Positions 1 through 64,000 of a DNA stretch of 64,000 bases are shown here, piece after piece. A program made the translations under genes and the position numbers. A model generated the notes under the pieces. It was not told where the DNA came from. It was given only the letters and a program-made list of their open reading frames with translations, and did no database searches. The stretch comes from Rothia similimucilaginosa (lineage in GTDB: Bacteria > Actinomycetota > Actinomycetes > Actinomycetales > Micrococcaceae). Numbering within the stretch: position 1 is the stretch's first letter; every line of letters starts with the position of its first letter. The stretch spans positions 62,001-126,000 of the forward strand of contig NZ_JAOVAM010000003.1 in the NCBI RefSeq assembly GCF_029850875.1, in the 5' to 3' direction.

Positions 1-519
1 GAAAATATCAAGGTGGCGGCGCGCCATGTCGCTCTCGTTTTCACCTTCTGCCGGGTAGTAGCCGAAGCTCTCAAAACCGCGGATGACGGATTCGGGCGAA
101 CCTCGGGAGACACCCAGCTGCAATCGGCCCGCCGCAATGAGGTCTGCTGTAGCGGCAAGTTCCGCCATGTAGAGCGGGTTTTCGTAGCGCATATCAATGA
201 CGCCGGTGCCGAGCTCAATGCGTTCGGTCTTGGCCGCGATTGCAGAGAGTAGCGGGTAGGGAGTTGCCTGCTGTTGGTCGAAGTGGTGCACGCGGAAGAA
301 CGCGCCGTCCAGTCCGATATCTTCGCCACCTACGGCGAGGTCGATTGCCTGGTGCAGTGATTCTGCGGCGGAGGGTACACGGGAGCCGGGGACCTCAGCC
401 CAGTGGCCGAAGGAGAGGAAGCCGAGCTTCTTCTCGTCGCCGCGCTTAGGTTCGAGGTGGCTGATGCGAATGGATTCGTCGAGCTGCGGGTCGAGTTGCG
501 GAGTGCCGGGGTTGTTCAT
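1..519 (-). CDS. LLM-class flavin-dependent oxidoreductase, C-terminus cut by window edge
   Basis: The reverse strand reads 173 codons from an ATG at 519 straight off the left edge. The protein has the N-terminal half of a bacterial luciferase-like TIM-barrel monooxygenase: an early beta strand (KKLGFLSFGHWAEV), a segment ending in AFFRVHHFDQQQATPYPLL, then the typical IELGTGVIDMRYENP stretch, followed by LAATADLIAAGRLQLGVSRG. Members use FMN or F420 for oxidation of small organic molecules; the substrate cannot be told. The gene has its own promoter, overlapped by a perfect palindrome. The missing C-terminal half lies outside the window. Family call firm, function unknown. Confidence 0.85.
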   Translation of the reverse strand, partial: MNNPGTPQLDPQLDESIRISHLEPKRGDEKKLGFLSFGHWAEVPGSRVPSAAESLHQAIDLAVGGEDIGLDGAFFRVHHFDQQQATPYPLLSAIAAKTERIELGTGVIDMRYENPLYMAELAATADLIAAGRLQLGVSRGSPESVIRGFESFGYYPAEGENESDMARRHLDIF

Positions 520-568
520 AGTTTTTCCTTTGTGGGTTGCGCTCGGGCTTACGTAGTACCGGGCTGGT

Positions 569-603
569 GGTTTAAATTTAAACCCCAATACTTTACAAGT
601 CAA
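569..603 (-). promoter_or_regulatory. Sigma-70-type promoter with overlapping palindromic operator
   Basis: On the minus strand there is a -35 box TTGACT (598-603), a 17-bp spacer and a -10 box TAAATT (575-580), placing transcription start about 50 bases before the monooxygenase ATG. The -10 lies inside a perfect 16-bp palindrome, GGTTTAAATTTAAACC (569-584), and the spacer/-35 area has ACTT/AAGT inverted half-sites. A palindrome across the -10 suggests a repressor operator; the regulator is unknown. Confidence 0.6.
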
Positions 604-777
604 GTACTTATTGCGGAGTATTACGCACAGAGCAGCGCTCCCCTTCACCGCACGTATCACCCACCCCAAACCCAAAAAAGGGACACAGAAAAGCCCAGCA
701 GCACGAACACATCGCACCACCGGGCCCTTCCTAATCAACATCTAAAACTGCAACTATAACGACAGAAACAAACTGCC

Positions 778-1275
778 CTAGGAACGCTTCGCCAACGGAA
801 CCCACAGCTCCATACGGTAATCAGCCGCCTGCATATCGCCGCGACCGTACACCTCAAGACCACCCACCGGGCGGTACTGCGGATTCTTCGCGAAGAACGC
901 CTCCTCAAAGCTCGCAAAACCAGCCGGAATGGACTCCGAAATCGGGCCGGTCACCTCAACCACCGCATAGGTACTCGCAGGCAACTCCAACACGCCCAGA
1001 CCAAGCTTCACCGCGCTCGCCGGCTCCGACACCAGGAAGCCCGCTGTGTAGCGGACCTGCCCCTTCGGGTTCGGCTGAGTGCACACACCCAGGTACTGGG
1101 TCACATTCAGAACATCCAGCATCGCCGGGGACGCCTTCTGATTCAGCTCATCCCACAGCGAGGAGAAGTCGCCATCCAGGGGGAACACCTGCGAAACCCC
1201 GGCAACAATCAGCGCCGGGTGCTCCTCAATGCGAGGTTCAGAAATCTGAATCGCACCGCCCTTAGCGAATGCCAT
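778..1275 (-). CDS. GyrI-like small-molecule-binding domain protein
   Basis: A 165-residue protein resembling stand-alone GyrI-like (AraC effector-binding) domains: an early segment EPRIEEHPALIVAGVSQVFP, a middle GVCTQPNPKGQVRYTAGFLV, the short strand TYAVVEVTGP, and a C-terminal strand DYRMELWVPL. Such domains bind or hydrolyse small hydrophobic molecules or sit in stress responses. No DNA-binding part is present. Its ATG overlaps the TAA of the upstream trhO gene by one base (TAATG), so the two are translationally coupled. Function beyond ligand binding is not inferable. Confidence 0.7.
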   Translation of the reverse strand: MAFAKGGAIQISEPRIEEHPALIVAGVSQVFPLDGDFSSLWDELNQKASPAMLDVLNVTQYLGVCTQPNPKGQVRYTAGFLVSEPASAVKLGLGVLELPASTYAVVEVTGPISESIPAGFASFEEAFFAKNPQYRPVGGLEVYGRGDMQAADYRMELWVPLAKRS

Positions 1276-2186
1276 TAGGCATTCACCTCAGCTGATTCAC
1301 GGTCCACCGAGCACTCGGGCACACAGTGGCGCTTCGCGTCATCAGCTGCGCACTCGGGGCAGAGCAGAACCAGCTCACGACAAGAATCATTAGAGCAGTT
1401 CTCGAACTTATTAGATGGAGCGCCGCACTGTTCGCACTTGCCGATGGTGACGGTGTCCGGGGTGAACTCCATGTGCATACGCTTGTCGAAGACGTAGAGC
1501 GAGCCTTCCCAGAGTTCCTTATCGCCGTACTTCTCGCCGTAACGCACGATGCCGCCGTCAATCTGGTAGATCTCCTTGAAGCCGCGGTTCTTCATGAGCG
1601 CGGAGAGAATCTCGCAGCGAATACCACCGGTGCAGTAGGTGACGACCGGCTTGTCCTTAATGTGGTCGTACTTGCCGGACTCGATCTCGCGGATGAAGTC
1701 ATGGGTGGTGCGCACATCGGGAACGATAGCGTTCTTGAACTTGCCGATCTTCGCCTCGAACGCGTTACGGCCGTCGAAGAAGACCACGTCGTCGCCGCGC
1801 TCTTCAACAAGCTTGTTAACCTCTTCAGGCTTCAGGTGCACGCCGCCGCCAACGACACCGTTCTCGTCCACCTGCAGCTCGTCGGGAGCACCGAAAGCCA
1901 CAATCTCATCACGTGCCTTCACGGACAGGCGGGGGAAGTCTTCCGCGCCACCCTCGGACCACTTGAACTCCATGTTCTTGAAGCCGGGGTACTTACGGGT
2001 TTCCTTGGTGTACGCCTTGACCGCGTTGATTTCGCCGCCGAGGGTGCCGTTAATACCGTGCTTGGAAATGAGGATGCGCCCGCGCAGGCCGAGCTTCTCG
2101 CAGAGGGCACGCTGCCAGAGCATGACCGCCTGTGGGTCGGCGATGGGGGCGAACTGGTAATACAGAATAATCTTATTTTGAGCCAC
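1275..2186 (-). CDS. trhO: tRNA uridine(34) hydroxylase TrhO (YceA/rhodanese family)
   Basis: A 303-residue rhodanese-family protein. TrhO enzymes install 5-hydroxyuridine at the wobble position of tRNAs using O2. Visible are the YceA-type N-terminal domain (residues 1-100, with [17 protein letters not shown]), a rhodanese domain with DVRTTHDF and the active-site loop CTGGIRC (Cys185), and a C-terminal cysteine-rich zinc-like tail (CEQCGAP, CSNDSC, CPEC). Length is a little below the E. coli form. It starts with GTG at 2186; no ATG lies close by. It forms a two-gene unit with the GyrI-like gene. Family certain; the biochemical role is taken from known homologues. Confidence 0.88.
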
Positions 2187-2410
2187 GAAACTATTTTATC
2201 GTCATATACGCCTAAAGCATGCAGATTTTTTGATACATGCGCGCTGGCTACGGGGTCGGCAACACAAAAGCGGTACCGGGGCGGGGTTCGGGCTCAGAGT
2301 TAGGCTCGGGGTCGGGGCAGGAGCCGAGCGGATTCAGCGCCAGATTCCGAGCCGTCGTTCAGGGCAGTGCATGACCAGAGGCAGGTCGGGGTGTAGCCGG
2401 CCGCTCTACA

Positions 2411-5206
2411 ATGGAACCCATGCCGCACAGCACCCCTTCGCAGAGCACCAACCAGCAGCCCGAACAGCAGCCCACGCACCAGCCCGAGCAGGGGCATGCG
2501 GCGCGCCCAAAAACGCTCCGTTACCGTGAGCTGCCCACGAGTGCACAGCAGGTGCTGGCGCCCCTCCTGCCGGAGGCGGAACACACCGGAACCCTGCCCG
2601 AGCAGGTAACCCATATTCACACTATCGCCGCTAGGGAGGCGAGCTACGCACCGTGGCCGCAGTGGTTGCATCCGCGTGTGGTGGAGGCTTTTGAATCACT
2701 CGGCATTGCCGAGCCCTACGCCCACCAGGTGCAGGCAGCGAACGCTGCCCATGCCGGTCTCGATGCGGCGCTGGCGGCGAGTGCGGCGCGCTACGGCTGG
2801 CAGGCGGGGCGCATCGAAGCTGAGCGTATTGAGGGGTCGGCGAAGGCTCCGCACGCCGAAGACGCAAAAAGTGCAGGCAGCGGCGGACACGTGATTGTGG
2901 CGACGGGTACCGCCTCGGGCAAGACCCTGAGCTACCTGATGCCCACTCTGGATGCTATTTATCGCGCATTGTACGGTGAGCCGGTGAGCTCAACTTTCTC
3001 GTATTCTGGGGTGGAAAACCTTAATAATAGAGCGAATATTCTCTATATTTCGCCGGCGAAGGCACTCTCCGCCGACCAGCTCACCGCCCTCACTTCCTAC
3101 AACCTACCCGGACTCCACGCGGCAAGCTACGACGGGGACACCCCCATCGGCGAACGCCGCTGGATCCGCGAACACGCCAACTTCATTCTCACCACCCCGG
3201 ACATGCTCAACTACTCAATTCTGAGCAATCACCGGCAGTGGGCGTCCTTCCTGCGCGGACTGCGTTACGTGGTGCTTGACGAGGCGCACAGCTACCGCGG
3301 CGTTTTTGGTGCGCATATCGCCAACCTACTGCGCCGCCTGCGCCGCGTCTGCGCACTCTACCGCACCGTACCCGTGTTCTACGGCGCCTCCGCAACCAGT
3401 TCCAACCCGGTCGAGTCTTTCTCCAAGCTCATTGGCGTGCCACAGCAGGCGGTCACAGCCATTACCGAGTCCACCTCCGCACGCGGTAAAACCACCGTCG
3501 CGCTCTGGGAGCCTGAATTCATGCCACCCAAGGCGCACGATCAGCTCGCCAAGGATGCCCGCAGCACCCAGCAGCAGGCGGTCCAGTCGAAGGCCGAGCA
3601 GGAGGCGCCGCGCCGTGTCTCCCCCGTGGAGCAGGGCGCGCAAATGCTCACCGATCTGGTGCTTTCCCGCACCCGTTCCCTGGTTTTCGCCGGTTCGCGC
3701 CGCAGTGTAGAAAACCTCTCACAGAAGACCCAACGCTACCTCGACGAGGTGGAGGCGGGCCTCGCCCACCGCGTCGCTGCATACCGCGCCGGATACACCC
3801 CCGAAGAGCGCCGCGAACTCGAACGCAAACTCCGCAACGGCGAACTGCTCGGCTTGGCCAGCACCTCCGCACTGGAGCTGGGCATTGACATCTCCGGACT
3901 GGACGCCGTACTCGTGGCGGGCTGGCCGGGCACCCGCGCCTCCTTCATGCAGCGCGTGGGCCGCGCGGGTCGAAGCGGTCAGGACGCGCTCGCCGTGCTC
4001 ATTGCCGACGACAACCCGCTCGACACCTACCTGGTGCACCACCCGGAGGCAATTTTCGGGCAGGAGGTTGAGGCAACCGTTTTCGATCCGACGAACCCGT
4101 ACGTGCTCTCCCCGCAACTGTGCGCCGCCGCGCAGGAGGCACCCATCCGCGCCGAAGAGCTGTCCCTCTTCGGGCCGCACACCGCCGCCCTGCTTGATCG
4201 ACTGGTACAGCAGGGGTACCTGCGTCGCCGCCCGGACGGCTGGTACTGGACGCACGCCGAATCAGCCGCTGACCTGGTCGATATCCGCGGCACCGGCGGC
4301 GGACCCTACCAGCTCATCGACACCGAAGACGGCACCGTGGTTGGCACCATGGACGCCGCACACGCCATGAGTCAGGGGCACCCGGGCGCAATCTACATTC
4401 ACCAAAGCGCGCAATACGTGGTCGAGTCCCTCAGCGAGGGCGAGCGCGTGATTCTGCTCAGCCGCGTCTGCCCGGACTACTACACGCGCGCCATTGAGAG
4501 CACCGAGGTGCGTATTCTGGCAGAGCGTGCGCGGGTTAGTTACGGTACGCAAAATGTTGGGAAAGCGGTTCCCGGCGAACCTGCTCCCGGTGATCCCACT
4601 CCTGGAGAGCATATTCCCGAAATCTCTATCCCCGAGATTGACACGCAGCAGCTCGCCCCGCTCACCATGCACCGCGGGCAGGTTCAGGTCACCGACCAGG
4701 TCACCGGCTACCGGCGATTCTCCGTCTACGGCGGCGAATACCTGGGTGAAGAGGCACAACCCATGCCACCGGAAGTACTCATGACCGAGGCGGTCTGGTT
4801 CACCTTCGAGCCCAGCTATCTGTTCGGCGCGGGCGTGACCGAAGAGGACGGCCCCGGCACCCTGCACGCCGCCGAGCACGCCGCCATCGGACTGCTGCCG
4901 CTTATCGCCACCAGCGACCGCTGGGACTTGGGCGGACTCTCCACGCTGCTTCACGTGGACACCGGCAGGCCCACCATTTTCGTTTACGATGCTGCACCCG
5001 GCGGCGCGGGCATTAGCGAGCGCGGCTTCAACGCGGTTGCGCAGTGGCTGAGCGCAACCCTCGAAGCGATTGAAAGCTGCGGATGCGAAAACGGCTGCCC
5101 TTCCTGCGTGCACTCGCCCAAATGCGGCAACCGCAACGAGCCGCTCAGCAAGCACGGCGCACGGGCGCTACTGACGGCGATGCTGCAGAGCATTGTGGAG
5201 GCGTAG
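2411..5206 (+). CDS. DEAD/DEAH-box helicase, MrfA/YprA type (helicase/secretion-neighbourhood family)
   Basis: A 931-residue superfamily 2 helicase. The first RecA domain has a Q-motif region (YAHQVQAANAAH), motif I VATGTASGKT, DEAH box LDEAHSYRG and GASATSSNP; the second has ASTSALELGIDI and motif VI QRVGRAGRSG. The C-terminus holds the DUF1998/MZB zinc-like cluster with cysteines spaced CGCENGCPSC-VHSPKC. MrfA-type helicases unwind DNA 3'-5' and act in mitomycin lesion repair in Bacillus. It is convergent with the Tad operon that follows, the same pairing that in many actinobacteria names the family. An extra proline-rich loop (about residues 717-740) interrupts the C-terminal region. Confidence 0.9.
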   Translation: MEPMPHSTPSQSTNQQPEQQPTHQPEQGHAARPKTLRYRELPTSAQQVLAPLLPEAEHTGTLPEQVTHIHTIAAREASYAPWPQWLHPRVVEAFESLGIAEPYAHQVQAANAAHAGLDAALAASAARYGWQAGRIEAERIEGSAKAPHAEDAKSAGSGGHVIVATGTASGKTLSYLMPTLDAIYRALYGEPVSSTFSYSGVENLNNRANILYISPAKALSADQLTALTSYNLPGLHAASYDGDTPIGERRWIREHANFILTTPDMLNYSILSNHRQWASFLRGLRYVVLDEAHSYRGVFGAHIANLLRRLRRVCALYRTVPVFYGASATSSNPVESFSKLIGVPQQAVTAITESTSARGKTTVALWEPEFMPPKAHDQLAKDARSTQQQAVQSKAEQEAPRRVSPVEQGAQMLTDLVLSRTRSLVFAGSRRSVENLSQKTQRYLDEVEAGLAHRVAAYRAGYTPEERRELERKLRNGELLGLASTSALELGIDISGLDAVLVAGWPGTRASFMQRVGRAGRSGQDALAVLIADDNPLDTYLVHHPEAIFGQEVEATVFDPTNPYVLSPQLCAAAQEAPIRAEELSLFGPHTAALLDRLVQQGYLRRRPDGWYWTHAESAADLVDIRGTGGGPYQLIDTEDGTVVGTMDAAHAMSQGHPGAIYIHQSAQYVVESLSEGERVILLSRVCPDYYTRAIESTEVRILAERARVSYGTQNVGKAVPGEPAPGDPTPGEHIPEISIPEIDTQQLAPLTMHRGQVQVTDQVTGYRRFSVYGGEYLGEEAQPMPPEVLMTEAVWFTFEPSYLFGAGVTEEDGPGTLHAAEHAAIGLLPLIATSDRWDLGGLSTLLHVDTGRPTIFVYDAAPGGAGISERGFNAVAQWLSATLEAIESCGCENGCPSCVHSPKCGNRNEPLSKHGARALLTAMLQSIVEA

Positions 5207-5263
5207 GTTACTGCAGGAGGCGTAGGCGTACTGGGATGACAACTACCGATGAGCGTAAATAGC

Positions 5264-5821
5264 CTAGTCGGCTATGCTTTCTGGCGCAGGCGGGTTTTCT
5301 GACTCGGGAGGTTCGGGGGCTGAGTTCTGCTCAGCTTCCAGCTCTTCCTCCAGATCGGCAACCTCCGCAGAACTCAGCTCCTCCGTGCTCCCCGTCGCGT
5401 GTTCTTCTTCGGGGCGCCCTTCTTCGATGTACTCAGCCCCGGCGCGGGCACGCACCCTCGCCGGACCCAGCGTGCCCATGGGGCCTGCAACCGGGACGAC
5501 GACCGTCACCTCCACCGTTTCGGGGCGATCCGGAAAAGTGCAGGATTCCAACTGCGCGCCGTAGCGTTCGGCAAGATTCGCAGCAACCGCACACGGGTCC
5601 CCCTCAGTGAGCCCGCGGTAGGCGTCCGCTGCCGCAAGCGCACTCAAATCAGCGGCTGCGGACGCCCTGCGGTTCGCGGACGCCACCCCGATGAGCCCGG
5701 CAATCACCACGGTCAGAACCAGTAGCGCGGCAATAATGGTGAGGGCGAGGACGGTGCCGCTACCCTCTTCGGTGTGTTCTTCCGCGTACCGGGCAAGGAC
5801 CGAGCTTTTATTCACCATCAT
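5264..5821 (-). CDS. TadE-like secreted/membrane protein (Rv3654c-type), last gene of Tad operon
   Basis: About 185 residues. An N-terminal stretch (EEGSGTVLALTIIAALLVLTV, split by one TM helix) is followed by SANRRASAAADLSALAAADA, the hallmark of TadE/TadG-type pilus-assembly minor pilins in the actinobacterial helicase/secretion neighbourhood. The C-terminus is acidic and proline-rich (PEPPESENPPAPE). I chose the ATG at 5821 (a second follows at 5818) because it overlaps the upstream gene's end; the longer frame would need a TTG at 5857. Likely anchored in the membrane with the bulk outside, part of the Tad pilus or its assembly platform. Confidence 0.75.
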   Translation of the reverse strand: MMVNKSSVLARYAEEHTEEGSGTVLALTIIAALLVLTVVIAGLIGVASANRRASAAADLSALAAADAYRGLTEGDPCAVAANLAERYGAQLESCTFPDRPETVEVTVVVPVAGPMGTLGPARVRARAGAEYIEEGRPEEEHATGSTEELSSAEVADLEEELEAEQNSAPEPPESENPPAPESIAD

Positions 5822-6320
5822 CGCCGGTACTTTCTTCGCTGCTGGCGCCACCTTCAACGCGGGCGTGGGCGTCCGCCCGCAGTACCCAGCCGGTTGCTGA
5901 CCCGATCAAGCCGGGGGCGGGGCGGCTCACCTGCACGTGCACTTCTCGGACTCGACCCACATCCGTGGCGACCACACCATCAGAAGCGGCAGCATCAGGA
6001 GAAACGGAAATCTGCACCCTCTGCGCGGGGTCGACGCGACTGACGGCGGAGCGAATCTGCGCCTCGGAATCTCCGCGGGCGGCAGCTCGTGCAGCCGTTC
6101 GCGCGGACTCCTCTACCTTGATCTGCGCAACACCCGTGGAGGCGGCACCCAGGCAGAGGGCGAGCACCACCGTCACGGCGGGTAGGGCGACCGCAAATTC
6201 GGCGGTAATCACGCCCTCTTCTGCGGGGCTCTTACGCGGGGTCGAGGGTGCCGGTTCCGCCCCGGCTTTCCCCGCGGAGCAGGTGCGCCACAAAGCACCC
6301 AAATTCACATGATCGTTCAT
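5808..6320 (-). CDS. TadE family pilus-assembly protein (Rv3655c-type)
   Basis: A 170-residue protein with the TadE signature: SPAEEGVITAEFAVALPAV followed by a hydrophobic helix (VTVVLALCLGAAS, about residues 45-68), then a soluble domain with the usual KVEESARTAARAAARGD segment. TadE-like pseudopilins have a class III leader cleaved after G before E; EEGVITAEF fits that pattern (leader G then V..E). Start ATG at 6320 has a strong ribosome site GGGAGG nine bases upstream. It overlaps the next gene by 14 bases, so translation is coupled. A long, variable cytoplasmic N-terminus of about 35 residues precedes the signal. Confidence 0.8.
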   Translation of the reverse strand: MNDHVNLGALWRTCSAGKAGAEPAPSTPRKSPAEEGVITAEFAVALPAVTVVLALCLGAASTGVAQIKVEESARTAARAAARGDSEAQIRSAVSRVDPAQRVQISVSPDAAASDGVVATDVGRVREVHVQVSRPAPGLIGSATGWVLRADAHARVEGGASSEESTGDDGE

Positions 6321-6401
6321 TCTTTATTCCTCCCTTCTGACTTGATTTTCCAAAGAACCTAGCATCTAGGGCAAAACCCTACGGAGGGTTTTCTGATACC
6401 C

Positions 6402-7013
6402 CTAGAACAGTCCCGTATTGCCCGCAATCGACAGGGCGTTACGCACAATATCCAGGAGCATGGAACGCACCTCATCTGACTTGAGAATCAGCACCAGCAG
6501 ACCCGCAAAACCGACCGCCGCAAGCATCACAATGCCGTACTCTGCTGTGGAGGCACCTTCCTCAGGATCCCCCGTCGGGGCGTACTCTTCGAGCACTTTG
6601 TCGCCGCTCCCAGCGGGTACATGTTCGGCGCAGCCGGGCGCGTGCTCACCCAGACTGCGGCAGGTGGCGCCACATTCGTCCAGGGTGCAGCCCTCGGCGA
6701 GCGCGCGGGCAATAGTCAGCGCCTGCTCGGGGTTCAGGTTGTTCGTGTTCATATCAATCTCCATTTCGTGAGGGTCAATCTTAGGGCCGGTGTGGTTCAG
6801 CTCAGCATCGCTAAAAAGCTCAGGGCATTCTTCGCGCAGCTGCTTCATGGTGGTTGCGATGGCAATGGACAGCGGTACGGGACCCAGAATGGTCTGCGTT
6901 TCTGCATCGGGTACGGCGGGCTGAATTTCAGACGGAGCGCCGACCGGAGTATTTACCGGAGCGCCGACAGTGTGCAGGTCGTGGCGGATTGCTTCGCAGA
7001 GGGTGTTCGTCAT
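6402..7013 (-). CDS. DUF4244 Flp-pilin-like protein with long N-terminal extension
   Basis: The C-terminal 45 residues carry the DUF4244 core: GASTAEYGIVMLAAVGF and a hydrophobic helix, then KSDEVRSMLLDIVRNAL. In this position of the operon DUF4244 is the likely major Flp-type pilin. Family members I know are about 60-110 residues; here the ATG at 7013, with ribosome site GAAAGGAA, gives 203 residues. The roughly 155-residue extension is acidic, with cysteines (EECPEL, EGCTLDECGATC, PGC). A second in-frame ATG at 6752 also has a well-placed GGAG and would give a 116-residue form. Which start is used is open. Confidence 0.7.
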   Translation of the reverse strand: MTNTLCEAIRHDLHTVGAPVNTPVGAPSEIQPAVPDAETQTILGPVPLSIAIATTMKQLREECPELFSDAELNHTGPKIDPHEMEIDMNTNNLNPEQALTIARALAEGCTLDECGATCRSLGEHAPGCAEHVPAGSGDKVLEEYAPTGDPEEGASTAEYGIVMLAAVGFAGLLVLILKSDEVRSMLLDIVRNALSIAGNTGLF

Positions 7014-7142
7014 TGGTTTTCCTTTCGTTACGCCCTGAATATTCGGGGCGGGGCGGGTGCTCATCCGCGTTGACGGCAGATGGGCGAGGGTCTAAACTTT
7101 TGGGCATTTCAGCTAGCCAACAGCGCTTATACGCATGGTTCT

Positions 7143-8429
7143 TTAGCCGGTCAGCGTGGGCAGTAGCGAAATGAGGATGGGCACAATGCCCAAGCAAATA
7201 AAGGCGGGCAGCGAACACAGCCCGAGGGGCACCACGAGCGCTACTGAGAGCTTTCCGGCGGCGCGTTCTGCCGCACGGCGCTCGCTGAGGCGGTGCGCAT
7301 CAGCAAGGGAGAGCAGCAGCGCCGTGCTGGGTGCACCACCCGTGTAGGCGGGGGCAAGCGCATCCCGCAGCTCGCCGAAGGTTCCCGCGGCGGAGCCTGA
7401 CCAGGCACTCCCCCAGCCGCTGCCCATCTGTAGGCGCTGGCAGACCGTGTGCAGAGGTCGACTATTGAGTGCCTCGGCAAGGGTGCCCAGGGCGGCAAGC
7501 GGCGCAAGCCCAGCTCGCAACTGCGCGGCAAGTAGCTCCAGCACGAGAGCGGTATCAATGGGCACGGCACCGGCTGGTGAGGCAAGCTTTTCCGTCTCAG
7601 ATTCAGCATTCGCTGTCCGCACACTCTCCACCTCCGCCCGATGCACCAGCGCGGCGGTCCAGCGGCGCCCGGCGAAGGCGAGCCCCAGCCCGAGCAAACC
7701 GGTGAGCACCCCGAGAATGGAGCCGGTCAGCACGCCCACGGGGTCACTTCCGATGAGCACACCCAACCCCAGGCCGAGCAACGGTAGCCAGGAGAGGATC
7801 CTGCCGGTGGCACGCGGCGCGGCGAGAGCGCTCTGTCGCCCCAGGAGCGCATCAATGCGTTCTTCGGCGTGTTCGGCGGCACGTTCCAGGCTCGTGGCGA
7901 GCGGCGCGCCGGCGCTCTCGCTCATACGCAGGCTCAGTTGCAGGTCATGCAGGCGTTCGCGGCTGTGCGGGCGCATCCGGCTGCTGTTTTCGAGTAGCTG
8001 GGCGCAGGCGAGGTGTGCGGGTGCGCCCCAGGAGGCAAGTGCGGCAAGCGTCTGCGTGAAACGGCGGATATCTTCGGCACAGCGCTTATGCTCGTAGTCT
8101 TCGAAAGAGAGACCTCGTACCCGTCGAGTCTGGGCGCTTTTCCTGGCACTTTTCCGGGCACTTTTCCGGACGGTTGTTTTCTTCGCGTGCGTTTTCCCTG
8201 CATCCGGCACCGGTTCATTCTGTCCGAACTGCGCAAACTGTCCGGAGCCCGGGTTGGCGTGCACCGCTTCCTGCAGGGGAATACCGGCGCGTAGGTTCAG
8301 TGCGAGGGTGCGTAGCATGAGCGGCCACATGCGCATTTCCTCGGCGCTGGCTGGCCCAGCTAGGCGCTCAGCCCAGCGCTCAGCCCAGCGTTCGCGAAGG
8401 CTTCCGTTACTCTTCTCGTTCTGCTTCAT
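7143..8429 (-). CDS. Type II secretion F-domain membrane protein (TadB/TadC-like, single gene)
   Basis: A 428-residue polytopic protein. The N-terminal part (LRTLALNLRAGIPLQEAV ... ERLHDLQLSLRMSESAGAPLATSLERAAEHAEERI) has the helical repeat of T2SSF domains; two TM helices follow near residues 225-265; a second such repeat (ALVLELLAAQLRAGLAPLAALGTLAEAL) and two C-terminal TM helices complete it. These inner-membrane proteins form the platform on which the Tad ATPase acts. Mycobacteria split this into two genes (Rv3657c, Rv3658c); here one gene seems to cover both. A lysine-rich KSAR triple repeat near residue 90 is local. ATG at 8429 has GGAGG six bases upstream. Confidence 0.8.
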   Translation of the reverse strand: MKQNEKSNGSLRERWAERWAERLAGPASAEEMRMWPLMLRTLALNLRAGIPLQEAVHANPGSGQFAQFGQNEPVPDAGKTHAKKTTVRKSARKSARKSAQTRRVRGLSFEDYEHKRCAEDIRRFTQTLAALASWGAPAHLACAQLLENSSRMRPHSRERLHDLQLSLRMSESAGAPLATSLERAAEHAEERIDALLGRQSALAAPRATGRILSWLPLLGLGLGVLIGSDPVGVLTGSILGVLTGLLGLGLAFAGRRWTAALVHRAEVESVRTANAESETEKLASPAGAVPIDTALVLELLAAQLRAGLAPLAALGTLAEALNSRPLHTVCQRLQMGSGWGSAWSGSAAGTFGELRDALAPAYTGGAPSTALLLSLADAHRLSERRAAERAAGKLSVALVVPLGLCSLPAFICLGIVPILISLLPTLTG

Positions 8430-8469
8430 TGCTTCCTCCTTTCACATTTTTTGTTTCCCCTTTACGGAG

Positions 8470-9999
8470 TTAGTAGCCAACTTCAGAACCCACAGAAATA
8501 CGCCTGACCTGCAGATACTCTTCGCTCCCCTCAGCTGCGGGGTGCAGGCTGTAGACGCCCTCGATACGGCGGCGTCCGTCCCGGTGTTCCAGGTGGATAA
8601 TGCGCTCAAAAGCCGTCGCCGTATGTAGAGCGACCGTTCTACTGTCCAGTCCGGCGAGCGCACCCAGGGCGCACAAACGCAAGGGCACCGCCTGCGCGCT
8701 ATTGGCGTGCAGGGTCGTTCCAGCACCGCGGTGACCAGTGTTCATGGCGGTCAGCAGGTGCACCACCTCCGCACCGCGGCACTCGCCGACCACGAGCCGA
8801 TCCGGGCCCATACGCAGCGCCTGCACAATCAGCTCACCCAATCCAATTTCACCGACCCCTTCGGAGTTGGCGGCACGGGTTTTGAGGGCAATAACCTGTT
8901 CATGCTGCGGCGCGAGTTCTGCGGTGTCTTCGAGCAGGATGAGGCGCTCCTGCGGCTTGCACAGCCCCAGCAGGGCGTTGAGTAAGGTGGTTTTGCCGGT
9001 ACCGGTACCTCCGCTAATGAGGAATCCGCGGCGTTCGGTCATCATGCGGTACAGGTAGGCGGCAGTCGCCTCATCGCACAGCCCAGCGGCCTGTAGCTGC
9101 GCTAGGGTGGGGCGCTCGCGGGCGGGTAGGCGCACGGAGAGCCGGGTGCGTTCACTCAGCGGCGGGATAATCGCATGGATGCGCCTGCCGTGCTCGTCGC
9201 TAATGTCAGCCGCCGGATGCGTGGCATCCAGCTGCCCGCCGTACCTGCGGATGAGCCGCTCAGCGAGCTCACGCACGCGCCGCTCATTGCCGAGGCTCAG
9301 CGCCACGGGGCGGGTGGTTCCGTTGATGCCCATCCAGATATCGCAAGGCGAATTCACGTAGATATCGGTGATGGTTCCGGCGCGTTGCCCCTCTTCAAGG
9401 AGCAAGTCGAGGGCGCCGAGGCCGTAGAGTTCCGTAGCGAGGTAGCGCAGCGCGGTCTGCCGGTTGACGGGCACGTATTCCACGCTGGGGTAGCTCCAGG
9501 AGACGGGGGCGGCTTGCACCGTTTTGGCGCGGAACTTTCGGGGCTTCACTACCCCCGTTCCCTCTTTGCTCGCGTTCCCCAGGTATCCGCCATCGATGGT
9601 GCAGATTGCCTCGTCCACGGCGTTTTCGAGAATCTCACTGAGGGGTTGGGGTTCTTGGAGTAATCCACCGTCCGCGGCACTCGCAGTGTTTGAGCTGCCT
9701 GCGGCAGTTCCCCCCTCTACAGGTGGGCGCTCCCCTGCAGTCTCAACACCAGCACTGAGCCCGGCGCTCAAACCACCCAGAGCGATAGCGCTCATCTGCG
9801 GCGATCGCAGGATCAGCTCGCGGGCGTGCAGGGCCACGGCGCGGGCGCGATAGTCTTCGGGAATGAGCAGGGCGGGCAGCGAGTGCGCGCGGATATCCGG
9901 CGCATACATGGTTGGACTCTGCGCGGTGCGGGTCGGGTAGCCGTTAGGGTTTGCGGTGTGGCTAGCTGTGTGCTCGGCGGGATTGTTGGAGGGGTTCAT
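8470..9999 (-). CDS. TadA family conjugal transfer-associated ATPase
   Basis: About 509 residues, secretion ATPase of the type II/IV (VirB11/TadA) superfamily powering the Tad system. The C-terminal half holds Walker A GGTGTGKTTLLNALLG, the Asp box RLILLEDTAEL, Walker B RMGPDRLVVGECRGAE and the His box NTGHRGAGTTLHANSA. The N-terminal domain (ERRVRELAERLIRRYGGQLD ... GRRIHAIIPPLS) is typical. First gene of the minus-strand operon tadA, F protein, DUF4244, TadE, TadE-like. I chose ATG 9999 over a TTG at 10029. No TadZ/Ssd partner or prepilin peptidase is in view; residues 1-150 include a low-complexity insertion. Confidence 0.88.
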   Translation of the reverse strand: MNPSNNPAEHTASHTANPNGYPTRTAQSPTMYAPDIRAHSLPALLIPEDYRARAVALHARELILRSPQMSAIALGGLSAGLSAGVETAGERPPVEGGTAAGSSNTASAADGGLLQEPQPLSEILENAVDEAICTIDGGYLGNASKEGTGVVKPRKFRAKTVQAAPVSWSYPSVEYVPVNRQTALRYLATELYGLGALDLLLEEGQRAGTITDIYVNSPCDIWMGINGTTRPVALSLGNERRVRELAERLIRRYGGQLDATHPAADISDEHGRRIHAIIPPLSERTRLSVRLPARERPTLAQLQAAGLCDEATAAYLYRMMTERRGFLISGGTGTGKTTLLNALLGLCKPQERLILLEDTAELAPQHEQVIALKTRAANSEGVGEIGLGELIVQALRMGPDRLVVGECRGAEVVHLLTAMNTGHRGAGTTLHANSAQAVPLRLCALGALAGLDSRTVALHTATAFERIIHLEHRDGRRRIEGVYSLHPAAEGSEEYLQVRRISVGSEVGY

Positions 10000-10206
10000 G
10001 ACTCTAGGAGAGCATTGCGCCCGCCTCAATTTTTAAGAGAATGAGCGTTCTGTGGATAACTTCTCATGCACCCCGAATTATCCACAATGCACGCACCTCA
10101 AACGAACAAAACGCAGGCATCCGACGCTTTTATGACAAACCGCCTGTAAATTCTGGTGTTGGACACGCACCACCCGTTCTACCGACACATCCTCGATAAT
10201 GGAAGA

Positions 10207-12204
10207 ATGTACATTCTGCTCAGTCCTGCCACCGGCGCGGGTATTACCACCCAGACCGGCTCTCCCACGCACCCGGTCACCTCGGCTATTGCCGCGGGTG
10301 CGTCTTCGCGCGGTGCTCAGCCGGTGACCTCGTGGGGTGCTTTTCATTTTTCGGCGCCGACCGCTGAGCAGTTGCAGGACCCGACCTTTATTCCGCGGAT
10401 TACGCGCGCTGACAGAGTAAGCGCGGCGAATCTTCCGGCGTATGTTCGAGAGGTAGAGCGGCAGGCGGCAGATTCAGCACAGGGGCGTTTTCCCCGCTGG
10501 ATTTGGGCTGATACCCGCCACGTTGACCCGCTGCTTCTGCGCCGCGGGGTGCGGGTGCATCTGTGCCATGATTTGCGTCTGGTGCAGCGAATTTTGGTGA
10601 CTGCCGCTACACATCCGAGCGGTTTTGTGGAGTACAGGCCGGTGCTGGATCTTTCTGATGTGTGTGAGGCGGTGGAGCCTCAGGGGTATCTGCCGGTGGC
10701 GCGGCAGATTCAGGGTCAGGAGGAGCTGTTCGGTGCTGATTTTTTGAGTGCACCCGCTACCAACGCCACCCAGTCCCCCGCAGATTCCTCCCCCGATTTC
10801 CTTGAGGCGGCGCCTCATGAGCCTTTTGCCCCGCAGTTGGCGGCGGGCCCGGTGACTCTGCTTCCGGAACATCCGGTGGTGCGCGTGCTGATGCGTGAGT
10901 GGCTGGCGCAGGCACGCGCTATCGGTGCGTCGAGGCACCCGGATCGGCTGCGTCTTTTGGCGGCGGCTGAGTCTGCCGGCGCGTTGGTGGCGGCTGAGAT
11001 TGGCTATTACGGCATCCCGTTTAATGTGCAGGCGCATCATGAGCATCTGTGCGAGTTGTTGGGTCCGCGCCCGGTGCTTGGGGAGCGTCCGCAGAAGATG
11101 CAGGAGTTGGCGGAGCAGATTCAGCGCATGCTATTTATGCCGTCGTTGAACCCGGATTCGCCGCAGGATCTTTTGCGCGCTCTGCAGTCTGCGGGGGTTT
11201 CGGTGAAGTCTACGCGCTCGTGGGAGTTGAAGAGTTGGGCGGATGCGATTCCGGCTCAGCGGGAAAAGCGTTGGGCGCTGATTGACCCGATTCTGCGCTA
11301 TAAAAAGCTGTACCGCATTTGGACTGCTAACGGCTGGACGTGGGCTGATACCTGGGTTTCTGAGGGTGCGTTCCGCCCGCATCTTGAGGTGGGTGGCGCC
11401 GCGACCGGGCGCTGGGGTGCTTCCGGCGGTGGTGCGTTGCAGCTGCCTGCGGAGATTCGTCAGGCGGTCCAGGCGCCGGAGGGTCAGGTACTGACTGTGA
11501 CGGATGGCTCGCAGATTGAGCCCCGTATTCTGGCGGCGTTGAGCCGTGATGAGGCACTCGCTTCGGCGGGTCGTGGCGCTGACCTGTATGCGGGTATTGC
11601 CGAGTTGGCACGTATGAAGGGTGTGGGTTTGACGGAGCGTTCCCACGCGAAGGTGGGCATGCTGGCGATTATGTACGGCGGACGCAGCGGTGAGATTGGT
11701 GCCCTGTTACCGCATGTGGCGGAGCTTTTTCCGCAGGCGATGGAGTTTACAGAGCGCGCGGCTCGTATTGGTGAGGCGGGCGGTCAGGTGACGACTTTTT
11801 TGGGTCGTACATCCCCACCGGTGGATGAGCGTTTCCGTAAGATTGTGTCTGATCGGTCTTCACCTGCGGCTGAGTCGCGTGCAGTGTCGACTGCGCGTGC
11901 TCACGGGCGTATGACCCGCAATTTTATTGTGCAGGGCACAGCAGCTGAGTGGGCTCTGTGTTGGATGGGCGCGGTGCGTTCTCGTCTGTTGTCGGAGCGG
12001 ATTTTTGGTATGCCGATGCGCACCCGCATTGTGTATTTTTTGCACGATGAGCTTCTGCTGTGCGGTCCTGAGCTGGAGGCCGATCGTGTGGAACGTATTG
12101 TGCGTGAGGGCGCTGCGGAGGCAGCACGTCTGCTTTTCGGTCGGGTTCCAGTTGATTTTCCGGTGTCGGTGGCTCGGGTGCGCAACTATGCAGATGGTAA
12201 ATAA
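10207..12204 (+). CDS. Family A DNA polymerase-like bifunctional 3'-5' exonuclease/polymerase
   Basis: A DNA polymerase I-type palm/fingers region fused to an N-terminal exonuclease-like domain, about 665 residues. Motif A is DGSQIEPRILAALS, motif B RSHAKVGMLAIMYG, motif C YFLHDELLLCG. No 5' nuclease domain is present and the exonuclease acidic residues are not all evident, so proofreading activity is uncertain. This stand-alone second PolA is a known actinobacterial family of unclear role, probably repair. I prefer the ATG at 10207 because the extended -10 (TGTAAATT, 10145-10152) would start transcription after the GTG at 10156; GGAAG sits very close to the ATG, so the start is not settled. 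Confidence 0.82.
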   Translation: MYILLSPATGAGITTQTGSPTHPVTSAIAAGASSRGAQPVTSWGAFHFSAPTAEQLQDPTFIPRITRADRVSAANLPAYVREVERQAADSAQGRFPRWIWADTRHVDPLLLRRGVRVHLCHDLRLVQRILVTAATHPSGFVEYRPVLDLSDVCEAVEPQGYLPVARQIQGQEELFGADFLSAPATNATQSPADSSPDFLEAAPHEPFAPQLAAGPVTLLPEHPVVRVLMREWLAQARAIGASRHPDRLRLLAAAESAGALVAAEIGYYGIPFNVQAHHEHLCELLGPRPVLGERPQKMQELAEQIQRMLFMPSLNPDSPQDLLRALQSAGVSVKSTRSWELKSWADAIPAQREKRWALIDPILRYKKLYRIWTANGWTWADTWVSEGAFRPHLEVGGAATGRWGASGGGALQLPAEIRQAVQAPEGQVLTVTDGSQIEPRILAALSRDEALASAGRGADLYAGIAELARMKGVGLTERSHAKVGMLAIMYGGRSGEIGALLPHVAELFPQAMEFTERAARIGEAGGQVTTFLGRTSPPVDERFRKIVSDRSSPAAESRAVSTARAHGRMTRNFIVQGTAAEWALCWMGAVRSRLLSERIFGMPMRTRIVYFLHDELLLCGPELEADRVERIVREGAAEAARLLFGRVPVDFPVSVARVRNYADGK

Positions 12205-12254
12205 TCAGCGGTAAATAATCAGCCGCACATAAGCGGCACCATACAAGGGTGAAA

Positions 12255-12299
12255 ATAGGGGCGGTAAGTAGCTTCATCCAAGCTATCTGCCGCCCCTAT
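12255..12299. terminator. Bidirectional hairpin between polymerase and NUDIX genes
   Basis: ATAGGGGCGG (12255-12264) pairs with CCGCCCCTAT (12290-12299), with an inner AGCTT/AAGCT pairing. It separates two convergent genes. Flanking T-runs are short, so terminator strength is uncertain. Confidence 0.6.
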
Positions 12300-12372
12300 A
12301 TGCGCACTATTCTGCACCCTAATATCCGCTGGTCAGGCACTTATTCCAGTCGGTTTTTATTCCACTCGATTT

Positions 12373-13152
12373 TTATTCCTCATAGCCGGGTGCCGGGCGC
12401 ATCTTTTTTGTATCCCAGGGCACGGTCCAGCCGAGCGAGTCGAAGATCCGGTCCAGCAGAATCGCGGTGAATCCCCACACGGTGAATTCCTCGCCGCCGG
12501 GCATATGCACCTCGAAGGCGGGGGTGCGGTGTGAGGTGCGGCCGCGTTTGACGTAGGCGGTGTGCCGGTTAGCGGGGTTGAGCAGATCACGCACGGGCAC
12601 GCGGGCGATGAGCGCGGACTCGTTGTGGTCGACGACTTCGACGGGCACGGGGCTGTTCCACCAGCCGATGACGGGGGTGACCATGAAGTTGCTGATGGGT
12701 AGTGGCAGGGTGTGCAGCTGGCCGAGGATCTGCACACCGGCGGGGTCGAGCCCGGTTTCTTCGACCGCCTCGCGCAGGGCGGCTATGTGGGCGACGGGTT
12801 CGCCGGTGGTTGCTGCGAGTACGTAGTCTTCGGGATCGATTTTACCGCCGGGGAAGGCGGGCTGACCGGCGTGTGAGCGCAGGGTTGCGGCACGCACGAG
12901 GAGCAGTACATCCAGGTCGGCGCTAACGTTCTCGGGGCAGCCTTCAAATTCGCCGGTGGAGGGCGAGTTGTCGAGCACGCCGAAGAGAATCAGCACGGCG
13001 GCTTCTTTGCTCAAAGGGCTGGCGGGTGCGCTGCGCAGCAGGGCTTGGACGTCGAATTCCACGCCGCCATCTGCGAGAGCCGCCAGTGCCTGCTGGGCGG
13101 GGTGCTGTGCATCCTGCTCCGCCTGTTCAGGTTGTACCTCGGGTGCGCTCAT
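12373..13152 (-). CDS. NUDIX hydrolase, CoA pyrophosphatase-like
   Basis: A 259-residue protein with a NUDIX box GGKIDPED ... REAVEETGLD, with an insertion between the Gly-rich start and the REUXEEXGU part as in the CoA diphosphatase subfamily (NudL/Rv3672c). The segment HAGQPAFPGGK and the following LPISNFMVTPVIGWW also fit that subfamily. Such enzymes cleave CoA or its derivatives. Start ATG 13152 has GAGAGG eight bases upstream. It lies 50 bases downstream of nth on the same strand, the same neighbours as in mycobacteria, suggesting an operon. Substrate is inferred only. Confidence 0.85.
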   Translation of the reverse strand: MSAPEVQPEQAEQDAQHPAQQALAALADGGVEFDVQALLRSAPASPLSKEAAVLILFGVLDNSPSTGEFEGCPENVSADLDVLLLVRAATLRSHAGQPAFPGGKIDPEDYVLAATTGEPVAHIAALREAVEETGLDPAGVQILGQLHTLPLPISNFMVTPVIGWWNSPVPVEVVDHNESALIARVPVRDLLNPANRHTAYVKRGRTSHRTPAFEVHMPGGEEFTVWGFTAILLDRIFDSLGWTVPWDTKKMRPAPGYEE

Positions 13153-13202
13153 CTGTGTACCTCTCTTCTGCGCGGCTGTATTCCGGTTTGGTTCAGTCGC
13201 CG

Positions 13203-14129
13203 TTAGGCGCTGAGCGGGTAGCCTTCTGCCATGAGTTCGCGGCGGGTTGCCCCCTGCAGGAATCGCAGGTGCAGGTCTTCTCGACCGGGTGCCATTTCGT
13301 ATTTCATGAGTTTACGTGCTGCTTGTTCGTTCGTCTCCCCGGCTCCATAGGACGGGCAGAGATCGGCGACAGGGCATACGCCGCAGGCAGGCTTTTTGGC
13401 GTGGCAGATGCGGCGGCCGTGGTAGACCACGTGGTGTGAGAAAAGCGTCCAGTCCTTGCGTTCGATGAGTTCGGCGACGTCTTTTTCGACTGCTTCGGGG
13501 GCGTCTGCGGTGGTGAACCCCATGCGGCGGGCGAGGCGGCCGAAGTGGGTGTCTACGGTCAGTCCGGGCACGTCGAAGGCGTTTCCGAGGACCACGTTCG
13601 CGGTTTTGCGGCCGACCCCGGCGAGTTCTACGAGCTCTTCGAGAGTTGAGGGAACCTGCCCGTTGTGGCGTTCTACAAGCTGCTGGGAGAGGGTGACGAT
13701 GGAGCGTGCCTTGGCGCGGTAGAAGCCGAGGGACTGAATGTAGGGTTCGACCTCTTCGGTACGTGCGGAGGCGAGCGCGGCAGCGTCCGGATAGCGTACG
13801 AAGAGTGCACCAGTGACGGAGTTAACGCGCACGTCGGTGGTTTGTGCCGAGAGCACGGTGGCGATGAGCAGCTCGAAAGGGTTGTCGAAGTCGAGTTCTG
13901 CGACGGCGTAGGGGTAGGTTTCGCCGAGGATGCGGTTGATTTTGCGGGCACGGCGCACGGTGGCGAGGTGGCTTTCGGGTGCGCGTGCATTGAGGCGGCG
14001 GGCGGCGGCTGCGGCTTTGAATTCGGGAACGAATCGGATCTGCAGGAGCGATTCGGTATTCTCTGCCGCAGTGTTGCGTGCTGCGGTATTCTGTACGTCT
14101 GCTGCGGGCTGGGTGGCGTTCTCGGTCAT
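13203..14129 (-). CDS. nth: Endonuclease III (DNA glycosylase/AP lyase)
   Basis: A 308-residue base-excision-repair enzyme removing oxidised pyrimidines. The helix-hairpin-helix [13 protein letters not shown] with catalytic Lys, the catalytic Asp in [12 protein letters not shown], and the 4Fe-4S ligands with spacing C-x6-C-x2-C-x5-C ([17 protein letters not shown]) are all present. The protein carries about 45 extra N-terminal residues before [14 protein letters not shown] compared with the short E. coli form, so the true start could be internal; the ATG at 14129 has no good ribosome site. Probably co-transcribed with the downstream NUDIX gene. Confidence 0.92.
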
Positions 14130-14261
14130 AGCGCGAGGGTACCGGGTTCAGGTGCGTGGGCGGTAGCGAGGTTCACCGTACTTGGCTCGCTCACCATCAT
14201 TTTTCTGGGCAGTTCGCGTCGACTATCGCTCAGCGGGCGTCTGCTGTGCCACACTGGTTTT

Positions 14262-14702
14262 ATGTCAGATACGATTTTTGTGCTTAATGGACCGAATTTG
14301 AACCTGCTTGGGCAGCGCCGCCCCGAGGTGTACGGCTACACCACTCTGCACGATATTGAGCGTATGGTGCGTGAGCGCGCGGCGAATCATGGTTTTGACG
14401 TTGAGTTTATGCAGTCAAATTATGAGGGGGCACTGGTAGATGAGATTCAGCGTGCTCGTACTCGTGGCGCGGCGATTATTATTAACCCGGCGGCGTACAC
14501 GCACACTTCGGTGGCGCTGCACGATGCGCTGGAGGCCGCTGAGCTTCCGGTGGTTGAGGTGCACCTGTCGAATGTGCATCGTCGTGAGCAGTTCCGTCAT
14601 CATTCGTTCGTGTCGCCACAGGCTACTGCGGTGATTGCCGGTGCGGGTGCGTACGGATACGTCATGGCGGTTGATTTCCTGTCACAGCACCTCGCGGAAT
14701 AA
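14262..14702 (+). CDS. aroQ: 3-dehydroquinate dehydratase, type II
   Basis: A 146-residue shikimate-pathway enzyme (3-dehydroquinate to 3-dehydroshikimate). The N-terminal [21 protein letters not shown] contains the catalytic Arg and Tyr loop; [28 protein letters not shown] and the catalytic His are typical, and length matches the dodecameric type II family. The start is ATG 14262; no Shine-Dalgarno is visible, and a possible -10-like CACACT lies just upstream, so a leaderless transcript is conceivable. The frame stays open far upstream only because it is antisense to nth. It stands alone here, away from other aro genes. Confidence 0.92.
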
Positions 14703-14755
14703 CAGTGCAGCATCTGGTGGAATAGCCCAGCGCGCCGCCTCCTTTCGTTAAATAG

Positions 14756-14794
14756 TTCAGGCTCCCGTTCCTTACTTGAGGGCGGGAGCCTGAA
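14756..14794. terminator. Hairpin terminator between aroQ and marP
   Basis: TTCAGGCTCCCG (14756-14767) pairs perfectly with CGGGAGCCTGAA (14783-14794). It sits between convergent aroQ and the protease gene and probably serves both. Confidence 0.7.
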
Positions 14795-14818
14795 CCTTTA
14801 TCGCTATCTAGCGGCTGG

Positions 14819-15997
14819 TTACTTACGGCAGGATCCGGTGGAGACTGCGGCGGTGTTGTCGCCCCCTTCAGCCAGTGCCTGCTTGAGGGTGCTTGCGGTG
14901 ACGGCGTAGCCGGCCTTACCGGTGGTTGCCTTACCGAAGATCACGCCGACCACGTTGCCGTTTTCGTCGAGGACGGGGCCGCCGGAGTTGCCGTGCTGCA
15001 CGTCGGCTGCCAGCTGGTAGACCTGGCGCATGGCGTTGGCGCGGCCGGTGTCGGCGTCGATGGTCTGGGTGTTGCCGATGCCCTGCACGGTGGCGGGTAT
15101 TGCTTTGAGCGGGCCGCCCTTGGGGTAGCCCATGAAGGTTACGAGGCTACCTGCGGTGGCGTTGTTGCCGATGCTCAGCGGTTCGAGCGGCAGCTTGGGG
15201 ACGCTGATGAAGGCGATGTCCTGTTTGCTGTCCATGTAGACGACGGTGCCGGGCCAGGTGCGGCCGCGGGAGTCCTGTACTACCGGAGAGGTTACGCCGG
15301 CAACCACGTGTGCGTTGGTGACGACCAGGCCGTTATCAGCTACGAAACCGGAGCCGGTGGAGGTGTAGCCGCACTGCTCGGCAGCGCCCAGAATCTCAAC
15401 CACGGAGGCAGCCGCCCGATTCAGTGCCGCGGATTCTACGGTCTGGGTGGGGGCACTGGTTTCGGGAGCGATGAGCTCGCTGACTTCCGGAATGGTCCCG
15501 AAGGCGAGCACATCATTGCGTACCGTATTGATGCGGTCCTTAACAATCTCGGGGGTGGAGGCGACCATCCAGGAGAGGGTCTTGGAGTCGCTGAGCGCAG
15601 TGTTAAGCTGCGGGATGGGTACGGTGCGCATGGAGATGGTCAATACGACCATGACCAGGGCGCAGGCGGCGAGGTTCAGCACGCCGCCGAAGAAGCGTTC
15701 AATTCCCTTGAGCGGGGTGATGTCGGTGACGCGGCGGATGGTACGTCCGGCAAGGAGACCGAGCCACTGTCCGATGGTCAGGCAGATGATGAGCACACTG
15801 ACGGCGGTCATGAGGCTCCACTGGGATCCCACGGATGCTACTGCGAGGGGTACGAGCCAGGCTGCGGCGCAGACGCCCAGGCCCAGGCCGAGGAAGGTTC
15901 CGAGAGTGGTGAAAAATCCGCTGCGGACTCCGGCGAGGAAGTAGAGCAGCAGGATGATGGGGATAGCAATATCAAGCAGGTTGATGCCAGTCGTCAT
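14819..15997 (-). CDS. marP: MarP-like membrane-anchored serine protease (CvpA + trypsin-like domain)
   Basis: 392 residues: four TM helices in a CvpA-like domain (about 8-120), a linker, and a periplasmic chymotrypsin-fold protease. Catalytic triad is His230 (VVTNAHVV), Asp260 (SKQDIAFI) and Ser338 (HGNSGGPV). Cys209 and Cys390 correspond to the disulfide known in M. tuberculosis MarP (Rv3671c), an acid/oxidative-stress protease that processes cell-wall hydrolases. Start ATG 15997 is preceded by AAGGAGG. Neighbours nth/NUDIX/crp match the mycobacterial order. The acid-resistance role is inferred by homology, plausible for an acid-exposed commensal. Confidence 0.9.
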   Translation of the reverse strand: MTTGINLLDIAIPIILLLYFLAGVRSGFFTTLGTFLGLGLGVCAAAWLVPLAVASVGSQWSLMTAVSVLIICLTIGQWLGLLAGRTIRRVTDITPLKGIERFFGGVLNLAACALVMVVLTISMRTVPIPQLNTALSDSKTLSWMVASTPEIVKDRINTVRNDVLAFGTIPEVSELIAPETSAPTQTVESAALNRAAASVVEILGAAEQCGYTSTGSGFVADNGLVVTNAHVVAGVTSPVVQDSRGRTWPGTVVYMDSKQDIAFISVPKLPLEPLSIGNNATAGSLVTFMGYPKGGPLKAIPATVQGIGNTQTIDADTGRANAMRQVYQLAADVQHGNSGGPVLDENGNVVGVIFGKATTGKAGYAVTASTLKQALAEGGDNTAAVSTGSCRK

Positions 15998-16444
15998 GAC
16001 TAATTGCCTCCTTGGTGGGTAGAAGTGGTCACGGTGTGCTCATTGTGGTTGGTGTGGGCTGTGCCCGGTGAGTGTGGTGGCGCGTTAACACCCGGTGGTG
16101 GGTGCGGCGAGCTGGTATACCCGGGGCGTGGAGACAGTAGCTTCCTTGTCATGAGGGCGTCAGCATGCTTAGTGCCGATAAAAGTACACACCTGAATGCC
16201 TGATATTAGGTGGTGAACCTGTGGGGAAGCTTTGAATTTACTCGAAAGAAATAACTTTTGTTGCAAAGCTCGCTGTATCGGAATGCGTGAAGCGCTTTTT
16301 TAGGGTACGCTCATATCAGTTGAATATGTCACACCAGCTTGACCCTTCTCACATTTTAGATGTTGAGACGCATGACATCGGTTCGGGCTCACTCACTGAA
16401 CATTTATGAGTTTCGGCTCATCACCTCATATCTAGGAGAACTTT
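15998..16444. other. Intergenic region between divergent marP and crp
   Basis: 447 bases with promoters implied in both directions. It carries TGTG/CACA-rich half-sites (for example around 16027-16060 and 16330-16355) and a short TGAG/CTCA inverted repeat near 16408-16422, but I see no clean TGTGA-N6-TCACA site that would show Crp autoregulation. No gene is supported here. Confidence 0.5.
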
Positions 16445-17122
16445 ATGGATCTCGAGATCCTCCGTCGTACCCCTCTCTTTGCTAACCTCGACGACGCAGC
16501 TTTCGCTCTGCTGACCGATGATATTCAGGAGATTGACCTCTCCCGCAACGCGGTCCTCTTCTACGAGGGCGACCAGGACGACCAGCTCTTCGCTGTGCTC
16601 TCCGGTAAGGTCAAGCTGGGTCGCACCGCCGCTGACGGCCGCGAGAACATGGTCGCAATCATGGGTCCCGGTGACGTCTTCGGCGAGATGGCTCTCTTCG
16701 ATCCTTCACCCCGTTCGACCAACGCTGTGGCTGTCTCTGAGACTCGCCTGGCTGCCATCAAGCACGAGTCCTTCAAGCGTGCACAGCAGCTCGATCCCAC
16801 TATCTCCGATCAGGTTATTAAGACTCTGGCTCGCCGCCTGCGCCACGCTAACGAGGCATTGGCTGACCTGGTCTTCTCCGACGTTCCCGGCCGCCTCGCT
16901 AAGGCACTACTGGACTTGGCTGATCGCTTCGGCCGCCCCGCGACCGACGGCGTGCTCGTTGCTCACGAGCTGACTCAGGAAGAGCTGGCACAACTGGTTG
17001 GCGCATCCCGCGAGACCGTGAATAAGGCTCTTGCCGAGTTCGTTTCCCGCGGCTGGATTCGCCTGGAGGCACGCGCAGTTGTCATTCTCGACCTGCCCCG
17101 CCTGCGCCAGCGTTCCCGCTAA
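16445..17122 (+). CDS. crp: Crp/GlxR family cAMP-binding transcriptional regulator
   Basis: 225 residues, orthologue of Rv3676 (Crp) and corynebacterial GlxR by sequence and position. N-terminal cyclic nucleotide-binding domain with the phosphate-binding cassette FGEMALFDPSPRSTNA (about 79-94; Arg90 and Ser/Thr 91-92 match cAMP binding), dimer helix (about 108-140), and a C-terminal winged helix-turn-helix with LTQEELAQLVGASRETVNKAL. Such regulators are global controllers of carbon metabolism and resuscitation genes. ATG 16445 follows a CTAGGAGAA ribosome site. A strong terminator follows. Divergent from marP, as in mycobacteria. Confidence 0.93.
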   Translation: MDLEILRRTPLFANLDDAAFALLTDDIQEIDLSRNAVLFYEGDQDDQLFAVLSGKVKLGRTAADGRENMVAIMGPGDVFGEMALFDPSPRSTNAVAVSETRLAAIKHESFKRAQQLDPTISDQVIKTLARRLRHANEALADLVFSDVPGRLAKALLDLADRFGRPATDGVLVAHELTQEELAQLVGASRETVNKALAEFVSRGWIRLEARAVVILDLPRLRQRSR

Positions 17123-17185
17123 AGCCTTTTTGCGTTAGGGCGTTCTAGGGCGCCTTCATTGAAAGACATGCGACTTAAATAGATT

Positions 17186-17220
17186 AGGAGCCGTTTCCCA
17201 TGTAGAGGGAAACGGCTCCT
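17186..17220. terminator. Rho-independent terminator after crp
   Basis: A perfect 14-bp stem (17186-17199 with 17207-17220) around a 7-base loop. It lies between crp and the convergent NUDIX gene and is likely used by both. Confidence 0.8.
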
Positions 17221-17266
17221 GATTTCTTTCACGCTTTATCGTATGGGCGCGCATTGCGGCAGTTCG

Positions 17267-18442
17267 TTAGAACACACCCATTGCACCGGTGTACACGCTA
17301 CCGGTGGTTGCCGGAACCACCTCGGTGAAGGAGAGCATGCACGCACCATTGTGGGTCACGAGCACGGGCTTCTTCACCTCAATATTACGGCGCTTGGACA
17401 GCCACGCCACGGAAGTCTGTGCCTTCGCCAGCGATTCAAGCATGCACATCACCCCGGGGGTAATAAGCTGGTCGAGGGTACGGCCCACCGTGTTGAACTG
17501 TCCGATGCGGTCGCCCAGTTCACTGGTGTCCTTGGCTTCAAGCAGTTCACGCACGTTCAGCCAGTCACCCCACACACCCTTACCGAGCAGTAGCTTCGGG
17601 TCCTGGCCCACGGGCAACGCCGTGGTGAAGTAGGCGATATCGTAACGCTTGAGGAAGAAATCCGGGGACTGCCAACGCGCGACCGGGCGTAGCAGATCAG
17701 CGCGTACGCTCAAACCGCTGGAGGTCAAGAAGTCAGAGAAGCTCTTCTCCTGCTTGGCAACTGCTTCACGCCACGCCATGAGCTCAGGGGTGCTAGAGCG
17801 CTCCACTACGTCCTGTTCGTCCTCGCCGGCAAGCAAAATACCAGTCTCTTCAAAGCATTCACGCACGGCAGCCATGACGCTGCGGCGTGCCTGCGCAATA
17901 TCGGAGAAGTGGAATTGGTCCTGCCAGTAGTCGGCGCCGGGACCCACCCAGGAGGCAGACTCATCATCACCGGGAAGAGCCGTACCGCCGGGGAAAGCCA
18001 CCACGCCCAACGGCGAACTGCCGGGGCGGTAGGTCAGAATCGTTTCAAGGCCGTTGTCACCATCGCGCACAAAAATGACGGATGCCGCCTGGCGCATCGT
18101 GCAGCCGGTCGCACCTTCGTTACCGCCTTCACGCCAACTTTCGGCTGCGGTGCGCATGAACTCGGGAATCGTGTAGAGACGCTGGATGCAGGAGGTTCGC
18201 GGGTTAGCCGCAGACTGGCGGCCGGTAAACATGCGGGGGCGTTCCACGCCTTCAGCCGGGGTGGGGGTGCCGAAGCGGCGTTCCTGCACCGGCAGGGGCA
18301 GAGTCTTGATATCCTGCGATTCGCCGGATCCGTGACCGTCGATACCGTTCACCGTCTTTTGGGCGCCACTTTGTGCTGCCCGCTGAGCCTGGGCAGCACG
18401 AATAGCAGACAGCGGCAGCGCGCCGGTGTACAGATTAGACAT
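17267..18442 (-). CDS. NUDIX hydrolase, NUDT19-like, with long box insertion
   Basis: About 391 residues. After a variable 130-residue N-terminus comes RQAASVIFVRDG and a NUDIX fold whose box is split: GVVAFPGG ... RECFEETGILLAG with roughly 40 inserted residues (DYWQDQFHFSD), as in NUDT7/19-type acyl-CoA hydrolases. The C-terminal 180 residues (FLKRYDIAYFTTALP ... GDWLNVRELLEA) complete the family. It takes the slot that in mycobacteria holds a beta-lactamase-fold protein between crp and ridA. The ATG at 18442 overlaps the ridA stop, indicating coupling; a TTG at 18451 is the alternative. Substrate unknown. Confidence 0.8.
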   Translation of the reverse strand: MSNLYTGALPLSAIRAAQAQRAAQSGAQKTVNGIDGHGSGESQDIKTLPLPVQERRFGTPTPAEGVERPRMFTGRQSAANPRTSCIQRLYTIPEFMRTAAESWREGGNEGATGCTMRQAASVIFVRDGDNGLETILTYRPGSSPLGVVAFPGGTALPGDDESASWVGPGADYWQDQFHFSDIAQARRSVMAAVRECFEETGILLAGEDEQDVVERSSTPELMAWREAVAKQEKSFSDFLTSSGLSVRADLLRPVARWQSPDFFLKRYDIAYFTTALPVGQDPKLLLGKGVWGDWLNVRELLEAKDTSELGDRIGQFNTVGRTLDQLITPGVMCMLESLAKAQTSVAWLSKRRNIEVKKPVLVTHNGACMLSFTEVVPATTGSVYTGAMGVF

Positions 18443-18917
18443 ATTCAACAATGATCTCGACCTCTACGGGCGAGTCCAGGGGAAGAACGGGAACGCCGAC
18501 GGCGGAGCGGGCGTGCTGGCCTGCCTCACCGAAGATTTCGCCGAGCAGTTCGGAGGCACCGTTAATGACGGCGGGCTGAGCGGTGAAGTTCACCTCGGAT
18601 GCCACGAAGCCGACAACCTTCACGACGCGCTGCACGCGGTCCAGGTCGCCAATGACGGACTTGACCGCTGCCAGGGCGTTGAGCAGGCTGATACCCGCGT
18701 ACTTCTTCGCATTCTCGGGGGTCACGAAGCCTTCAGCACCGGAGTCGGACACCTTACCAGTTTCGGGCAGGGCGCCCTCAACGAAGGGCAGCTGGCCGGA
18801 GGTGTACACGTAGGAGCCGGAGGTCACCGCGGGAACGTATGCGGCAACGGGGGCGGGTGCTACGGGCAGTTCGTAACCGAGTTCGCGGATACGTGCTTCA
18901 ATACGGGATTCAGTCAT
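18435..18917 (-). CDS. ridA: RidA family enamine/imine deaminase
   Basis: A 160-residue YjgF/RidA protein, which clears reactive enamines such as 2-aminoacrylate from PLP enzymes. Motifs: SGSYVYTSGQLPF near the N-terminus, KKYAGISLLNALAAVKSVIGDLDRV in the middle and a C-terminal GVPVLPLDSPVEVEI, where Rid enzymes usually have a catalytic Arg before the PVE segment; here the residue is Leu or nearby (VPVLPLDSPVEV), as in the mycobacterial Rv3678c-type subgroup, so deaminase activity is not assured. ATG 18917 has CTGGAGTAATC upstream. Upstream partner of the NUDIX gene. Confidence 0.85.
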   Translation of the reverse strand: MTESRIEARIRELGYELPVAPAPVAAYVPAVTSGSYVYTSGQLPFVEGALPETGKVSDSGAEGFVTPENAKKYAGISLLNALAAVKSVIGDLDRVQRVVKVVGFVASEVNFTAQPAVINGASELLGEIFGEAGQHARSAVGVPVLPLDSPVEVEIIVEYV

Positions 18918-19102
18918 GATTACTCCAGAAGGATGGCGGGTGATGGCACCCAAACGGTGATAGGGGAAATGCCGTAAATCTAAACGCTACTGATATTCAG
19001 GCAGCTGTTAAACGGCTAACCGGCGGCCTTCCTCATCTATTCCCGCGCTCCCCTAGTTAAAGGAGAGCCGGGATAGCGAGGTGACCGCCGGGTACGCTGC
19101 TC

Positions 19103-19306
19103 TTAGTCAGCCTTCTCGCGCTTAAAGTAGGCGATGGGGTTGCCCTGAGTCGGAGCGACCATGTTCGATGCGGGGGTTGCACCGGCAGGTGCGGAGGCAC
19201 CGGGCAGCACGGTGACGAGCTCCCAGCCATCTTCACCCCAGTTATCGAGGATTGCCTTGGTCGTGTGGATCATCAGCGGTACAGTTGCGTATTCCCATTT
19301 CTTCAT
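19103..19306 (-). CDS. DUF4177 small conserved protein
   Basis: 67 residues beginning MKKWEYATVPLMIHTTKAIL, with the family's GEDGWELVTVLPG motif and a C-terminal YFKREK. It sits between ridA and the PBP gene as in mycobacteria (Rv3678A). No enzymatic motif; function unknown. An imperfect hairpin at about 19038-19076 downstream may terminate it. Confidence 0.85.
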   Translation of the reverse strand: MKKWEYATVPLMIHTTKAILDNWGEDGWELVTVLPGASAPAGATPASNMVAPTQGNPIAYFKREKAD

Positions 19307-19472
19307 ACCCTCTAGCCTAGCTTTCAGGGTCGAATAAGTAAAAGGGATTAACTATGGTTTCGGTCAATGTCCGGGGCTTTTTGGGGCTTTATTCTCAGCG
19401 CTGAGGCGCCCACCTCCCTGTGGGGCGGCGAGACGGGCTTTCTCTCACAGCTTCATGGGATAAACTGAATGA

Positions 19473-21617
19473 ATGGCTTCATCTAAGAAAACCCGTGCGC
19501 GTCGCCGCCCGGGAGATTTTTTGCAGTTCCTCGCGTTCAGCGTGATTGCCGGTTTCCTCGCGGCAATTATTGTCGTACCCCCGGCAGTGAGTGCCGGTAT
19601 GGTCGCGAACGCGTCGATGTCATGGTTCCAGGACCTTCCTGACGACATTGCCGATGGCATTTCCTCCCGTCCTTCTACTATTTACGCTGCTGATGGCAAG
19701 ACCGAAATCGCAACCTTCTTTGAAGAGAACCGTGAACCGGTCAAGCTGGATCAGATTTCTCAGCACATGAAGGACGCTATCGTATCAGTGGAGGACCGTG
19801 ACTTCTACAACCACGGTGCGGTCTCCGCTATCGGTATCGGTCGTGCGTTCTTGAACAACATCATTAACTCCAACAGCGGCCGCCGTCAGGGTGCATCTAC
19901 CCTGACCCAGCAGTACGTTAACAACCTCATTGTTGACTCCGCTGTGGCTCGTGGTGAGGACGCTACCGCAACCCTGAACGGTAACAAGACCTACGCCGCA
20001 AAGATTCGCGAGATGAAGCTTGCGATTTCTATGGAGCAGAACAAGTCCAAGGACGAGATCCTTGAAGGCTACCTGAACATCGTGAACCTTGGCGGTTCGA
20101 ACTACGGTGTTGAGGCTGCTGCACAGTACTACTGGGGTATTTCCGCTAAGGACCTGAACGTGGCACAGTCCGCGCTTTTGGCTGGTCTGGTGCAGGCACC
20201 GAACGTGTACGACCCGACCGTGAACCCCGAGCTCGCCCGTGAACGCCGCGACATCGTTCTGGGCACTATGCTCCGCGACGGCAAGATTTCCGACAAGGAA
20301 TACAGCGACGCCATCGCCAGCGACATTAAGCTCAACGTCCATACCAAGTCCCAGGGTTGCTCCCTGGCAGGCGACAAGGCGTTCTTCTGCCGCTACGTGG
20401 TCAACTACCTGCTGCAGGATGAGTCCCTCGGCGCAACCGCTGAGCTGCGTAACACCGCCATCAAGCGTGGCGGCCTGAAGGTGATCACCACCCTGAACCC
20501 CGAGGCTCAGACCGCGGCAAAGCAGGCAGTTGACTCCACCCAGCCGGCAGCAACCAACTGGAACGACGTGAACTCCGCGCTGACCAGTGTTGAGCCCGGC
20601 ACCGGCCGCGTCATCGCGATGGCACAGAACACCGAGCTCGGTAGCCCCGCAGACGCAAACGACCACTCCAAGACCGAGTACAACTACAACGTTGATAGCG
20701 CCTACGGTGGTACCCGCGGCTTCCAGCCCGGTTCAACGTTCAAGCCGATTATTCTGGCTCAGTGGCTCATCAGCGGCCGCGGCGCTAACGCTACCGTGAA
20801 CGGCACCCAGCTGTTCTGGCCCACCAGCTTCGGCTGGAACGCCAAGTGCTACGACGGCGGCAAGTACTACTACACCGGTCAGCCGAACGGCTGGTCCTAC
20901 AAGAACGCAGTCAACGGCGGCCTGACCTACGGTACCGCTGCATACGGTATTCGCCAGTCGCTGAACTCGTACCTGTACGGCATGCTCTCCCAGATTGACC
21001 TGTGCGATGTGCACGACCTGTCCATCAAGATGCACGCCCTGGATGGTACCGGCGAACCGCTGCACAGCATCCCCGACCTGGGTACCAACATTGGTGGTAC
21101 CAAGTACGGTATCTCCCCGCTGACCAGCGCATCCATGTACGCTATCTTCGCTTCTGAGGGTAAGTACTGCACCCCGCGCCCCATCGAGAAGATCACCAAG
21201 ACCAACGGTGAAACCATGAAGGAATACCAGAACCAGTGTGAGCAGGTTCTGGATCCGGACATCGCGAACGGTGTCAGCTGGGTTCTGAAGGGTGTTATCC
21301 AGCCTGGCGGTTCCGCTTCTCAGCGCGGTATTGGTCTGCCGAACGGTTCGGCTGCGAAGACCGGTACGAACGATAACTCCTCCCAGACCTGGCAGGTTGG
21401 CTACACTCGTGGCCTGTCCACCGCGTCTTGGGTTGGTTCTAACAACCTCGGCTTCCGTTCCCTGAACGGTGTGGGCATTAACGGTCGTGTTCTGAACTAT
21501 GTGGATGGTGCGACCTACGCCGGTGCTCAGTGGCAGTCGTTCATGAAGACGATCGCACCGAAGTACAACACGAAGGACTTCACCACCCCCAGCGATAAGA
21601 TTCTGTCGTACAGCTAG
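19473..21617 (+). CDS. Class A penicillin-binding protein (PonA2-like transglycosylase/transpeptidase)
   Basis: 714 residues. Cytoplasmic basic start, one TM helix (about 20-40), GT51 transglycosylase with catalytic Glu107 in SVEDRDFYNHG and QGASTLTQQYVNNL, then a transpeptidase with Ser421 in PGSTFKP, SLN (496-498) and KTG (629-631). It polymerises and crosslinks peptidoglycan outside the membrane. Orthologous in position to mycobacterial ponA2 (Rv3682) but lacks the C-terminal PASTA domain, ending after DKILSYS. WhiB4 and ArsA-like ATPase genes that precede ponA2 in mycobacteria are missing. Confidence 0.93.
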   Translation: MASSKKTRARRRPGDFLQFLAFSVIAGFLAAIIVVPPAVSAGMVANASMSWFQDLPDDIADGISSRPSTIYAADGKTEIATFFEENREPVKLDQISQHMKDAIVSVEDRDFYNHGAVSAIGIGRAFLNNIINSNSGRRQGASTLTQQYVNNLIVDSAVARGEDATATLNGNKTYAAKIREMKLAISMEQNKSKDEILEGYLNIVNLGGSNYGVEAAAQYYWGISAKDLNVAQSALLAGLVQAPNVYDPTVNPELARERRDIVLGTMLRDGKISDKEYSDAIASDIKLNVHTKSQGCSLAGDKAFFCRYVVNYLLQDESLGATAELRNTAIKRGGLKVITTLNPEAQTAAKQAVDSTQPAATNWNDVNSALTSVEPGTGRVIAMAQNTELGSPADANDHSKTEYNYNVDSAYGGTRGFQPGSTFKPIILAQWLISGRGANATVNGTQLFWPTSFGWNAKCYDGGKYYYTGQPNGWSYKNAVNGGLTYGTAAYGIRQSLNSYLYGMLSQIDLCDVHDLSIKMHALDGTGEPLHSIPDLGTNIGGTKYGISPLTSASMYAIFASEGKYCTPRPIEKITKTNGETMKEYQNQCEQVLDPDIANGVSWVLKGVIQPGGSASQRGIGLPNGSAAKTGTNDNSSQTWQVGYTRGLSTASWVGSNNLGFRSLNGVGINGRVLNYVDGATYAGAQWQSFMKTIAPKYNTKDFTTPSDKILSYS

Positions 21618-21657
21618 AATCACAGCTCATCAGCTGAAGCCTGAAAGGCGATTGATA

Positions 21658-22671
21658 ATGTGTGAAAACGCAGTCAACGCCCGCGTCCCCGTGGCGGTCC
21701 CCGGCGCACGCGGCCCCTCCCCGCTCCTGAAGAAGGTAGCGGGGGCGGTAGCCGCCACTGCAGCCTTGGGGGCCGCCACGGCGGCGTATGGGCACTTTAT
21801 TGAGCTGAACAATTTTCAGCTCCGCACCGAGTCCCTGCCGGTGTTGCCCGCCGGTAGTCCTGACTTCAGGATTCTGCATATTTCGGATATGCACATGATC
21901 CCGGGCCAGCAGAAGAAGATTGATTTCATGCACTCGCTAGCTGCCCTGGAGCCGGATTTGGTGATGAACACGGGCGATAATCTCTCCCACGTGGACGGTA
22001 TGGGTCCGCTGCTGGAGGCGCTCGACCCGCTCATGGATTTCCCCGGCGTGTTTGTGCCCGGCTCGAATTGCTATTTCGCGCCCGTCTTCAAGAACCCGGC
22101 ACGCTACCTGTGGCAGCCGCGCACCCCGCAGATGATTGAGGAGGGCTCGCGTGTAGCACTGCCCATTGAGCGGATGCACGAGGCGTTCGAGTCGCGCGGC
22201 TGGACGGGCCTGGTCAACCGCTACGATACGCTGAACCTTAAGGGTCTGCGTCTGGAGTTCTCCGGTGTGGATGACCCGCACCTGCGCTACGATGAGCACC
22301 CCGGCTTCGCTCCCGGCGCCTTCGATGAGGGTGAGGAGCCGAGCGTCCGTATCGGCGTGGCGCACGCCCCCTATATGCGTACCCTGCACCGCTTCGTGCA
22401 GGACGGTGCGCAGGCTATTTTTGCCGGTCATACGCACGGCGGTCAGGTCTGCCTGCCCGGCGGTCATGCCCTGGTCAGCAACTGCGATTTGCCGCCTTCG
22501 CGTGCGAAGGGTGTCAGTGAGCAGTCCGGTATTCCGGTTCAGGTTTCTGCCGGTTTGGGTACCTCTCGTTTTGCGCCGGTGCGTCTGTTCTGCCCGCCGG
22601 AGGCAATCCTGGTGACCCTCACGGCTCGCGATAAGGGTGAAGCCGCCGCTTCGAAAGGTGGCCGCCGCTAA
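21658..22671 (+). CDS. Membrane-anchored calcineurin-type metallophosphoesterase
   Basis: 337 residues with an N-terminal hydrophobic segment (VAGAVAATAALGAATAAYGHF), then the phosphoesterase motifs: HISDMHM, NTGDNLSH, FVPGSNCYFAP, a GVAHAPY segment and AGHTHGGQV. The third motif normally reads GNHD/GSND; here the Asp position is Cys, so catalysis may be altered. Orthologues follow ponA2 in other actinobacteria (Rv3683). ATG 21658 is chosen over a TTG six bases earlier because AAAGGCG is well placed. Overlaps the ABC exporter gene by one base (TAATG), so it may be co-transcribed with it. Confidence 0.85.
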   Translation: MCENAVNARVPVAVPGARGPSPLLKKVAGAVAATAALGAATAAYGHFIELNNFQLRTESLPVLPAGSPDFRILHISDMHMIPGQQKKIDFMHSLAALEPDLVMNTGDNLSHVDGMGPLLEALDPLMDFPGVFVPGSNCYFAPVFKNPARYLWQPRTPQMIEEGSRVALPIERMHEAFESRGWTGLVNRYDTLNLKGLRLEFSGVDDPHLRYDEHPGFAPGAFDEGEEPSVRIGVAHAPYMRTLHRFVQDGAQAIFAGHTHGGQVCLPGGHALVSNCDLPPSRAKGVSEQSGIPVQVSAGLGTSRFAPVRLFCPPEAILVTLTARDKGEAAASKGGRR

Positions 22672-24701
22672 TGTCCGAGGCTTCTACAGCACGCACGCCT
22701 AAGCGGCGCCGCAACCCCTTCCTGGAGACCGCGAGCGAACCAACCCCCAGCCCAATCGACTACGCGCACGGTCAGCGTGCCCCGCACACCCTCGCCGCGT
22801 ATGCGCGTCCGATTCGTGTGCGCTGGGGCGTGGGTCTGCTCGTGGCGTTCGGTGCCGGTGCCCTTGAGATTTCCATCCCGCAGGTACTGCAGATTATTGT
22901 GGATCATCTCTCGCAGAGCACCACCGAGAGCGCCATCTGGATTGCCGGCGGCCTGGTGCTTCTGCTGGGTATTGCGCATGCCTCCTTCATGTATTGGAGG
23001 CGCTGGCTGATTGTGGACCCGACCTCCACGATTGAGCTGTCCATGCGCATGAACTTCTTTGACCGCCTGCTCAGTGCCCCGCTTTCTCTGCTGGATCGTT
23101 GGCCCTCCGGTCAGTTGCTGACCCGCTCCATGAGCGATTTGGGGACGATTCGCCGTTGGTTGTCTTTCGGTATTGTTCAGATGCTGACTGTTGCGGTGAT
23201 GTTCCTGGTCGGTGGCTTCTTCATGCTGCGTTCTTCGCCGTCTCTGGCGCTGGTGTTCGTGGTGACCGTGCCTATTCTGGTGCTGTCGCTGGTGAACTTC
23301 ACCCGCAAGTACTACCGCGCTTCACATGAGATTCAGCAGATGACGGGCGACCTCTCCACCCGCATTGAGGAGTCGGTGCGCGGCATCCGCGTGATTAAGG
23401 CGCTGGGCCGCTCCCCCGAGCAGATTCAGGAATATTCCGAGTCGGTGGACGCCCTGCAGGTGCGCGAGTACGGCAGGTCGATGCTGGTGGCTCGTGTTGC
23501 CCTGTACCAGGGCCTGATTGTGGGTGTCTCCACGGCGGTGGCGCTGGCTGTGGGCGCTTCGCAGGTTGCGGCGGGCACCTTGAGCCTGGGCGCGATGACC
23601 GCCTACTTTGCGGTGCAGACGACCGTGCTCAGCCACGTGACGCGCTCGACCGCGCTGATGTCTGCCTATTTAAGCTATAAGGTGGCATTGGAACGCCACA
23701 ACGAGGTTATGGACGAGCCCGGCTTTGAGGCGGTGCCGCTGGTTCGTGGCTCCGCGGCTGTGTCTGGGCCCGAGCATCCGCAGGGTGCTTCTGATTCGTC
23801 AACAGTAGCTGGAGTGTCTGCCGAGGGCGGCTCCGGGAAGGAAACTATGCAGTACCCCAGCGGTGGCGCAGTATCTGTCACTTTCGATCACGTTCAGTTC
23901 AGCTACGATGCTGCCGAAGCACCTGTTTCTGCTGAGGATACCGACGCGAACTCTGAGGTGAAGGCACCCGAGGTTTCGGTGCTGAAGGACGTAAACTTCA
24001 AGGTCTTCCCGGGTGAGATTCTGGCGCTGGTGGGTGCAACCGGTAGCGGCAAGTCGACCGTGCTGTCGCTGGTTCCGCGTTTCTACGAGCCGACCTCCGG
24101 TTCCCTGCGTTTTGGCACCCGAGATACCGCCGACATGTCTCTTGAGGAGGTGCGCGCCCAGACCGCATTCGTCTTTGAGGAGGCGGTACTCTTCTCCGGC
24201 ACGGTCCGCGAGAACGTACTGATGGGCGTTGCCGAGCAGTACGAGCACGGCACCGAGGATGAGGACTACCCCGCCGCAGAAGAGCTGGAGGCGACCCTCC
24301 AGACCGCGCTGCAGCTGGCTGCGTGCGATTTCGTGGCGGAGCTTCCGCAGGGTCTGGATACCGTCATTGGTGAGGAGGGTCTGAGCCTTTCGGGTGGTCA
24401 GCGTCAGCGTCTGTCGTTGGCGCGCGCTTTGGCGAAGCGCCCCTCCGTGCTGCTGCTGGATGACCCGTTCTCGGCGCTGGACGTGAACACCGAGGAGCGT
24501 ATTATTACCGGCCTGCGTGAGGGTCTGGAGGGCCTGGGCGGCGCTACTACCCTGTTGACGGCGCACCGCCCCTCCACGGTAGCTCTGGCTGACCGCGTGC
24601 TGCTGATGGTTGATGGTGCCGTGGTCGCTGAGGGCACTCACGCTGAGCTGATGGACTCTTCGGAGCAGTACCGTCAGCTGATGACGATGGAGGAGGGCTA
24701 A
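22671..24701 (+). CDS. ABC exporter half-transporter, degenerate-site subunit
   Basis: 676 residues: six TM helices (about 40-335), an extended linker (about 345-420) and an ATPase domain with Walker A GATGSGKST, Q-loop FVFEEAVLFSGT, signature LSLSGGQRQ, Walker B LLLDDPFSALD and switch His in LTAHRPST. The catalytic Glu after Walker B is Asp, which marks the non-hydrolysing site in heterodimeric exporters such as TM287/288. It overlaps the next gene (TAATG), which encodes the partner. Probable role is export of lipids or drugs; substrate unknown. Confidence 0.9.
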   Translation: MSEASTARTPKRRRNPFLETASEPTPSPIDYAHGQRAPHTLAAYARPIRVRWGVGLLVAFGAGALEISIPQVLQIIVDHLSQSTTESAIWIAGGLVLLLGIAHASFMYWRRWLIVDPTSTIELSMRMNFFDRLLSAPLSLLDRWPSGQLLTRSMSDLGTIRRWLSFGIVQMLTVAVMFLVGGFFMLRSSPSLALVFVVTVPILVLSLVNFTRKYYRASHEIQQMTGDLSTRIEESVRGIRVIKALGRSPEQIQEYSESVDALQVREYGRSMLVARVALYQGLIVGVSTAVALAVGASQVAAGTLSLGAMTAYFAVQTTVLSHVTRSTALMSAYLSYKVALERHNEVMDEPGFEAVPLVRGSAAVSGPEHPQGASDSSTVAGVSAEGGSGKETMQYPSGGAVSVTFDHVQFSYDAAEAPVSAEDTDANSEVKAPEVSVLKDVNFKVFPGEILALVGATGSGKSTVLSLVPRFYEPTSGSLRFGTRDTADMSLEEVRAQTAFVFEEAVLFSGTVRENVLMGVAEQYEHGTEDEDYPAAEELEATLQTALQLAACDFVAELPQGLDTVIGEEGLSLSGGQRQRLSLARALAKRPSVLLLDDPFSALDVNTEERIITGLREGLEGLGGATTLLTAHRPSTVALADRVLLMVDGAVVAEGTHAELMDSSEQYRQLMTMEEG

Positions 24702-26569
24702 TGGCCCATCATCGTCCGGCGGAGCCGCGGGAGCAGATGAGCCCGCAGGAGCGCGCGGAGACCCGTGAACGCTCGATGGCGCTGCTACGCCAGATGTTGC
24801 GCCCGCACCGTGGGGCGTTGGCTCTGTCGATTATTTCGGTGCTTTTGGTCTCGGGTTCCTCGGCGATTGCGCCGATTCTGATTGCCCGCGTCCTGGATAG
24901 TTCCATTGAGCCACTCAAGCAGGGTGACGTTTCTCCCCTGCTGACCCTGCTGGTATTTTTTGTGGCGGCTACCGCGGTGACCGCGATTTTTTCGTGGGTC
25001 AACGTGGCGTACACGGTGCGTGTGTCGCTGGGTGTGGTGGTGTACCTGCGTAAGCGGGTGTTCCGTCACGCGCAGTCGCTGAGCGTGTCGTTCCATGAGC
25101 GGTACACCTCGGGCAAGGTCATTTCGCGTTTGACCAGCGATATTGATACGGTCCGCAGCTTCTTGGACAGCGGCATCAGCCAGTTGGCGATTACCTTGCT
25201 GTCCATGGTGATTTCTGCGGTCGCTATTTTCCTTCTGGATTGGCGTATTGGTCTGTTTATGCTGGTCATGGGCGTGCCGATTTACTTCTTGACGCGCTGG
25301 TTCCAGAAGGCTGCGGTGCCGGTTTTCCGTACGATGCGTACCGAGTCTGCGCATTTGACGAGCCGTTTTGTGGAGACTTTTACGGGTATCCGCGCGGTGA
25401 AGGCGTTTGGTGCGGAGGCGCAGATGCGTTCCGAGTACGCTCAGGCGTCGGAGCGTTACCGTCTTGCGGTGATGGATTCGATTAAGATTTTCGGCGTCTA
25501 CTCGCCTGTGCTGATGCTTTTGGGCAATGTGTTTATTGCCGGTGCGCTGGTGCTGGGTGGTTATGCGGTGCTGGGCGGCACCATGCAGATCGGTACCCTG
25601 CTGGCGCTGGTGATTTACGCGAACCGCGTGTTTGAGCCGGTCATGCAGCTCTCTGAGTTCTACAACATGTTCCAGTCGGCGATGTCCGCGCTGGAGAAGC
25701 TGTCGTCGTTCTTGGCTGAGGAGCCGGAGGTTGCTGAGCCGGAGCATCCGCATGAGCGCGCTGTAGAGTCTGCTTCTGAATCTAGCGTTGCTGAGGGCGG
25801 ATCCGGCAAAGTTCAGGGTGCTCTGGTGGAGCTGGATTCGGCGGTCTTTGGGTACACGTCGGATCGTCACGCTTTGAAGGAGACGAGCCTGCGCATTGAG
25901 CCGGGTACGACCGTGGCGCTGGTGGGTGCTACGGGTGCCGGTAAGTCGACGATCGCTAAGCTGGTGGCTCGTTTCTACGATGTTTCAGCCGGTCAGGTGC
26001 GTATTGACGGCGTGGATGTCCGCCAGCTGGCGGATGCGCAGCTGCGCCGTGAGGTGCTCATGCTGACCCAGGAGGTGTTCCTGTTCTCCGCGTCGATTCT
26101 GGAGAATATCCGCATGGGTAACCCGCAGGCGACCGATGAGCAGGTGAAGGCTGCCGCAAAGGCGGTGGGTGCTGACGCGTTCATTGAGCGTCTGCGTGAG
26201 GGCTACGAGTCACAGCTGGGCCGTGGCGGTATTACCCTGTCGGCGGGTCAGCGTCAGCTGGTGTCCTTTGCTCGCGTGTTCTTGGCGAATCCGCGGGTGC
26301 TGATTCTGGATGAGGCGACGGCTTCGCTGGACATTCCGAGTGAGCGCGCGGTGCAGGCGGCGCTGCGGACCGTGTTGGCGGGGCGTACGGCGCTGGTGAT
26401 TGCGCATCGCCTCTCGACGGTTCTGAGCGCTGATCGCGTGCTGGTGATTCATGAGGGGTCCGTGGTGGAGGATGGCTCCCCGCAGCAGCTGATTGCTTCC
26501 GGCGGTCGTTTTGCGGCGATGTACGCCTCCTGGGATGAGCTGAATCAGGTTCAGGAGGCTGAAGCCTAG
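24701..26569 (+). CDS. ABC exporter half-transporter, catalytic subunit
   Basis: 622 residues with six TM helices (about 35-320) and an ATPase domain: Walker A GATGAGKST, Q-loop MLTQEVFLFSAS, signature ITLSAGQRQ, Walker B LILDEATASLD with the catalytic Glu, and H-loop VIAHRLST. The signature is LSAGQ rather than LSGGQ; paired with the Asp-bearing site of the preceding subunit this gives one degenerate and one canonical ATP site. Start ATG overlaps the upstream stop, ensuring 1:1 synthesis. Substrate unknown. Confidence 0.92.
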   Translation: MAHHRPAEPREQMSPQERAETRERSMALLRQMLRPHRGALALSIISVLLVSGSSAIAPILIARVLDSSIEPLKQGDVSPLLTLLVFFVAATAVTAIFSWVNVAYTVRVSLGVVVYLRKRVFRHAQSLSVSFHERYTSGKVISRLTSDIDTVRSFLDSGISQLAITLLSMVISAVAIFLLDWRIGLFMLVMGVPIYFLTRWFQKAAVPVFRTMRTESAHLTSRFVETFTGIRAVKAFGAEAQMRSEYAQASERYRLAVMDSIKIFGVYSPVLMLLGNVFIAGALVLGGYAVLGGTMQIGTLLALVIYANRVFEPVMQLSEFYNMFQSAMSALEKLSSFLAEEPEVAEPEHPHERAVESASESSVAEGGSGKVQGALVELDSAVFGYTSDRHALKETSLRIEPGTTVALVGATGAGKSTIAKLVARFYDVSAGQVRIDGVDVRQLADAQLRREVLMLTQEVFLFSASILENIRMGNPQATDEQVKAAAKAVGADAFIERLREGYESQLGRGGITLSAGQRQLVSFARVFLANPRVLILDEATASLDIPSERAVQAALRTVLAGRTALVIAHRLSTVLSADRVLVIHEGSVVEDGSPQQLIASGGRFAAMYASWDELNQVQEAEA

Positions 26570-26678
26570 AACCTTTATTTGCCACTCCCCGACCGGTGGC
26601 GTGCCGCTGTGTTGCGTTCTGAATTTTTTTGGGTTATCCTAGGTGAGTTGCCTACGGTATTCGCTGATAGGTCAACAT

Positions 26679-26752
26679 CGGGATGTGGCGCAGCTTGGTA
26701 GCGCGCGTCGTTCGGGACGACGAGGTCGCAGGTTCAAATCCTGTCATCCCGA
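26679..26752 (+). tRNA. tRNA-Pro (anticodon CGG)
   Basis: A complete 74-nt cloverleaf: acceptor CGGGATG/CATCCCG, D arm GCGC/GCGC, anticodon stem CGTCG/CGACG with loop TTCGGGA (anticodon CGG at 26713-26715), T arm GCAGG-TTCAAAT-CCTGT, discriminator A. CCA is not encoded. It reads CCG proline codons. Confidence 0.95.
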
Positions 26753-26757
26753 CAGTT

Positions 26758-26782
26758 AGCCCCGGTCCATTGGACCGGGGCT
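26758..26782 (+). terminator. Terminator after tRNA-Pro
   Basis: An 11-bp perfect stem (26758-26768 with 26772-26782) closed by a 3-base loop, followed by TTTG, directly after the tRNA. Confidence 0.75.
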
Positions 26783-26862
26783 TTGTCGTACCCGCAGCAT
26801 TTCTGATGCAGGTGCCTAAGCAGACTCCGGCGCAGATTCTGTTGCAGATGCTGAGTACATAG

Positions 26863-26906
26863 AAGCGACCCCCTACCCGCGTAGATACACAGGTAGGGGG
26901 TCGCTT
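26863..26906. terminator. Bidirectional terminator before the DUF418-like gene end
   Basis: A perfect 15-bp stem (26863-26877 with 26892-26906) around a 14-base loop. It ends the minus-strand membrane-protein gene that stops at 26931. Confidence 0.75.
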
Positions 26907-26930
26907 TCTAGGTTGTTGGTTTTCAGCCGC

Positions 26931-28064
26931 TTAGCCGCGCCCGGAGATGAGGGCGAGAATCGCCTCCAGGGGTCCGCGTCCGGCAATGGAGCGTGCCATG
27001 CGCGACCAGAGGGTGCAGAAGCCCAGGGCGATTGCGGCGCCGAGCAGAAGGAAGGCGCTCCAGTACACGGCGGTGCCCCAGCCTCCGGTAGCTATATAGT
27101 GCTCGCCCGCGGTGAGAGCCTTGACGGTGGGACCTGCGTAGATGATGATTCCGCTCAGAACAATGGATGCACTCAGCGACATCTGGCCCAGGCGGGCGAT
27201 CGGGGTGAGCATTCCCGTCTGCGCGGAGAGCAGACGCGCACATTCAGCCCAGAAGTACAGGGTTGCCGCCAGGTTCAGGGTCAGTAGCACCTGCGGGCTG
27301 TTGAGGAAGCCCAGCTCGGTGTAGGGGTTGAAGGTGCGGTAGACGGCAAGCGCCAGCACGGCGAGTACCACGGGGATGGCTAGCTTGGCTTGCAGGTTGT
27401 CGTAAAGGCGCACGAGCACAATGCCCAGGCACATGACCCAGATGAGCTGTGCGCTCTGCGCGTGGTTGACGCCGTGGGTTGCCAGGAAGGGTAGCTGGAC
27501 GGCGGTCCACGCATCTGCCTGGGCGGCTACGTCCATGAGCAGGGTGTAGGTCCAGGTAATGAAGGGGCTGGTGACTACCGCTAGCACTGCGATTGCCCAC
27601 AGGGGAAGGTGCACGACGAATAGGGTCAGCAGGGTGAGTAGCGCCAGGTGCACGAGCATGTCGAAGGGCAGGGAGTAGGAGAAGCCCTGCGCGGGTACGG
27701 TCACGTCAGCTTGCGGCAGGTAGGTGATGCCCTGCATGAGTGCCACGCCCAGCAGGAGTAGCGCGAGGAATCGCACGATGGTTCCGGCGAAGAGCTGCGG
27801 AAAGTTTGCGGTGCGGGCGTAGCGCCAGGCGGCGGCACCCAGGATTGCGGCGAAGAGCGGTTCAGCCGGCACGAGGGTCTGCGGGATCCAGAACTTCCAG
27901 GACACTGGGATCAGTTGCAGCCAGTATCCGAAGGGGATGAGCAGGCTGAGCACGGCGAAGGCGCGGGCGAGGTCGAGCCCGAGGTCGCGTCGGGTGCCTC
28001 CGAGGGAGGCGGCGCGTGCCCCGCTGCTGACGGTGGGGATGGGTTGTGTGCGCCCTGCTGCCAT
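26931..28064 (-). CDS. Polytopic membrane protein, DUF418/acyltransferase-3-like
   Basis: 377 residues with about ten predicted TM helices. The start GGTRRDLGLDLARAFAVLSLL resembles the RxxxLDxxRGxA signature of YeiB/DUF418 and acyltransferase-3-like membrane proteins, and the end CTLWSRMARSIAGRGPLEAIL matches the DUF418 C-terminal RGPLE motif. Function of this group is poorly known (proposed membrane modification or transport). ATG 28064 follows AAGGAGCGAGG. Single-gene unit with its own terminator. Exact family assignment is tentative. Confidence 0.65.
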   Translation of the reverse strand: MAAGRTQPIPTVSSGARAASLGGTRRDLGLDLARAFAVLSLLIPFGYWLQLIPVSWKFWIPQTLVPAEPLFAAILGAAAWRYARTANFPQLFAGTIVRFLALLLLGVALMQGITYLPQADVTVPAQGFSYSLPFDMLVHLALLTLLTLFVVHLPLWAIAVLAVVTSPFITWTYTLLMDVAAQADAWTAVQLPFLATHGVNHAQSAQLIWVMCLGIVLVRLYDNLQAKLAIPVVLAVLALAVYRTFNPYTELGFLNSPQVLLTLNLAATLYFWAECARLLSAQTGMLTPIARLGQMSLSASIVLSGIIIYAGPTVKALTAGEHYIATGGWGTAVYWSAFLLLGAAIALGFCTLWSRMARSIAGRGPLEAILALISGRG

Positions 28065-28423
28065 GTCCTCGCTCCTTGTAGTGCCGTGTTTGAGAGTCTG
28101 TGCGCCCTGCTAGGGCTACGCCAGGGGGTGTGCCCTGCCGGGGTATCTGCCGCGTCCGGTGGTGTGAGCCGGATGCGCTGGCATAGGTGTTAAGTGTAAC
28201 GGCTGCTCGGGTGGTGGCGCGGAGGTTTTGCTCTCATGTGGTTTCCTCGTGCGGTTATTTTCGGTGTTCAGGCGCTCGATACGTGCTGTTCAAGTGTTGT
28301 TGCACGAGGTTAGGTGTGTACCATTGGTACGTTCTTAAAGGTGGGGCAATCCCGCGGGAGCATATTTTCGCCCCGTTCACTGTCTCAAACGCGCCCCACC
28401 TGCACACACCACGTTGAGGTTTT
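28065..28423. other. Intergenic region between divergent membrane-protein genes
   Basis: 359 bases carrying promoters for both genes. The part nearest the antiporter (28300-28423) includes short TTGGTACG/CCCGCGGG elements but no clear operator. No gene is supported. Confidence 0.4.
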
Positions 28424-29911
28424 ATGTTTTCGACTTTTTCCCCGCTTTTCTTGACGGATTTGGGGGCTTCTGGTGCTCTTCTTGCTTCGGGTACGACTCT
28501 GTCGGAAGGGTCGAGCCACGATAGCGGCCAGTTTGTGTCCATTTTCTGGATTACGTTGGTTGCGTTGCTGTCCCCGATTCTTTCGCGTCTGACGGGTAAG
28601 AAGATCCCTGATGTGGTCTTCCTGCTTATTTTTGGTCTGCTCATCGGCCCAAATATGCTCAACCTTGCCAGCAGTGAGGGCGGTATCCCGCTGCTGAAGG
28701 AGCTTGGTCTGGGCATGCTCTTTTTGATTGCGGGCTTTGAGATTAACGTGTCGTCGTTGCGTAGCCGTCAGGGTTATAGCGCTATTGCCACGTGGGTGGT
28801 GTGCTTTGCTCTGGGTATGACGGGTGCGGCGGTTATTACGTCGTTCTCGCATGAGCTGAATACGTATATTGCGGTGGGCGTGGCGTTGAGTTCCACGGCG
28901 TTGGGTACTCTGCTACCGATGTTGAAGTCTCACGGTGCTGCCGGTACGCCGGTGGGTAATGCGGTGCTGGTGCACGGTGCTGTGGGTGAGCTTCTGCCGA
29001 TTTTCGCTATCTCGTTGTTGCTGTCTTCGCGTTCGCCGGGCATGGCGATTGTGGTGTTGCTGGCGTTTATGGTGGTGGCGGTGATTGTGGCGTTGATTCC
29101 GCATCGTCTGTTTGCGCATGTGCCGGGTCTGCGTCAGATTATGGCTGCGGAGGCGAATACGACCGGTCAGACGGTTCTGCGTCTTGCGATGTTCCTGCTG
29201 GCGACCCTGATTATGTGCACTGCCCTCTTTGATTTGGATGCGGTGCTGGGCGCGTTCGCGGCGGGCCTGATTCTGCGTACCCTGACCCCTCCGGCGGCTC
29301 TGCACATGATGACTCGCCGCCTTGAGGTGGTTGGTTTTACGTTCATGATTCCGCTGTTCTTTGTGGTCAGCGGTATGGGCATTGATGTCTCTGCTGTGGT
29401 GGCTAATCCTTTGGGTCTGCTTGCCGTGGTGGTGGGTATTCTGCTGTGCCGCGGTGTTCCGGTGCTTTTGGCGGAGCATTTCTTTGATACCCGTTCGGGT
29501 TTGACCACGCGCGCGCAGAAGGCGCAGTTGGCGCTGTATTCGGCTGCGGGTCTGCCGATTATTGTGGCGGTGACGGAGGTTGCGACCAGTTCGGATCTTT
29601 TGGAGGAGTCCACGGCGTCGCTGCTGGTTGCTGGCGGTGCGCTGACGGTTCTGCTGTTCCCGCTGTGGGCGTTGGGTATTCGTCAGGCGTTTGGCTCTGG
29701 TCAGCCGGTTCAGCAGGAGCCGAGCCGTAAGGAGCAGATGAACGCGTTGAAGGCTCAGCGTAATGCTCAGACGAAGTTGACCACGGGCATGATTCCGGTG
29801 GTTCGTTTGAAGTCCCAGTCTGACGCCGATGCGCAGTCTGATTCTGATGCTCAGCCCGGCTCTGCGAAGACTGCCGGTTCTGGGGAGCCTACTGGTTCTG
29901 CAGAGAAGTAG
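28424..29911 (+). CDS. CPA2-type cation/proton antiporter, KefB-like membrane component
   Basis: 495 residues with about twelve TM helices starting near residue 37 (IFWITLVALLSPIL), the family's KKIPDVVFLLIFGLLIGPNML segment, and a core LDAVLGAFAAGLILR where the transport aspartate sits. No C-terminal RCK/TrkA-N domain; the last 85 residues are a hydrophilic Ser/Asp/Gln-rich tail (DADAQSDSDAQPGS). Likely exchanges Na+ or K+ for protons, helpful in acid or salt stress. ATG 28424 has a modest ribosome site (TTGAGG). Confidence 0.88.
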   Translation: MFSTFSPLFLTDLGASGALLASGTTLSEGSSHDSGQFVSIFWITLVALLSPILSRLTGKKIPDVVFLLIFGLLIGPNMLNLASSEGGIPLLKELGLGMLFLIAGFEINVSSLRSRQGYSAIATWVVCFALGMTGAAVITSFSHELNTYIAVGVALSSTALGTLLPMLKSHGAAGTPVGNAVLVHGAVGELLPIFAISLLLSSRSPGMAIVVLLAFMVVAVIVALIPHRLFAHVPGLRQIMAAEANTTGQTVLRLAMFLLATLIMCTALFDLDAVLGAFAAGLILRTLTPPAALHMMTRRLEVVGFTFMIPLFFVVSGMGIDVSAVVANPLGLLAVVVGILLCRGVPVLLAEHFFDTRSGLTTRAQKAQLALYSAAGLPIIVAVTEVATSSDLLEESTASLLVAGGALTVLLFPLWALGIRQAFGSGQPVQQEPSRKEQMNALKAQRNAQTKLTTGMIPVVRLKSQSDADAQSDSDAQPGSAKTAGSGEPTGSAEK

Positions 29912-30095
29912 CTGCGGCGACGCCGGGTTGTGCTTCGTTCCTTCAAACCTTCAAATTCGGGCTGACGAATCGGTTTGAGTGAGAATCTCGCTTACAGTCA
30001 CCGCAACCTTATGTGGGATTGAATTTATAAAACCACACAATACCAGGCAGTTAAAGCCCTGCAAACCAACATGCATCCCACATATATGATCAAAA

Positions 30096-30133
30096 CCCAC
30101 CGCACCCTCTCTTGAGGCTGCGGTGGGCTTTTT
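30096..30133 (+). terminator. Rho-independent terminator downstream of the antiporter gene
   Basis: Stem CCCACCGCA (30096-30104) with TGCGGTGGG (30119-30127), loop of 14 bases with a small inner CCTC/GAGG pairing, then a T5 run (30129-30133). It lies 185 bases after the antiporter stop; the stretch between shows no gene. Confidence 0.8.
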
Positions 30134-30249
30134 GCATCCGAATAACCTTATAAACCGCGGGAAGATGAGAATCTTCCTTAAATTCGGATTTTTTATGCAA
30201 ATATTACAGAACATGACGTGTCTTAGCTTTCTCGACTGACACTTTGTCC

Positions 30250-30280
30250 TATAAAATTGAAAGCAGACAGGGAATTTCCC
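30250..30280 (+). promoter_or_regulatory. Promoter -10 and palindrome starting the long leader
   Basis: A strong -10-like TATAAAAT (30250-30257) with no convincing -35, followed by the 11-bp palindrome GGGAATTTCCC (30270-30280) near the expected transcript start. Transcription from here would give a leader of about 260 nt before the oxidoreductase gene. The palindrome may be an operator or a 5' stabilising hairpin. Confidence 0.45.
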
Positions 30281-30311
30281 TAAAACACACATAAACCAAC
30301 ATACATACACA

Positions 30312-30407
30312 GAGCCGCTTCCGCCCCAGCGGGAGCTGGTGTACCTCCCCATTCACACACGGGAGGCGCCCCTTTCGGGAGTATCCGCGACGATACCCCG
30401 GCGGCTC
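30312..30407 (+). ncRNA. Candidate structured cis-regulatory leader RNA (four-way junction)
   Basis: Read from the sequence: P1 GAGCCGC (30312-30318) pairs GCGGCTC (30401-30407). Inside are P2 CCAGC-[GGGA]-GCTGG (30326-30339) with a GNRA tetraloop, P3 CCTCCC/GGGAGG (30344-30349 with 30361-30366), and P4 CGGG-A-GTATC/GATAC-CCCG (30376-30385 with 30392-30400) with one bulged A. P4 abuts P1 without a gap, allowing stacking. A GGAGGAGG ribosome site follows at 30416-30423, which CCTCCC of P3 could sequester. The gene downstream needs molybdenum cofactor, so a Moco-class riboswitch is one option, but I cannot match the known consensus. Structure hand-folded only. Confidence 0.5.
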
Positions 30408-30428
30408 CCAACCACGGAGGAGGACCAT

Positions 30429-30455
30429 ATGGGTCAGAAAGGTAATTATTTCTAA
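30429..30455 (+). CDS. Eight-codon upstream reading frame (possible leader peptide)
   Basis: ATG at 30429 encodes MGQKGNYF then TAA. It is preceded by the best ribosome site in the area, GGAGGAGG, ending five bases before the ATG. It ends 72 bases before the oxidoreductase ATG. The strong site with correct spacing suggests real translation, perhaps as the regulated output of the preceding RNA structure. Its size alone means it could be chance; there is no known peptide match. Confidence 0.4.
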   Translation: MGQKGNYF

Positions 30456-30527
30456 CCTCACATCTCAAGGCCTCGCACTGAATCCTAACGATTGTCTGCA
30501 CACACAGTCATTTCCGAAGGAAAAATC

Positions 30528-32087
30528 ATGCACCAACTACTCCTCACCGCGAGCACTGGTGGCGTAGAGCTAGACTTCCCGTCATGGCTCCGAATTACGC
30601 ACTTCATCAACTTCATTATGATGGGCTTCCTGATTCGTTCAGGTTGGGAAGTTCTCGCCTCTCACCCCCGTCTGTACTGGAACAACCAATGCACCCCGGG
30701 TTCCGAGTGGCTCAAGTTCACCAAGGACAAGGTTTCGACTGTCCCCGGTGAGTTCACTGCCCGCGACGACCAGCGTCGACTGTCGCCGCTTATCTCCCTA
30801 CCCGGTAACGGCCAGATTGGTCTCGGCCGTGCATGGCACGCTCTTGTAACTTTTATCTGGATTGCTAACGGTCTCGTCTACGTCTCTTTGCTGTTCCTGA
30901 CCGGCCAGTGGCGCCGCATCGTCCCGACCAGCTGGGACATCATCCCGCAGGCGTGGGAATCCATCCAGATTTACGCTGGCTTCCAGATTCCCTCCATTGA
31001 GCATTTCCAGCCGTACGACGCTCTGCAGCAGATTATGTACTTCACCGTGGTGTTCATTGTGGCACCGCTGATGATTGCAACCGGCCCGATTATGAGCCCG
31101 GCATTCTGCGGCCGTTTCCCCGGCTACGTGCGCCTCTTCCGTAACCGCCAGACCGCACGTTCCATCCACTTCCTGGGTATGGCCTTCTACTGCGTATTCA
31201 CTGTTATTCACGTGGCTCTGGTGTTCGTGGTTCACCCCCAGTACAACATCGCCCACATGATGCTGAACAAGCCCTACAACGAGGTGGATGCAGCACAGTT
31301 CGCTCAGGCAGTCACCATGCTCATTGGTGGTATTGTCTTTGCCGTCGCTCTGTGGCTCTTTGCTTCGTACTGGTCCCTGCGCGACCTGCGATTCACCCAG
31401 ACCTTCATTTGGGGTCTGACCCAGCCGATTCGTAACGTCTTGCTGGATCGTATCACCTCCCGTCAGGTGCAGAAGAAGACCTTCACCGAGGCCGATATTT
31501 CGCCCTTCCACTGGGTTAACACTCGCCCGCCGACAGAGCGTGAGAGCACCGAGTGGAACCGCCTGAAGGAGCACGAGTTCGTTGACTACCGCCTGGAGCT
31601 GGGCGGTCTGGTGAAGGAATCCAAGTCCCTGAGCATTGACGACCTCAAGCAGCTGGGCAAGGAAGTTAACATCACCATGCACACCTGTATGCAGGGTTGG
31701 ACCGGTATCGCCAAGTGGGAGGGCGTGCGTCTGCGTGACGTTCTCGCACTTGTTGAGAAGACTGACGAGGCTCGCTACGTTATGGTGACCTCCTTCGGCC
31801 ACGTGGGCCACACCTACGACGGCCGACCGACCGAACCGTACTACGAGTGCCTGGATATCTCCATGGCTATGGAGGATGAGACCATCCTGGCCTGGGGCAT
31901 GAATGATAAGCCTCTGCCGGATGTGTACGGCGGCCCGCTCCGTCTGCGTGCGGACTCCATGCACGGCTACAAGATGGTTAAGTGGGTTCAGAAGATCGAG
32001 TGGATTAAGGATTACCGCGATGTTGGCGATGGCCAGGGCGGTAGCCGCGAGGACTCCGGTCTGCAGCACTTCGACGCACGCGCCTAA
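30528..32087 (+). CDS. Cytochrome b561-molybdopterin oxidoreductase fusion
   Basis: 519 residues. The N-terminal two thirds are a di-heme b561-like membrane domain (helices with WLRITHFINFIMMGFLIRSG, GRAWHALVTFIWIANG, RSIHFLGMAFYCVFTVIHVALV; His residues suit heme ligation). The C-terminal 190 residues are a sulfite-oxidase/YedY-type molybdopterin domain, with the likely Mo ligand Cys in NITMHTCMQGWTGIAKWEGV and VMVTSFGHVG, YECLDISMAM, GMNDKPLPDVYGGPLRL. It may reduce oxidised methionine or another S/N-oxide using quinone electrons. ATG 30528 has CGAAGGAAAAATC upstream. The long leader before it is unusual. Confidence 0.88.
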   Translation: MHQLLLTASTGGVELDFPSWLRITHFINFIMMGFLIRSGWEVLASHPRLYWNNQCTPGSEWLKFTKDKVSTVPGEFTARDDQRRLSPLISLPGNGQIGLGRAWHALVTFIWIANGLVYVSLLFLTGQWRRIVPTSWDIIPQAWESIQIYAGFQIPSIEHFQPYDALQQIMYFTVVFIVAPLMIATGPIMSPAFCGRFPGYVRLFRNRQTARSIHFLGMAFYCVFTVIHVALVFVVHPQYNIAHMMLNKPYNEVDAAQFAQAVTMLIGGIVFAVALWLFASYWSLRDLRFTQTFIWGLTQPIRNVLLDRITSRQVQKKTFTEADISPFHWVNTRPPTERESTEWNRLKEHEFVDYRLELGGLVKESKSLSIDDLKQLGKEVNITMHTCMQGWTGIAKWEGVRLRDVLALVEKTDEARYVMVTSFGHVGHTYDGRPTEPYYECLDISMAMEDETILAWGMNDKPLPDVYGGPLRLRADSMHGYKMVKWVQKIEWIKDYRDVGDGQGGSREDSGLQHFDARA

Positions 32088-32166
32088 GCGCCCACGCAGA
32101 GGCATCGCTACGGTAGAGCCTTCAGCGCTCCGCTAGGTAGCGCGTCGATAAGCAACCACATAAAGA

Positions 32167-32200
32167 ACGGTGGCGGGTACATGGGCCCGCCACCGTTTTT
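32167..32200 (+). terminator. Terminator after the molybdopterin oxidoreductase gene
   Basis: Perfect stem ACGGTGGCGGG (32167-32177) with CCCGCCACCGT (32186-32196), followed by a T run to 32200. Confidence 0.85.
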
Positions 32201-32253
32201 GTATCCTCATGACTGGTGCATACGCTTCTGAAGACTAGAAGCCGCGAGGGCAT

Positions 32254-32295
32254 AAAGAAACCGCCCGGGAGCATCAACTCTCGGGCGGTTTCTTT
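32254..32295 (-). terminator. Terminator of the lutABC operon
   Basis: Perfect stem of 14 bp (32254-32267 with 32282-32295) with further GAG/CTC pairing inside. On the minus strand it ends in a T-rich stretch, 27 bases after the lutC stop. Confidence 0.8.
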
Positions 32296-32321
32296 AGAGG
32301 TTTGCCTTCTGGCGCTGCACC

Positions 32322-32966
32322 TTAGGCGTCGTAGATAATGACGTCCAGGGTACGGGGGCCGTGCACGCCCTCCACGCGGATCAGCTCGATATCACTGGTT
32401 GCCGACGGACCGGAAATCATGGTCACGGGGCGGGTGTAGGTGATACGCTCGATCGACTCGGGAACCAGCTCCACCACGGTGGAACGGGGAACCACGCAGA
32501 TGTGGTGGTCGGGCACCAGGGAGATGGCGCGGCGACCCTCATCGGGGTTGGTGTTCAAGAAGATCGTGCCGGTCTCTGCGCAGGAGACGGTCGAACCGGT
32601 GACCACAGCGTCAACTGCGTCCAGTTCTTCCAGGCTCAGGCAGCCGGGCTTGAGGGTGCTACCGGAGTCGGTGACGCGCTTGCGGTCAGCGGTGTCAGCC
32701 GGCAGCCACTCCATGTTCAGGCCCTCGGGAACCACGTAGGTGGACTTTTCACCCAGGCGCTCTGCGATGACCTTGGAGATGTTCTCCTTGTTCGCGTGGA
32801 ACACGTTTGCCTTGTAGTCAATGAGGCGGTCGACGAGCATCTCAATGGTCTGCTCTTCGTTCAGCTCGCTGACGCGGCGGTAGTTACGTACGGGCTCGGG
32901 GGCGACGGGTGCGTCAGCCAGGGACGAGCGGATACGTGCGAGGATATCTTCCTTAGCAGAGGACAT
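32322..32966 (-). CDS. lutC: Lactate utilization protein C (LUD domain)
   Basis: 214 residues of the LutC/YkgG family: N-terminal MSSAKEDILARIRSSL, then the LUD-domain strands ending VTGSTVSCAETGTIFLNT, RAISLVPDHHICVV and the C-terminal SGPSATSDIELIRVEGVHGPRTLDVII. With LutA and LutB it makes an iron-sulfur lactate dehydrogenase complex (lactate to pyruvate). Its ATG overlaps the lutB stop by one base. Last gene of the operon. Confidence 0.92.
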   Translation of the reverse strand: MSSAKEDILARIRSSLADAPVAPEPVRNYRRVSELNEEQTIEMLVDRLIDYKANVFHANKENISKVIAERLGEKSTYVVPEGLNMEWLPADTADRKRVTDSGSTLKPGCLSLEELDAVDAVVTGSTVSCAETGTIFLNTNPDEGRRAISLVPDHHICVVPRSTVVELVPESIERITYTRPVTMISGPSATSDIELIRVEGVHGPRTLDVIIYDA

Positions 32967-34603
32967 TAGTTGTTCTCCTTAGCTTCACGGGCTGCCTGGG
33001 CGTCCATAGCTGCCTTGGCGTTTGCTGCCGCCTCAGCGACCTTACCCTTGTTTGCCTCGATGAGGGCCTGAATGTCAACGCGCTCAGCGTTATCGCGTGC
33101 CGGAGCCTGACCCTTCTCCTTCTTCCACCAGTTGCGGAAGGATTCCTTGGGGGGCTCGGGGATGTCGCGGTAAGCGGTCCAACCGCTGACGATACCGGGA
33201 ACAGCGGTGATCTTGTGCTTGCGGCCGCTGATAAGGCGGGACATGGGCAGACCACGCTCTGCAATCGACATCATCTTGCCGGAGGTGAAGAGCTTCTTCG
33301 CGCCGAGCATCATGCCGTCCATCTGCGAGAAGGGAGCCTTCTTGTTGCCCTCGAACTCGCGGACAGCGTGCTGGGACTCAACATCCTTAGCGCGCAGATG
33401 CACGAGGACCTCAGGGAAGTTAATCTTCACGGGGCAAACCTCGTAGCAAGCGCCACAGAGGGAGGATGCGTACGGCAGGGAGTTGTTCTCTGCAGCCTCG
33501 ATACCGGAGAGCTGCGGGGACAGAATCGCGCCGATGGGGCCCGGGTAGGTGGAGCCGTAGGCGTGACCGCCTGCGCGCTCGTACACGGGGCACACGTTCA
33601 TGCAAGCGGAGCAGCGGATACAACGCAGTGCCTGGCGGCCGAGCTCATCAGCCAGAACGGCGGTACGGCCGTTGTCGATGAGGATGACGTGCATGTTCTG
33701 CGGGCCGTCACCGGGGGTTACACCGGTCCACATGGAGGTGTAGGGGTTCATGCGCTCACCGGTGGAGGAACGAGGCAGCAGCTGCAGGAATGCCTCGTAG
33801 TCCTGGAAGGTGGGCAGAATCTTCTCAATACCCATGAAGGTAATGAGGGTGTCGGGCAGGGTCAGGCACATACGGCCGTTACCTTCGGACTCCACGATGG
33901 TCAGGGTACCGGTCTCAGCAATACCGAAGTTGGTGCCGGAGACTGCCACGGTGGTGTTCAGGAACTTGTTACGCAGACGGTTACGCGATGCCTCTGCCAG
34001 TTCTGCCGGCTCATCGGTGATGTCCGGGTTAATACCCTCAATTTCGCGCAGGAAGATGTCGCGGATTTCGCGGCGGTTGCGGTGAATTGCGGGCACCAGA
34101 ATGTGGGAGGGGCGGTCGTGGCCGAGCTGGACGATTTCTTCCGCGAGGTCGGTCTCAATAGCGTTGATGCCGTTTTCCTCGAGGAATTCGTTCAGGCCGG
34201 TCTCTGCGGTTGCCATGGACTTAATCTTGATGATTTCGTCCACGCCCTGCTCGCGAATCAGGTCCAGAGCAATCTGGTTCGCCTCGGTGGCGTTGCGTGC
34301 CCAGTGCACGTGGCCGCCTGCGGCAGTGAAGTTACGCTCGAACTGTTCGAGCAGCTCGGGCAGGTTCGCCAGAACGTAGTTCTTGACGGACTCACCGGTG
34401 TTACGCAGGTCCTGCCAGTCGGGCACCTCTGCGGTGACGCGTGCGCGCTTGTTACGGATCGCGTGGGTCACGAAGCGCAGGTTGGCGCGTAGCTGCTCGT
34501 TCTTGAGCTCTTCCTTCGCGTACTTGGGGAAGGGGGTTTCTTCGAAAATGTTGCCCTCGCCGTAGTGAACGACCTTGGGCATACCAAGCTGAATAGCGGT
34601 CAT
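32966..34603 (-). CDS. lutB: Lactate utilization iron-sulfur protein B
   Basis: 545 residues. N-terminal LUD domain (AARGGHVHWARNATEAN region, IGPSHIL-type strands, SGTNFGIAETGTLTIVESEGNGR) and two 4Fe-4S ferredoxin motifs, CIRCSACMNVCPVY and CGACYEVCPVKI. Longer than Bacillus LutB by a basic and alanine/lysine-rich C-terminal tail (EAANKGKVAEAAANAKAAMDA region). Lies between lutA and lutC in the classic order, 16 bases after lutA. Confidence 0.93.
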   Translation of the reverse strand: MTAIQLGMPKVVHYGEGNIFEETPFPKYAKEELKNEQLRANLRFVTHAIRNKRARVTAEVPDWQDLRNTGESVKNYVLANLPELLEQFERNFTAAGGHVHWARNATEANQIALDLIREQGVDEIIKIKSMATAETGLNEFLEENGINAIETDLAEEIVQLGHDRPSHILVPAIHRNRREIRDIFLREIEGINPDITDEPAELAEASRNRLRNKFLNTTVAVSGTNFGIAETGTLTIVESEGNGRMCLTLPDTLITFMGIEKILPTFQDYEAFLQLLPRSSTGERMNPYTSMWTGVTPGDGPQNMHVILIDNGRTAVLADELGRQALRCIRCSACMNVCPVYERAGGHAYGSTYPGPIGAILSPQLSGIEAAENNSLPYASSLCGACYEVCPVKINFPEVLVHLRAKDVESQHAVREFEGNKKAPFSQMDGMMLGAKKLFTSGKMMSIAERGLPMSRLISGRKHKITAVPGIVSGWTAYRDIPEPPKESFRNWWKKEKGQAPARDNAERVDIQALIEANKGKVAEAAANAKAAMDAQAAREAKENN

Positions 34604-34619
34604 GAGGTCTTATCTTTCC

Positions 34620-35414
34620 TTAGCCGATCGAGAGCTCAACACGCTCGGAGTTAATCTTGAGCGGGTTTTCCTTGGTGGATGCGAGGATCTCAGCGAAGTG
34701 GATGGTCTGAACGTCCGAGCCGCGACGCATCAGCGCACCGCCGATGTTCATCAGGCAGGAGCAGTCGCCGCCGGTGCAGACGGAAGCACCGGTTGCTTCA
34801 ACGTTGTCTGCCTTGTCGTTGACCATTGCGCCGGAGACGTCAGCGTTCTTGAAGGAGAAGGTACCACCGAAGCCGCAGCACTGGTCCATGCCCTCGAGCT
34901 GGGTGTACTTGATGCCTTCGACGGTGCGGACCAGGTCCTGCTGGCGGGTGCCCAGGCCGAGCATACGCATACCGTGGCAGGAGCTGTGGTAGGTGACGTG
35001 CTCGGGGAAGTAGGAGCCGAGCTGCTCGGCAGCGTTGGTGATGCCGAGGATGTCGATCAGCAGCTGGGAAAGCTCGAAGGTGCGGGAAGCGATCTGCTCT
35101 GCCTTCAGAGCCAGCGCTTCGTCGCCGCGGCTACGTGCGACCATTGCCTGCTGGTGACGCAGGGAAGCAACGCAGGAGCCGGAGGGCGCAACAGCTACGT
35201 CCCAGTCCCAGGAGTCGAAAGCTTCAACGTGGTTCTTGATGACTTCGTAACCGTCATCGAAGTAGCCGGAGTTGACGTGCATCTGAGAGCAGCAGGTCTG
35301 GTTCGGGGGGAAGACGACCTCGTGGCCCAGGCGCTCAAGAATTTCGACGGTGGCGCGTGCTACGCGGGGGTACATGCCGTCAACGATGCACGTGGAGAAG
35401 AGTGCAATGCGCAT
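34620..35414 (-). CDS. lutA: Lactate utilization (Fe-S)-binding protein A
   Basis: 264 residues with the duplicated cysteine-rich CCG domain: SFTCIVDG-like start (ALFSTCIVDGMYP), CCSQMHVNSGY, YHSSCHGMRMLG and CCGFGGTFSFKN, which bind an iron-sulfur centre as in heterodisulfide reductase and GlcF. First gene of lutABC. ATG 35414 fits AGGAAAGGAC upstream; a longer frame to 35486 lacks a start site. The operon is divergent from lctP and likely shares its lactate-responsive control. Confidence 0.92.
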   Translation of the reverse strand: MRIALFSTCIVDGMYPRVARATVEILERLGHEVVFPPNQTCCSQMHVNSGYFDDGYEVIKNHVEAFDSWDWDVAVAPSGSCVASLRHQQAMVARSRGDEALALKAEQIASRTFELSQLLIDILGITNAAEQLGSYFPEHVTYHSSCHGMRMLGLGTRQQDLVRTVEGIKYTQLEGMDQCCGFGGTFSFKNADVSGAMVNDKADNVEATGASVCTGGDCSCLMNIGGALMRRGSDVQTIHFAEILASTKENPLKINSERVELSIG

Positions 35415-35702
35415 GACTTGTCCGTCCTTTCCTCTGTGTTCAGAGTTTCTCGGTCTCACCGCCTGCGTCTGGGGCAGGCGGGGCACAGTCCGAACAAGTT
35501 CGGTCTTCCAAAGAAGCGACTCAGATGTATTGAGTCGGGGAAGCTGGGCCGGATGGTTCCGGCTAATGTGCGCGCCCCAAGTGGAGGTGGGATGCGGTGG
35601 GATCAGAAACCGTGGTGATGTCTTTTATCTTTCTAGCCATTTAACACCGTTGGACGGCTTTTCTCTAGTTGGAATAGCACATACTTTCCTTGTTAAATAA
35701 CC

Positions 35703-35720
35703 GGTTAGGTCGACCTGACC
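35703..35720. promoter_or_regulatory. 18-bp near-perfect palindrome upstream of lutA
   Basis: GGTTAGGTC (35703-35711) faces GACCTGACC (35712-35720), symmetric except for one base pair. A second inverted repeat AAGGTA/TACCTT follows at 35722-35742. Position in the lutA promoter region suggests a regulator site; it differs from the TGGTCTGACCA elements near lctP. Confidence 0.45.
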
Positions 35721-36155
35721 TTAAGGTATATTTCCCTACCTTCCGGTACATGTGACCTCATCTCCCATGCACCCCCCGTAAGACCCCTATATTCTTTTCG
35801 CAGATTGAACATTTATCAAACACACAGAAGTGGACCATAAACCCCCTAGAAATCCGCCGTTCTGAAGATTTTATGGTTGTTTTATGGGGCTTTTCCTTTT
35901 TAAAACAACATTCTTTTCGGGTATATGCGTCCAAATGAAGACTCTCCCCTGGGTAAACCAATGACCCATACACCCAACTCGTGATGTATCTGAAAATATT
36001 CGAGTTTCAGAACCTGGAATTAACTATCAGAACCGCAATATTTCGGCAGTTTCACTGGAAGCGAGCCCAGGTTCCGGTCGCCTTCCACAAAAATGAGTCA
36101 GGTCACTTTTGGTGAAACACCACATTATCCGGTACTCTTCTAAACATGCGATCAA
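35721..36155. other. AT-rich intergenic stretch between lutA and lctP
   Basis: No gene supported: a 71-codon minus-strand frame (35758-35973) has no ribosome site or recognisable protein. The stretch includes a third palindrome, TGGTGAAACACCA (36110-36122), resembling but wider than the two lctP operators. Base composition is clearly lower in GC than the flanking genes. Confidence 0.45.
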
Positions 36156-36166
36156 TGGTCTGACCA
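36156..36166. promoter_or_regulatory. Distal FadR/LldR-type operator of lctP
   Basis: TGGTCTGACCA, a palindrome matching the TnGT-N3-ACnA class bound by FadR-family lactate regulators (LldR). It sits about 90 bases before the permease start and repeats at 36213. The regulator is probably the FadR-type gene downstream of lctP. Confidence 0.7.
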
Positions 36167-36212
36167 CATCCCCATGCAGGGAACAATGACTCGTTCCCCA
36201 CAGAATTATCTA

Positions 36213-36223
36213 TGGTCTGACCA
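36213..36223. promoter_or_regulatory. Proximal FadR/LldR-type operator of lctP
   Basis: Second exact TGGTCTGACCA, with shared flanks (A before, CA after). The two are 57 bp apart centre to centre, compatible with cooperative or looped binding. It lies 34 bases before the GTG start of lctP. Confidence 0.7.
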
Positions 36224-36257
36224 CACACAAAACACACCCTGAACCAAAGGAGTTCCA

Positions 36258-37931
36258 GTGGAAACTTATACCGCTGTAACCAATGCAGTGGGAGGTAGCC
36301 TCGGCCTCAGCGCGCTCGTGGCAACCATTCCCCTCCTCACCTTCTTTGTGATGCTACTGGGCGTTAAGGCACGCGCTCACTGGTCCGCACTCGTGGCACT
36401 GGCAGCATCCATCCTCGTAGCAGCGCTGGGCTTCCACATGCCCGCTGACCTCGCCGGTCTGAGCGCCGTCCGCGGTGGCATCTACGGCCTGGTCATCTGC
36501 TGGGTTATCCTCGGTGCAATCTGGTTCTACCAGCTCACCGTTCTCTCCGGCCGCTTTGAAGACCTGCGCCGCGTCTTCGACCGCCTCGGCGGCGGCGACC
36601 TGCGCATCCAGGCTATCCTCATCGCATTCTGCTTCGGCGGTCTGCTCGAGGCACTGGCTGGCTTCGGCGCTCCCGTTGCAATTACCGCAACCATGATTCT
36701 CGCCCTGGGCGTCAAGCCCCTCAAGGCTGCTATTACCGTTCTGCTCGCTAACACCGCCCCCGTGGCATTCGGCGCGGTTGCTGTCCCGATTACCACCGCA
36801 GCTGACGTTGGCGGCAAGGACGCACACGTTATCGCAACCATCGTTGGTCACCAGGCTCCGTTCCTGGCAATGCTCGTTCCGCTCATCCTGCTCGTCATCC
36901 TTGACGGTATGAAGGGTCTGAAGGACGCATGGCTGCCCGCACTGGTCATCGGTGTCTCCTTCGCAATTGCACAGTGGGTCACCGCTGCTACCCCCGCATA
37001 CAACCTGACCGACGTTGTTGCTTGCATCGTCTCCATGGGTGTTGCTGTTGTCTTCCTGCAGTTCTGGAAGCCGCGCGGCGTCGCAGGCGTTCGTGAACGC
37101 TACGGTCTGCCCGCACAGGCTGAAGAGAAGGAAGCTCTGCCCGCCGTTCGCGTCTGGATGGCACTGCTGCCCTACGTCATCGTCGTTGCAATCTTCGGTG
37201 TTGCTAACCTGCACGCTGGCCTGAAGGCATGGCTGAAGAGCTTCGTCATCAAGATTGATATCCAGGCTCTGAGCTCCCGCCTCGTCACCGCTGACGGCAA
37301 GCCCGTCAAGGACGCTGTCTACAACTTCGCGTGGATGTCCAACCCCGGCACCCTGCTGATCATCTCCGGTCTGGTTGTTGCTGTCGTCTACTTCTTCTTC
37401 AACGAGAAGGGCCGCTACGCCTTCAAGTTCCCGGCAATCTTCACCGAGTTCGGTTCCGTTGTCTACCGCATGCGTTGGTCCATCCTGACCATTGCTTCGG
37501 TTCTGGCACTGGCATACGTCATGAACTTCTCCGGTCAGACCATTGCTATGGGTACCTTCCTGGCAGGCCTGGGCACCGTCTACGCGTTCCTCGCACCGGC
37601 TCTGGGCTGGATCGGTACCGCTGTGACCGGTTCGGACACCAGCGCGAACGCACTGTTCGCCAAGCTGCAGGTGTCTGCTGCTGAGAACCTGCAGCACGCA
37701 GGTATCCACGGCGCAACCCCCGAGCTCATGCTGGCTGCTAACACCACCGGTGGTGTGGTCGGTAAGATGATCTCCCCGCAGTCGCTGGCTATTGCTGCTA
37801 CCTCCGTGGACATGGAAGGTAAGGAATCCGACATCCTCAAGGCTGTCCTCCCCTGGTCCTTCGCTATGCTCCTGTTCGTCTGCGTCCTGGTCTTCCTGCA
37901 GACCAACGTTCTGTCCTTCATGATTCCCTAA
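36258..37931 (+). CDS. lctP: L-lactate permease
   Basis: 557 residues, about fourteen TM helices, LctP/LldP family. Typical parts are GGLLEALAGFGAPVAITATMI, the ANTAPVAFGAVAVPITTAADV segment, the long loop near residue 285, WIGTAVTGSDTSANALFAKLQ and the C-terminal ANTTGGVVGKMISPQSLAIA. Takes up lactate with protons, feeding the divergent lutABC enzymes. GTG start at 36258 after AAAGGAG. Regulated through the upstream twin operators, most likely by the FadR-type gene 235 bases downstream. Confidence 0.95.
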   Translation: METYTAVTNAVGGSLGLSALVATIPLLTFFVMLLGVKARAHWSALVALAASILVAALGFHMPADLAGLSAVRGGIYGLVICWVILGAIWFYQLTVLSGRFEDLRRVFDRLGGGDLRIQAILIAFCFGGLLEALAGFGAPVAITATMILALGVKPLKAAITVLLANTAPVAFGAVAVPITTAADVGGKDAHVIATIVGHQAPFLAMLVPLILLVILDGMKGLKDAWLPALVIGVSFAIAQWVTAATPAYNLTDVVACIVSMGVAVVFLQFWKPRGVAGVRERYGLPAQAEEKEALPAVRVWMALLPYVIVVAIFGVANLHAGLKAWLKSFVIKIDIQALSSRLVTADGKPVKDAVYNFAWMSNPGTLLIISGLVVAVVYFFFNEKGRYAFKFPAIFTEFGSVVYRMRWSILTIASVLALAYVMNFSGQTIAMGTFLAGLGTVYAFLAPALGWIGTAVTGSDTSANALFAKLQVSAAENLQHAGIHGATPELMLAANTTGGVVGKMISPQSLAIAATSVDMEGKESDILKAVLPWSFAMLLFVCVLVFLQTNVLSFMIP

Positions 37932-38016
37932 TCTGAGGCTCACCCCTTAGAGAGTTCTTGAGGTGAAAGCCTCAAGGGCCGTAGGACATTCGCCCCGGTA
38001 TTTTCCGGTGGCCACG

Positions 38017-38057
38017 GCGGGGCGGCGAACCTTCTCGGTTCCGCCGCCCCGCTTTTT
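38017..38057 (+). terminator. Terminator after lctP
   Basis: GC-rich stem 38017-38031 with 38037-38052 (one bulge), loop TTCTC, and T5 at 38053-38057. Confidence 0.85.
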
Positions 38058-38087
38058 ATGTCCTGACCACTCAACGAATAGCCCGAA

Positions 38088-38116
38088 ATATCTCTGAATT
38101 AACTCTGAGATATCTC
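38088..38116. promoter_or_regulatory. Inverted repeats upstream of the FadR-type regulator
   Basis: ATATCTC (38088-38094) and GAGATAT (38107-38113) are inverted, the latter within the palindrome GAGATATCTC (38107-38116). They lie 50 bases before the regulator start and could be a promoter-linked operator. They do not match the TGGTCTGACCA element. Confidence 0.35.
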
Positions 38117-38165
38117 AGGCGCAGAGTATTTCTTTTCGTTATCCGCCTCGTTATCAGGAGAGATT

Positions 38166-39014
38166 ATGCCTCGTTCTTATGACGATACCCAGCCTGCTGA
38201 GGCGCCCCCTGCGGTTGACCGCCAGCCGATTCTGGCGGACCGCAGCTACAGCATCATCCTGGAGAACTTTGAGCGGCGCCTGCGCCTGGGTGAGCTGCGT
38301 GTGGGCGATAAGCTCCCCTCCGAGCGTGAGCTGGCGGCGCGGCACGGCATTTCCCGACCCTCAGTCCGTGAAGGTTTGAGGGTTCTGAACGCGCTGGGTC
38401 TGATTCGCTCCAGCACCGGTTCAGGCCCGAAGTCCGGTGCGATTATCATTTCGGAGCCGTCGGATGCACTCAGCTGGGCGCTACGCATGCACATTGCGAC
38501 CCGTAGCCTGCCGGTGAAGGACGTTGTCTCAACCCGTCTGCTACTGGAGGGCCCTGCGGCGCGTGCGGCGGCTGCCGCGCCGGACACCCCGGAGCGTGCG
38601 GCAGCGTTGGAGCGGGCGCGCGTACATCTGGCGGAGATGGATGAGCAGATCAGCGATGAGCGTTTCCATTTCTGCGATACGCGTTTTCACTATGAGCTGT
38701 CGAAGCTCGGCGGCAATATTGTGCTTGATACGGTTATTGACTCTCTGCACATGGCAACGATGAGTTATGTGCAGGAGGCGGTTCCTTTCCTGAAGGATTG
38801 GGAGGCGGTCAAGCGCACGTTGCAGCAGCAGCATTACGGCATTATTGAGGCGATTACCTCTCACGATGAGCAGGCGGCCTATGAGCGGGTGTGCGAGCAC
38901 ATTACGTGGTTTTATTCGCTGTCTGACCGTGCTGCGGAAGAGCGGGCGCGGCAGCATCCGGCGCGGGATATTCTGCACGAGGATTTGTGCCACGAGAACA
39001 TTCACGCCGGCTAG
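38166..39014 (+). CDS. FadR/GntR-family transcriptional regulator (probable lactate regulator)
   Basis: 282 residues. N-terminal winged HTH (LRVGDKLPSERELAARHGIS-RPSVREGLRVL) and a C-terminal all-helical FCD domain with ARLLLEG-like VVSTRLLLEGPAARAAA, DTRFHYELSKLGGN and HYGIIEAI, whose Asp/His residues bind a metal and a carboxylate ligand. Position next to lctP/lutABC and the FadR-class operators argue for lactate sensing (LldR/LutR type). ATG 38166 has AGGAGAG seven bases upstream. A very strong terminator follows. Confidence 0.88.
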   Translation: MPRSYDDTQPAEAPPAVDRQPILADRSYSIILENFERRLRLGELRVGDKLPSERELAARHGISRPSVREGLRVLNALGLIRSSTGSGPKSGAIIISEPSDALSWALRMHIATRSLPVKDVVSTRLLLEGPAARAAAAAPDTPERAAALERARVHLAEMDEQISDERFHFCDTRFHYELSKLGGNIVLDTVIDSLHMATMSYVQEAVPFLKDWEAVKRTLQQQHYGIIEAITSHDEQAAYERVCEHITWFYSLSDRAAEERARQHPARDILHEDLCHENIHAG

Positions 39015-39042
39015 GATGTGCCACTCAACCTCATAACCCCAC

Positions 39043-39100
39043 ATAGCTAAAGGGCGGTGCCCCGGAAGAATGACCTTCCGGGGCACCGCCCTTTAGCTAT
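39043..39100. terminator. 26-bp perfect inverted repeat between regulator and purC
   Basis: Positions 39043-39068 are exactly complementary to 39075-39100 around a six-base loop. The A/T ends give T-tails on both strands, so it should act as a bidirectional terminator for the two convergent genes. Unusually long and perfect for the region. Confidence 0.85.
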
Positions 39101-39132
39101 CTCAAAGACTTATTCGGTCCGAAATATTGAGT

Positions 39133-40059
39133 TTAGAACTTCGTGCCGGTCAGACGCTCATACGCCTCAACGTAACGGGCACGAGTCTTCTCCACAACCT
39201 CCTCAGGCAGGTGCGGCACGTTATCCGAACCGTCCCAACCCGCCTCCGGGGAACGCAGCCAGTCACGCACATACTGCTTATCGAAGCTCGGCTGTGCACG
39301 ACCCGGCTCGTACTGGGTCGCATCCCAGAAACGCGAAGAGTCCGGGGTCAGCACCTCATCACCCAGGGTGATTTCGCCGCGGTACGAATCGGTACCGAAC
39401 TCCATCTTGGTATCCGCCAGAATAATGCCCTGCTCGCGAGCAATCTTCTCGGCAGTGGTGTACAGGCTCAGGCTCAGCTCCTCCAGGCGCTCACCCACCG
39501 GCTGACCCACCTCAGCGTACAGCTCCTCACGGGTCACCAGCTCATCATGCTCACCCACCTCAGCCTTACCGGTCGGAGTGAAAATCGGGGTGTCCAGGCG
39601 GGAACCATCCACCAGACCCGCAGGCAGCTTTACACCAGCAATCTCACCGGTCTCGTTATACGCCGCCAAACCCGAACCAGTCAGGTAACCACGCACAATG
39701 CACTCCACCGGGAACATATTCAGCGAACGGCAAATCATAGCTCGACCAGCCACAACATCCGGAACGTCAGTGGACAGCACGTGGTTCGGGACCTGCTTGA
39801 GCTGCTCAAACCACCACAGGGACATCTGAGTCAGAATCTTGCCCTTATCCGGGATCTCGGTAGGCAGAATACGGTCAAAAGCGCTAATACGGTCCGAGGC
39901 AACAACCATGACCGAACCGGCACGCAGCTCAGCGTCATCATTGACGGTCAAGCCGGTAGCGTCAAAACGTTCCTCATTCGGAACGTACAGGTCGCGGACC
40001 TTGCCGGAATAAATGTGAGTCCAGCCCGGGATTTCCACGGGGTTAGAACGAGAAGTCAT
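39133..40059 (-). CDS. purC: SAICAR synthetase
   Basis: 308 residues, purine biosynthesis step joining CAIR and aspartate. Motifs: IYSGKVRDLY at the ATP site, VVASDRISAFDRILPTEIPDKG, the VECIVRGYLTGSG signature and LADTKMEFG. ATG 40059 is chosen because ATCAGGAGAAATT precedes it; the longer frame to 40098 has no site. It is 175 bases downstream of purD on the same strand but behind a hairpin, so the two may be separate transcripts. Confidence 0.95.
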   Translation of the reverse strand: MTSRSNPVEIPGWTHIYSGKVRDLYVPNEERFDATGLTVNDDAELRAGSVMVVASDRISAFDRILPTEIPDKGKILTQMSLWWFEQLKQVPNHVLSTDVPDVVAGRAMICRSLNMFPVECIVRGYLTGSGLAAYNETGEIAGVKLPAGLVDGSRLDTPIFTPTGKAEVGEHDELVTREELYAEVGQPVGERLEELSLSLYTTAEKIAREQGIILADTKMEFGTDSYRGEITLGDEVLTPDSSRFWDATQYEPGRAQPSFDKQYVRDWLRSPEAGWDGSDNVPHLPEEVVEKTRARYVEAYERLTGTKF

Positions 40060-40187
40060 GAGAATTTCTCCTGATGAGGTGGTGTGATGTGGATGCAAAA
40101 AGTCTGTGTAATTACAATACCGCGACAGGCGCGGCTACCGATAGTGCCATCAGTCATCAATACGGCACAATCTTGAGGCAAAGAAGC

Positions 40188-40223
40188 GACCGGCTCCCCC
40201 ACCCTCAAGCGGGGAAGCCGGTC
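40188..40223 (-). terminator. Hairpin downstream of purD
   Basis: GACCGGCTCCCCC (40188-40200) pairs with GGGGAAGCCGGTC (40211-40223) with one mismatch, directly after the purD stop. Confidence 0.6.
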
Positions 40224-40234
40224 ACATTAAGGTT

Positions 40235-41518
40235 TTAGCTACGCGGAGCGGGAATGTGGATGCGGTTCTCCACAGCCTTCAACGCGATATCGGTACGGTA
40301 CTGTGCGCCAGCCCAAGAGATAGCGCGAACACCCTCGTAGGCAGCGTTACGGGCAGCAGCCAAGTCATCGCCGAGAGCAACAACAGCCAGCACACGACCG
40401 CCAGCAGTCAGCACACCCTCCTCGGATGCGGCAGTGCCCGCGTGAATCACGTGCACGCCCTCCAGAGCGTTCGCCTCATCCAGACCGGAGATGACGTCAC
40501 CCTTGCGGGGAGTGTCCGGGTAGTTCTCGGCAGCCATGACCACGTCAACTGCGGTGCGGGGATCCCAATCCAGCTCGGTACCCTCAGAAATTTCACCGCG
40601 AGCAGCCGCACGCAGCAGCTGACCCAGCGGGGTACGCAGACGCGCCAGAACCGCTTGGGTTTCCGGGTCGCCAAAGCGGGCGTTGAACTCGATAACGCGC
40701 ACGCCGCGGCTGGTCACGGCCAGGCCGCAGAAGAGCACGCCCACGAACGGGGTGCCGCGCTCAGCCATACGAGCCACGGTCGGGCGGGCAACCTTCTCCA
40801 CAACCTCCTGCACGAAGCCCTCGGGCAGCCAAGGGAGCGGGGTGTAGGCGCCCATACCGCCGGTGTTCGGGCCTTCATCGTTGTCAAAAATGCGCTTGAA
40901 GTCCTGAGCCGGGGACAGCGGCAGAACATTCTTACCGTCAGAGATGACGAAGAGGGACACCTCGGGGCCGTCCAGGAACTCTTCGATGACCACGGTGCCG
41001 CCAGCGTTGAAACAAGCCTGAGCGTGCTCCAGTGCCGCGGTGCGGTCCTCGGTCACCACAACGCCCTTACCCGCAGCCAGGCCGTCGTCCTTCACCACGT
41101 AGGGCGCACCGAACTCGTCCAGGGCAGCCTGCGCCTCAGCGGCATTCGTTGCCACGTAAGCACGAGCAGTCGGCACGGAAGCCTCTTCCATGACCTGCTT
41201 TGCAAAAGCCTTGGAACCTTCCAGCTGTGCAGCAGCTGCAGAGGGGCCGAAAACGTCAAAACCCGCCTCACGCAGTGCGTCAGAAACACCTGCGACCAAG
41301 GGCGCCTCCGGGCCAATAACAACCAGGTCGGCGTTCAGCTCACGTGCCAGGGCGGTTGCCTGAGCGGGGTCATTCGCATTAATTGCGTAGACGGGAACAT
41401 CCTGGGCGATGCCGGCATTGCCGGGGGCGCTGTGCACCTCAGTTACCTCAGGGTCGCGCAGAAGCGCTCGGATAATTGCATGTTCGCGGCCGCCGGGGCC
41501 CAGTACCAAAACCTTCAT
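40235..41518 (-). CDS. purD: Phosphoribosylamine-glycine ligase (GAR synthetase)
   Basis: 427 residues, ATP-grasp enzyme of purine synthesis. It opens [19 protein letters not shown], followed by [17 protein letters not shown], the ATP-grasp [13 protein letters not shown] loop, [17 protein letters not shown] and the metal site [17 protein letters not shown]. The ATG at 41518 matches the family start; the upstream ribosome site is weak and a longer frame to 41587 is unlikely. Adjacent to purC. Confidence 0.95.
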
Positions 41519-41571
41519 GCTACTCAGGGTACCCGCTATCACACTAAAAATGTGAGCTGGGCACATTAAAA

Positions 41572-41631
41572 ATGCGGCTCTTCTCATCGAACGGCACGCT
41601 CAAAAGAATGCCTATCAGAGAAGAACCGCAT
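41572..41631 (-). terminator. Hairpin between SemiSWEET gene and purD
   Basis: A 14-bp arm at 41572-41585 pairs with 41618-41631 with two central mismatches; the loop is 32 bases. Possible terminator of the SemiSWEET transcript. Confidence 0.4.
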
Positions 41632-41672
41632 CAGGTGAGTATTCACCACAACATAGGTGGCTTTGATTCGGG

Positions 41673-42011
41673 TTAGACCAATGCTGTCACAGCTGCAAGA
41701 CCACCAAAAACAATACCGGGGGCATTAGCGATGACAATTGGAATGTCCTTCTTGGGGCGCCACAGGCCGTACAGCATCCATAGAGTGCAGTTGATAGCGG
41801 CTACCAGAGGCTGAATCCAGTCGCCCTTGTGGCCGTTCAGGTTACCGATAATCTGCGGGAAGTAGAAGACATACATGAGCACGGCAGCAATCGAAGCAGC
41901 TCGCGCGAGAATGGGGAAAAACTTGGCGTGAAATTCAGATTCAGCGCTCATGCCGTTTTTTTCTGCGGTGTTCTTAGGGGTGGTGGAAGAAGAGTAGTTC
42001 CGCTCTGCCAT
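41673..42011 (-). CDS. SemiSWEET/PQ-loop family small sugar transporter
   Basis: 112 residues with a polar 28-residue N-terminus, then three TM helices: ASIAAVLMYVFYFPQIIGNL with the PQ motif, WIQPLVAAINCTLWMLYGLW, and a third helix IVIANAPGIVFGGLAAVTAL. This triple-helix bundle is the SemiSWEET half-transporter, which dimerises to move sugars. Conserved Asn and Trp of the family are visible. A start at Met21 is possible but lacks a ribosome site. Cargo unknown. Confidence 0.85.
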   Translation of the reverse strand: MAERNYSSSTTPKNTAEKNGMSAESEFHAKFFPILARAASIAAVLMYVFYFPQIIGNLNGHKGDWIQPLVAAINCTLWMLYGLWRPKKDIPIVIANAPGIVFGGLAAVTALV

Positions 42012-42422
42012 AAAGTTACCTATTCCTGATGATTTAATGTGCGTATTATCTGAGGCTGTCGTTCTCGCAAACAGTGGAGACGTAGATGATGGGAGAATCT
42101 GTTCTGGGTGGCACCAGGATACGTGGCGTTAGGAAGGGGCCGCTCCCATGTTGAGAGGCATGCGCAGACTTCTACGGGCATACTCCACGAATATTCTATT
42201 CCCCCATGCTAAATACCACCGATCAACATGAGAGATATCACGCATATAGCTCACTGCCAGCCCAAAAATATCACGTAACCATACAAAAATAAGGATGAAT
42301 CCGCCCCGCCCTTACAGGCAACGTTCTGCACGGAAATATTTGCGGGGATACCATTCTGAGCCGCCTTATACACGTAAAACCGCGCACATAAGGCAGAACA
42401 ATACACCCCTTAAACTAGAAGA
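42012..42422. other. Intergenic region between SemiSWEET and asparaginase genes
   Basis: 411 bases with two divergent promoters implied. The asparaginase end is AT-rich, with CTAGAAG just before its ATG. I found no strong palindrome, RNA structure or gene. Confidence 0.4.
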
Positions 42423-43550
42423 ATGACCAACAGCACCACTCCACAGGCAACCACTCCCACCACCTGCCAGAGCAGCGCCTTCGACGTAGAACTCGCGCAA
42501 CTCACCCGCAACAACCTCATTGAGGCACGACACCGCGGCCGCCTCATCCTCCTCAGCCCCGATGGCGATGTGCAGCTTGCCCTCGGTGATATTCACGAAC
42601 CATTCTTCCTCCGTTCCGCCGCCAAACCGTTGCAGGCCATTGGATCCATGAAGGCGGGCGCACCCCTGCGCGGTTCCCAGGTCGCCATCGCCTGCGGATC
42701 GCACCGCGGCACCTTCGAGCAGATGCGTGCCGTGCAGGACGTACTCACCCAGGGCAGCACCGAAACCAACCCGCTCACCCCGGAAAACCTGGCACTCGAG
42801 CCCATGTTCCCTGCCGATAAGCAGGCACGCCAGGCAATGACTCAGGCGAACCTCGCTGCTACTGCCCTGGCGCACCCCTGCTCCGGCAAGCACGCCGCAT
42901 TCCTGTGGGCGTGCACCGCCAAGCTTGAGCGTGGCGACCTCGAAGAGGGCTCGCAGAACTGGATCCTGCACAACTACCTCGACCCCGCACACCCGCTACA
43001 GCAGGTCATCACCGAAGAAATTGAAGCGTTCACCAGCGAGCCGGTAGCCGCCATCGGCGTTGACGGATGTGGCGCACCCGTGCACGCCGTCTCCTTGGTC
43101 GGTGCCGCACGCGCCTACTCAACCCTCGGCTCGGCAATCCGCAACCTCGGGGCGGATGCGCGCGCCTCCACGGTCGCTACCGCCATGGTGGATTACCCCG
43201 AACTGATCCAGGCACCCGGCTCCCCCGACACCGTGCTCAGCGAAGAGCTGGACGCAATCGTCAAGGGCGGCGCGGAGGGCGTGCTCTGCATTGGTCTGCG
43301 TTCGGGCGCGTCCGTGGTGGTAAAGATGAGCGACGGTTCGCACCGCGCCATGTACGCCGTGGCTCTGCGTGCTCTTGCTGCTGGCGGCTACCTGAGCGCC
43401 GAGGAATGCGAGCGCCTACTCACGCTGGTGGTTGGCTCGGTGACCGGCGGCTATGTGGATGGCAAGCCGGTTGTAGTGGGCGAGCTTCGTGTGCACGAGG
43501 AGCTCTTTACCCGCGAGAATCTGGCTCCCAGCGCCCCGGAAGGGAACTAG
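42423..43550 (+). CDS. Asparaginase, AnsA/Rhizobium-etli type II-like
   Basis: 375 residues of the COG4448 asparaginase family, unrelated to the E. coli enzymes. Motifs: ELAQLTRNNLIEARHRG, PFFLRSAAKPLQAIGSM with the catalytic Ser-Lys pair, VAIACGSHRGT, HPCSGKHAAFLW and GVDGCGAPVHAVSL. Hydrolyses asparagine to aspartate and ammonia. Start ATG 42423 follows TAGAAG. The following sterol-carrier-like gene starts three bases after its stop, so they form an operon leading to purF. Confidence 0.88.
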   Translation: MTNSTTPQATTPTTCQSSAFDVELAQLTRNNLIEARHRGRLILLSPDGDVQLALGDIHEPFFLRSAAKPLQAIGSMKAGAPLRGSQVAIACGSHRGTFEQMRAVQDVLTQGSTETNPLTPENLALEPMFPADKQARQAMTQANLAATALAHPCSGKHAAFLWACTAKLERGDLEEGSQNWILHNYLDPAHPLQQVITEEIEAFTSEPVAAIGVDGCGAPVHAVSLVGAARAYSTLGSAIRNLGADARASTVATAMVDYPELIQAPGSPDTVLSEELDAIVKGGAEGVLCIGLRSGASVVVKMSDGSHRAMYAVALRALAAGGYLSAEECERLLTLVVGSVTGGYVDGKPVVVGELRVHEELFTRENLAPSAPEGN

Positions 43551-43552
43551 TT

Positions 43553-44005
43553 GTGGCGATTCGGCGTAAGACCAGCGAGGAAGCGGGCATGGCGGCGGTG
43601 CACGAAGTGCGTGCCTTCTTTGAGGCGCAGTGTGCGGCAGTCGGTGAGCTTGCAGATGTGCATGCCCGAGGTGAGTACCTGCTGAACAGCCCCGAGGTAG
43701 AGCAGGCGTTTGCCGCTCTCCCCCGTTCAGTGCGTACGACCTTTGTGCGCTTCACCCTGGAGGAGCTGGCAACCCTCGCCCCTGGCAATAGCGTGGAGGT
43801 GCGTGTGCCCCCGCTGGGTGTGACCCAGTGCGTGGCGGGTCCTCGACATACGCGCGGCACTCCCCCGTCCGTGGTGGAGGCGCGTCCGCTCGTGTGGGCG
43901 GCACTGGTTCTGGGTGCCTGTTCGTGGGCGCAGGCGGTAGGTGCCGGTACGCTCGATGCGTCGGGTGAGCGTAGTGATCTTTCGGGTTTGTTGCCGCTCT
44001 TCTAG
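43553..44005 (+). CDS. Sterol-carrier-family conserved protein
   Basis: 150 residues starting at a GTG with GGAAGGGA upstream. The central part (LATLAPGNSVEVRVPPLGVTQCVAGPRHTRGTPPSVVE) and the following WAALVLGACSWAQAVGAG match the actinobacterial SCP-like family found before purF (Rv0807 in M. tuberculosis). No known enzymatic residues. The protein ends in RSDLSGLLPLF. Function unknown; the link with purF is positional. Confidence 0.7.
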   Translation: MAIRRKTSEEAGMAAVHEVRAFFEAQCAAVGELADVHARGEYLLNSPEVEQAFAALPRSVRTTFVRFTLEELATLAPGNSVEVRVPPLGVTQCVAGPRHTRGTPPSVVEARPLVWAALVLGACSWAQAVGAGTLDASGERSDLSGLLPLF

Positions 44006-44125
44006 AATTTGCTACGAGCCAGCAGGTCCACGCAGTCTTCGTGATTTGGCGTATTTGGTGCCTGTTCTAGTGGTCCATCCTGAGGTATTTAGCGTATCCT
44101 TCACCGCATCGGCTCCGAAACCCGG

Positions 44126-44131
44126 TACACT
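44126..44131 (+). promoter_or_regulatory. Possible -10 box of purF
   Basis: TACACT at 44126-44131 is a good actinobacterial -10 match; a start of transcription near 44138 would leave about 108 untranslated bases before the TTG, or only a few before the GTG at 44144. No clear -35 is seen. Confidence 0.35.
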
Positions 44132-44245
44132 TTTAAAGGTCTGGTGTATGCTACGGCACACACGGGCAGGTGTGAGTGCGGCAACACGCCCTCATCTTGC
44201 GCTTGCACAGACGCATCCGCAGTCCCAACGTCGAAAAGAAGTGAA

Positions 44246-45997
44246 TTGATTCGCCCCGACGGAAAACTCACTCACGACCTCGATCCGATTGACCACGGAC
44301 CCAAGGACGCCTGCGGCGTCTTCGGCGTCTGGGCTCCCGGCGAGGACGTGGCAAAGCTAACCTACTACGGCCTGTACGCACTCCAGCACCGCGGCCAGGA
44401 ATCAGCAGGTATCGCAACCAGTAACGGCAAACGCATCCACGTGTACAAAGATATGGGACTGGTCTCCCAGGTCTTTGATGAAGCCACCCTCAGCTCCATG
44501 CCCGGCGACCACGCTATCGGCCACGCCCGATATTCCACCACCGGCGCATCCCACTGGGCTAATGCACAGCCCACCCTCGGTACCACCCCGCACGGCACGC
44601 TCTGCCTGGCGCATAACGGTAACCTCACCAATTCCGCTGACCTTTACGACCGTATTCTCGAAAAGAACGGCGGCAAGCCCCCCAAGCACGGTGAGCTTGC
44701 TCAGGGTAACACCACCGACACCGCACTCGTTACGGCTCTACTGGCAGAGCATGACTTCGATTCCCTTGAAGAAGCAGCACTCGACCTATTGCCGACCCTG
44801 CGCGGTGCTTTCTGCCTCACCTTCATGGATGAGCACACCCTCTACGCTGCACGCGACCCGCAGGGTGTACGCCCCCTCGTGCTCGGTCGTCTGGAGCGTG
44901 GCTGGGTTGTCGCATCCGAAACCGCGGCACTTGATATTGTCGGCGCGTCCTTCGTGCGTGAAGTGGAGCCCGGCGAGTTCATCACCATTGACGAGAACGG
45001 TCTGCGTTCCCAGCGTTTCGCAGAAGCTAAGCCCGCCGGTTGCGTCTTCGAGTACGTCTACCTCGCTCGCCCGGACACCACCATCTCCGGCCGTAGCGTC
45101 TACGAATCCCGCGTAGAGATGGGTCGTCAGCTTGCCCGCGAACACGCTATTGAAGCTGACCTGGTCATGCCCACTCCCGAATCCGGTGTTCCGGCTGCTA
45201 TTGGTTACGCCGAAGAGTCCGGCATTCCCTACGGTAACGGCCTGGTCAAGAATGCCTACGTGGGCCGAACCTTCATTCAGCCCTCGCAGACTATCCGCCA
45301 GCTCGGTATTCGACTCAAGCTGAACCCGCTCAAGTCTGTGGTGGCCGGCAAGCGCCTCGTCGTTATTGACGACTCCATTGTTCGCGGTAACACTCAGCGT
45401 GCCCTCGTGCGTATGCTCCGCGAAGCTGGCGCGAAGGAAGTGCACGTGCGCATCTCCTCCCCGCCCGTGAAGTGGCCTTGCTTCTACGGTATTGACTTCG
45501 CCTCCCGCGCGGAGCTGATTGCGAACGGCCTGTCCGTGGACGAAATCGCATCCTCCCTGGGTGCCGATTCGCTCGGCTTCATCTCCCAGGAAGGCATGAT
45601 GGCAGCCACCGAGCAGCCCGCCGAAAACATGTGCACCGCATGCTTCACCGGCGAATACCCGATTGAGTTGCCGAGTGAGGAACGACGCGGCAAGTCCCTC
45701 TTCGACTCCACGGAGAAGGGCAATGGCGGCCCCCTCGCCGGTAAGGCGGCTGAGGTGACCGTGGAGCGCCCCGTCCCCTCCAAGCCTGAGCATGCTGAGG
45801 CAGTCTCCATCGATACCCGCGAAGGCACCGATACTCTCGAAACGAAGTTCGACCCCTCCGCAGTACAGGTTGCCGCAGACGATGCCGGTATGGGCATGTG
45901 CAACCCCGGCCCCGACGCCGACCTCGAGGCACTGCTCACGGAGCAGGACCGCACCCCCGCAAACTCCTCCGCTACCACTACCCCGAAGGAATCCTAA
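44246..45997 (+). CDS. purF: Amidophosphoribosyltransferase
   Basis: 583 residues if TTG 44246 is the start. Catalytic Cys lies in DACGVFGVWAPGEDV after a short propeptide, followed by GLYALQHRGQESAGIA (Ntn glutaminase) and the PRPP site VVIDDSIVRGNTQ; typical FeS cysteines (CFYG, CTACF) are present. First committed step of purine synthesis. A longer frame from GTG 44144 would add a 34-residue Cys-rich stretch (CECG, CAC) not seen in homologues; I favour TTG with AAAAGAAG upstream, but it is uncertain. Overlaps purM by one base. The last 90 residues are an acidic, unusual extension. Confidence 0.93.
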   Translation: MIRPDGKLTHDLDPIDHGPKDACGVFGVWAPGEDVAKLTYYGLYALQHRGQESAGIATSNGKRIHVYKDMGLVSQVFDEATLSSMPGDHAIGHARYSTTGASHWANAQPTLGTTPHGTLCLAHNGNLTNSADLYDRILEKNGGKPPKHGELAQGNTTDTALVTALLAEHDFDSLEEAALDLLPTLRGAFCLTFMDEHTLYAARDPQGVRPLVLGRLERGWVVASETAALDIVGASFVREVEPGEFITIDENGLRSQRFAEAKPAGCVFEYVYLARPDTTISGRSVYESRVEMGRQLAREHAIEADLVMPTPESGVPAAIGYAEESGIPYGNGLVKNAYVGRTFIQPSQTIRQLGIRLKLNPLKSVVAGKRLVVIDDSIVRGNTQRALVRMLREAGAKEVHVRISSPPVKWPCFYGIDFASRAELIANGLSVDEIASSLGADSLGFISQEGMMAATEQPAENMCTACFTGEYPIELPSEERRGKSLFDSTEKGNGGPLAGKAAEVTVERPVPSKPEHAEAVSIDTREGTDTLETKFDPSAVQVAADDAGMGMCNPGPDADLEALLTEQDRTPANSSATTTPKES

Positions 45998-47142
45998 TGA
46001 GCGAGAACACCACCACCGTAACCTACGCGAGCGCAGGTGTTGACGTAGAGGCTGGCGATCGCGCCGTTGAGCTGATGAAGGGCGCTATCAAGGCGACCCA
46101 CAACTCCTCCGTAGTTGGTGGCGTGGGCGGCTTTGCGGGCTTGTACGACGTCTCCGAGCTCGTCAAGTACCGCAAGCCCTACCTGGCAACCTCCACCGAT
46201 GGTGTGGGCACCAAGGTCGCTATCGCGCAGGCACTCGATATTCACGACACCATCGGTTACGACCTGGTAGGCATGGTCGTGGACGACATCGTCGTCTGCG
46301 GTGCGAAGCCGCTGTTCATGACCGACTACATTGCTACCGGCAAGGTCGTTCCCGAACGTATCGCTAACATTGTGCGCGGTATCGCTGGCGCATGTGCACA
46401 GGCTGGCACCGCCCTGGTTGGCGGCGAAACCGCTGAGCACCCCGGCCTGCTCGCAGAGGACGAGTACGACGTTGCGGGCGCAGCAACCGGTCTGGTCGAG
46501 GCAGACGAACTGCTCGGCCCCGAGCGCGTGCGTGAGGGCGACGTACTGATCGCTATGGCGTCCTCCGGTATTCACTCCAACGGCTACTCCCTGGTCCGTA
46601 AGGTCCTGAACGTTGCCGGCTGGGGTCTGGAGCGTCAGGTGGACGAACTGGGCCGCACCATCGGTGAAGAGCTGCTCGAACCCACCCGCGTGTACGCGGC
46701 AGACTGCCTGGATTTGGCGGCAGCATTCCCCGTCAACGGTGAGGACGGCACCACCGGTAGCGGTGTGCGCGGCTTCTCCCACGTGACCGGCGGCGGCCTG
46801 GCAGCTAACCTGGCTCGCGTTCTGCCCCAGGGCCTGGAGGGTCGCGTGGACCGCTCCACCTGGCAGATTCCCGCAATCTTCTCCCTGATTGGTTCGCTGG
46901 GCAACGTACCCCTGGCCGATCTGGAGCGTACCCTAAACCTGGGCGTGGGCATGATTGCTATCGTTGACCCCTCCGTGGCTGAGGCTGCTACCAAGCGCCT
47001 GAACGACCGCGGCATCCCCTCCTGGATTATGGGTGACGTTGTTGCCGCCGGCGAGCCCGAGGCTAACAACCCCGATTACGTTCAGGGCGCTAAGGGCGTG
47101 GACGGCGGCGCGGTTCGCCTGCTGGGCTCCTACGCTTCCTAA
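45997..47142 (+). CDS. purM: Phosphoribosylformylglycinamidine cyclo-ligase (AIR synthetase)
   Basis: 381 residues. Motifs: YASAGVDVEAGDRAVELMK, VGGVGGFAGLYD, TDGVGTKVAIA, VDDIVVCGAKPLFMTDYIATG, GGETAEHPG and SSGIHSNGYSL (ATP-grasp-like PurM fold). Makes AIR from FGAM. ATG overlaps the purF stop (TAATG), so the two are translationally coupled. In mycobacteria a DUF3073 gene follows purM; here it is 6.5 kb away. Confidence 0.96.
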   Translation: MSENTTTVTYASAGVDVEAGDRAVELMKGAIKATHNSSVVGGVGGFAGLYDVSELVKYRKPYLATSTDGVGTKVAIAQALDIHDTIGYDLVGMVVDDIVVCGAKPLFMTDYIATGKVVPERIANIVRGIAGACAQAGTALVGGETAEHPGLLAEDEYDVAGAATGLVEADELLGPERVREGDVLIAMASSGIHSNGYSLVRKVLNVAGWGLERQVDELGRTIGEELLEPTRVYAADCLDLAAAFPVNGEDGTTGSGVRGFSHVTGGGLAANLARVLPQGLEGRVDRSTWQIPAIFSLIGSLGNVPLADLERTLNLGVGMIAIVDPSVAEAATKRLNDRGIPSWIMGDVVAAGEPEANNPDYVQGAKGVDGGAVRLLGSYAS

Positions 47143-47199
47143 GGACGCTTTCTCTAGTAGACAGCGAGCGCCAGCTTGCTGGTGCTAATGATTTCTACA

Positions 47200-47238
47200 G
47201 ACCGGGGCGGTCACCCATGCGCGGTGGCCGCCCCGGTC
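47200..47238 (+). terminator. Terminator after purM
   Basis: A 16-bp stem (47200-47215 with 47223-47238) with one G-T pair, seven-base loop and a TTTT tail. Confidence 0.85.
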
Positions 47239-47778
47239 TTTTGTGTGCCTGCAGGCAGGGGGCGCTGTCTGGCGTGTTTGATGTCAGCTTTTTATTTAAT
47301 TTCAGGCGTATTTTGACTGGTTTTTATCTTTTAATATCAACCGCATTTTTAATGCATTTGAGTGCTTACATCACAGTGTTAAAAACATTTACTTATCACC
47401 CCACCCTTCAGTGGCACCATGCAGTTCACCTCACACACCCAAACTTTCAAGCCTCACCTACATAAACCCTCAATGATTAGGCACTATTCAGCCTAGATAG
47501 GTTAATTTTCTACACATTAACCCACGAAAACTGCTCTAAAAATCCCTAAAGCTCACCTTGAAGTAATACCTTAGAAATGTACGTTACACACCATCGAAAA
47601 AGAGTTCTTCCGGTACGTAAAAAGGGTCAAAAACGCTATTCCCTCACCCCTTTCAGCACTTCAGCACACCCAAAAACAGAGCCCTTTGCCGCCCCGTAAA
47701 ACCAAACCAAAAAATAGGCCGAACACATCCATACACATCACACAGTCCGCACCAACACACCTACATCAGGAGAACCAG
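47239..47778. other. Gene-free low-GC stretch
   Basis: 540 bases, markedly lower in GC than the flanks, with many T/A runs near 47280-47360. No ribosome site with a worthwhile frame was found, except the start of the decayed gene at its right end. Composition suggests foreign or eroding DNA. Confidence 0.5.
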
Positions 47779-48047
47779 ATGAGGCTTCCATACTTCGGCG
47801 TGTAGCGCGCCCTAACACCCCCACCGCGGCAGCCCCGGGTACGCCCCGCAGTACAGCAAGCAGTGGAACCTCGCTGACGACTACGACCGGATTCCTGGCG
47901 CCCCCGCACTGGAAATCCCCGAGATGCCCAGGTCTACGACCTGAATGGTGACACCGAGCCCATCATCCAGGATGAGCCGCTGGTCACCAACCCGGTGCAG
48001 AAGCCCGCGAGACCGAAGAAAAGCACTAGCCGCACTGCCGGGGTGAT
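47779..48047 (+). pseudogene. Decayed small coding region with frameshift
   Basis: A good ribosome site (AGGAG) precedes ATG 47779, but the frame stops after eight codons. A coding-like segment in the next frame (47840-47941: YAPQYSKQWNLADDYDRIPG...) ends at TGA 47942, while another frame carries on coherently from about 47932 (DAQVYDLNGDTEPIIQDEPL then VTNPVQKPARPKKST). The overlap at EIP-E/D suggests one frameshift near 47930 and another before 47840. No family recognised. Confidence 0.45.
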
Positions 48048-48077
48048 TCTTCATAATATTCGCCCCGCCGGTATAGC

Positions 48078-48111
48078 AAGGCCCCCGATGAGAGAACTCA
48101 TCGGGGGCCTT
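48078..48111. terminator. Strong terminator downstream of the subtilase gene
   Basis: A perfect 15-bp stem (48078-48092 with 48097-48111) with loop AGAA. It lies 36 bases beyond the minus-strand peptidase stop and can also stop rightward transcription. Confidence 0.8.
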
Positions 48112-48146
48112 TCGTATCTAAACTCTAACTCAACTGGCGGAGATGA

Positions 48147-49991
48147 CTAGTGGCGATTACCGGTCGCGAAACCAAGATAGCCATTGTTCGGGTAGGTGTT
48201 CACAGAAGCACCGTACCAGGAGCGGTAACGCGGAGTGTGGCGGTAACGCGGACGCGACGGGTAGGAGGGGCGACTAACCGGGCGGGACGGGCGGGTCACC
48301 GGACGGCTAGCCTTAGGAGCCGGGATCACCTTCGGTGCGGGGGCCTGCTGACGCTTAGCGTCCTCTTCAGCCTTCTTGCGTGCCGCCTCAGCTACGGCAG
48401 CCTCCGCAGCTTCACGATCGGAACGAACCCGCTGAACCGCGCGTGCTGCATTCACAATGCCGGAACCGCACGCGGACTGGTCGCACTCAACACCCTGAGA
48501 GGTGGACTGCAGAGCCTTCTTCGCCTGAGCGTAAGTAAGCTTCGGGTCGACCGCCTTCATGAGCGCCACAATACCAGCAACGTGCGGTGCCGCCATGGAA
48601 GTGCCCTGGTACTCGGCGTAGTCAGCCTTGCCGGGAGCGGTCTTACCAGCGTTGAGGGTGGAGAGAATACCGCCGCCCCAGTAGCGGCGGTCGCCACCGG
48701 GTGCGCTCACGTCCACGCGGGAGCCGTAGTTGGAGAAGTAGGAACGTTTGCCGTTCTTATCGGTTGCGCCCACGTTGATGACGTCCTCACAGTTGCCGGG
48801 GCTGGACTTCGAGGCATCAAAGCTGTTGTTACCGGCTGCGACGACCACGATGGAGCCGCGTTTATTTGCCTGAGCAATCGCCTGGCGGTACGGGGTGGTG
48901 CAGGTGCCCTCGCTACCGATGGACATGTTAATGACCTGGGCGGGATTCTGGTTTGCGGGAACGCCACGCACGCTACCACCAGCAGCCCAAATAATGCCGT
49001 CAGTGATGTCTGAGTCGAAGCCACCGCAGGCGCCCAGAACGCGCACGGGTACAATCTTCGCCTCGGGCGCCACACCGGCAATGCCTTCGTTATTGTTCGC
49101 AATAGCGGCAATAGTGCCCGCCACGTGGGTGCCGTGCCAGTCGGAAGGGCTTGCCTTCGAACCGGTGAAGCACTGGTTGTCTACGGTCCAGTTGCCGGCG
49201 TCGGTCGGGTCGGAGTCGCGGCCATTACCGTCGTTGGAGAACGCCGACTCGGCGATGAAATCATAGCCGGGCAGCACGTTAGCGTCCAGGTCCGGGTGAG
49301 CGGTGATACCGGAGTCCAGCACCGCCACGGTCACACCCTTACCGCGGGTGGTGCCCCACGCCTCCAGCGCGGAGACTCCGTTCTCACCGGTGAGGGACCA
49401 CATGCGGTTCATCTTCGGGTCATTGATTTTGATGGTTTCCGAGGTGTGATCCACGGTGGCGTAGCGGCGCATATCGGGTACTACGGAGGCGACCTTGGAG
49501 TTCGTGCTCAGGGCGTTCATATACTGCTGCGCCTGAGCCGGGGTGAGCTCCGAAGAGGTGGTGACTACGCTGGCATCCAGTGCGGTGGAACGGACGTAGC
49601 TGGTCTTAATGTTCAGCAGCTCGTCGATACTCTGCACATCGGAGGTGATGCCTGCGTAGAGTGCGTCACTCCAGGTTGCCTGCTGGGTACCCGCAGCTGC
49701 GGACCAGTCAATCTGGTCTGCAGCGGCGTCGGCGGAGGCGGCGTTCTTCGCCTCATCGGTGTAGGTGATGATGAAGCGGTTGTATGCCACGGGCGCGGAC
49801 TGCGCAGTATCGGAGATCTGGGCAGTATTAGATGCCTCTGCCGTCGCAGATGCCTTAGGGTGGGGAGCCTGCGCGGTGGGTGCCGCCACGGCGGGGATCA
49901 CGCTTACCGAGAGCAGGCAGGTCGCGGTGACGAAGCTCAGCAGGGAACGCTGTGAGGAGCGTGCCTGGGAGGGGCGAGCAATGCGAAACAT
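48147..49991 (-). CDS. Secreted S8 subtilisin-family serine peptidase
   Basis: 614 residues. Signal peptide 1-37 (basic start, SLLSFVTATCLLSVSVIPAVA), an inhibitor-I9-like propeptide (about 65-180), then a catalytic domain with Asp226 (VAVLDSGI), His286 (DWHGTHVAGT), oxyanion Asn388 (AAGNNS) and Ser465 (GTSMAAPH). After an Ala/Glu-rich helical stretch (about 525-555) comes a Pro/Arg-rich tail (SRPVTRPSRP, SYPSRPRYRH) ending in SWYGASVNTYPNNGYLGF, probably for surface or glycan binding. ATG 49991 has AAGGACG upstream; the upstream frame to 50270 is not needed. Likely acts outside the cell on proteins. Confidence 0.88.
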   Translation of the reverse strand: MFRIARPSQARSSQRSLLSFVTATCLLSVSVIPAVAAPTAQAPHPKASATAEASNTAQISDTAQSAPVAYNRFIITYTDEAKNAASADAAADQIDWSAAAGTQQATWSDALYAGITSDVQSIDELLNIKTSYVRSTALDASVVTTSSELTPAQAQQYMNALSTNSKVASVVPDMRRYATVDHTSETIKINDPKMNRMWSLTGENGVSALEAWGTTRGKGVTVAVLDSGITAHPDLDANVLPGYDFIAESAFSNDGNGRDSDPTDAGNWTVDNQCFTGSKASPSDWHGTHVAGTIAAIANNNEGIAGVAPEAKIVPVRVLGACGGFDSDITDGIIWAAGGSVRGVPANQNPAQVINMSIGSEGTCTTPYRQAIAQANKRGSIVVVAAGNNSFDASKSSPGNCEDVINVGATDKNGKRSYFSNYGSRVDVSAPGGDRRYWGGGILSTLNAGKTAPGKADYAEYQGTSMAAPHVAGIVALMKAVDPKLTYAQAKKALQSTSQGVECDQSACGSGIVNAARAVQRVRSDREAAEAAVAEAARKKAEEDAKRQQAPAPKVIPAPKASRPVTRPSRPVSRPSYPSRPRYRHTPRYRSWYGASVNTYPNNGYLGFATGNRH

Positions 49992-50310
49992 GGACGTCCT
50001 TGAGGTGAGTGGTACCGGGTGCGCACGATGCGGTGTAGCGTTGCCGACTTGCGTTGAGGGCGCAGAGCCAGGTGTGTGTACTCGGTACGAGTGAATACGG
50101 AAGAGTGGGGTGTTAGCGCTGTGCGGTGTTTTCATCGCACGCATCTGCCGGGCAGATGTCTCTGTGGGTAGATGCTGTTGTGCGGGGTGGTTGATGCATG
50201 GCGCTGTGGTGCGTGGTGTCTGCATTGTAGCTTGTGCGGCTGTTGAGGGTAGCTCACAATATGCATGCACGGGTACGTACCGTGAGATACTCTATCACCC
50301 TTTTTGGGTT

Positions 50311-50381
50311 ACTTTATGAATAAAATAACCTTTATGATGCAGGTCACTTTATGTAAAGATAAGTAAAACTTAAATCTTTAC
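50311..50381. repeat. CTTTATG direct repeats and inverted repeat upstream of the peptidase
   Basis: ACTTTATG occurs at 50311 and 50346, with CCTTTATG at 50329 between (17-18 bp steps). It is followed by an 8-bp inverted repeat GTAAAGAT (50353-50360)/ATCTTTAC (50374-50381). Lies about 320 bases before the peptidase start on a low-GC island. Possible regulator binding site; no family assigned. Confidence 0.45.
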
Positions 50382-50711
50382 TTCAAGCCCAGGAGAATAG
50401 CTCAACCAGGCATTTCCTTATTTGCATTTACGTGAAATAAAAATCTTATTATTTACGCCACACTATCGAGCTTTAGCCGCTTCACACATAGGAAAAGATA
50501 CTAGGATAGCGACATCCCACCACATAAACTACTTCCAAAGAACTCCCGCACACAGGCTGAGAGAAAATATATATCAATGCAGTGATATGCATTTTCTTTT
50601 TTCTATTCGCTCCTCACAAGCCAATACACAAAGAATGCAGATATTTTCTAAAAGGTGCATTTATGTTAGTGGATGACCAACCCCCTTGCCGCTTCCAGCG
50701 CTCACATACGC
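50382..50711. other. Low-GC stretch without gene
   Basis: 330 bases of AT-rich DNA. An 84-codon plus-strand frame (50422-50676) has no ribosome site and an unconvincing composition, so no gene is called. Confidence 0.45.
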
Positions 50712-50746
50712 AAAGACCCCGTTGAGTTTTCTCATCGGGGTCTTTT
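50712..50746. terminator. Terminator downstream of the GT2-GtrA gene
   Basis: A 15-bp stem (50712-50726 with 50731-50745), one mismatch, loop TTTT, T/A-rich on both sides. It lies 120 bases past the glycosyltransferase stop. Confidence 0.75.
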
Positions 50747-50865
50747 CGTGAACAGAACGCTGCCGCTTTTGATGCTGCAGCTTGCATCTCCCACCTATCC
50801 TCACGACTGATGGGTGGGAGAAGTTTTGTAGGTAGCCTCTAGTGAACTAGCCGCTAGGGACCTAC

Positions 50866-52047
50866 CTAGGAGGCGGGCATTCCGGCACGAATACCGGCAG
50901 CCTCCATGCGAGCCGACTCGTAGCTCACCGCACGCAAACCGGAAGAGGTGGCGATTGATTGAGTCTTTTCTCGCGTATTTTTCTGACGCTGGGTAGGTAG
51001 AAAGACCCAGCGGCGCTGAACCGCGAAGCTGATCGGGATTAGAATCAGTTCGGTCAGAATCTTGGTGACCAGCAGGGACGCCCCCAGACCGGTCAAAGCT
51101 TCCATCAGAGCCGCGTTGACTGCGAGGATGCCCACCGCCAGCACGGTGTAACGTACCAGCGAAGAGGATGCGGAGGGGCATGCACCTCCGTCATGCATAA
51201 GCATTCGGTTGACGGTGAAATTCGTTAGCGCCGAGATGACGCGGGCACCAATCACGGCTGCCAGCAGCGGAGCGCCTATGCCCATCAGGACGAAGAAGGC
51301 GATAGCATCCACGAGGAAGCCGGTCAGGAAAGACGAAACCAGGAAGGCAAGCAGCGGCGCGTAAATGAGCGCCGAGTCCTGCAGAGGCCTAAAGTGGCTG
51401 GTCGGGTTGCCCGGCTCGTAGACCTTCACAATAGGTACCTGCACCAGCTCCACGTCTGCGCGGGTTGCTCGCAGAAGCATGGAGAACTCGTACTCGTACT
51501 TATCGCCGGGGATCTGCAGCAGCCAGTCCAGAATCTGCGGAGTGAAGCCGCGCAGACCGGTCTGGGTATCTGCCACGCGGGCGCCGGTCGCCAGGGCGAA
51601 GAAGCCTACGGTTGCGCTGTTGCCAATCTTGGAGCGTAGCGGCACCTTGGTGCCTTCTTCGCCGGCGTTTGGGTCGGGCTTGGTACGCACGCCGAGGATG
51701 ATGCTCATCTGGCCTGCCGCCGCTGCGGTTTCGGTGCGCACGCCCACACGGAAGATGTCCCGGGGTAGGTGCTGGCCGTCTGCATCGGCGGTGACGATGA
51801 CCTCGCCGGAACGGTTTGCTTTCACCCAGTCGATGCCGGTGCGCAGTGCCGCACCCTTACCCTTGTTGACCGGGTGGGCCTGCACGGTCACGCCGTCGAT
51901 ACGCAGTTCGGTAAAGATTGGCGCATAGGTGCTGCCGGAGCCATCGTCAATGATGAGAATTTCTGTATCCGGATCCTGTTCACGCAGGGCACGGACAAAG
52001 CGGACTAGTGATTGGTCCGGTTTATAGGCGGGTATCAGGATAATCAC
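50866..52047 (-). CDS. Bifunctional GT2 glycosyltransferase/GtrA membrane protein
   Basis: 393 residues. N-terminal GT2 domain (about 1-220): IILIPAYKPDQSLVRFV, DTEILIIDDGSGSTY, ADADGQHLP, typical of polyprenyl-phosphate sugar transferases. C-terminal GtrA domain with four TM helices (about 225-345) that may flip or anchor the lipid-linked sugar. GTG start at 52047, whose GTGA overlaps the upstream stop. The pair with the phosphodiester glycosidase points to modification of a surface glycopolymer. Sugar unknown. Confidence 0.88.
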   Translation of the reverse strand: MIILIPAYKPDQSLVRFVRALREQDPDTEILIIDDGSGSTYAPIFTELRIDGVTVQAHPVNKGKGAALRTGIDWVKANRSGEVIVTADADGQHLPRDIFRVGVRTETAAAAGQMSIILGVRTKPDPNAGEEGTKVPLRSKIGNSATVGFFALATGARVADTQTGLRGFTPQILDWLLQIPGDKYEYEFSMLLRATRADVELVQVPIVKVYEPGNPTSHFRPLQDSALIYAPLLAFLVSSFLTGFLVDAIAFFVLMGIGAPLLAAVIGARVISALTNFTVNRMLMHDGGACPSASSSLVRYTVLAVGILAVNAALMEALTGLGASLLVTKILTELILIPISFAVQRRWVFLPTQRQKNTREKTQSIATSSGLRAVSYESARMEAAGIRAGMPAS

Positions 52048-53114
52048 GATGCGCTCCCTGCTATGTAGAGGATGTCGCTGGTGCCACGTTCCTTGGTGCC
52101 ACCCTGCGGGCGATTGACCAGCTCATTGTTGAAGACCATGGCGGAGGAGCCACCACCGTCCAGGTTGTAGGCGCTCACGCAGCCGAGGTCCTTGAACATC
52201 TGGGCGAACTCGGGCATCGTCACGCCACGCGAGTAGTTGGTGGAGCGGCCATCGACCACAATGAAGACCAGGTGATTGGTGCCGAGCACACCTACACCGG
52301 TTCGCGGCTGGTTGCCCTGGATGGAGTGGTTACCAAAGTTGGTGTCCACCTCGACGCTGTCGATGCCGTCGACGATTGCGGAGTCCTTGACCAGCGCGGG
52401 GCCGAAGGAGAGAGTGTTCCACACACCCTCGTTGACGAGGGTCTGGGCATTGGTTGCGGTTTCGTCGTAGAGCTTGACGGAGCCGTCGCGGTAGAAGGCG
52501 AAGCCTTCACGTGCGCCAGAGTCACGGTAGACAACACCGTTTCGGATCACGATGCCGGTGGTACGGAAGCCATAGTAGTCACCGTTGATTGCCCAGATGC
52601 CGTTGTGTTCAGCCGCCATGTTCGAGGGGGTGTCGATGATGTTCTGGCCGAACTTGTTATTGGCGAAGGCGCTTCGCAGCAGAGTCGCGTTGTCGAGCTT
52701 TATGTCTGCTACGAAGGAGACGACCACATCCGAGCCGCTACCGGTGGTGTTGGAGGTGATGGTGATAGAGCCTTCGTTAGCGGTGAGGCTCTGACCGTTG
52801 ACCTTCACGCCAGTCAGTTCGGTGGGGTCTGCGGTGGCGGAGCCGGAGGCGCTTGCGTTTGCCTGGGCTGCAGCCGCCTCGTAGGCGGTGGTGTCTTCGA
52901 TTTCGGTGTGCTCTGCCAGGTAGCGGTTGTATGCCCACCCCGTACCGCCGCCGACTACTGCGAGTGCACCGAGGCCGCCGCCGATAAAGATTCGACGAGT
53001 GAGATTCTTCTTGGCTAGCTTCTGCTCTGCAGCGGTTTGTACTGCGTTAGCTTGTTCTGCCGCGGTCTGGGTGGTCTGGTCAATGTTCTGAGTCATGTTC
53101 TGTTCGTTGTTCAT
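52044..53114 (-). CDS. Membrane-anchored phosphodiester glycosidase (NAGPA domain)
   Basis: 356 residues with a short cytoplasmic start, one TM helix (about 42-62, IFIGGGLGALAVVGGGTGW) and an extracytoplasmic phosphodiester glycosidase domain: GIWAINGDYYGFR, GFAFYRDGSVKLYDE, FGPALV, NQPRTGVGVLG, LVFIVVDGRS and NLDGGGSSAMVF. These enzymes cleave GlcNAc-1-phosphodiesters. Coupled by GTGA overlap with the GT2-GtrA gene, suggesting synthesis and trimming of the same phosphoglycan. Substrate is inference. Confidence 0.85.
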   Translation of the reverse strand: MNNEQNMTQNIDQTTQTAAEQANAVQTAAEQKLAKKNLTRRIFIGGGLGALAVVGGGTGWAYNRYLAEHTEIEDTTAYEAAAAQANASASGSATADPTELTGVKVNGQSLTANEGSITITSNTTGSGSDVVVSFVADIKLDNATLLRSAFANNKFGQNIIDTPSNMAAEHNGIWAINGDYYGFRTTGIVIRNGVVYRDSGAREGFAFYRDGSVKLYDETATNAQTLVNEGVWNTLSFGPALVKDSAIVDGIDSVEVDTNFGNHSIQGNQPRTGVGVLGTNHLVFIVVDGRSTNYSRGVTMPEFAQMFKDLGCVSAYNLDGGGSSAMVFNNELVNRPQGGTKERGTSDILYIAGSAS

Positions 53115-53349
53115 GTCTCTAGAATGCCGGCCTATTCTCTGTGCCAGTCATGACTAAGCTGTGCAGGAGCTATGCATGATTATTCATTTCAAACTTTTTT
53201 ATTACCAACTATGCCTTATTACCAAATAGATTTATGCACATATATGTATAAGCATGTTTATTGGCTCTGCGCTCCACATAGTTAAGACCCCCCCGTCGGC
53301 AGCCTGCCTTCGCACACACCCGGGTGCATCCGCACAAACTGCGGGCACG
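53115..53349. other. Intergenic region upstream of glycosidase, low GC
   Basis: About 235 bases with AT-rich centre (TTATTACC repeated at 53200 and 53217) and no supported gene; it contains the likely promoter of the two-gene glycan operon. Confidence 0.4.
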
Positions 53350-53391
53350 AAAAAACCGGCTGAGCACCCCGTGTGGGGTCTCAAGCCGGTT
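53350..53391 (-). terminator. Terminator after DUF3073 gene
   Basis: Stem AACCGGC (53354-53360) with GCCGGTT (53385-53391), extended inward by TGAG/CTCA and CACCCC/GGGGTC; the A6 on the plus strand gives U6 on the minus-strand transcript. Confidence 0.8.
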
Positions 53392-53445
53392 CATCAACTA
53401 TGAAATACGCTCGGTCGATATGCACCGAATCATTCCGCGTATTCT

Positions 53446-53655
53446 TTATGCCTCATCCTCGTAGGACGCGTACTTTTCTGCGTATGCCGAGTAGTCGTCC
53501 TCGTCGTCATAGCGACGGCGGGACGAATCGGAGGACTTCGTTTTCTTCGCGCTGCTGAGCTCGCGCTCGAGTGCGCTGTAGTCGGTCTCGGGGCTGAAGT
53601 ACTTCATCTCCCGAGCCTGCCTTGTTGCTTTAGCCTTCTGACGGCCGCGCCCCAT
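53446..53655 (-). CDS. DUF3073 conserved actinobacterial protein
   Basis: 69 residues starting MGRGRQKAKATRQAREMKY, then FSPETDYSALERELSS and an acidic tail DDEDDYSAYAEKYASYEDEA. This family is short, charged and normally sits next to purM in actinobacteria. Function unknown. The shift away from purM is described as a finding. Confidence 0.88.
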   Translation of the reverse strand: MGRGRQKAKATRQAREMKYFSPETDYSALERELSSAKKTKSSDSSRRRYDDEDDYSAYAEKYASYEDEA

Positions 53656-54006
53656 GGCGTGACCCCCTCTTTCATCCTGTCCGAGGCGAACAGCACGTGC
53701 AGCGCATCGCTCTCGGATCGTTCAACAGTCTTTACTACACTATAGAGTACCCTGTTTCAGCCCTGAATGTCTCGCTCAGCGGCACCTATTTTGCGTATCA
53801 GAGCACTTCTTCGCACCGGAACAACCGTTTTATTTTGCACCCGCGGCTTTTTACCCCAGACGCCACAGAGCCCCGCACCGGGCGTATCGCTACAACCAAT
53901 GCGGGGCGAGTGCCTATCCTACCGGCTCACTCACAAAACCGGGTTCAGAGAAGGTACCGTGCCGGTCATGACATCCAGCACGGGGCTTGAGGGGCACTCC
54001 TGCCGT
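53656..54006. other. Intergenic region between DUF3073 and lipoprotein genes
   Basis: 351 bases with a GCCCCGCA/TGCGGGGC hairpin (53871-53878 with 53901-53908). No gene supported. Confidence 0.4.
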
Positions 54007-55638
54007 TTAGCTTGCGGTGAAGGAGCCCAGCAAGGTGGCGTTAGAAGCCAGGGTGGTGCTGGAGACATCCACGCTATCGGTGGTGGTGTACACGGTGTAG
54101 CTCTCGCCCTTAGTGATCTTGGAGCTGGAGACCACGATCAGTGCGGTGCTGGAGTTAGTCACCTTGTAGTTCGCCACCACGTTACCGGAGGAGTCGGTCA
54201 CCTGTACGGTGGTGCCGGCGCTCAGGTTCGATACATTGCTAATCTTCAGGTAGCCGCTGGTGGAGTTGGTCGAGGGCGCCTCGAACATGTCACCGGAGTT
54301 AGCCGCGGTCACGGTCGCGCCGTTGAGCAGCAGGTCGCCATTGGTATCCAGGGAGGTGTTACCACCGGTGAAGGGGCCGTAGACAATCACGGTGCCACCG
54401 GAGAGGGTTGCCGTACCGTTGGAATCGATGCCGTCGCCCTTCGCGTTCACGGTGACCGTACCGCCGGAGATGTTGATGGTTGCATCAACCACCTCGAAGG
54501 TGCCGCCTGCGCCACCGCCAGCCGGGGGCTGACCACCCTGTGCCGCATTACCCTGTCCCGTATTTCCCTGTGCAGCCTGGTTACGCTGGGCGGTCTGCGT
54601 GGTGGAGGTCGAAGCCGACTCGGTGCTGGTCGAGGTGGTACTGTACGAGGCATTGATACCGTCATCGGAGCTGGTCACGTTCACGGTGCCGTCCAGGATG
54701 TTGATGTACTGCCCCTCAATACCCTCGTTCGCCTGGTTAATGTTCAGGGTCCCACCAGAGATTTCAAGCACGCGCTCAGCCTTGAAACCATCATCATCTG
54801 CAGAGATGTTCACGGTACCACCGCTCAGGCGTACCCAGCCACGGTTGCCATCGGTATTATTGGTTGCCTTGATGCCGTCCTGACTTGCGGTTACGGTGAC
54901 GGTACCGTCCAGGATATCGACGTAATCCTTACCCTTGATGCCGGTGTTTGCCGCGTTCACTTCCAGGGTACCGGAGGCAATGACCAGGCCGTCAGAGGTG
55001 TGGATACCCTCTTCATACTTACCTTCAACCTTCAGGGTGCCTTCGCCCGCCAGGGTCAGGTCACTCTTGGAGTAGATAGCTGCGTCGGGGCTACCGCTGG
55101 CGGTATCCGCGTAGGAGGAGCCGTCAGAGACGGTGTTGGTGGTACCCGAGGCGGTGTAGATAACGACCTCGTCCGCCTCAACCACATTGATAGCTGCACC
55201 AGTGGAATTGGTAATCGTCGCATTCTTCAGGACCAGGCGGACCATGTCGCTGTCGGCTGCCTCAACCTTGATCTGGCCCTCGTAGGTACCGATGAGCTTG
55301 TAGTTGCCCGCCTTGGTGATGGTGATGACGCCGTCGCTTACGGTCACGCCGTCGATCGCAGTCGGGTTAGAAAGATTGATAGTAACTTCGCTGGAGGAAT
55401 CCCAGGTGACGTCCTTTGCAGAGTAGTGAGTGTCCTCGACGAGCTTCTCGCCGCTCTTCACGTCGGTAGAGAAGGAGTCCGCCACCTTCGAGGTGGTGTC
55501 CGAAGTGCTCGAAGCGGAGGTAGTGGTTGCGCTCGCTGCACTAGCGGTCGATGCCAAGTTTGCCGAGCAGCCGCTCAACGCCAGGGCTGACAGGAGAGTC
55601 AAGGAGGTTGCGCTCTTAATCATATTGCTCTTTTTCAT
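54007..55638 (-). CDS. Lipoprotein with Cthe_2159-like right-handed beta-helix carbohydrate-binding domain
   Basis: 543 residues. Lipobox LALSGCSA gives a lipid-anchored Cys23. After a Ser/Thr-rich linker, repeated beta-helix turns follow (SGGTVNISADDDGFKAERV, LDGTVNVTSSDDGINASYS, SGGTVTVNAKGDGIDSNG). A Gly/Gln-rich insertion (QRNQAAQGNTGQGNAAQGG) breaks the helix near residue 365. The fold is typical of DUF4353/Cthe_2159-type proteins that bind cellulose or pectin-like glycans, commonly linked with VTC-domain and CotH genes. ATG 55638 has AAAGGAAAACCC upstream. Third gene of the module. Confidence 0.82.
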   Translation of the reverse strand: MKKSNMIKSATSLTLLSALALSGCSANLASTASAASATTTSASSTSDTTSKVADSFSTDVKSGEKLVEDTHYSAKDVTWDSSSEVTINLSNPTAIDGVTVSDGVITITKAGNYKLIGTYEGQIKVEAADSDMVRLVLKNATITNSTGAAINVVEADEVVIYTASGTTNTVSDGSSYADTASGSPDAAIYSKSDLTLAGEGTLKVEGKYEEGIHTSDGLVIASGTLEVNAANTGIKGKDYVDILDGTVTVTASQDGIKATNNTDGNRGWVRLSGGTVNISADDDGFKAERVLEISGGTLNINQANEGIEGQYINILDGTVNVTSSDDGINASYSTTSTSTESASTSTTQTAQRNQAAQGNTGQGNAAQGGQPPAGGGAGGTFEVVDATINISGGTVTVNAKGDGIDSNGTATLSGGTVIVYGPFTGGNTSLDTNGDLLLNGATVTAANSGDMFEAPSTNSTSGYLKISNVSNLSAGTTVQVTDSSGNVVANYKVTNSSTALIVVSSSKITKGESYTVYTTTDSVDVSSTTLASNATLLGSFTAS

Positions 55639-55806
55639 GGGTTTTCCTTTGTGTTTGGGTGACTACTCACGTAGAGCCAACGCCACAGGGGTAAGACGTA
55701 TGTGAAATGTGAATATGTGTGAGAGCGGTTATTGCCTGTGTGGGGTGATAAAGCCGGTGTTGTATTTGGTTCGGGGTTAGATACGCGGTTTAGAGGATTG
55801 GTGGCT

Positions 55807-55849
55807 GGAGGTGCGGGTAAGGTAGGTGCGCTACCCTACCCGCACCTCC
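55807..55849 (-). terminator. Long hairpin after the VTC-domain gene
   Basis: A 19-bp arm (55807-55825) pairs with 55831-55849 with one mismatch, five-base loop. It lies between the VTC-domain gene and the lipoprotein gene, so the latter may be attenuated or separately transcribed. Confidence 0.65.
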
Positions 55850-55878
55850 CACATTGCCGTTTTAGCGAGGTTGCCGTT

Positions 55879-56799
55879 TTATGCGGCTGCGAAACCCTCG
55901 GTCAGCAGCTTCTGGTAATCCTCTTCGGTCATGTCATCCACGTTGAGGCGGGTACCGTTGACCGGTTCCAGGTGCATCCAATTCTTGATGGTTTCTTCCC
56001 ACTTGTTGCTTGCCAGCTGCGGGTTTAGCACCGCCATACCGGTTGCAAACTTGGAAATCTTCGTGGGGGTGATGCCCGCATCCCAAAGATGCTGGTCTGC
56101 CACAGAGGGCTCCACACCGGACTTGGTTTCAATGATGACCGCGTTCGGCAGGCCGTAGGTGGTGCCAACCAGGTTACCGTGGTAGTTGCGGTAGTTCACG
56201 CCCGCCATGAGGATGTTCTCAGACAGAGGTGTCCAGGTCAGGGCGTTATCTACCGTCATACGGGAGGCGACGGGGTTCTTCTCGCTCTGCGGCAGGAAGA
56301 CCGTGGTACGGCGGTAGCCGGTGGTCAGAACCGCCTCCAGCTTGTGCACGGGGCCCGCAAGGATATCGCCGAGCGCTGCGGTGATGTACTCGTGGCCTTC
56401 GGCGGTGAGCGTATCGCGGTTCTCGAAGGTATACGGGATACGCTTCTTGACGGTCATATCCTGCTCACCGTCTGTCTTGACCTCTAAGAAGGTCAGTTCC
56501 GAGTCCAGGTAGCTACGGGTACGAATCTTGAAGGTGTCCGGGCGGCTGTACGCTGCCGAATGGTAGCTCTGCATCTGCGGAGTGTCGAAGTAGACCGATT
56601 CGTAGGCGAAGTCGCGCTGGTCATCGATTTCCATGACGGAGGCTCCTGCGTCAAGCGTGGAGAGTACCTTGGCTGCGGTTTCTGCCTCGACAATGTACTT
56701 GCGGTCCACACGGGTCTGCATGGCTGCCTGCTCGTTCATGGCTTCGAGGCTGATACTCTTCCACTCGGCGGGGATGATATTTGCGGCTGCGTTAGTCAT
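55879..56799 (-). CDS. VTC-domain polyphosphate polymerase-like protein
   Basis: 306 residues of the VTC/triphosphate-tunnel fold: QTRVDRKYIVEAETAAKVL, YESVYFDTPQMQSYHSAAY, FKIRTRSYLDSELTFLEVKT, KKRIPYTF, YRRTTVFLPQ, and VIIETKSG. Charged strands line a tunnel that in yeast Vtc4 polymerises ATP into polyphosphate. The bacterial group is usually encoded with CotH and DUF4956; activity in it is unproven. It lies 116 bases downstream of the DUF4956 gene. Confidence 0.88.
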   Translation of the reverse strand: MTNAAANIIPAEWKSISLEAMNEQAAMQTRVDRKYIVEAETAAKVLSTLDAGASVMEIDDQRDFAYESVYFDTPQMQSYHSAAYSRPDTFKIRTRSYLDSELTFLEVKTDGEQDMTVKKRIPYTFENRDTLTAEGHEYITAALGDILAGPVHKLEAVLTTGYRRTTVFLPQSEKNPVASRMTVDNALTWTPLSENILMAGVNYRNYHGNLVGTTYGLPNAVIIETKSGVEPSVADQHLWDAGITPTKISKFATGMAVLNPQLASNKWEETIKNWMHLEPVNGTRLNVDDMTEEDYQKLLTEGFAAA

Positions 56800-56915
56800 G
56801 GGTCTTCGTCCTTCTGGGGGTGCCGCCTCGGTGCGTTCGAGGTAGCTGGTCGTGATGGGGGTATTAGGGCTGTCGTGCAGTATGAGTGAATCGGAGGCTT
56901 TTGTACTGGCTGGTT

Positions 56916-57650
56916 TTACTTACCTACCGGGGTGCGCTGTAGGGGAATCATCCGAGTGTCCAGCGTGGCGTGCGCCTCAGCGGTGGGTGCTACAGGCTGG
57001 CGGGTTGCGGTCATCTGCGGTGCTGCTGGGTGAGCTACTGCCGAGATGGGTGCTACGTGAGCCTGTGCCGCCTCCACCGCTGCATGGGTGCCGCCCTCGG
57101 TGGTTTCCTTAGGCTGGTAGGTGACGGTGGCGCGGGTCAGGTTGTTCACCATGTCCAGCTCGGTGATTTTCAGCGAGGTGACGGTGTAACCCAGGCGAGC
57201 GCTCAGGTATGCTTTGAGCTCTTCCTCGTCGCTAATCGCACGATCGGCGGTGACAGTCTGAGTCTGGTCGGTAGAGATCGGGGTGCTACGCGAGTCGAGA
57301 ATCGCAATCAGGGCGACCAGGGTAGCCATGAGACCGAAGGCGATGTACGCCGGGCTGATGTTCACACCGGCGATCATGCCGACCGAGAGGGCTACGAAGT
57401 AGTAACCCACCTCGCGCTGGCTCAGGGCGGTGGAACGCAATCGGATAATCGACAAGACACCGAAGAGACCCATGCCCATAGCGGATGCATTCGAGCCGGC
57501 AGATACCAGCGCCACCGAGACGGTGAAGATGCCGGCGTTGATGACCGCGTAAGAAATCATTAGTTCGCGGTTGCGGTGCCGCGCCATGTAGAGGGTGCAG
57601 AGGGCTGCGATGGCTATGGCATCGGCAATCGCCATGGTCAAAATAGTCAT
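56916..57650 (-). CDS. DUF4956 membrane protein
   Basis: 244 residues. Four TM helices in the first 120 residues (TILTMAIADAIAIAALCTLY, MISYAVINAGIFTVSVAL, GMGLFGVLSIIRLRSTAL, SVGMIAGVNISPAYIAFGLM) with the characteristic GLFGVLSIIRLRSTALSQRE motif. The last 120 residues are a soluble domain with a ferredoxin-like strand pattern followed by a Pro/Ala-rich tail. In many genomes DUF4956 accompanies VTC-domain proteins and CotH. It is probably the membrane anchor of the module. Start ATG 57650. Confidence 0.85.
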   Translation of the reverse strand: MTILTMAIADAIAIAALCTLYMARHRNRELMISYAVINAGIFTVSVALVSAGSNASAMGMGLFGVLSIIRLRSTALSQREVGYYFVALSVGMIAGVNISPAYIAFGLMATLVALIAILDSRSTPISTDQTQTVTADRAISDEEELKAYLSARLGYTVTSLKITELDMVNNLTRATVTYQPKETTEGGTHAAVEAAQAHVAPISAVAHPAAPQMTATRQPVAPTAEAHATLDTRMIPLQRTPVGK

Positions 57651-57891
57651 TGGACGCTCCAGACGTCGTGTCGTGATGTTTGCGGCGCTTTTTGCTGTCT
57701 GTTCTTCAGCTCCAAGCTGTGCGTTCTTTGTAATCTCTAGACTCCCGGTTGAAGCTATGTTTTTGCTGTGTTTGCATTAACTTAGAGTTAAGTGTTACAA
57801 CTCTCAGAAAATACCCCCGGTCTGAGCCCCCCAATACATGTGATGAAAACGTGACCTGTTTTTGTTTGTACTCAGCGAAAAGGGTATAAAA
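57651..57891. promoter_or_regulatory. Upstream region of the DUF4956 operon with inverted repeat
   Basis: Contains AGAGTT (57784-57789)/AACTCT (57799-57804), a 6-bp inverted repeat with a 9-base spacer, about 140 bases before the start. The repeat could be a regulator site overlapping the minus-strand promoter. Confidence 0.4.
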
Positions 57892-57922
57892 ATGGGCTCC
57901 CTCCGATACGGAGGGAGCCCAT
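57892..57922 (-). terminator. Terminator of first Excalibur gene
   Basis: A perfect 14-bp stem (57892-57905 with 57909-57922), three-base loop; A5 on the plus strand to the left gives a U run in the minus-strand RNA. Confidence 0.85.
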
Positions 57923-57955
57923 AAAAGCAGCTAAAAACTTAGCAACTAGGCGTTA

Positions 57956-58930
57956 TTATGCCTTCTTACGCATGCGGGTTGCCACGATAGTCGCGCCACC
58001 AGCACCCAGAGCAATCAGACCCAGACCAGCAGCGGTCATCGCATCGGATGCACCGGTCTTAGCCAGGGAAGAAGAGCCCTTGGAGGATGCGTTGGAGGAA
58101 CCAGAACCCAGGTCGTCATTGGAGTTGGAGCTCATGCCAACGTGATCAGAGGTGGAGTTCTCGTAGTTCGGCTGCTCTTCGCAACCTTCGTCGTCGCCAT
58201 CAGCATCGAACTTCTCGCGGAAGTCCGGATCACCCTTGAAAATAGAGGTACCACGATCTGCCCATACGTCAGCACAGTTCTGGTACTTGTAGGTCTTCTC
58301 GTCCTTTGCGGAGGGCTGAGTAGCCTCGTCAGACTTCTGCTCTTCGGCAGGCTTAGTTGCCTCAGAAGATGCAGACTCGGATGCCTCAGCGCTGGGCTCG
58401 GTGGTCGGCTCAGCAGTGGGAGCCGGGGTCGGGTTCTCGGAAGGAGCCGGGGTGGACTCTTCGCTAGGTGCGGGAGCGGGCTGCTCTGCAACCTTAATGG
58501 TCACGGTAGCTGCCTTACCGCCGCGGGGAACGTCGCCGTCCTTTAGGGAGCCGGACAGCAGGTAAATGTCAACGGAAACACTGCCGTGCAGTTCTGCTTG
58601 CCAGGGAATGGTAACGGAGAAGTTACCGTTCTCGTCAGCGTGGATTTCCAGGTAGTCCTGGCCGTTAATCTTAACGGCGCCCTTGTTCAGCTTTAGTGCC
58701 AGAACGGAACCGGAGGTGCCATCAGCGGTCTTGAAGCCTTCGCCGCCAATGTTCAGACCTTCGCCCTCAACCCATACGTCGGGGGCAATGAACTGTGCAG
58801 AGTCTGCGTAGGTGTGGACGACCTGAGGCTTGCCTTCAACAGCGAAGGTTGCGGGGACGGAAGTAGCAACGAGGCCACAGCCGATGAGTGCGGTGGCGCC
58901 GATGCGTGCGATGTTGTTTCGAATGCTCAT
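57956..58930 (-). CDS. Excalibur-domain LAxTG cell-wall-anchored protein, first paralogue
   Basis: 324 residues. Signal peptide (about 1-30, ARIGATALIGCGLVATSVPATFA), a beta-domain of about 110 residues (TYADSAQFIAPDVWVEGEGL, EGFKTADGTSGSVLALKL, VSVDIYLLSGSLKDGD), a Pro/Glu-rich linker, an Excalibur calcium-binding-like domain (NCADVWADRG...DPDFREKFDADGDDEGCE), a Ser/Asn-rich spacer, and a sortase signal LAKTG followed by a hydrophobic helix and RMRKK. LAxTG is the class E sortase motif common in actinobacteria. Function of the beta-domain is unknown. Close paralogue of the next gene. Confidence 0.88.
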   Translation of the reverse strand: MSIRNNIARIGATALIGCGLVATSVPATFAVEGKPQVVHTYADSAQFIAPDVWVEGEGLNIGGEGFKTADGTSGSVLALKLNKGAVKINGQDYLEIHADENGNFSVTIPWQAELHGSVSVDIYLLSGSLKDGDVPRGGKAATVTIKVAEQPAPAPSEESTPAPSENPTPAPTAEPTTEPSAEASESASSEATKPAEEQKSDEATQPSAKDEKTYKYQNCADVWADRGTSIFKGDPDFREKFDADGDDEGCEEQPNYENSTSDHVGMSSNSNDDLGSGSSNASSKGSSSLAKTGASDAMTAAGLGLIALGAGGATIVATRMRKKA

Positions 58931-59164
58931 GCCCCCATTCTAACGAGCGAAGCTTAGGATACCGGCCTCCAAGAAGCCAATTTGTTATGACCTAACTCAC
59001 AAAATATATTTTTTTGAAGGTTTCTTGAAGGCATGGTTGAACTATATAAGCCTTTTACACCGTCGTACACCCCTAAAGTCTCAATCTAACATTGAGGAGA
59101 ATAACAAGTACATACCCCGCCCCATCAGCACAACCCAATAGCAAAAACCACCCCGTTAAACGCG

Positions 59165-59208
59165 AAAATCCCTTCCATCCAAACACTCGAGCATTCGGGG
59201 GGAAGGGA
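59165..59208 (-). terminator. Terminator of second Excalibur gene
   Basis: TCCCTTCC (59169-59176) pairs with GGAAGGGA (59201-59208); AAAA to the left gives a U run on the minus-strand transcript. The 58931-59240 interval otherwise shows only AT-rich DNA. Confidence 0.6.
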
Positions 59209-59240
59209 CCCTCACTCACCACCGGGCAGCGGTAATAGTT

Positions 59241-60458
59241 TTAGGAGTTCTTGCGGTTACGGACAGCAGACACGCCAGCAACACCCAGACCCAGAGCTAC
59301 CAGGCCCATACCAGCAATGGTAAAAGCATTGGAAGCACCGGTATTAGCAAGGGAAGAGCGCTGAGCGCGGCTAGAAGTGTAGTTAGTCGAAGCGGAGGAA
59401 GAACCCAAGTTGTCCAGACCGCCAGAGTTGCGGGAAGAAGAACCCGAAGAAATATTGGAGGAGGAACCGCCGTCAGTGACCTCACTGTTAATAACCTCGC
59501 AGCCCAGACCGTTGTTATCAGTATCGAACTGCTTGCGGAAGTCCGGGTGGCTCGAAGAGATAGGAGCCAGACCAGCAGCCGCCACCTCAGAGCAGTTCGC
59601 GAAGCGAGTGCTCTCAGCCGAACCGGTCACCTGTTCAGTAGCGGAAGTGGAATCACCCGACTGATCCTTCGCATCATTCGCAACGGATGCGTTCTTATCA
59701 GCAGCAGCCGAGGCAGAAGCCGACTCAGTAGCCGAAGCAGAAGCAGATGCCGAAGCGGAGGGGGTAGCCACCACAGAAGCGGAAGCCGATGCGGTAGCCG
59801 AGGGGCTCGCTGAAGCAGTCGCAGAAGCCTTCCCATCCACGCGGTCCTTGATCTCTGCATCCACGGAGGCAATGACCTCATCAGCACCAGAAGCCGAGGC
59901 GGTAGCAGATGCGGAAGGCGCCACAGAAGCGGAGGGGGTAGCCACCACGGAAGCGGTTGCCGAAGCAGAAGCGCTCGCAGACGCGGTAGCGGAGGGGGTT
60001 GCTTCCTGAACGGAACGAGCCTCAATCTTCACGGTGGCTGCCTTGCCGCCGCGAGCGGTGTCGTTATCCTTCAAGGATCCGGAGAGCAGGTAGACGTCCA
60101 CGGAGATACGCTCATCCAGGTCGTCCTGCCAGGGAATGGAGACGGAGAAGTTGCCCTTCTCATCAGCCTGAACTTCCAGGTAGTCCTTGCCGTCAATCTT
60201 GACGGTACCCTTGTTCAGCTTGATAGCGATGGTGGAGCCGGAGGTACCGTCCTGGGTCAGGAAGCCTTCGCCGGTAATCTTCAGGGCTTCGCCCTTGTAC
60301 CAGACCTCAGAAATATGGGAGGCCGCCTTGTCGGCGTAGACGTAGGTGACGGACTCTTCACCGTTCTGAGCGAAAGTTGCGGGGATTGCGGTGACTACCA
60401 GACCGCAACCGATCAGGGCGGTGGCACCGAAGCGAGTGATAGTGTGTCGAATGTCCAT
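59241..60458 (-). CDS. Excalibur-domain LAxTG cell-wall-anchored protein, second paralogue
   Basis: 405 residues with the same layout: signal peptide (TRFGATALIGCGLVVTAIPATFA), an N-terminal domain about 60% identical by eye (VSVDVYLLSGSLKDNDTARGG), then a long Ala/Ser repeat stalk, an Excalibur domain (NCSEVAAAG...HPDFRKQFDTDNNGLGCE), and the sorting signal LANTG with a helix and RNRKNS. Here the stalk is far longer than in the first copy. Tandem duplication with divergent linkers is likely. Probably displays the N-terminal domain away from the wall. Confidence 0.88.
   Translation of the reverse strand: MDIRHTITRFGATALIGCGLVVTAIPATFAQNGEESVTYVYADKAASHISEVWYKGEALKITGEGFLTQDGTSGSTIAIKLNKGTVKIDGKDYLEVQADEKGNFSVSIPWQDDLDERISVDVYLLSGSLKDNDTARGGKAATVKIEARSVQEATPSATASASASASATASVVATPSASVAPSASATASASGADEVIASVDAEIKDRVDGKASATASASPSATASASASVVATPSASASASASATESASASAAADKNASVANDAKDQSGDSTSATEQVTGSAESTRFANCSEVAAAGLAPISSSHPDFRKQFDTDNNGLGCEVINSEVTDGGSSSNISSGSSSRNSGGLDNLGSSSASTNYTSSRAQRSSLANTGASNAFTIAGMGLVALGLGVAGVSAVRNRKNS
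59650..59996 (-). repeat. Ala/Ser low-complexity stalk coding repeat
   Basis: Within the second Excalibur gene, codons for ASAS/ATAS units are repeated about 100 residues long with interruptions (VVATPSASV twice or more). Such repeats expand and contract easily by slippage; the paralogue uses a Pro/Glu linker instead. Confidence 0.7.
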
Positions 60459-60635
60459 CCCATCATTTTATCCCCGCGTGGTGGGTTTAGCCGCCTGTCT
60501 AGAGGCTATGTGCAATTACTTGCAACACAAAATAGCATTTTCGTGCACTTAACCTTGGGTCGTTGCACGTGCAGTAATATTCGCTGGAGAAACAGCATTC
60601 ACTATAGAAACAGCGCTGCCTAAACCTCGGCAACC

Positions 60636-61604
60636 TTAAACATCAACGGCGTCGAGCATGAGTTCCAGCGCCTCGCCCACGCCGGTACGCCACAGGTAGG
60701 TAGCCTTCGCATCTGCACGACCGGGGCCGCCGTTAACGACAGCGACCGGCTTGCCGGCGCTCAGAGCCTCCAGCACAATCTTGTAGCTGCTCATGACCGC
60801 AACCGAGGAGCCCACCACCAGCAACGCCGAACATTCAGCGAGCATGGCATCCTTGCGTACCTTACGTTCGGCGGGCACAGACTCACCAAAGTACACCACA
60901 TCCGGCTTGAGGCGGGTCGAACTGCAGCCGAGGCAGGGCACCATCTGAAAATCGCGGATATAGAGGTCGTCCAGCTCCACATCACCGTCAGGGTTCACGC
61001 GTAGCTCTTCATCTTCAAGGTGCGCTAGGTAGCCGGGGTTCGCCGCGTCCAGACGTGTATCCAGGCTTTCGCGACTCTCGTCCTGCCCGCAGTCCAGGCA
61101 CACAATACGGGAGAGGTCGCCGTGCAATGCCAGTAGGCGAGGGCTTCCAGCACGGGCGTGCAGCCCATCCACGTTCTGCGTAATCACACCGCTCACGGCA
61201 CCCAGCTGTTCCAGCTCGGCGAGCGCATAGTGGGCGCGGTTCGGTTCGGCGCGGCGCATACGGCGCCAGCCCACGTAGGAGCGCGCCCAGTAGCGTTGGC
61301 GGGCGGCGTCATCGTAGCGGAATTCCTGGTAGGTCATGGGGCGGTGGTCATGCAGGGAGCCGCCGGGTCCGCGGTAGTCGGGGATACCGGATTCGGTGCT
61401 CACTCCCGCGCCGGTGAGCACGAGAACCTTGCCCGCCTTGAGTAGCTCGGCAATACCCGCGGATACGTATTCTTCGTCGTGCGGGGTGGCGTTCTCAGAG
61501 ACAACGCGCTGAATCGAGCGGATTGCGGCACGGTGCACGGAGGCAATTTCTTCGCGTTGCTCACCGGCGGCGGCGAAGTTCTGGTGGTCAGTCCAGCGGT
61601 CCAT
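60636..61604 (-). CDS. NAD-dependent protein deacetylase (Sir2 family)
   Basis: 322 residues, class II sirtuin (SIRT4-like). NAD site GAGVSTESGIPDYRGPGG, QNVDGLH, catalytic His in LLALHGDLSR, zinc cysteines CLDC and CLGC, and the cofactor-binding GSSVAVMSSYKIV and VVNGGPGRAD. ATG 61604 fits GAGGAGAA upstream. An N-terminal 50-residue stretch before the fold is unusual (DHQNFAAAGEQREEI). May remove acyl groups from metabolic enzymes; substrate unknown. Confidence 0.9.
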   Translation of the reverse strand: MDRWTDHQNFAAAGEQREEIASVHRAAIRSIQRVVSENATPHDEEYVSAGIAELLKAGKVLVLTGAGVSTESGIPDYRGPGGSLHDHRPMTYQEFRYDDAARQRYWARSYVGWRRMRRAEPNRAHYALAELEQLGAVSGVITQNVDGLHARAGSPRLLALHGDLSRIVCLDCGQDESRESLDTRLDAANPGYLAHLEDEELRVNPDGDVELDDLYIRDFQMVPCLGCSSTRLKPDVVYFGESVPAERKVRKDAMLAECSALLVVGSSVAVMSSYKIVLEALSAGKPVAVVNGGPGRADAKATYLWRTGVGEALELMLDAVDV

Positions 61605-61662
61605 TCTTCTCCTCAATGCTCTGTGTATTAGTGCGGTTCAGCGCGGTTCTAGTGCGTTAAAC

Positions 61663-61699
61663 GGCTGTGGGGCACCCCCTTTGAGGGTACCCCACAGCC
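61663..61699. terminator. Hairpin between clpB and the sirtuin gene
   Basis: GGCTGTGGGG (61663-61672) pairs with CCCCACAGCC (61690-61699) with extra CCC/GGG pairing inside. The T6 run lies on the right, so it suits rightward transcripts; for clpB (leftward) the tail is weak. Confidence 0.5.
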
Positions 61700-61763
61700 T
61701 ATTTTTTATGGTTTCGAATGTGCAAAACTCAGCCACAGGCTAAGTCCACCCAGCCGGTTGAGC

Positions 61764-64000
<2,237 letters not shown>

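Follow-up and report, generated by a model that had tools for sequence, protein, structure and literature searches.

An mRNA leader (approximately 30260–30527) lies upstream of a cytochrome b561/molybdopterin-oxidoreductase gene in the window, the 64,000-nucleotide stretch of DNA analysed here, and can fold into a four-way junction followed by a short upstream open reading frame (uORF). The leader is probably real but modest, an orphan example of an already known general type. Our tentative reading, in which we place slightly less than even confidence, is that of an orphan, lineage-restricted structured leader in which an RNA acting only by shape is combined with a uORF, the signal being received at the promoter.

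Organization of the leader and its gene

The features of the region are listed below, in which G-numbers denote searched genomes and L066 denotes Rothia mucilaginosa strain 141_RMUC, whose leader is identical to that of G013.

30237–30249, plus strand: operator-like palindrome TGACA-N3-TGTCA with one mismatch (TGACACTTTGTCC), adjoining the −10 on its upstream side
30250–30257, plus strand: −10-like element TATAAAAT, identical in four of four aligned leaders
30270–30280, plus strand: GGGAATTTCCC, possible 5′-terminal hairpin; GGG and two C residues kept in four of four leaders, centre variable
30282–30309, plus strand: A/C-rich linker, which the minimum-energy fold leaves unpaired in the window and mostly unpaired in L066
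30312–30407, plus strand: four-way junction core, from the minimum-energy fold of the isolated core, pair counts, a retention test and covariance model R1
30312–30316/30403–30407, plus strand: P1, five pairs
30317–30324/30329–30336, plus strand: P2, 8 bp, uninterrupted in four of four sequences
30341–30349/30361–30369, plus strand: P3, with outer GG/CC at 30338–30339/30371–30372, in the register of G014 and L066
30375–30379 and 30381–30385 with 30392–30401, plus strand: P4, A30380 bulged
30416–30423, plus strand: uORF Shine-Dalgarno sequence GGAGGAGG, containing GGAGG
30429–30455, plus strand: uORF of 8 codons, MGQKGNYF*; start site and length kept, peptide variable
30470–30527, plus strand: conserved block before the gene start, in which the window and L066 agree at 56 of 58 columns
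30517–30522, plus strand: the gene's own ribosome site AAGGAA, within the 30470–30527 block
30528–32087, plus strand: oxidoreductase gene, 519 aa; cytochrome b561 domain fused to an MsrP/sulfite-oxidase-like molybdopterin domain

A preliminary description of this DNA had placed the leader before a molybdopterin oxidoreductase that needs molybdenum cofactor (Moco), and a Pfam scan of the 30528–32087 product bore this out with both PF01292 (cytochrome b561) and PF00174 (molybdopterin). The product matched PDB entry 1xdq with an E value of 3.4e-10 and scored 73.6 bits against the NCBIfam MsrP model, below the cut-off of 207. MoaC is encoded in the same Rothia genome, so Moco synthesis is probably possible in the host; the presence of MoaC says nothing on whether the leader senses Moco.

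Protein searches for orthologues covered 35 genus genomes, 245 family genomes and a named genome collection (31 loci), and the gene was found in 7 of the 35 Rothia genomes at E ≤ 1e-40. Orthologues in genomes labelled Actinomyces, Schaalia, Trueperella and Sanguibacter (L068–L072 and L074) are 78–80% identical to the Rothia protein, whereas identity reaches 54% at most among the homologues listed for other genera of the Rothia family. This disparity, which is one of protein sequence, suggests either that the gene has moved among actinobacteria or that those genomes are mislabelled.

Transcription is expected to start near 30260. What had been called a strong −10 is present as TATAAAAT at 30250–30257, but it lacks a consensus −35, since a sigma-70 scan returned no promoter-like site. 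The palindrome GGGAATTTCCC at 30270–30280 is present as claimed. No intrinsic-terminator-like site was found on the plus strand in 30260–30527. An antisense open reading frame of 133 aa (29951–30352, minus strand) covers part of the promoter and leader and is most likely spurious.

Fold of the junction and its conservation

The four-way junction is the minimum-energy fold of the isolated cores (104–107 nt) of all four carriers, namely the window, G015, G014 and L066. The window and G015 cores are identical, which gives three distinct cores among the four, and the most divergent carrier, L066, matches the window at 64 of 104 core columns (62%). P1 as first outlined kept its outer five pairs (30312–30316/30403–30407), but the inner two (30317–30318/30401–30402) are in competition with P2 and absent from L066. 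P2 had been drawn with a GNRA loop; the compensated helix is an 8-bp stem (30317–30324/30329–30336), with CCCA as its loop in the window and CUUG in L066. The GNRA loop intended was presumably that of CCAGC-GGGA-GCTGG, an alternative whose loop would read AGGA in L066. Both P3 with CCTCCC/GGGAGG and a bulged nine-pair P4 abutting P1 are present as proposed, the latter having ten pairs with an outer U-G. A30343 and C30367 form a mismatch in the window and G015, in which the outer P3 pairs shift to 30338–30341/30367–30370 in the minimum-energy fold.

Folding of the 276-nt leader gave z = −4.1, with none of 200 shuffles equally stable. For the isolated cores, z values of −4.1 (window, 1 of 500 shuffles), −5.0 (G014, 0 of 500) and −3.8 (L066, 1 of 500) were obtained, and the whole L066 leader reached only −2.5 (2 of 100 shuffles). 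In absolute energy the core is unexceptional, since 31 of 2558 99-nt segments of the GC-rich window are at least as stable.

In alignment A3, 95.5% of cells pair, compared with 41–53% in slid controls, and three pairs (one in P2 and two in P3) are altered on both sides. A column-shuffle control was weak: of 500 shuffles, 52 reached the double-change count, 88 the pairing percentage and 85 the covariation score, and as many as 411 reached the number of pair types. A retention test used a substitution null, the observed substitutions being re-dealt among the paired positions. From the window to L066, 28 of 31 pairs are kept against a mean of 24.1 expected (P = 0.003), and from G014 to L066, 29 of 33 are kept against 25.4 expected (P = 0.007). 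Of the four helices P4 is the weakest; it contains A-C mismatches, and 89.5% of its cells pair. With gapped columns left out, unpaired core positions differ between the window and L066 at 14 of 28 sites and paired positions at 12 of 62; the P2 loop is CCCA in the window but CUUG in L066, and the P4 loop is CGCGAC and ACCC, respectively. G014 and G015 share 95 and 98% identity with the window, which leaves in essence a single split as the basis for covariation. The alignment of homologous leaders advocated earlier has yielded three double changes and pair retention above the null (P = 0.003–0.007), but from one informative divergence and with a weak shuffle control.

Competing folds in longer transcripts

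In transcripts that extend up to the uORF start, the predicted probability of P1 is 0.05 in the window, 0.06 in G015, 0.17 in G014 and 0.78 in L066. With the gene start included, the corresponding values are 0.33, 0.10, 0.53 and about 0.9. P2 is stable in all folds, with probabilities of 0.63–1.0. The structured leader with a four-way junction put forward in the preliminary description can form, and relatives display some compensatory change, but longer folds compete with it.

The rival fold of the window and G015 is one in which the 5′ strand of P3 covers GGAGG, with a probability of 0.82–0.89 in transcripts up to the uORF and, at full length, of 0.54–0.55 in the window and 0.78–0.79 in G015. 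The full-length G014 transcript has its uORF ribosome site paired with CUCCUC from the opening codons of the gene (0.83–0.85), and in L066 the best partners of GGAGG are yet other segments. Because the partners differ in G014 and L066, the suggestion that CCTCCC could pair with GGAGG fits two of the four sequences: the pairing is predicted in the window and G015 (0.54–0.89 over five positions), but not as the best one in the other two. A CCTCCC/GGAGG switch was set aside on this ground. Nor was a conserved expression platform found, the covering of GGAGG by P3 being confined to two of four sequences and the leader having no plus-strand terminator-like site.

The uORF and the block preceding the gene

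GGAGG had been described as a later ribosome site. It belongs to the 8-codon uORF, whose ATG at 30429 is preceded by GGAGGAGG, and the gene at 30528 has its own AAGGAA. In L066 the uORF follows the same ribosome site and reads MSERVYSP*, so that, compared with MGQKGNYF*, one of eight residues is kept and seven differ. The uORF stretches of the window and L066 are identical at 26 of 46 positions. All 13 Shine-Dalgarno and start columns are identical, compared with 13 of 33 other columns (hypergeometric 1e-4, for a motif picked after inspection). The distance from the uORF stop to the gene start is 72 nt. A 6-codon uORF following GGAG is also present in G006.

The 30470–30527 block is 97% identical between the window and L066, compared with 57–79% for the remaining leader stretches, and parts of it (GCACACACAGTCATT) recur in G006. 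Judged by this identity, the block may be under more constraint than the junction. Conserved regulatory codons together with a terminator or antiterminator, the marks of a leader-peptide attenuator, were not found in the leader.

Distribution of the leader

A DNA search combined with covariance model R1 identified the leader in 4 of 35 genus genomes and in four of the seven that bear the gene: G000 (137.8 bits), G013 (98.1 bits), G014 (140.8 bits) and G015 (137.8 bits). Each carrier has one strong R1 match, always upstream of the cytochrome b561/molybdopterin-oxidoreductase gene. At E ≤ 1 the DNA search matched 24 of the 35 genomes and R1 matched 20, the best values beyond the four carriers being 0.002 over 34 bases and 0.017, respectively. 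A multi-copy or mobile element was rejected, as there is one DNA match in the window's own genome at E ≤ 0.001.

No R1 match was obtained with filters off at E ≤ 10 at the orthologue leaders of G006, R. aeria (L073/L121) and the Rothia metagenome-assembled genome L067, which is apparently the same as G033/L122; their folding z values are −0.7, −2.0 and −1.1, respectively. As these genomes have the gene without a leader match, the junction is not essential to the gene.

The wider R1 search took in 35 genus, 295 family and 396 order genomes, in overlapping samples and with strict filters. Thirteen non-carriers among the 295 family genomes matched at E ≤ 0.05 (18–28 bits) and one among the 396 order genomes at E ≤ 0.001, the best non-carrier scores being 27.6 bits (G231, family) and 23.9 bits (G387, order). 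The G231 match spans the end of one open reading frame and runs into the next, which we take to be trpC and trpB; P4 is not kept, and the match was regarded as chance. A 16.5-bit match approximately 4 kb from moaC in the window's own genome lies inside an open reading frame and was likewise regarded as chance. Recurrence before several genes or in many lineages was not seen, the strong matches being limited to 4 of 35 genus genomes and to this one gene. Literature searches did not point to an earlier description of this Rothia leader.

Comparison with the Moco riboswitch

The preliminary description could not fit the Moco riboswitch consensus and proposed a check against Rfam, in particular RF01055. 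No Rfam family reaches its gathering score over the leader. At E ≤ 5 there are seven sub-threshold matches to other families (E 1.5–4.3), none of them RF01055. The RF01055 model (gathering cut-off 36 bits) gave no match at E ≤ 5 in 30000–30800 and none in the window's own genome at E ≤ 1. Across the genus it exceeded the cut-off in 0 of 35 genomes, three having sub-threshold matches at E ≤ 1. The same model scored the E. coli moaA leader, used as a positive control, at 103.6 bits. A Moco riboswitch was rejected on these grounds.

In the available text of one account of the Moco RNA, conservation is described as peaking around the central junction, with a GNRA tetraloop (almost always GAAA) on P4 and its receptor in P2 (PMC2408646). 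Helix numbers in that RNA and in the Rothia junction need not correspond. In the Rothia leader no junction helix ends in a GNRA tetraloop (P4 has CGCGAC/ACCC, P2 has CCCA/CUUG, and the P3 loop is longer). There is no receptor bulge in P2, an uninterrupted 8-bp helix in four of four sequences, and conservation does not peak around the junction, where junction and loop positions differ at 14 of 28 sites compared with 12 of 62 paired ones. Like RF01055, the leader is a multi-helix junction RNA upstream of a molybdenum-cofactor-linked gene; unlike it, the leader has no match to the model, no conserved GNRA loop and no conserved junction or loops, and is associated with one gene in one small clade. 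The suggestion that the leader is a divergent form of the Moco riboswitch, or a ligand-binding RNA of a new class, is therefore not upheld, given the absence of an RF01055 match and of its hallmarks, the variable loops, the restriction to one gene in 4 of 35 genomes and the presence of the promoter palindrome beside several Rothia heme genes.

A promoter palindrome shared with heme genes

TGACA-N3-TGTCA matches once in the window, where chance would give 1.54 matches, and the window palindrome is therefore not significant alone. Across the 35 Rothia genomes, by contrast with 16 sites for the reversed control pattern, 128 exact sites are present. In the window's own genome there are three exact sites (control, 0) and 23 with up to one mismatch (control, 16). 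At one mismatch or fewer, the palindrome occurs within 330 nt of the start in all seven Rothia orthologue leaders. It occurs in 9 of 31 leaders of the named collection, comprising three from Rothia and 6 of 28 others. Sites in the window, L129, L130 and L172–L188 are often flanked by T- and A-runs.

Two of the exact sites in the window's own genome are arranged in tandem (L129, 5593–5631) between heme oxygenase and HtaA genes; the third (L130) is near open reading frames without a heme-related family. Further sites were inspected in 17 regions of G006, G013 and G001, of which a subset of 20 neighbouring open reading frames was scanned with Pfam. Tandem sites precede heme oxygenase in all three genomes, with HtaA on the other side confirmed in G006 and G013. 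A site adjoins hemE in G006 and G013, in the former of which hemA is divergent, and sites in G006 and G001 have COX2 (cytochrome oxidase subunit II) beside them. G013 also has sites next to ferritin and a periplasmic binding protein, and other sites are near ornithine cyclodeaminase and TilS (both G006) and a PTS protein and a sulfate-symporter-type gene (both G001). Of the remaining sites, L174 lies within a longer hairpin and L184 is beside a probably spurious open reading frame.

Four of the 20 scanned open reading frames had no Pfam match. Two of these, found in G006 and G001, encode one small membrane protein of 115 aa (L172:1618–1965 and L188:1623–1970), which in both Rothia species immediately follows the palindrome and is possibly heme-related.

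As the palindrome is enriched and stands beside several heme genes, heme-linked promoter control looks likelier than Moco sensing. The palindrome of HrtR of Lactococcus is reportedly similar to TGACA-N3-TGTCA. The parts of PMC7858072 and PMC8044140 available do not give the HrtR palindrome. According to the accessible text of PMC7337898, HrrA of Corynebacterium glutamicum targets heme oxygenase, hemE, hemA, cytochrome oxidase subunit II and htaD, a gene set similar to that beside the Rothia palindrome, with an HtaA domain in Rothia and htaD in the C. glutamicum HrrSA heme regulon. The HrrA motif, as reported in the available portion of PMC12327846, is CMAMCDAAAGKTKGA, which is not TGACA-N3-TGTCA, and this difference implies a different regulator.

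Discussion

The structure, the conservation of the uORF start, the narrow distribution and the operator enrichment are supported by computation. A mechanism can be proposed in which the leader RNA would act through its shape, without binding a ligand. The 5′ hairpin and the junction would shield the 5′ end and make the uORF ribosome site less accessible. The act of translating the uORF, whatever the peptide, would keep ribosomes on the leader and guard the 72-nt stretch before the gene against decay or early termination. With ribosomes kept on the leader and that stretch protected, the leader is proposed to set the amount of enzyme. The on/off signal would more likely be given at the promoter, where a regulator of the TGACA-N3-TGTCA heme-gene group would act. 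The start of transcription, the translation of the uORF, the effect on expression and the identity of the signal are what we infer here. In favour of this scheme we count the same junction in four carriers, the retention of pairs, the uORF start columns and a palindrome that also occurs beside heme genes; against it we count the availability of four sequences only, the weak shuffle control, the competing folds, the one-mismatch palindrome and the 23 versus 16 sites.

Neutral GC-rich hairpins, whose fold is kept through common descent only, would account for the 31 of 2558 window segments that are at least as stable, the single informative divergence, the weak shuffle control (52, 88 and 85 of 500) and the improbability of P1 up to the uORF in three of four sequences. 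The prediction of the same junction from 62%-identical cores, the retention of pairs (P = 0.003–0.007) and the slower change of helices than of loops argue against neutrality, which we regard as rather unlikely. It is because P1 probabilities are low in the longer folds, G014 included, that we call the modelled junction quite probably real and no more, keep the shape-and-uORF scheme just short of even confidence and grant neutrality its small share. An autoregulatory or global RNA-binding protein that recognizes the folded leader or the 30470–30527 block is an unlikely account, to which the 97% identity of the 58-nt block (57–79% for other stretches) and the recurrence of GCACACACAGTCATT in G006 lend some weight, but the block may be merely an efficient translation start region. 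It is improbable that the leader is a very narrow new riboswitch with Moco, heme, a sulfur compound or a nitrogen oxide as the ligand that toggles P3 against the uORF ribosome site. Such an RNA would fit a multi-helix junction ahead of a single cofactor-enzyme gene and the two competing folds of the window and G015, one of which covers the uORF GGAGG (0.54–0.89). Unpaired core positions, however, vary more (14 of 28) than paired ones (12 of 62), the best partners of GGAGG differ in G014 and L066, and the toggled ribosome site is that of the uORF and not of the gene. Moreover, the 35 genus genomes show no further strong site, and the best non-carriers reach 27.6 bits (295 family genomes) and 23.9 bits (396 order genomes).

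A related and quite improbable variant is a young RNA sensor of the R. mucilaginosa clade, whose junction would bind heme, Moco or an RNA-binding protein and move P3 from junction closure to masking of the uORF ribosome site or back, in addition to a heme-responsive promoter. Control by ribosome stalling at specific uORF codons, as in a leader-peptide attenuator, would suit a small uORF with a strong ribosome site 72 nt from the gene. We give it very little credence, as the peptide differs (MGQKGNYF versus MSERVYSP) and has no run of one amino acid, and no intrinsic-terminator-like site is present on the plus strand between the uORF and the gene. The cloverleaf-like outline and the −10-like element upstream might evoke a stand-alone small RNA or a tRNA-like element. 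Both were rejected and are barely credible: the plus strand of 30260–30527 has no intrinsic-terminator-like site, and ARAGORN finds only tRNA-Pro, at 26679–26753, and nothing at the leader.

If the shape-and-uORF scheme is correct, a complex RNA fold would have arisen in one small bacterial clade before one gene, while the promoter palindrome is retained by the other Rothia orthologues, one of which also has a uORF. Elements of so narrow a distribution easily escape comparative riboswitch surveys. The palindrome points to a Rothia heme-gene group with a site unlike the corynebacterial HrrA motif and allows a direct test of heme regulation.

Two known systems share elements of this arrangement. 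In the available text of PMC4833913, the stop-to-start distance of Actinobacteria leader genes is reported to peak at 10–11 bp, which is ascribed to reinitiation, and attenuation is said to need at least 40 bp. The Rothia leader resembles the reinitiation leader genes of that account in having a short leader ORF before a structural gene in an actinobacterium, but differs in its distance of 72 nt. The odc1 motif and the uORFC candidates, as presented in the accessible part of PMC8632094, likewise combine RNA structure with a very short uORF before one gene. Whereas odc1 is represented there by 272 examples and encodes a conserved peptide of 11 aa, the Rothia leader occurs in four genomes, with a variable peptide and a 72-nt gap.
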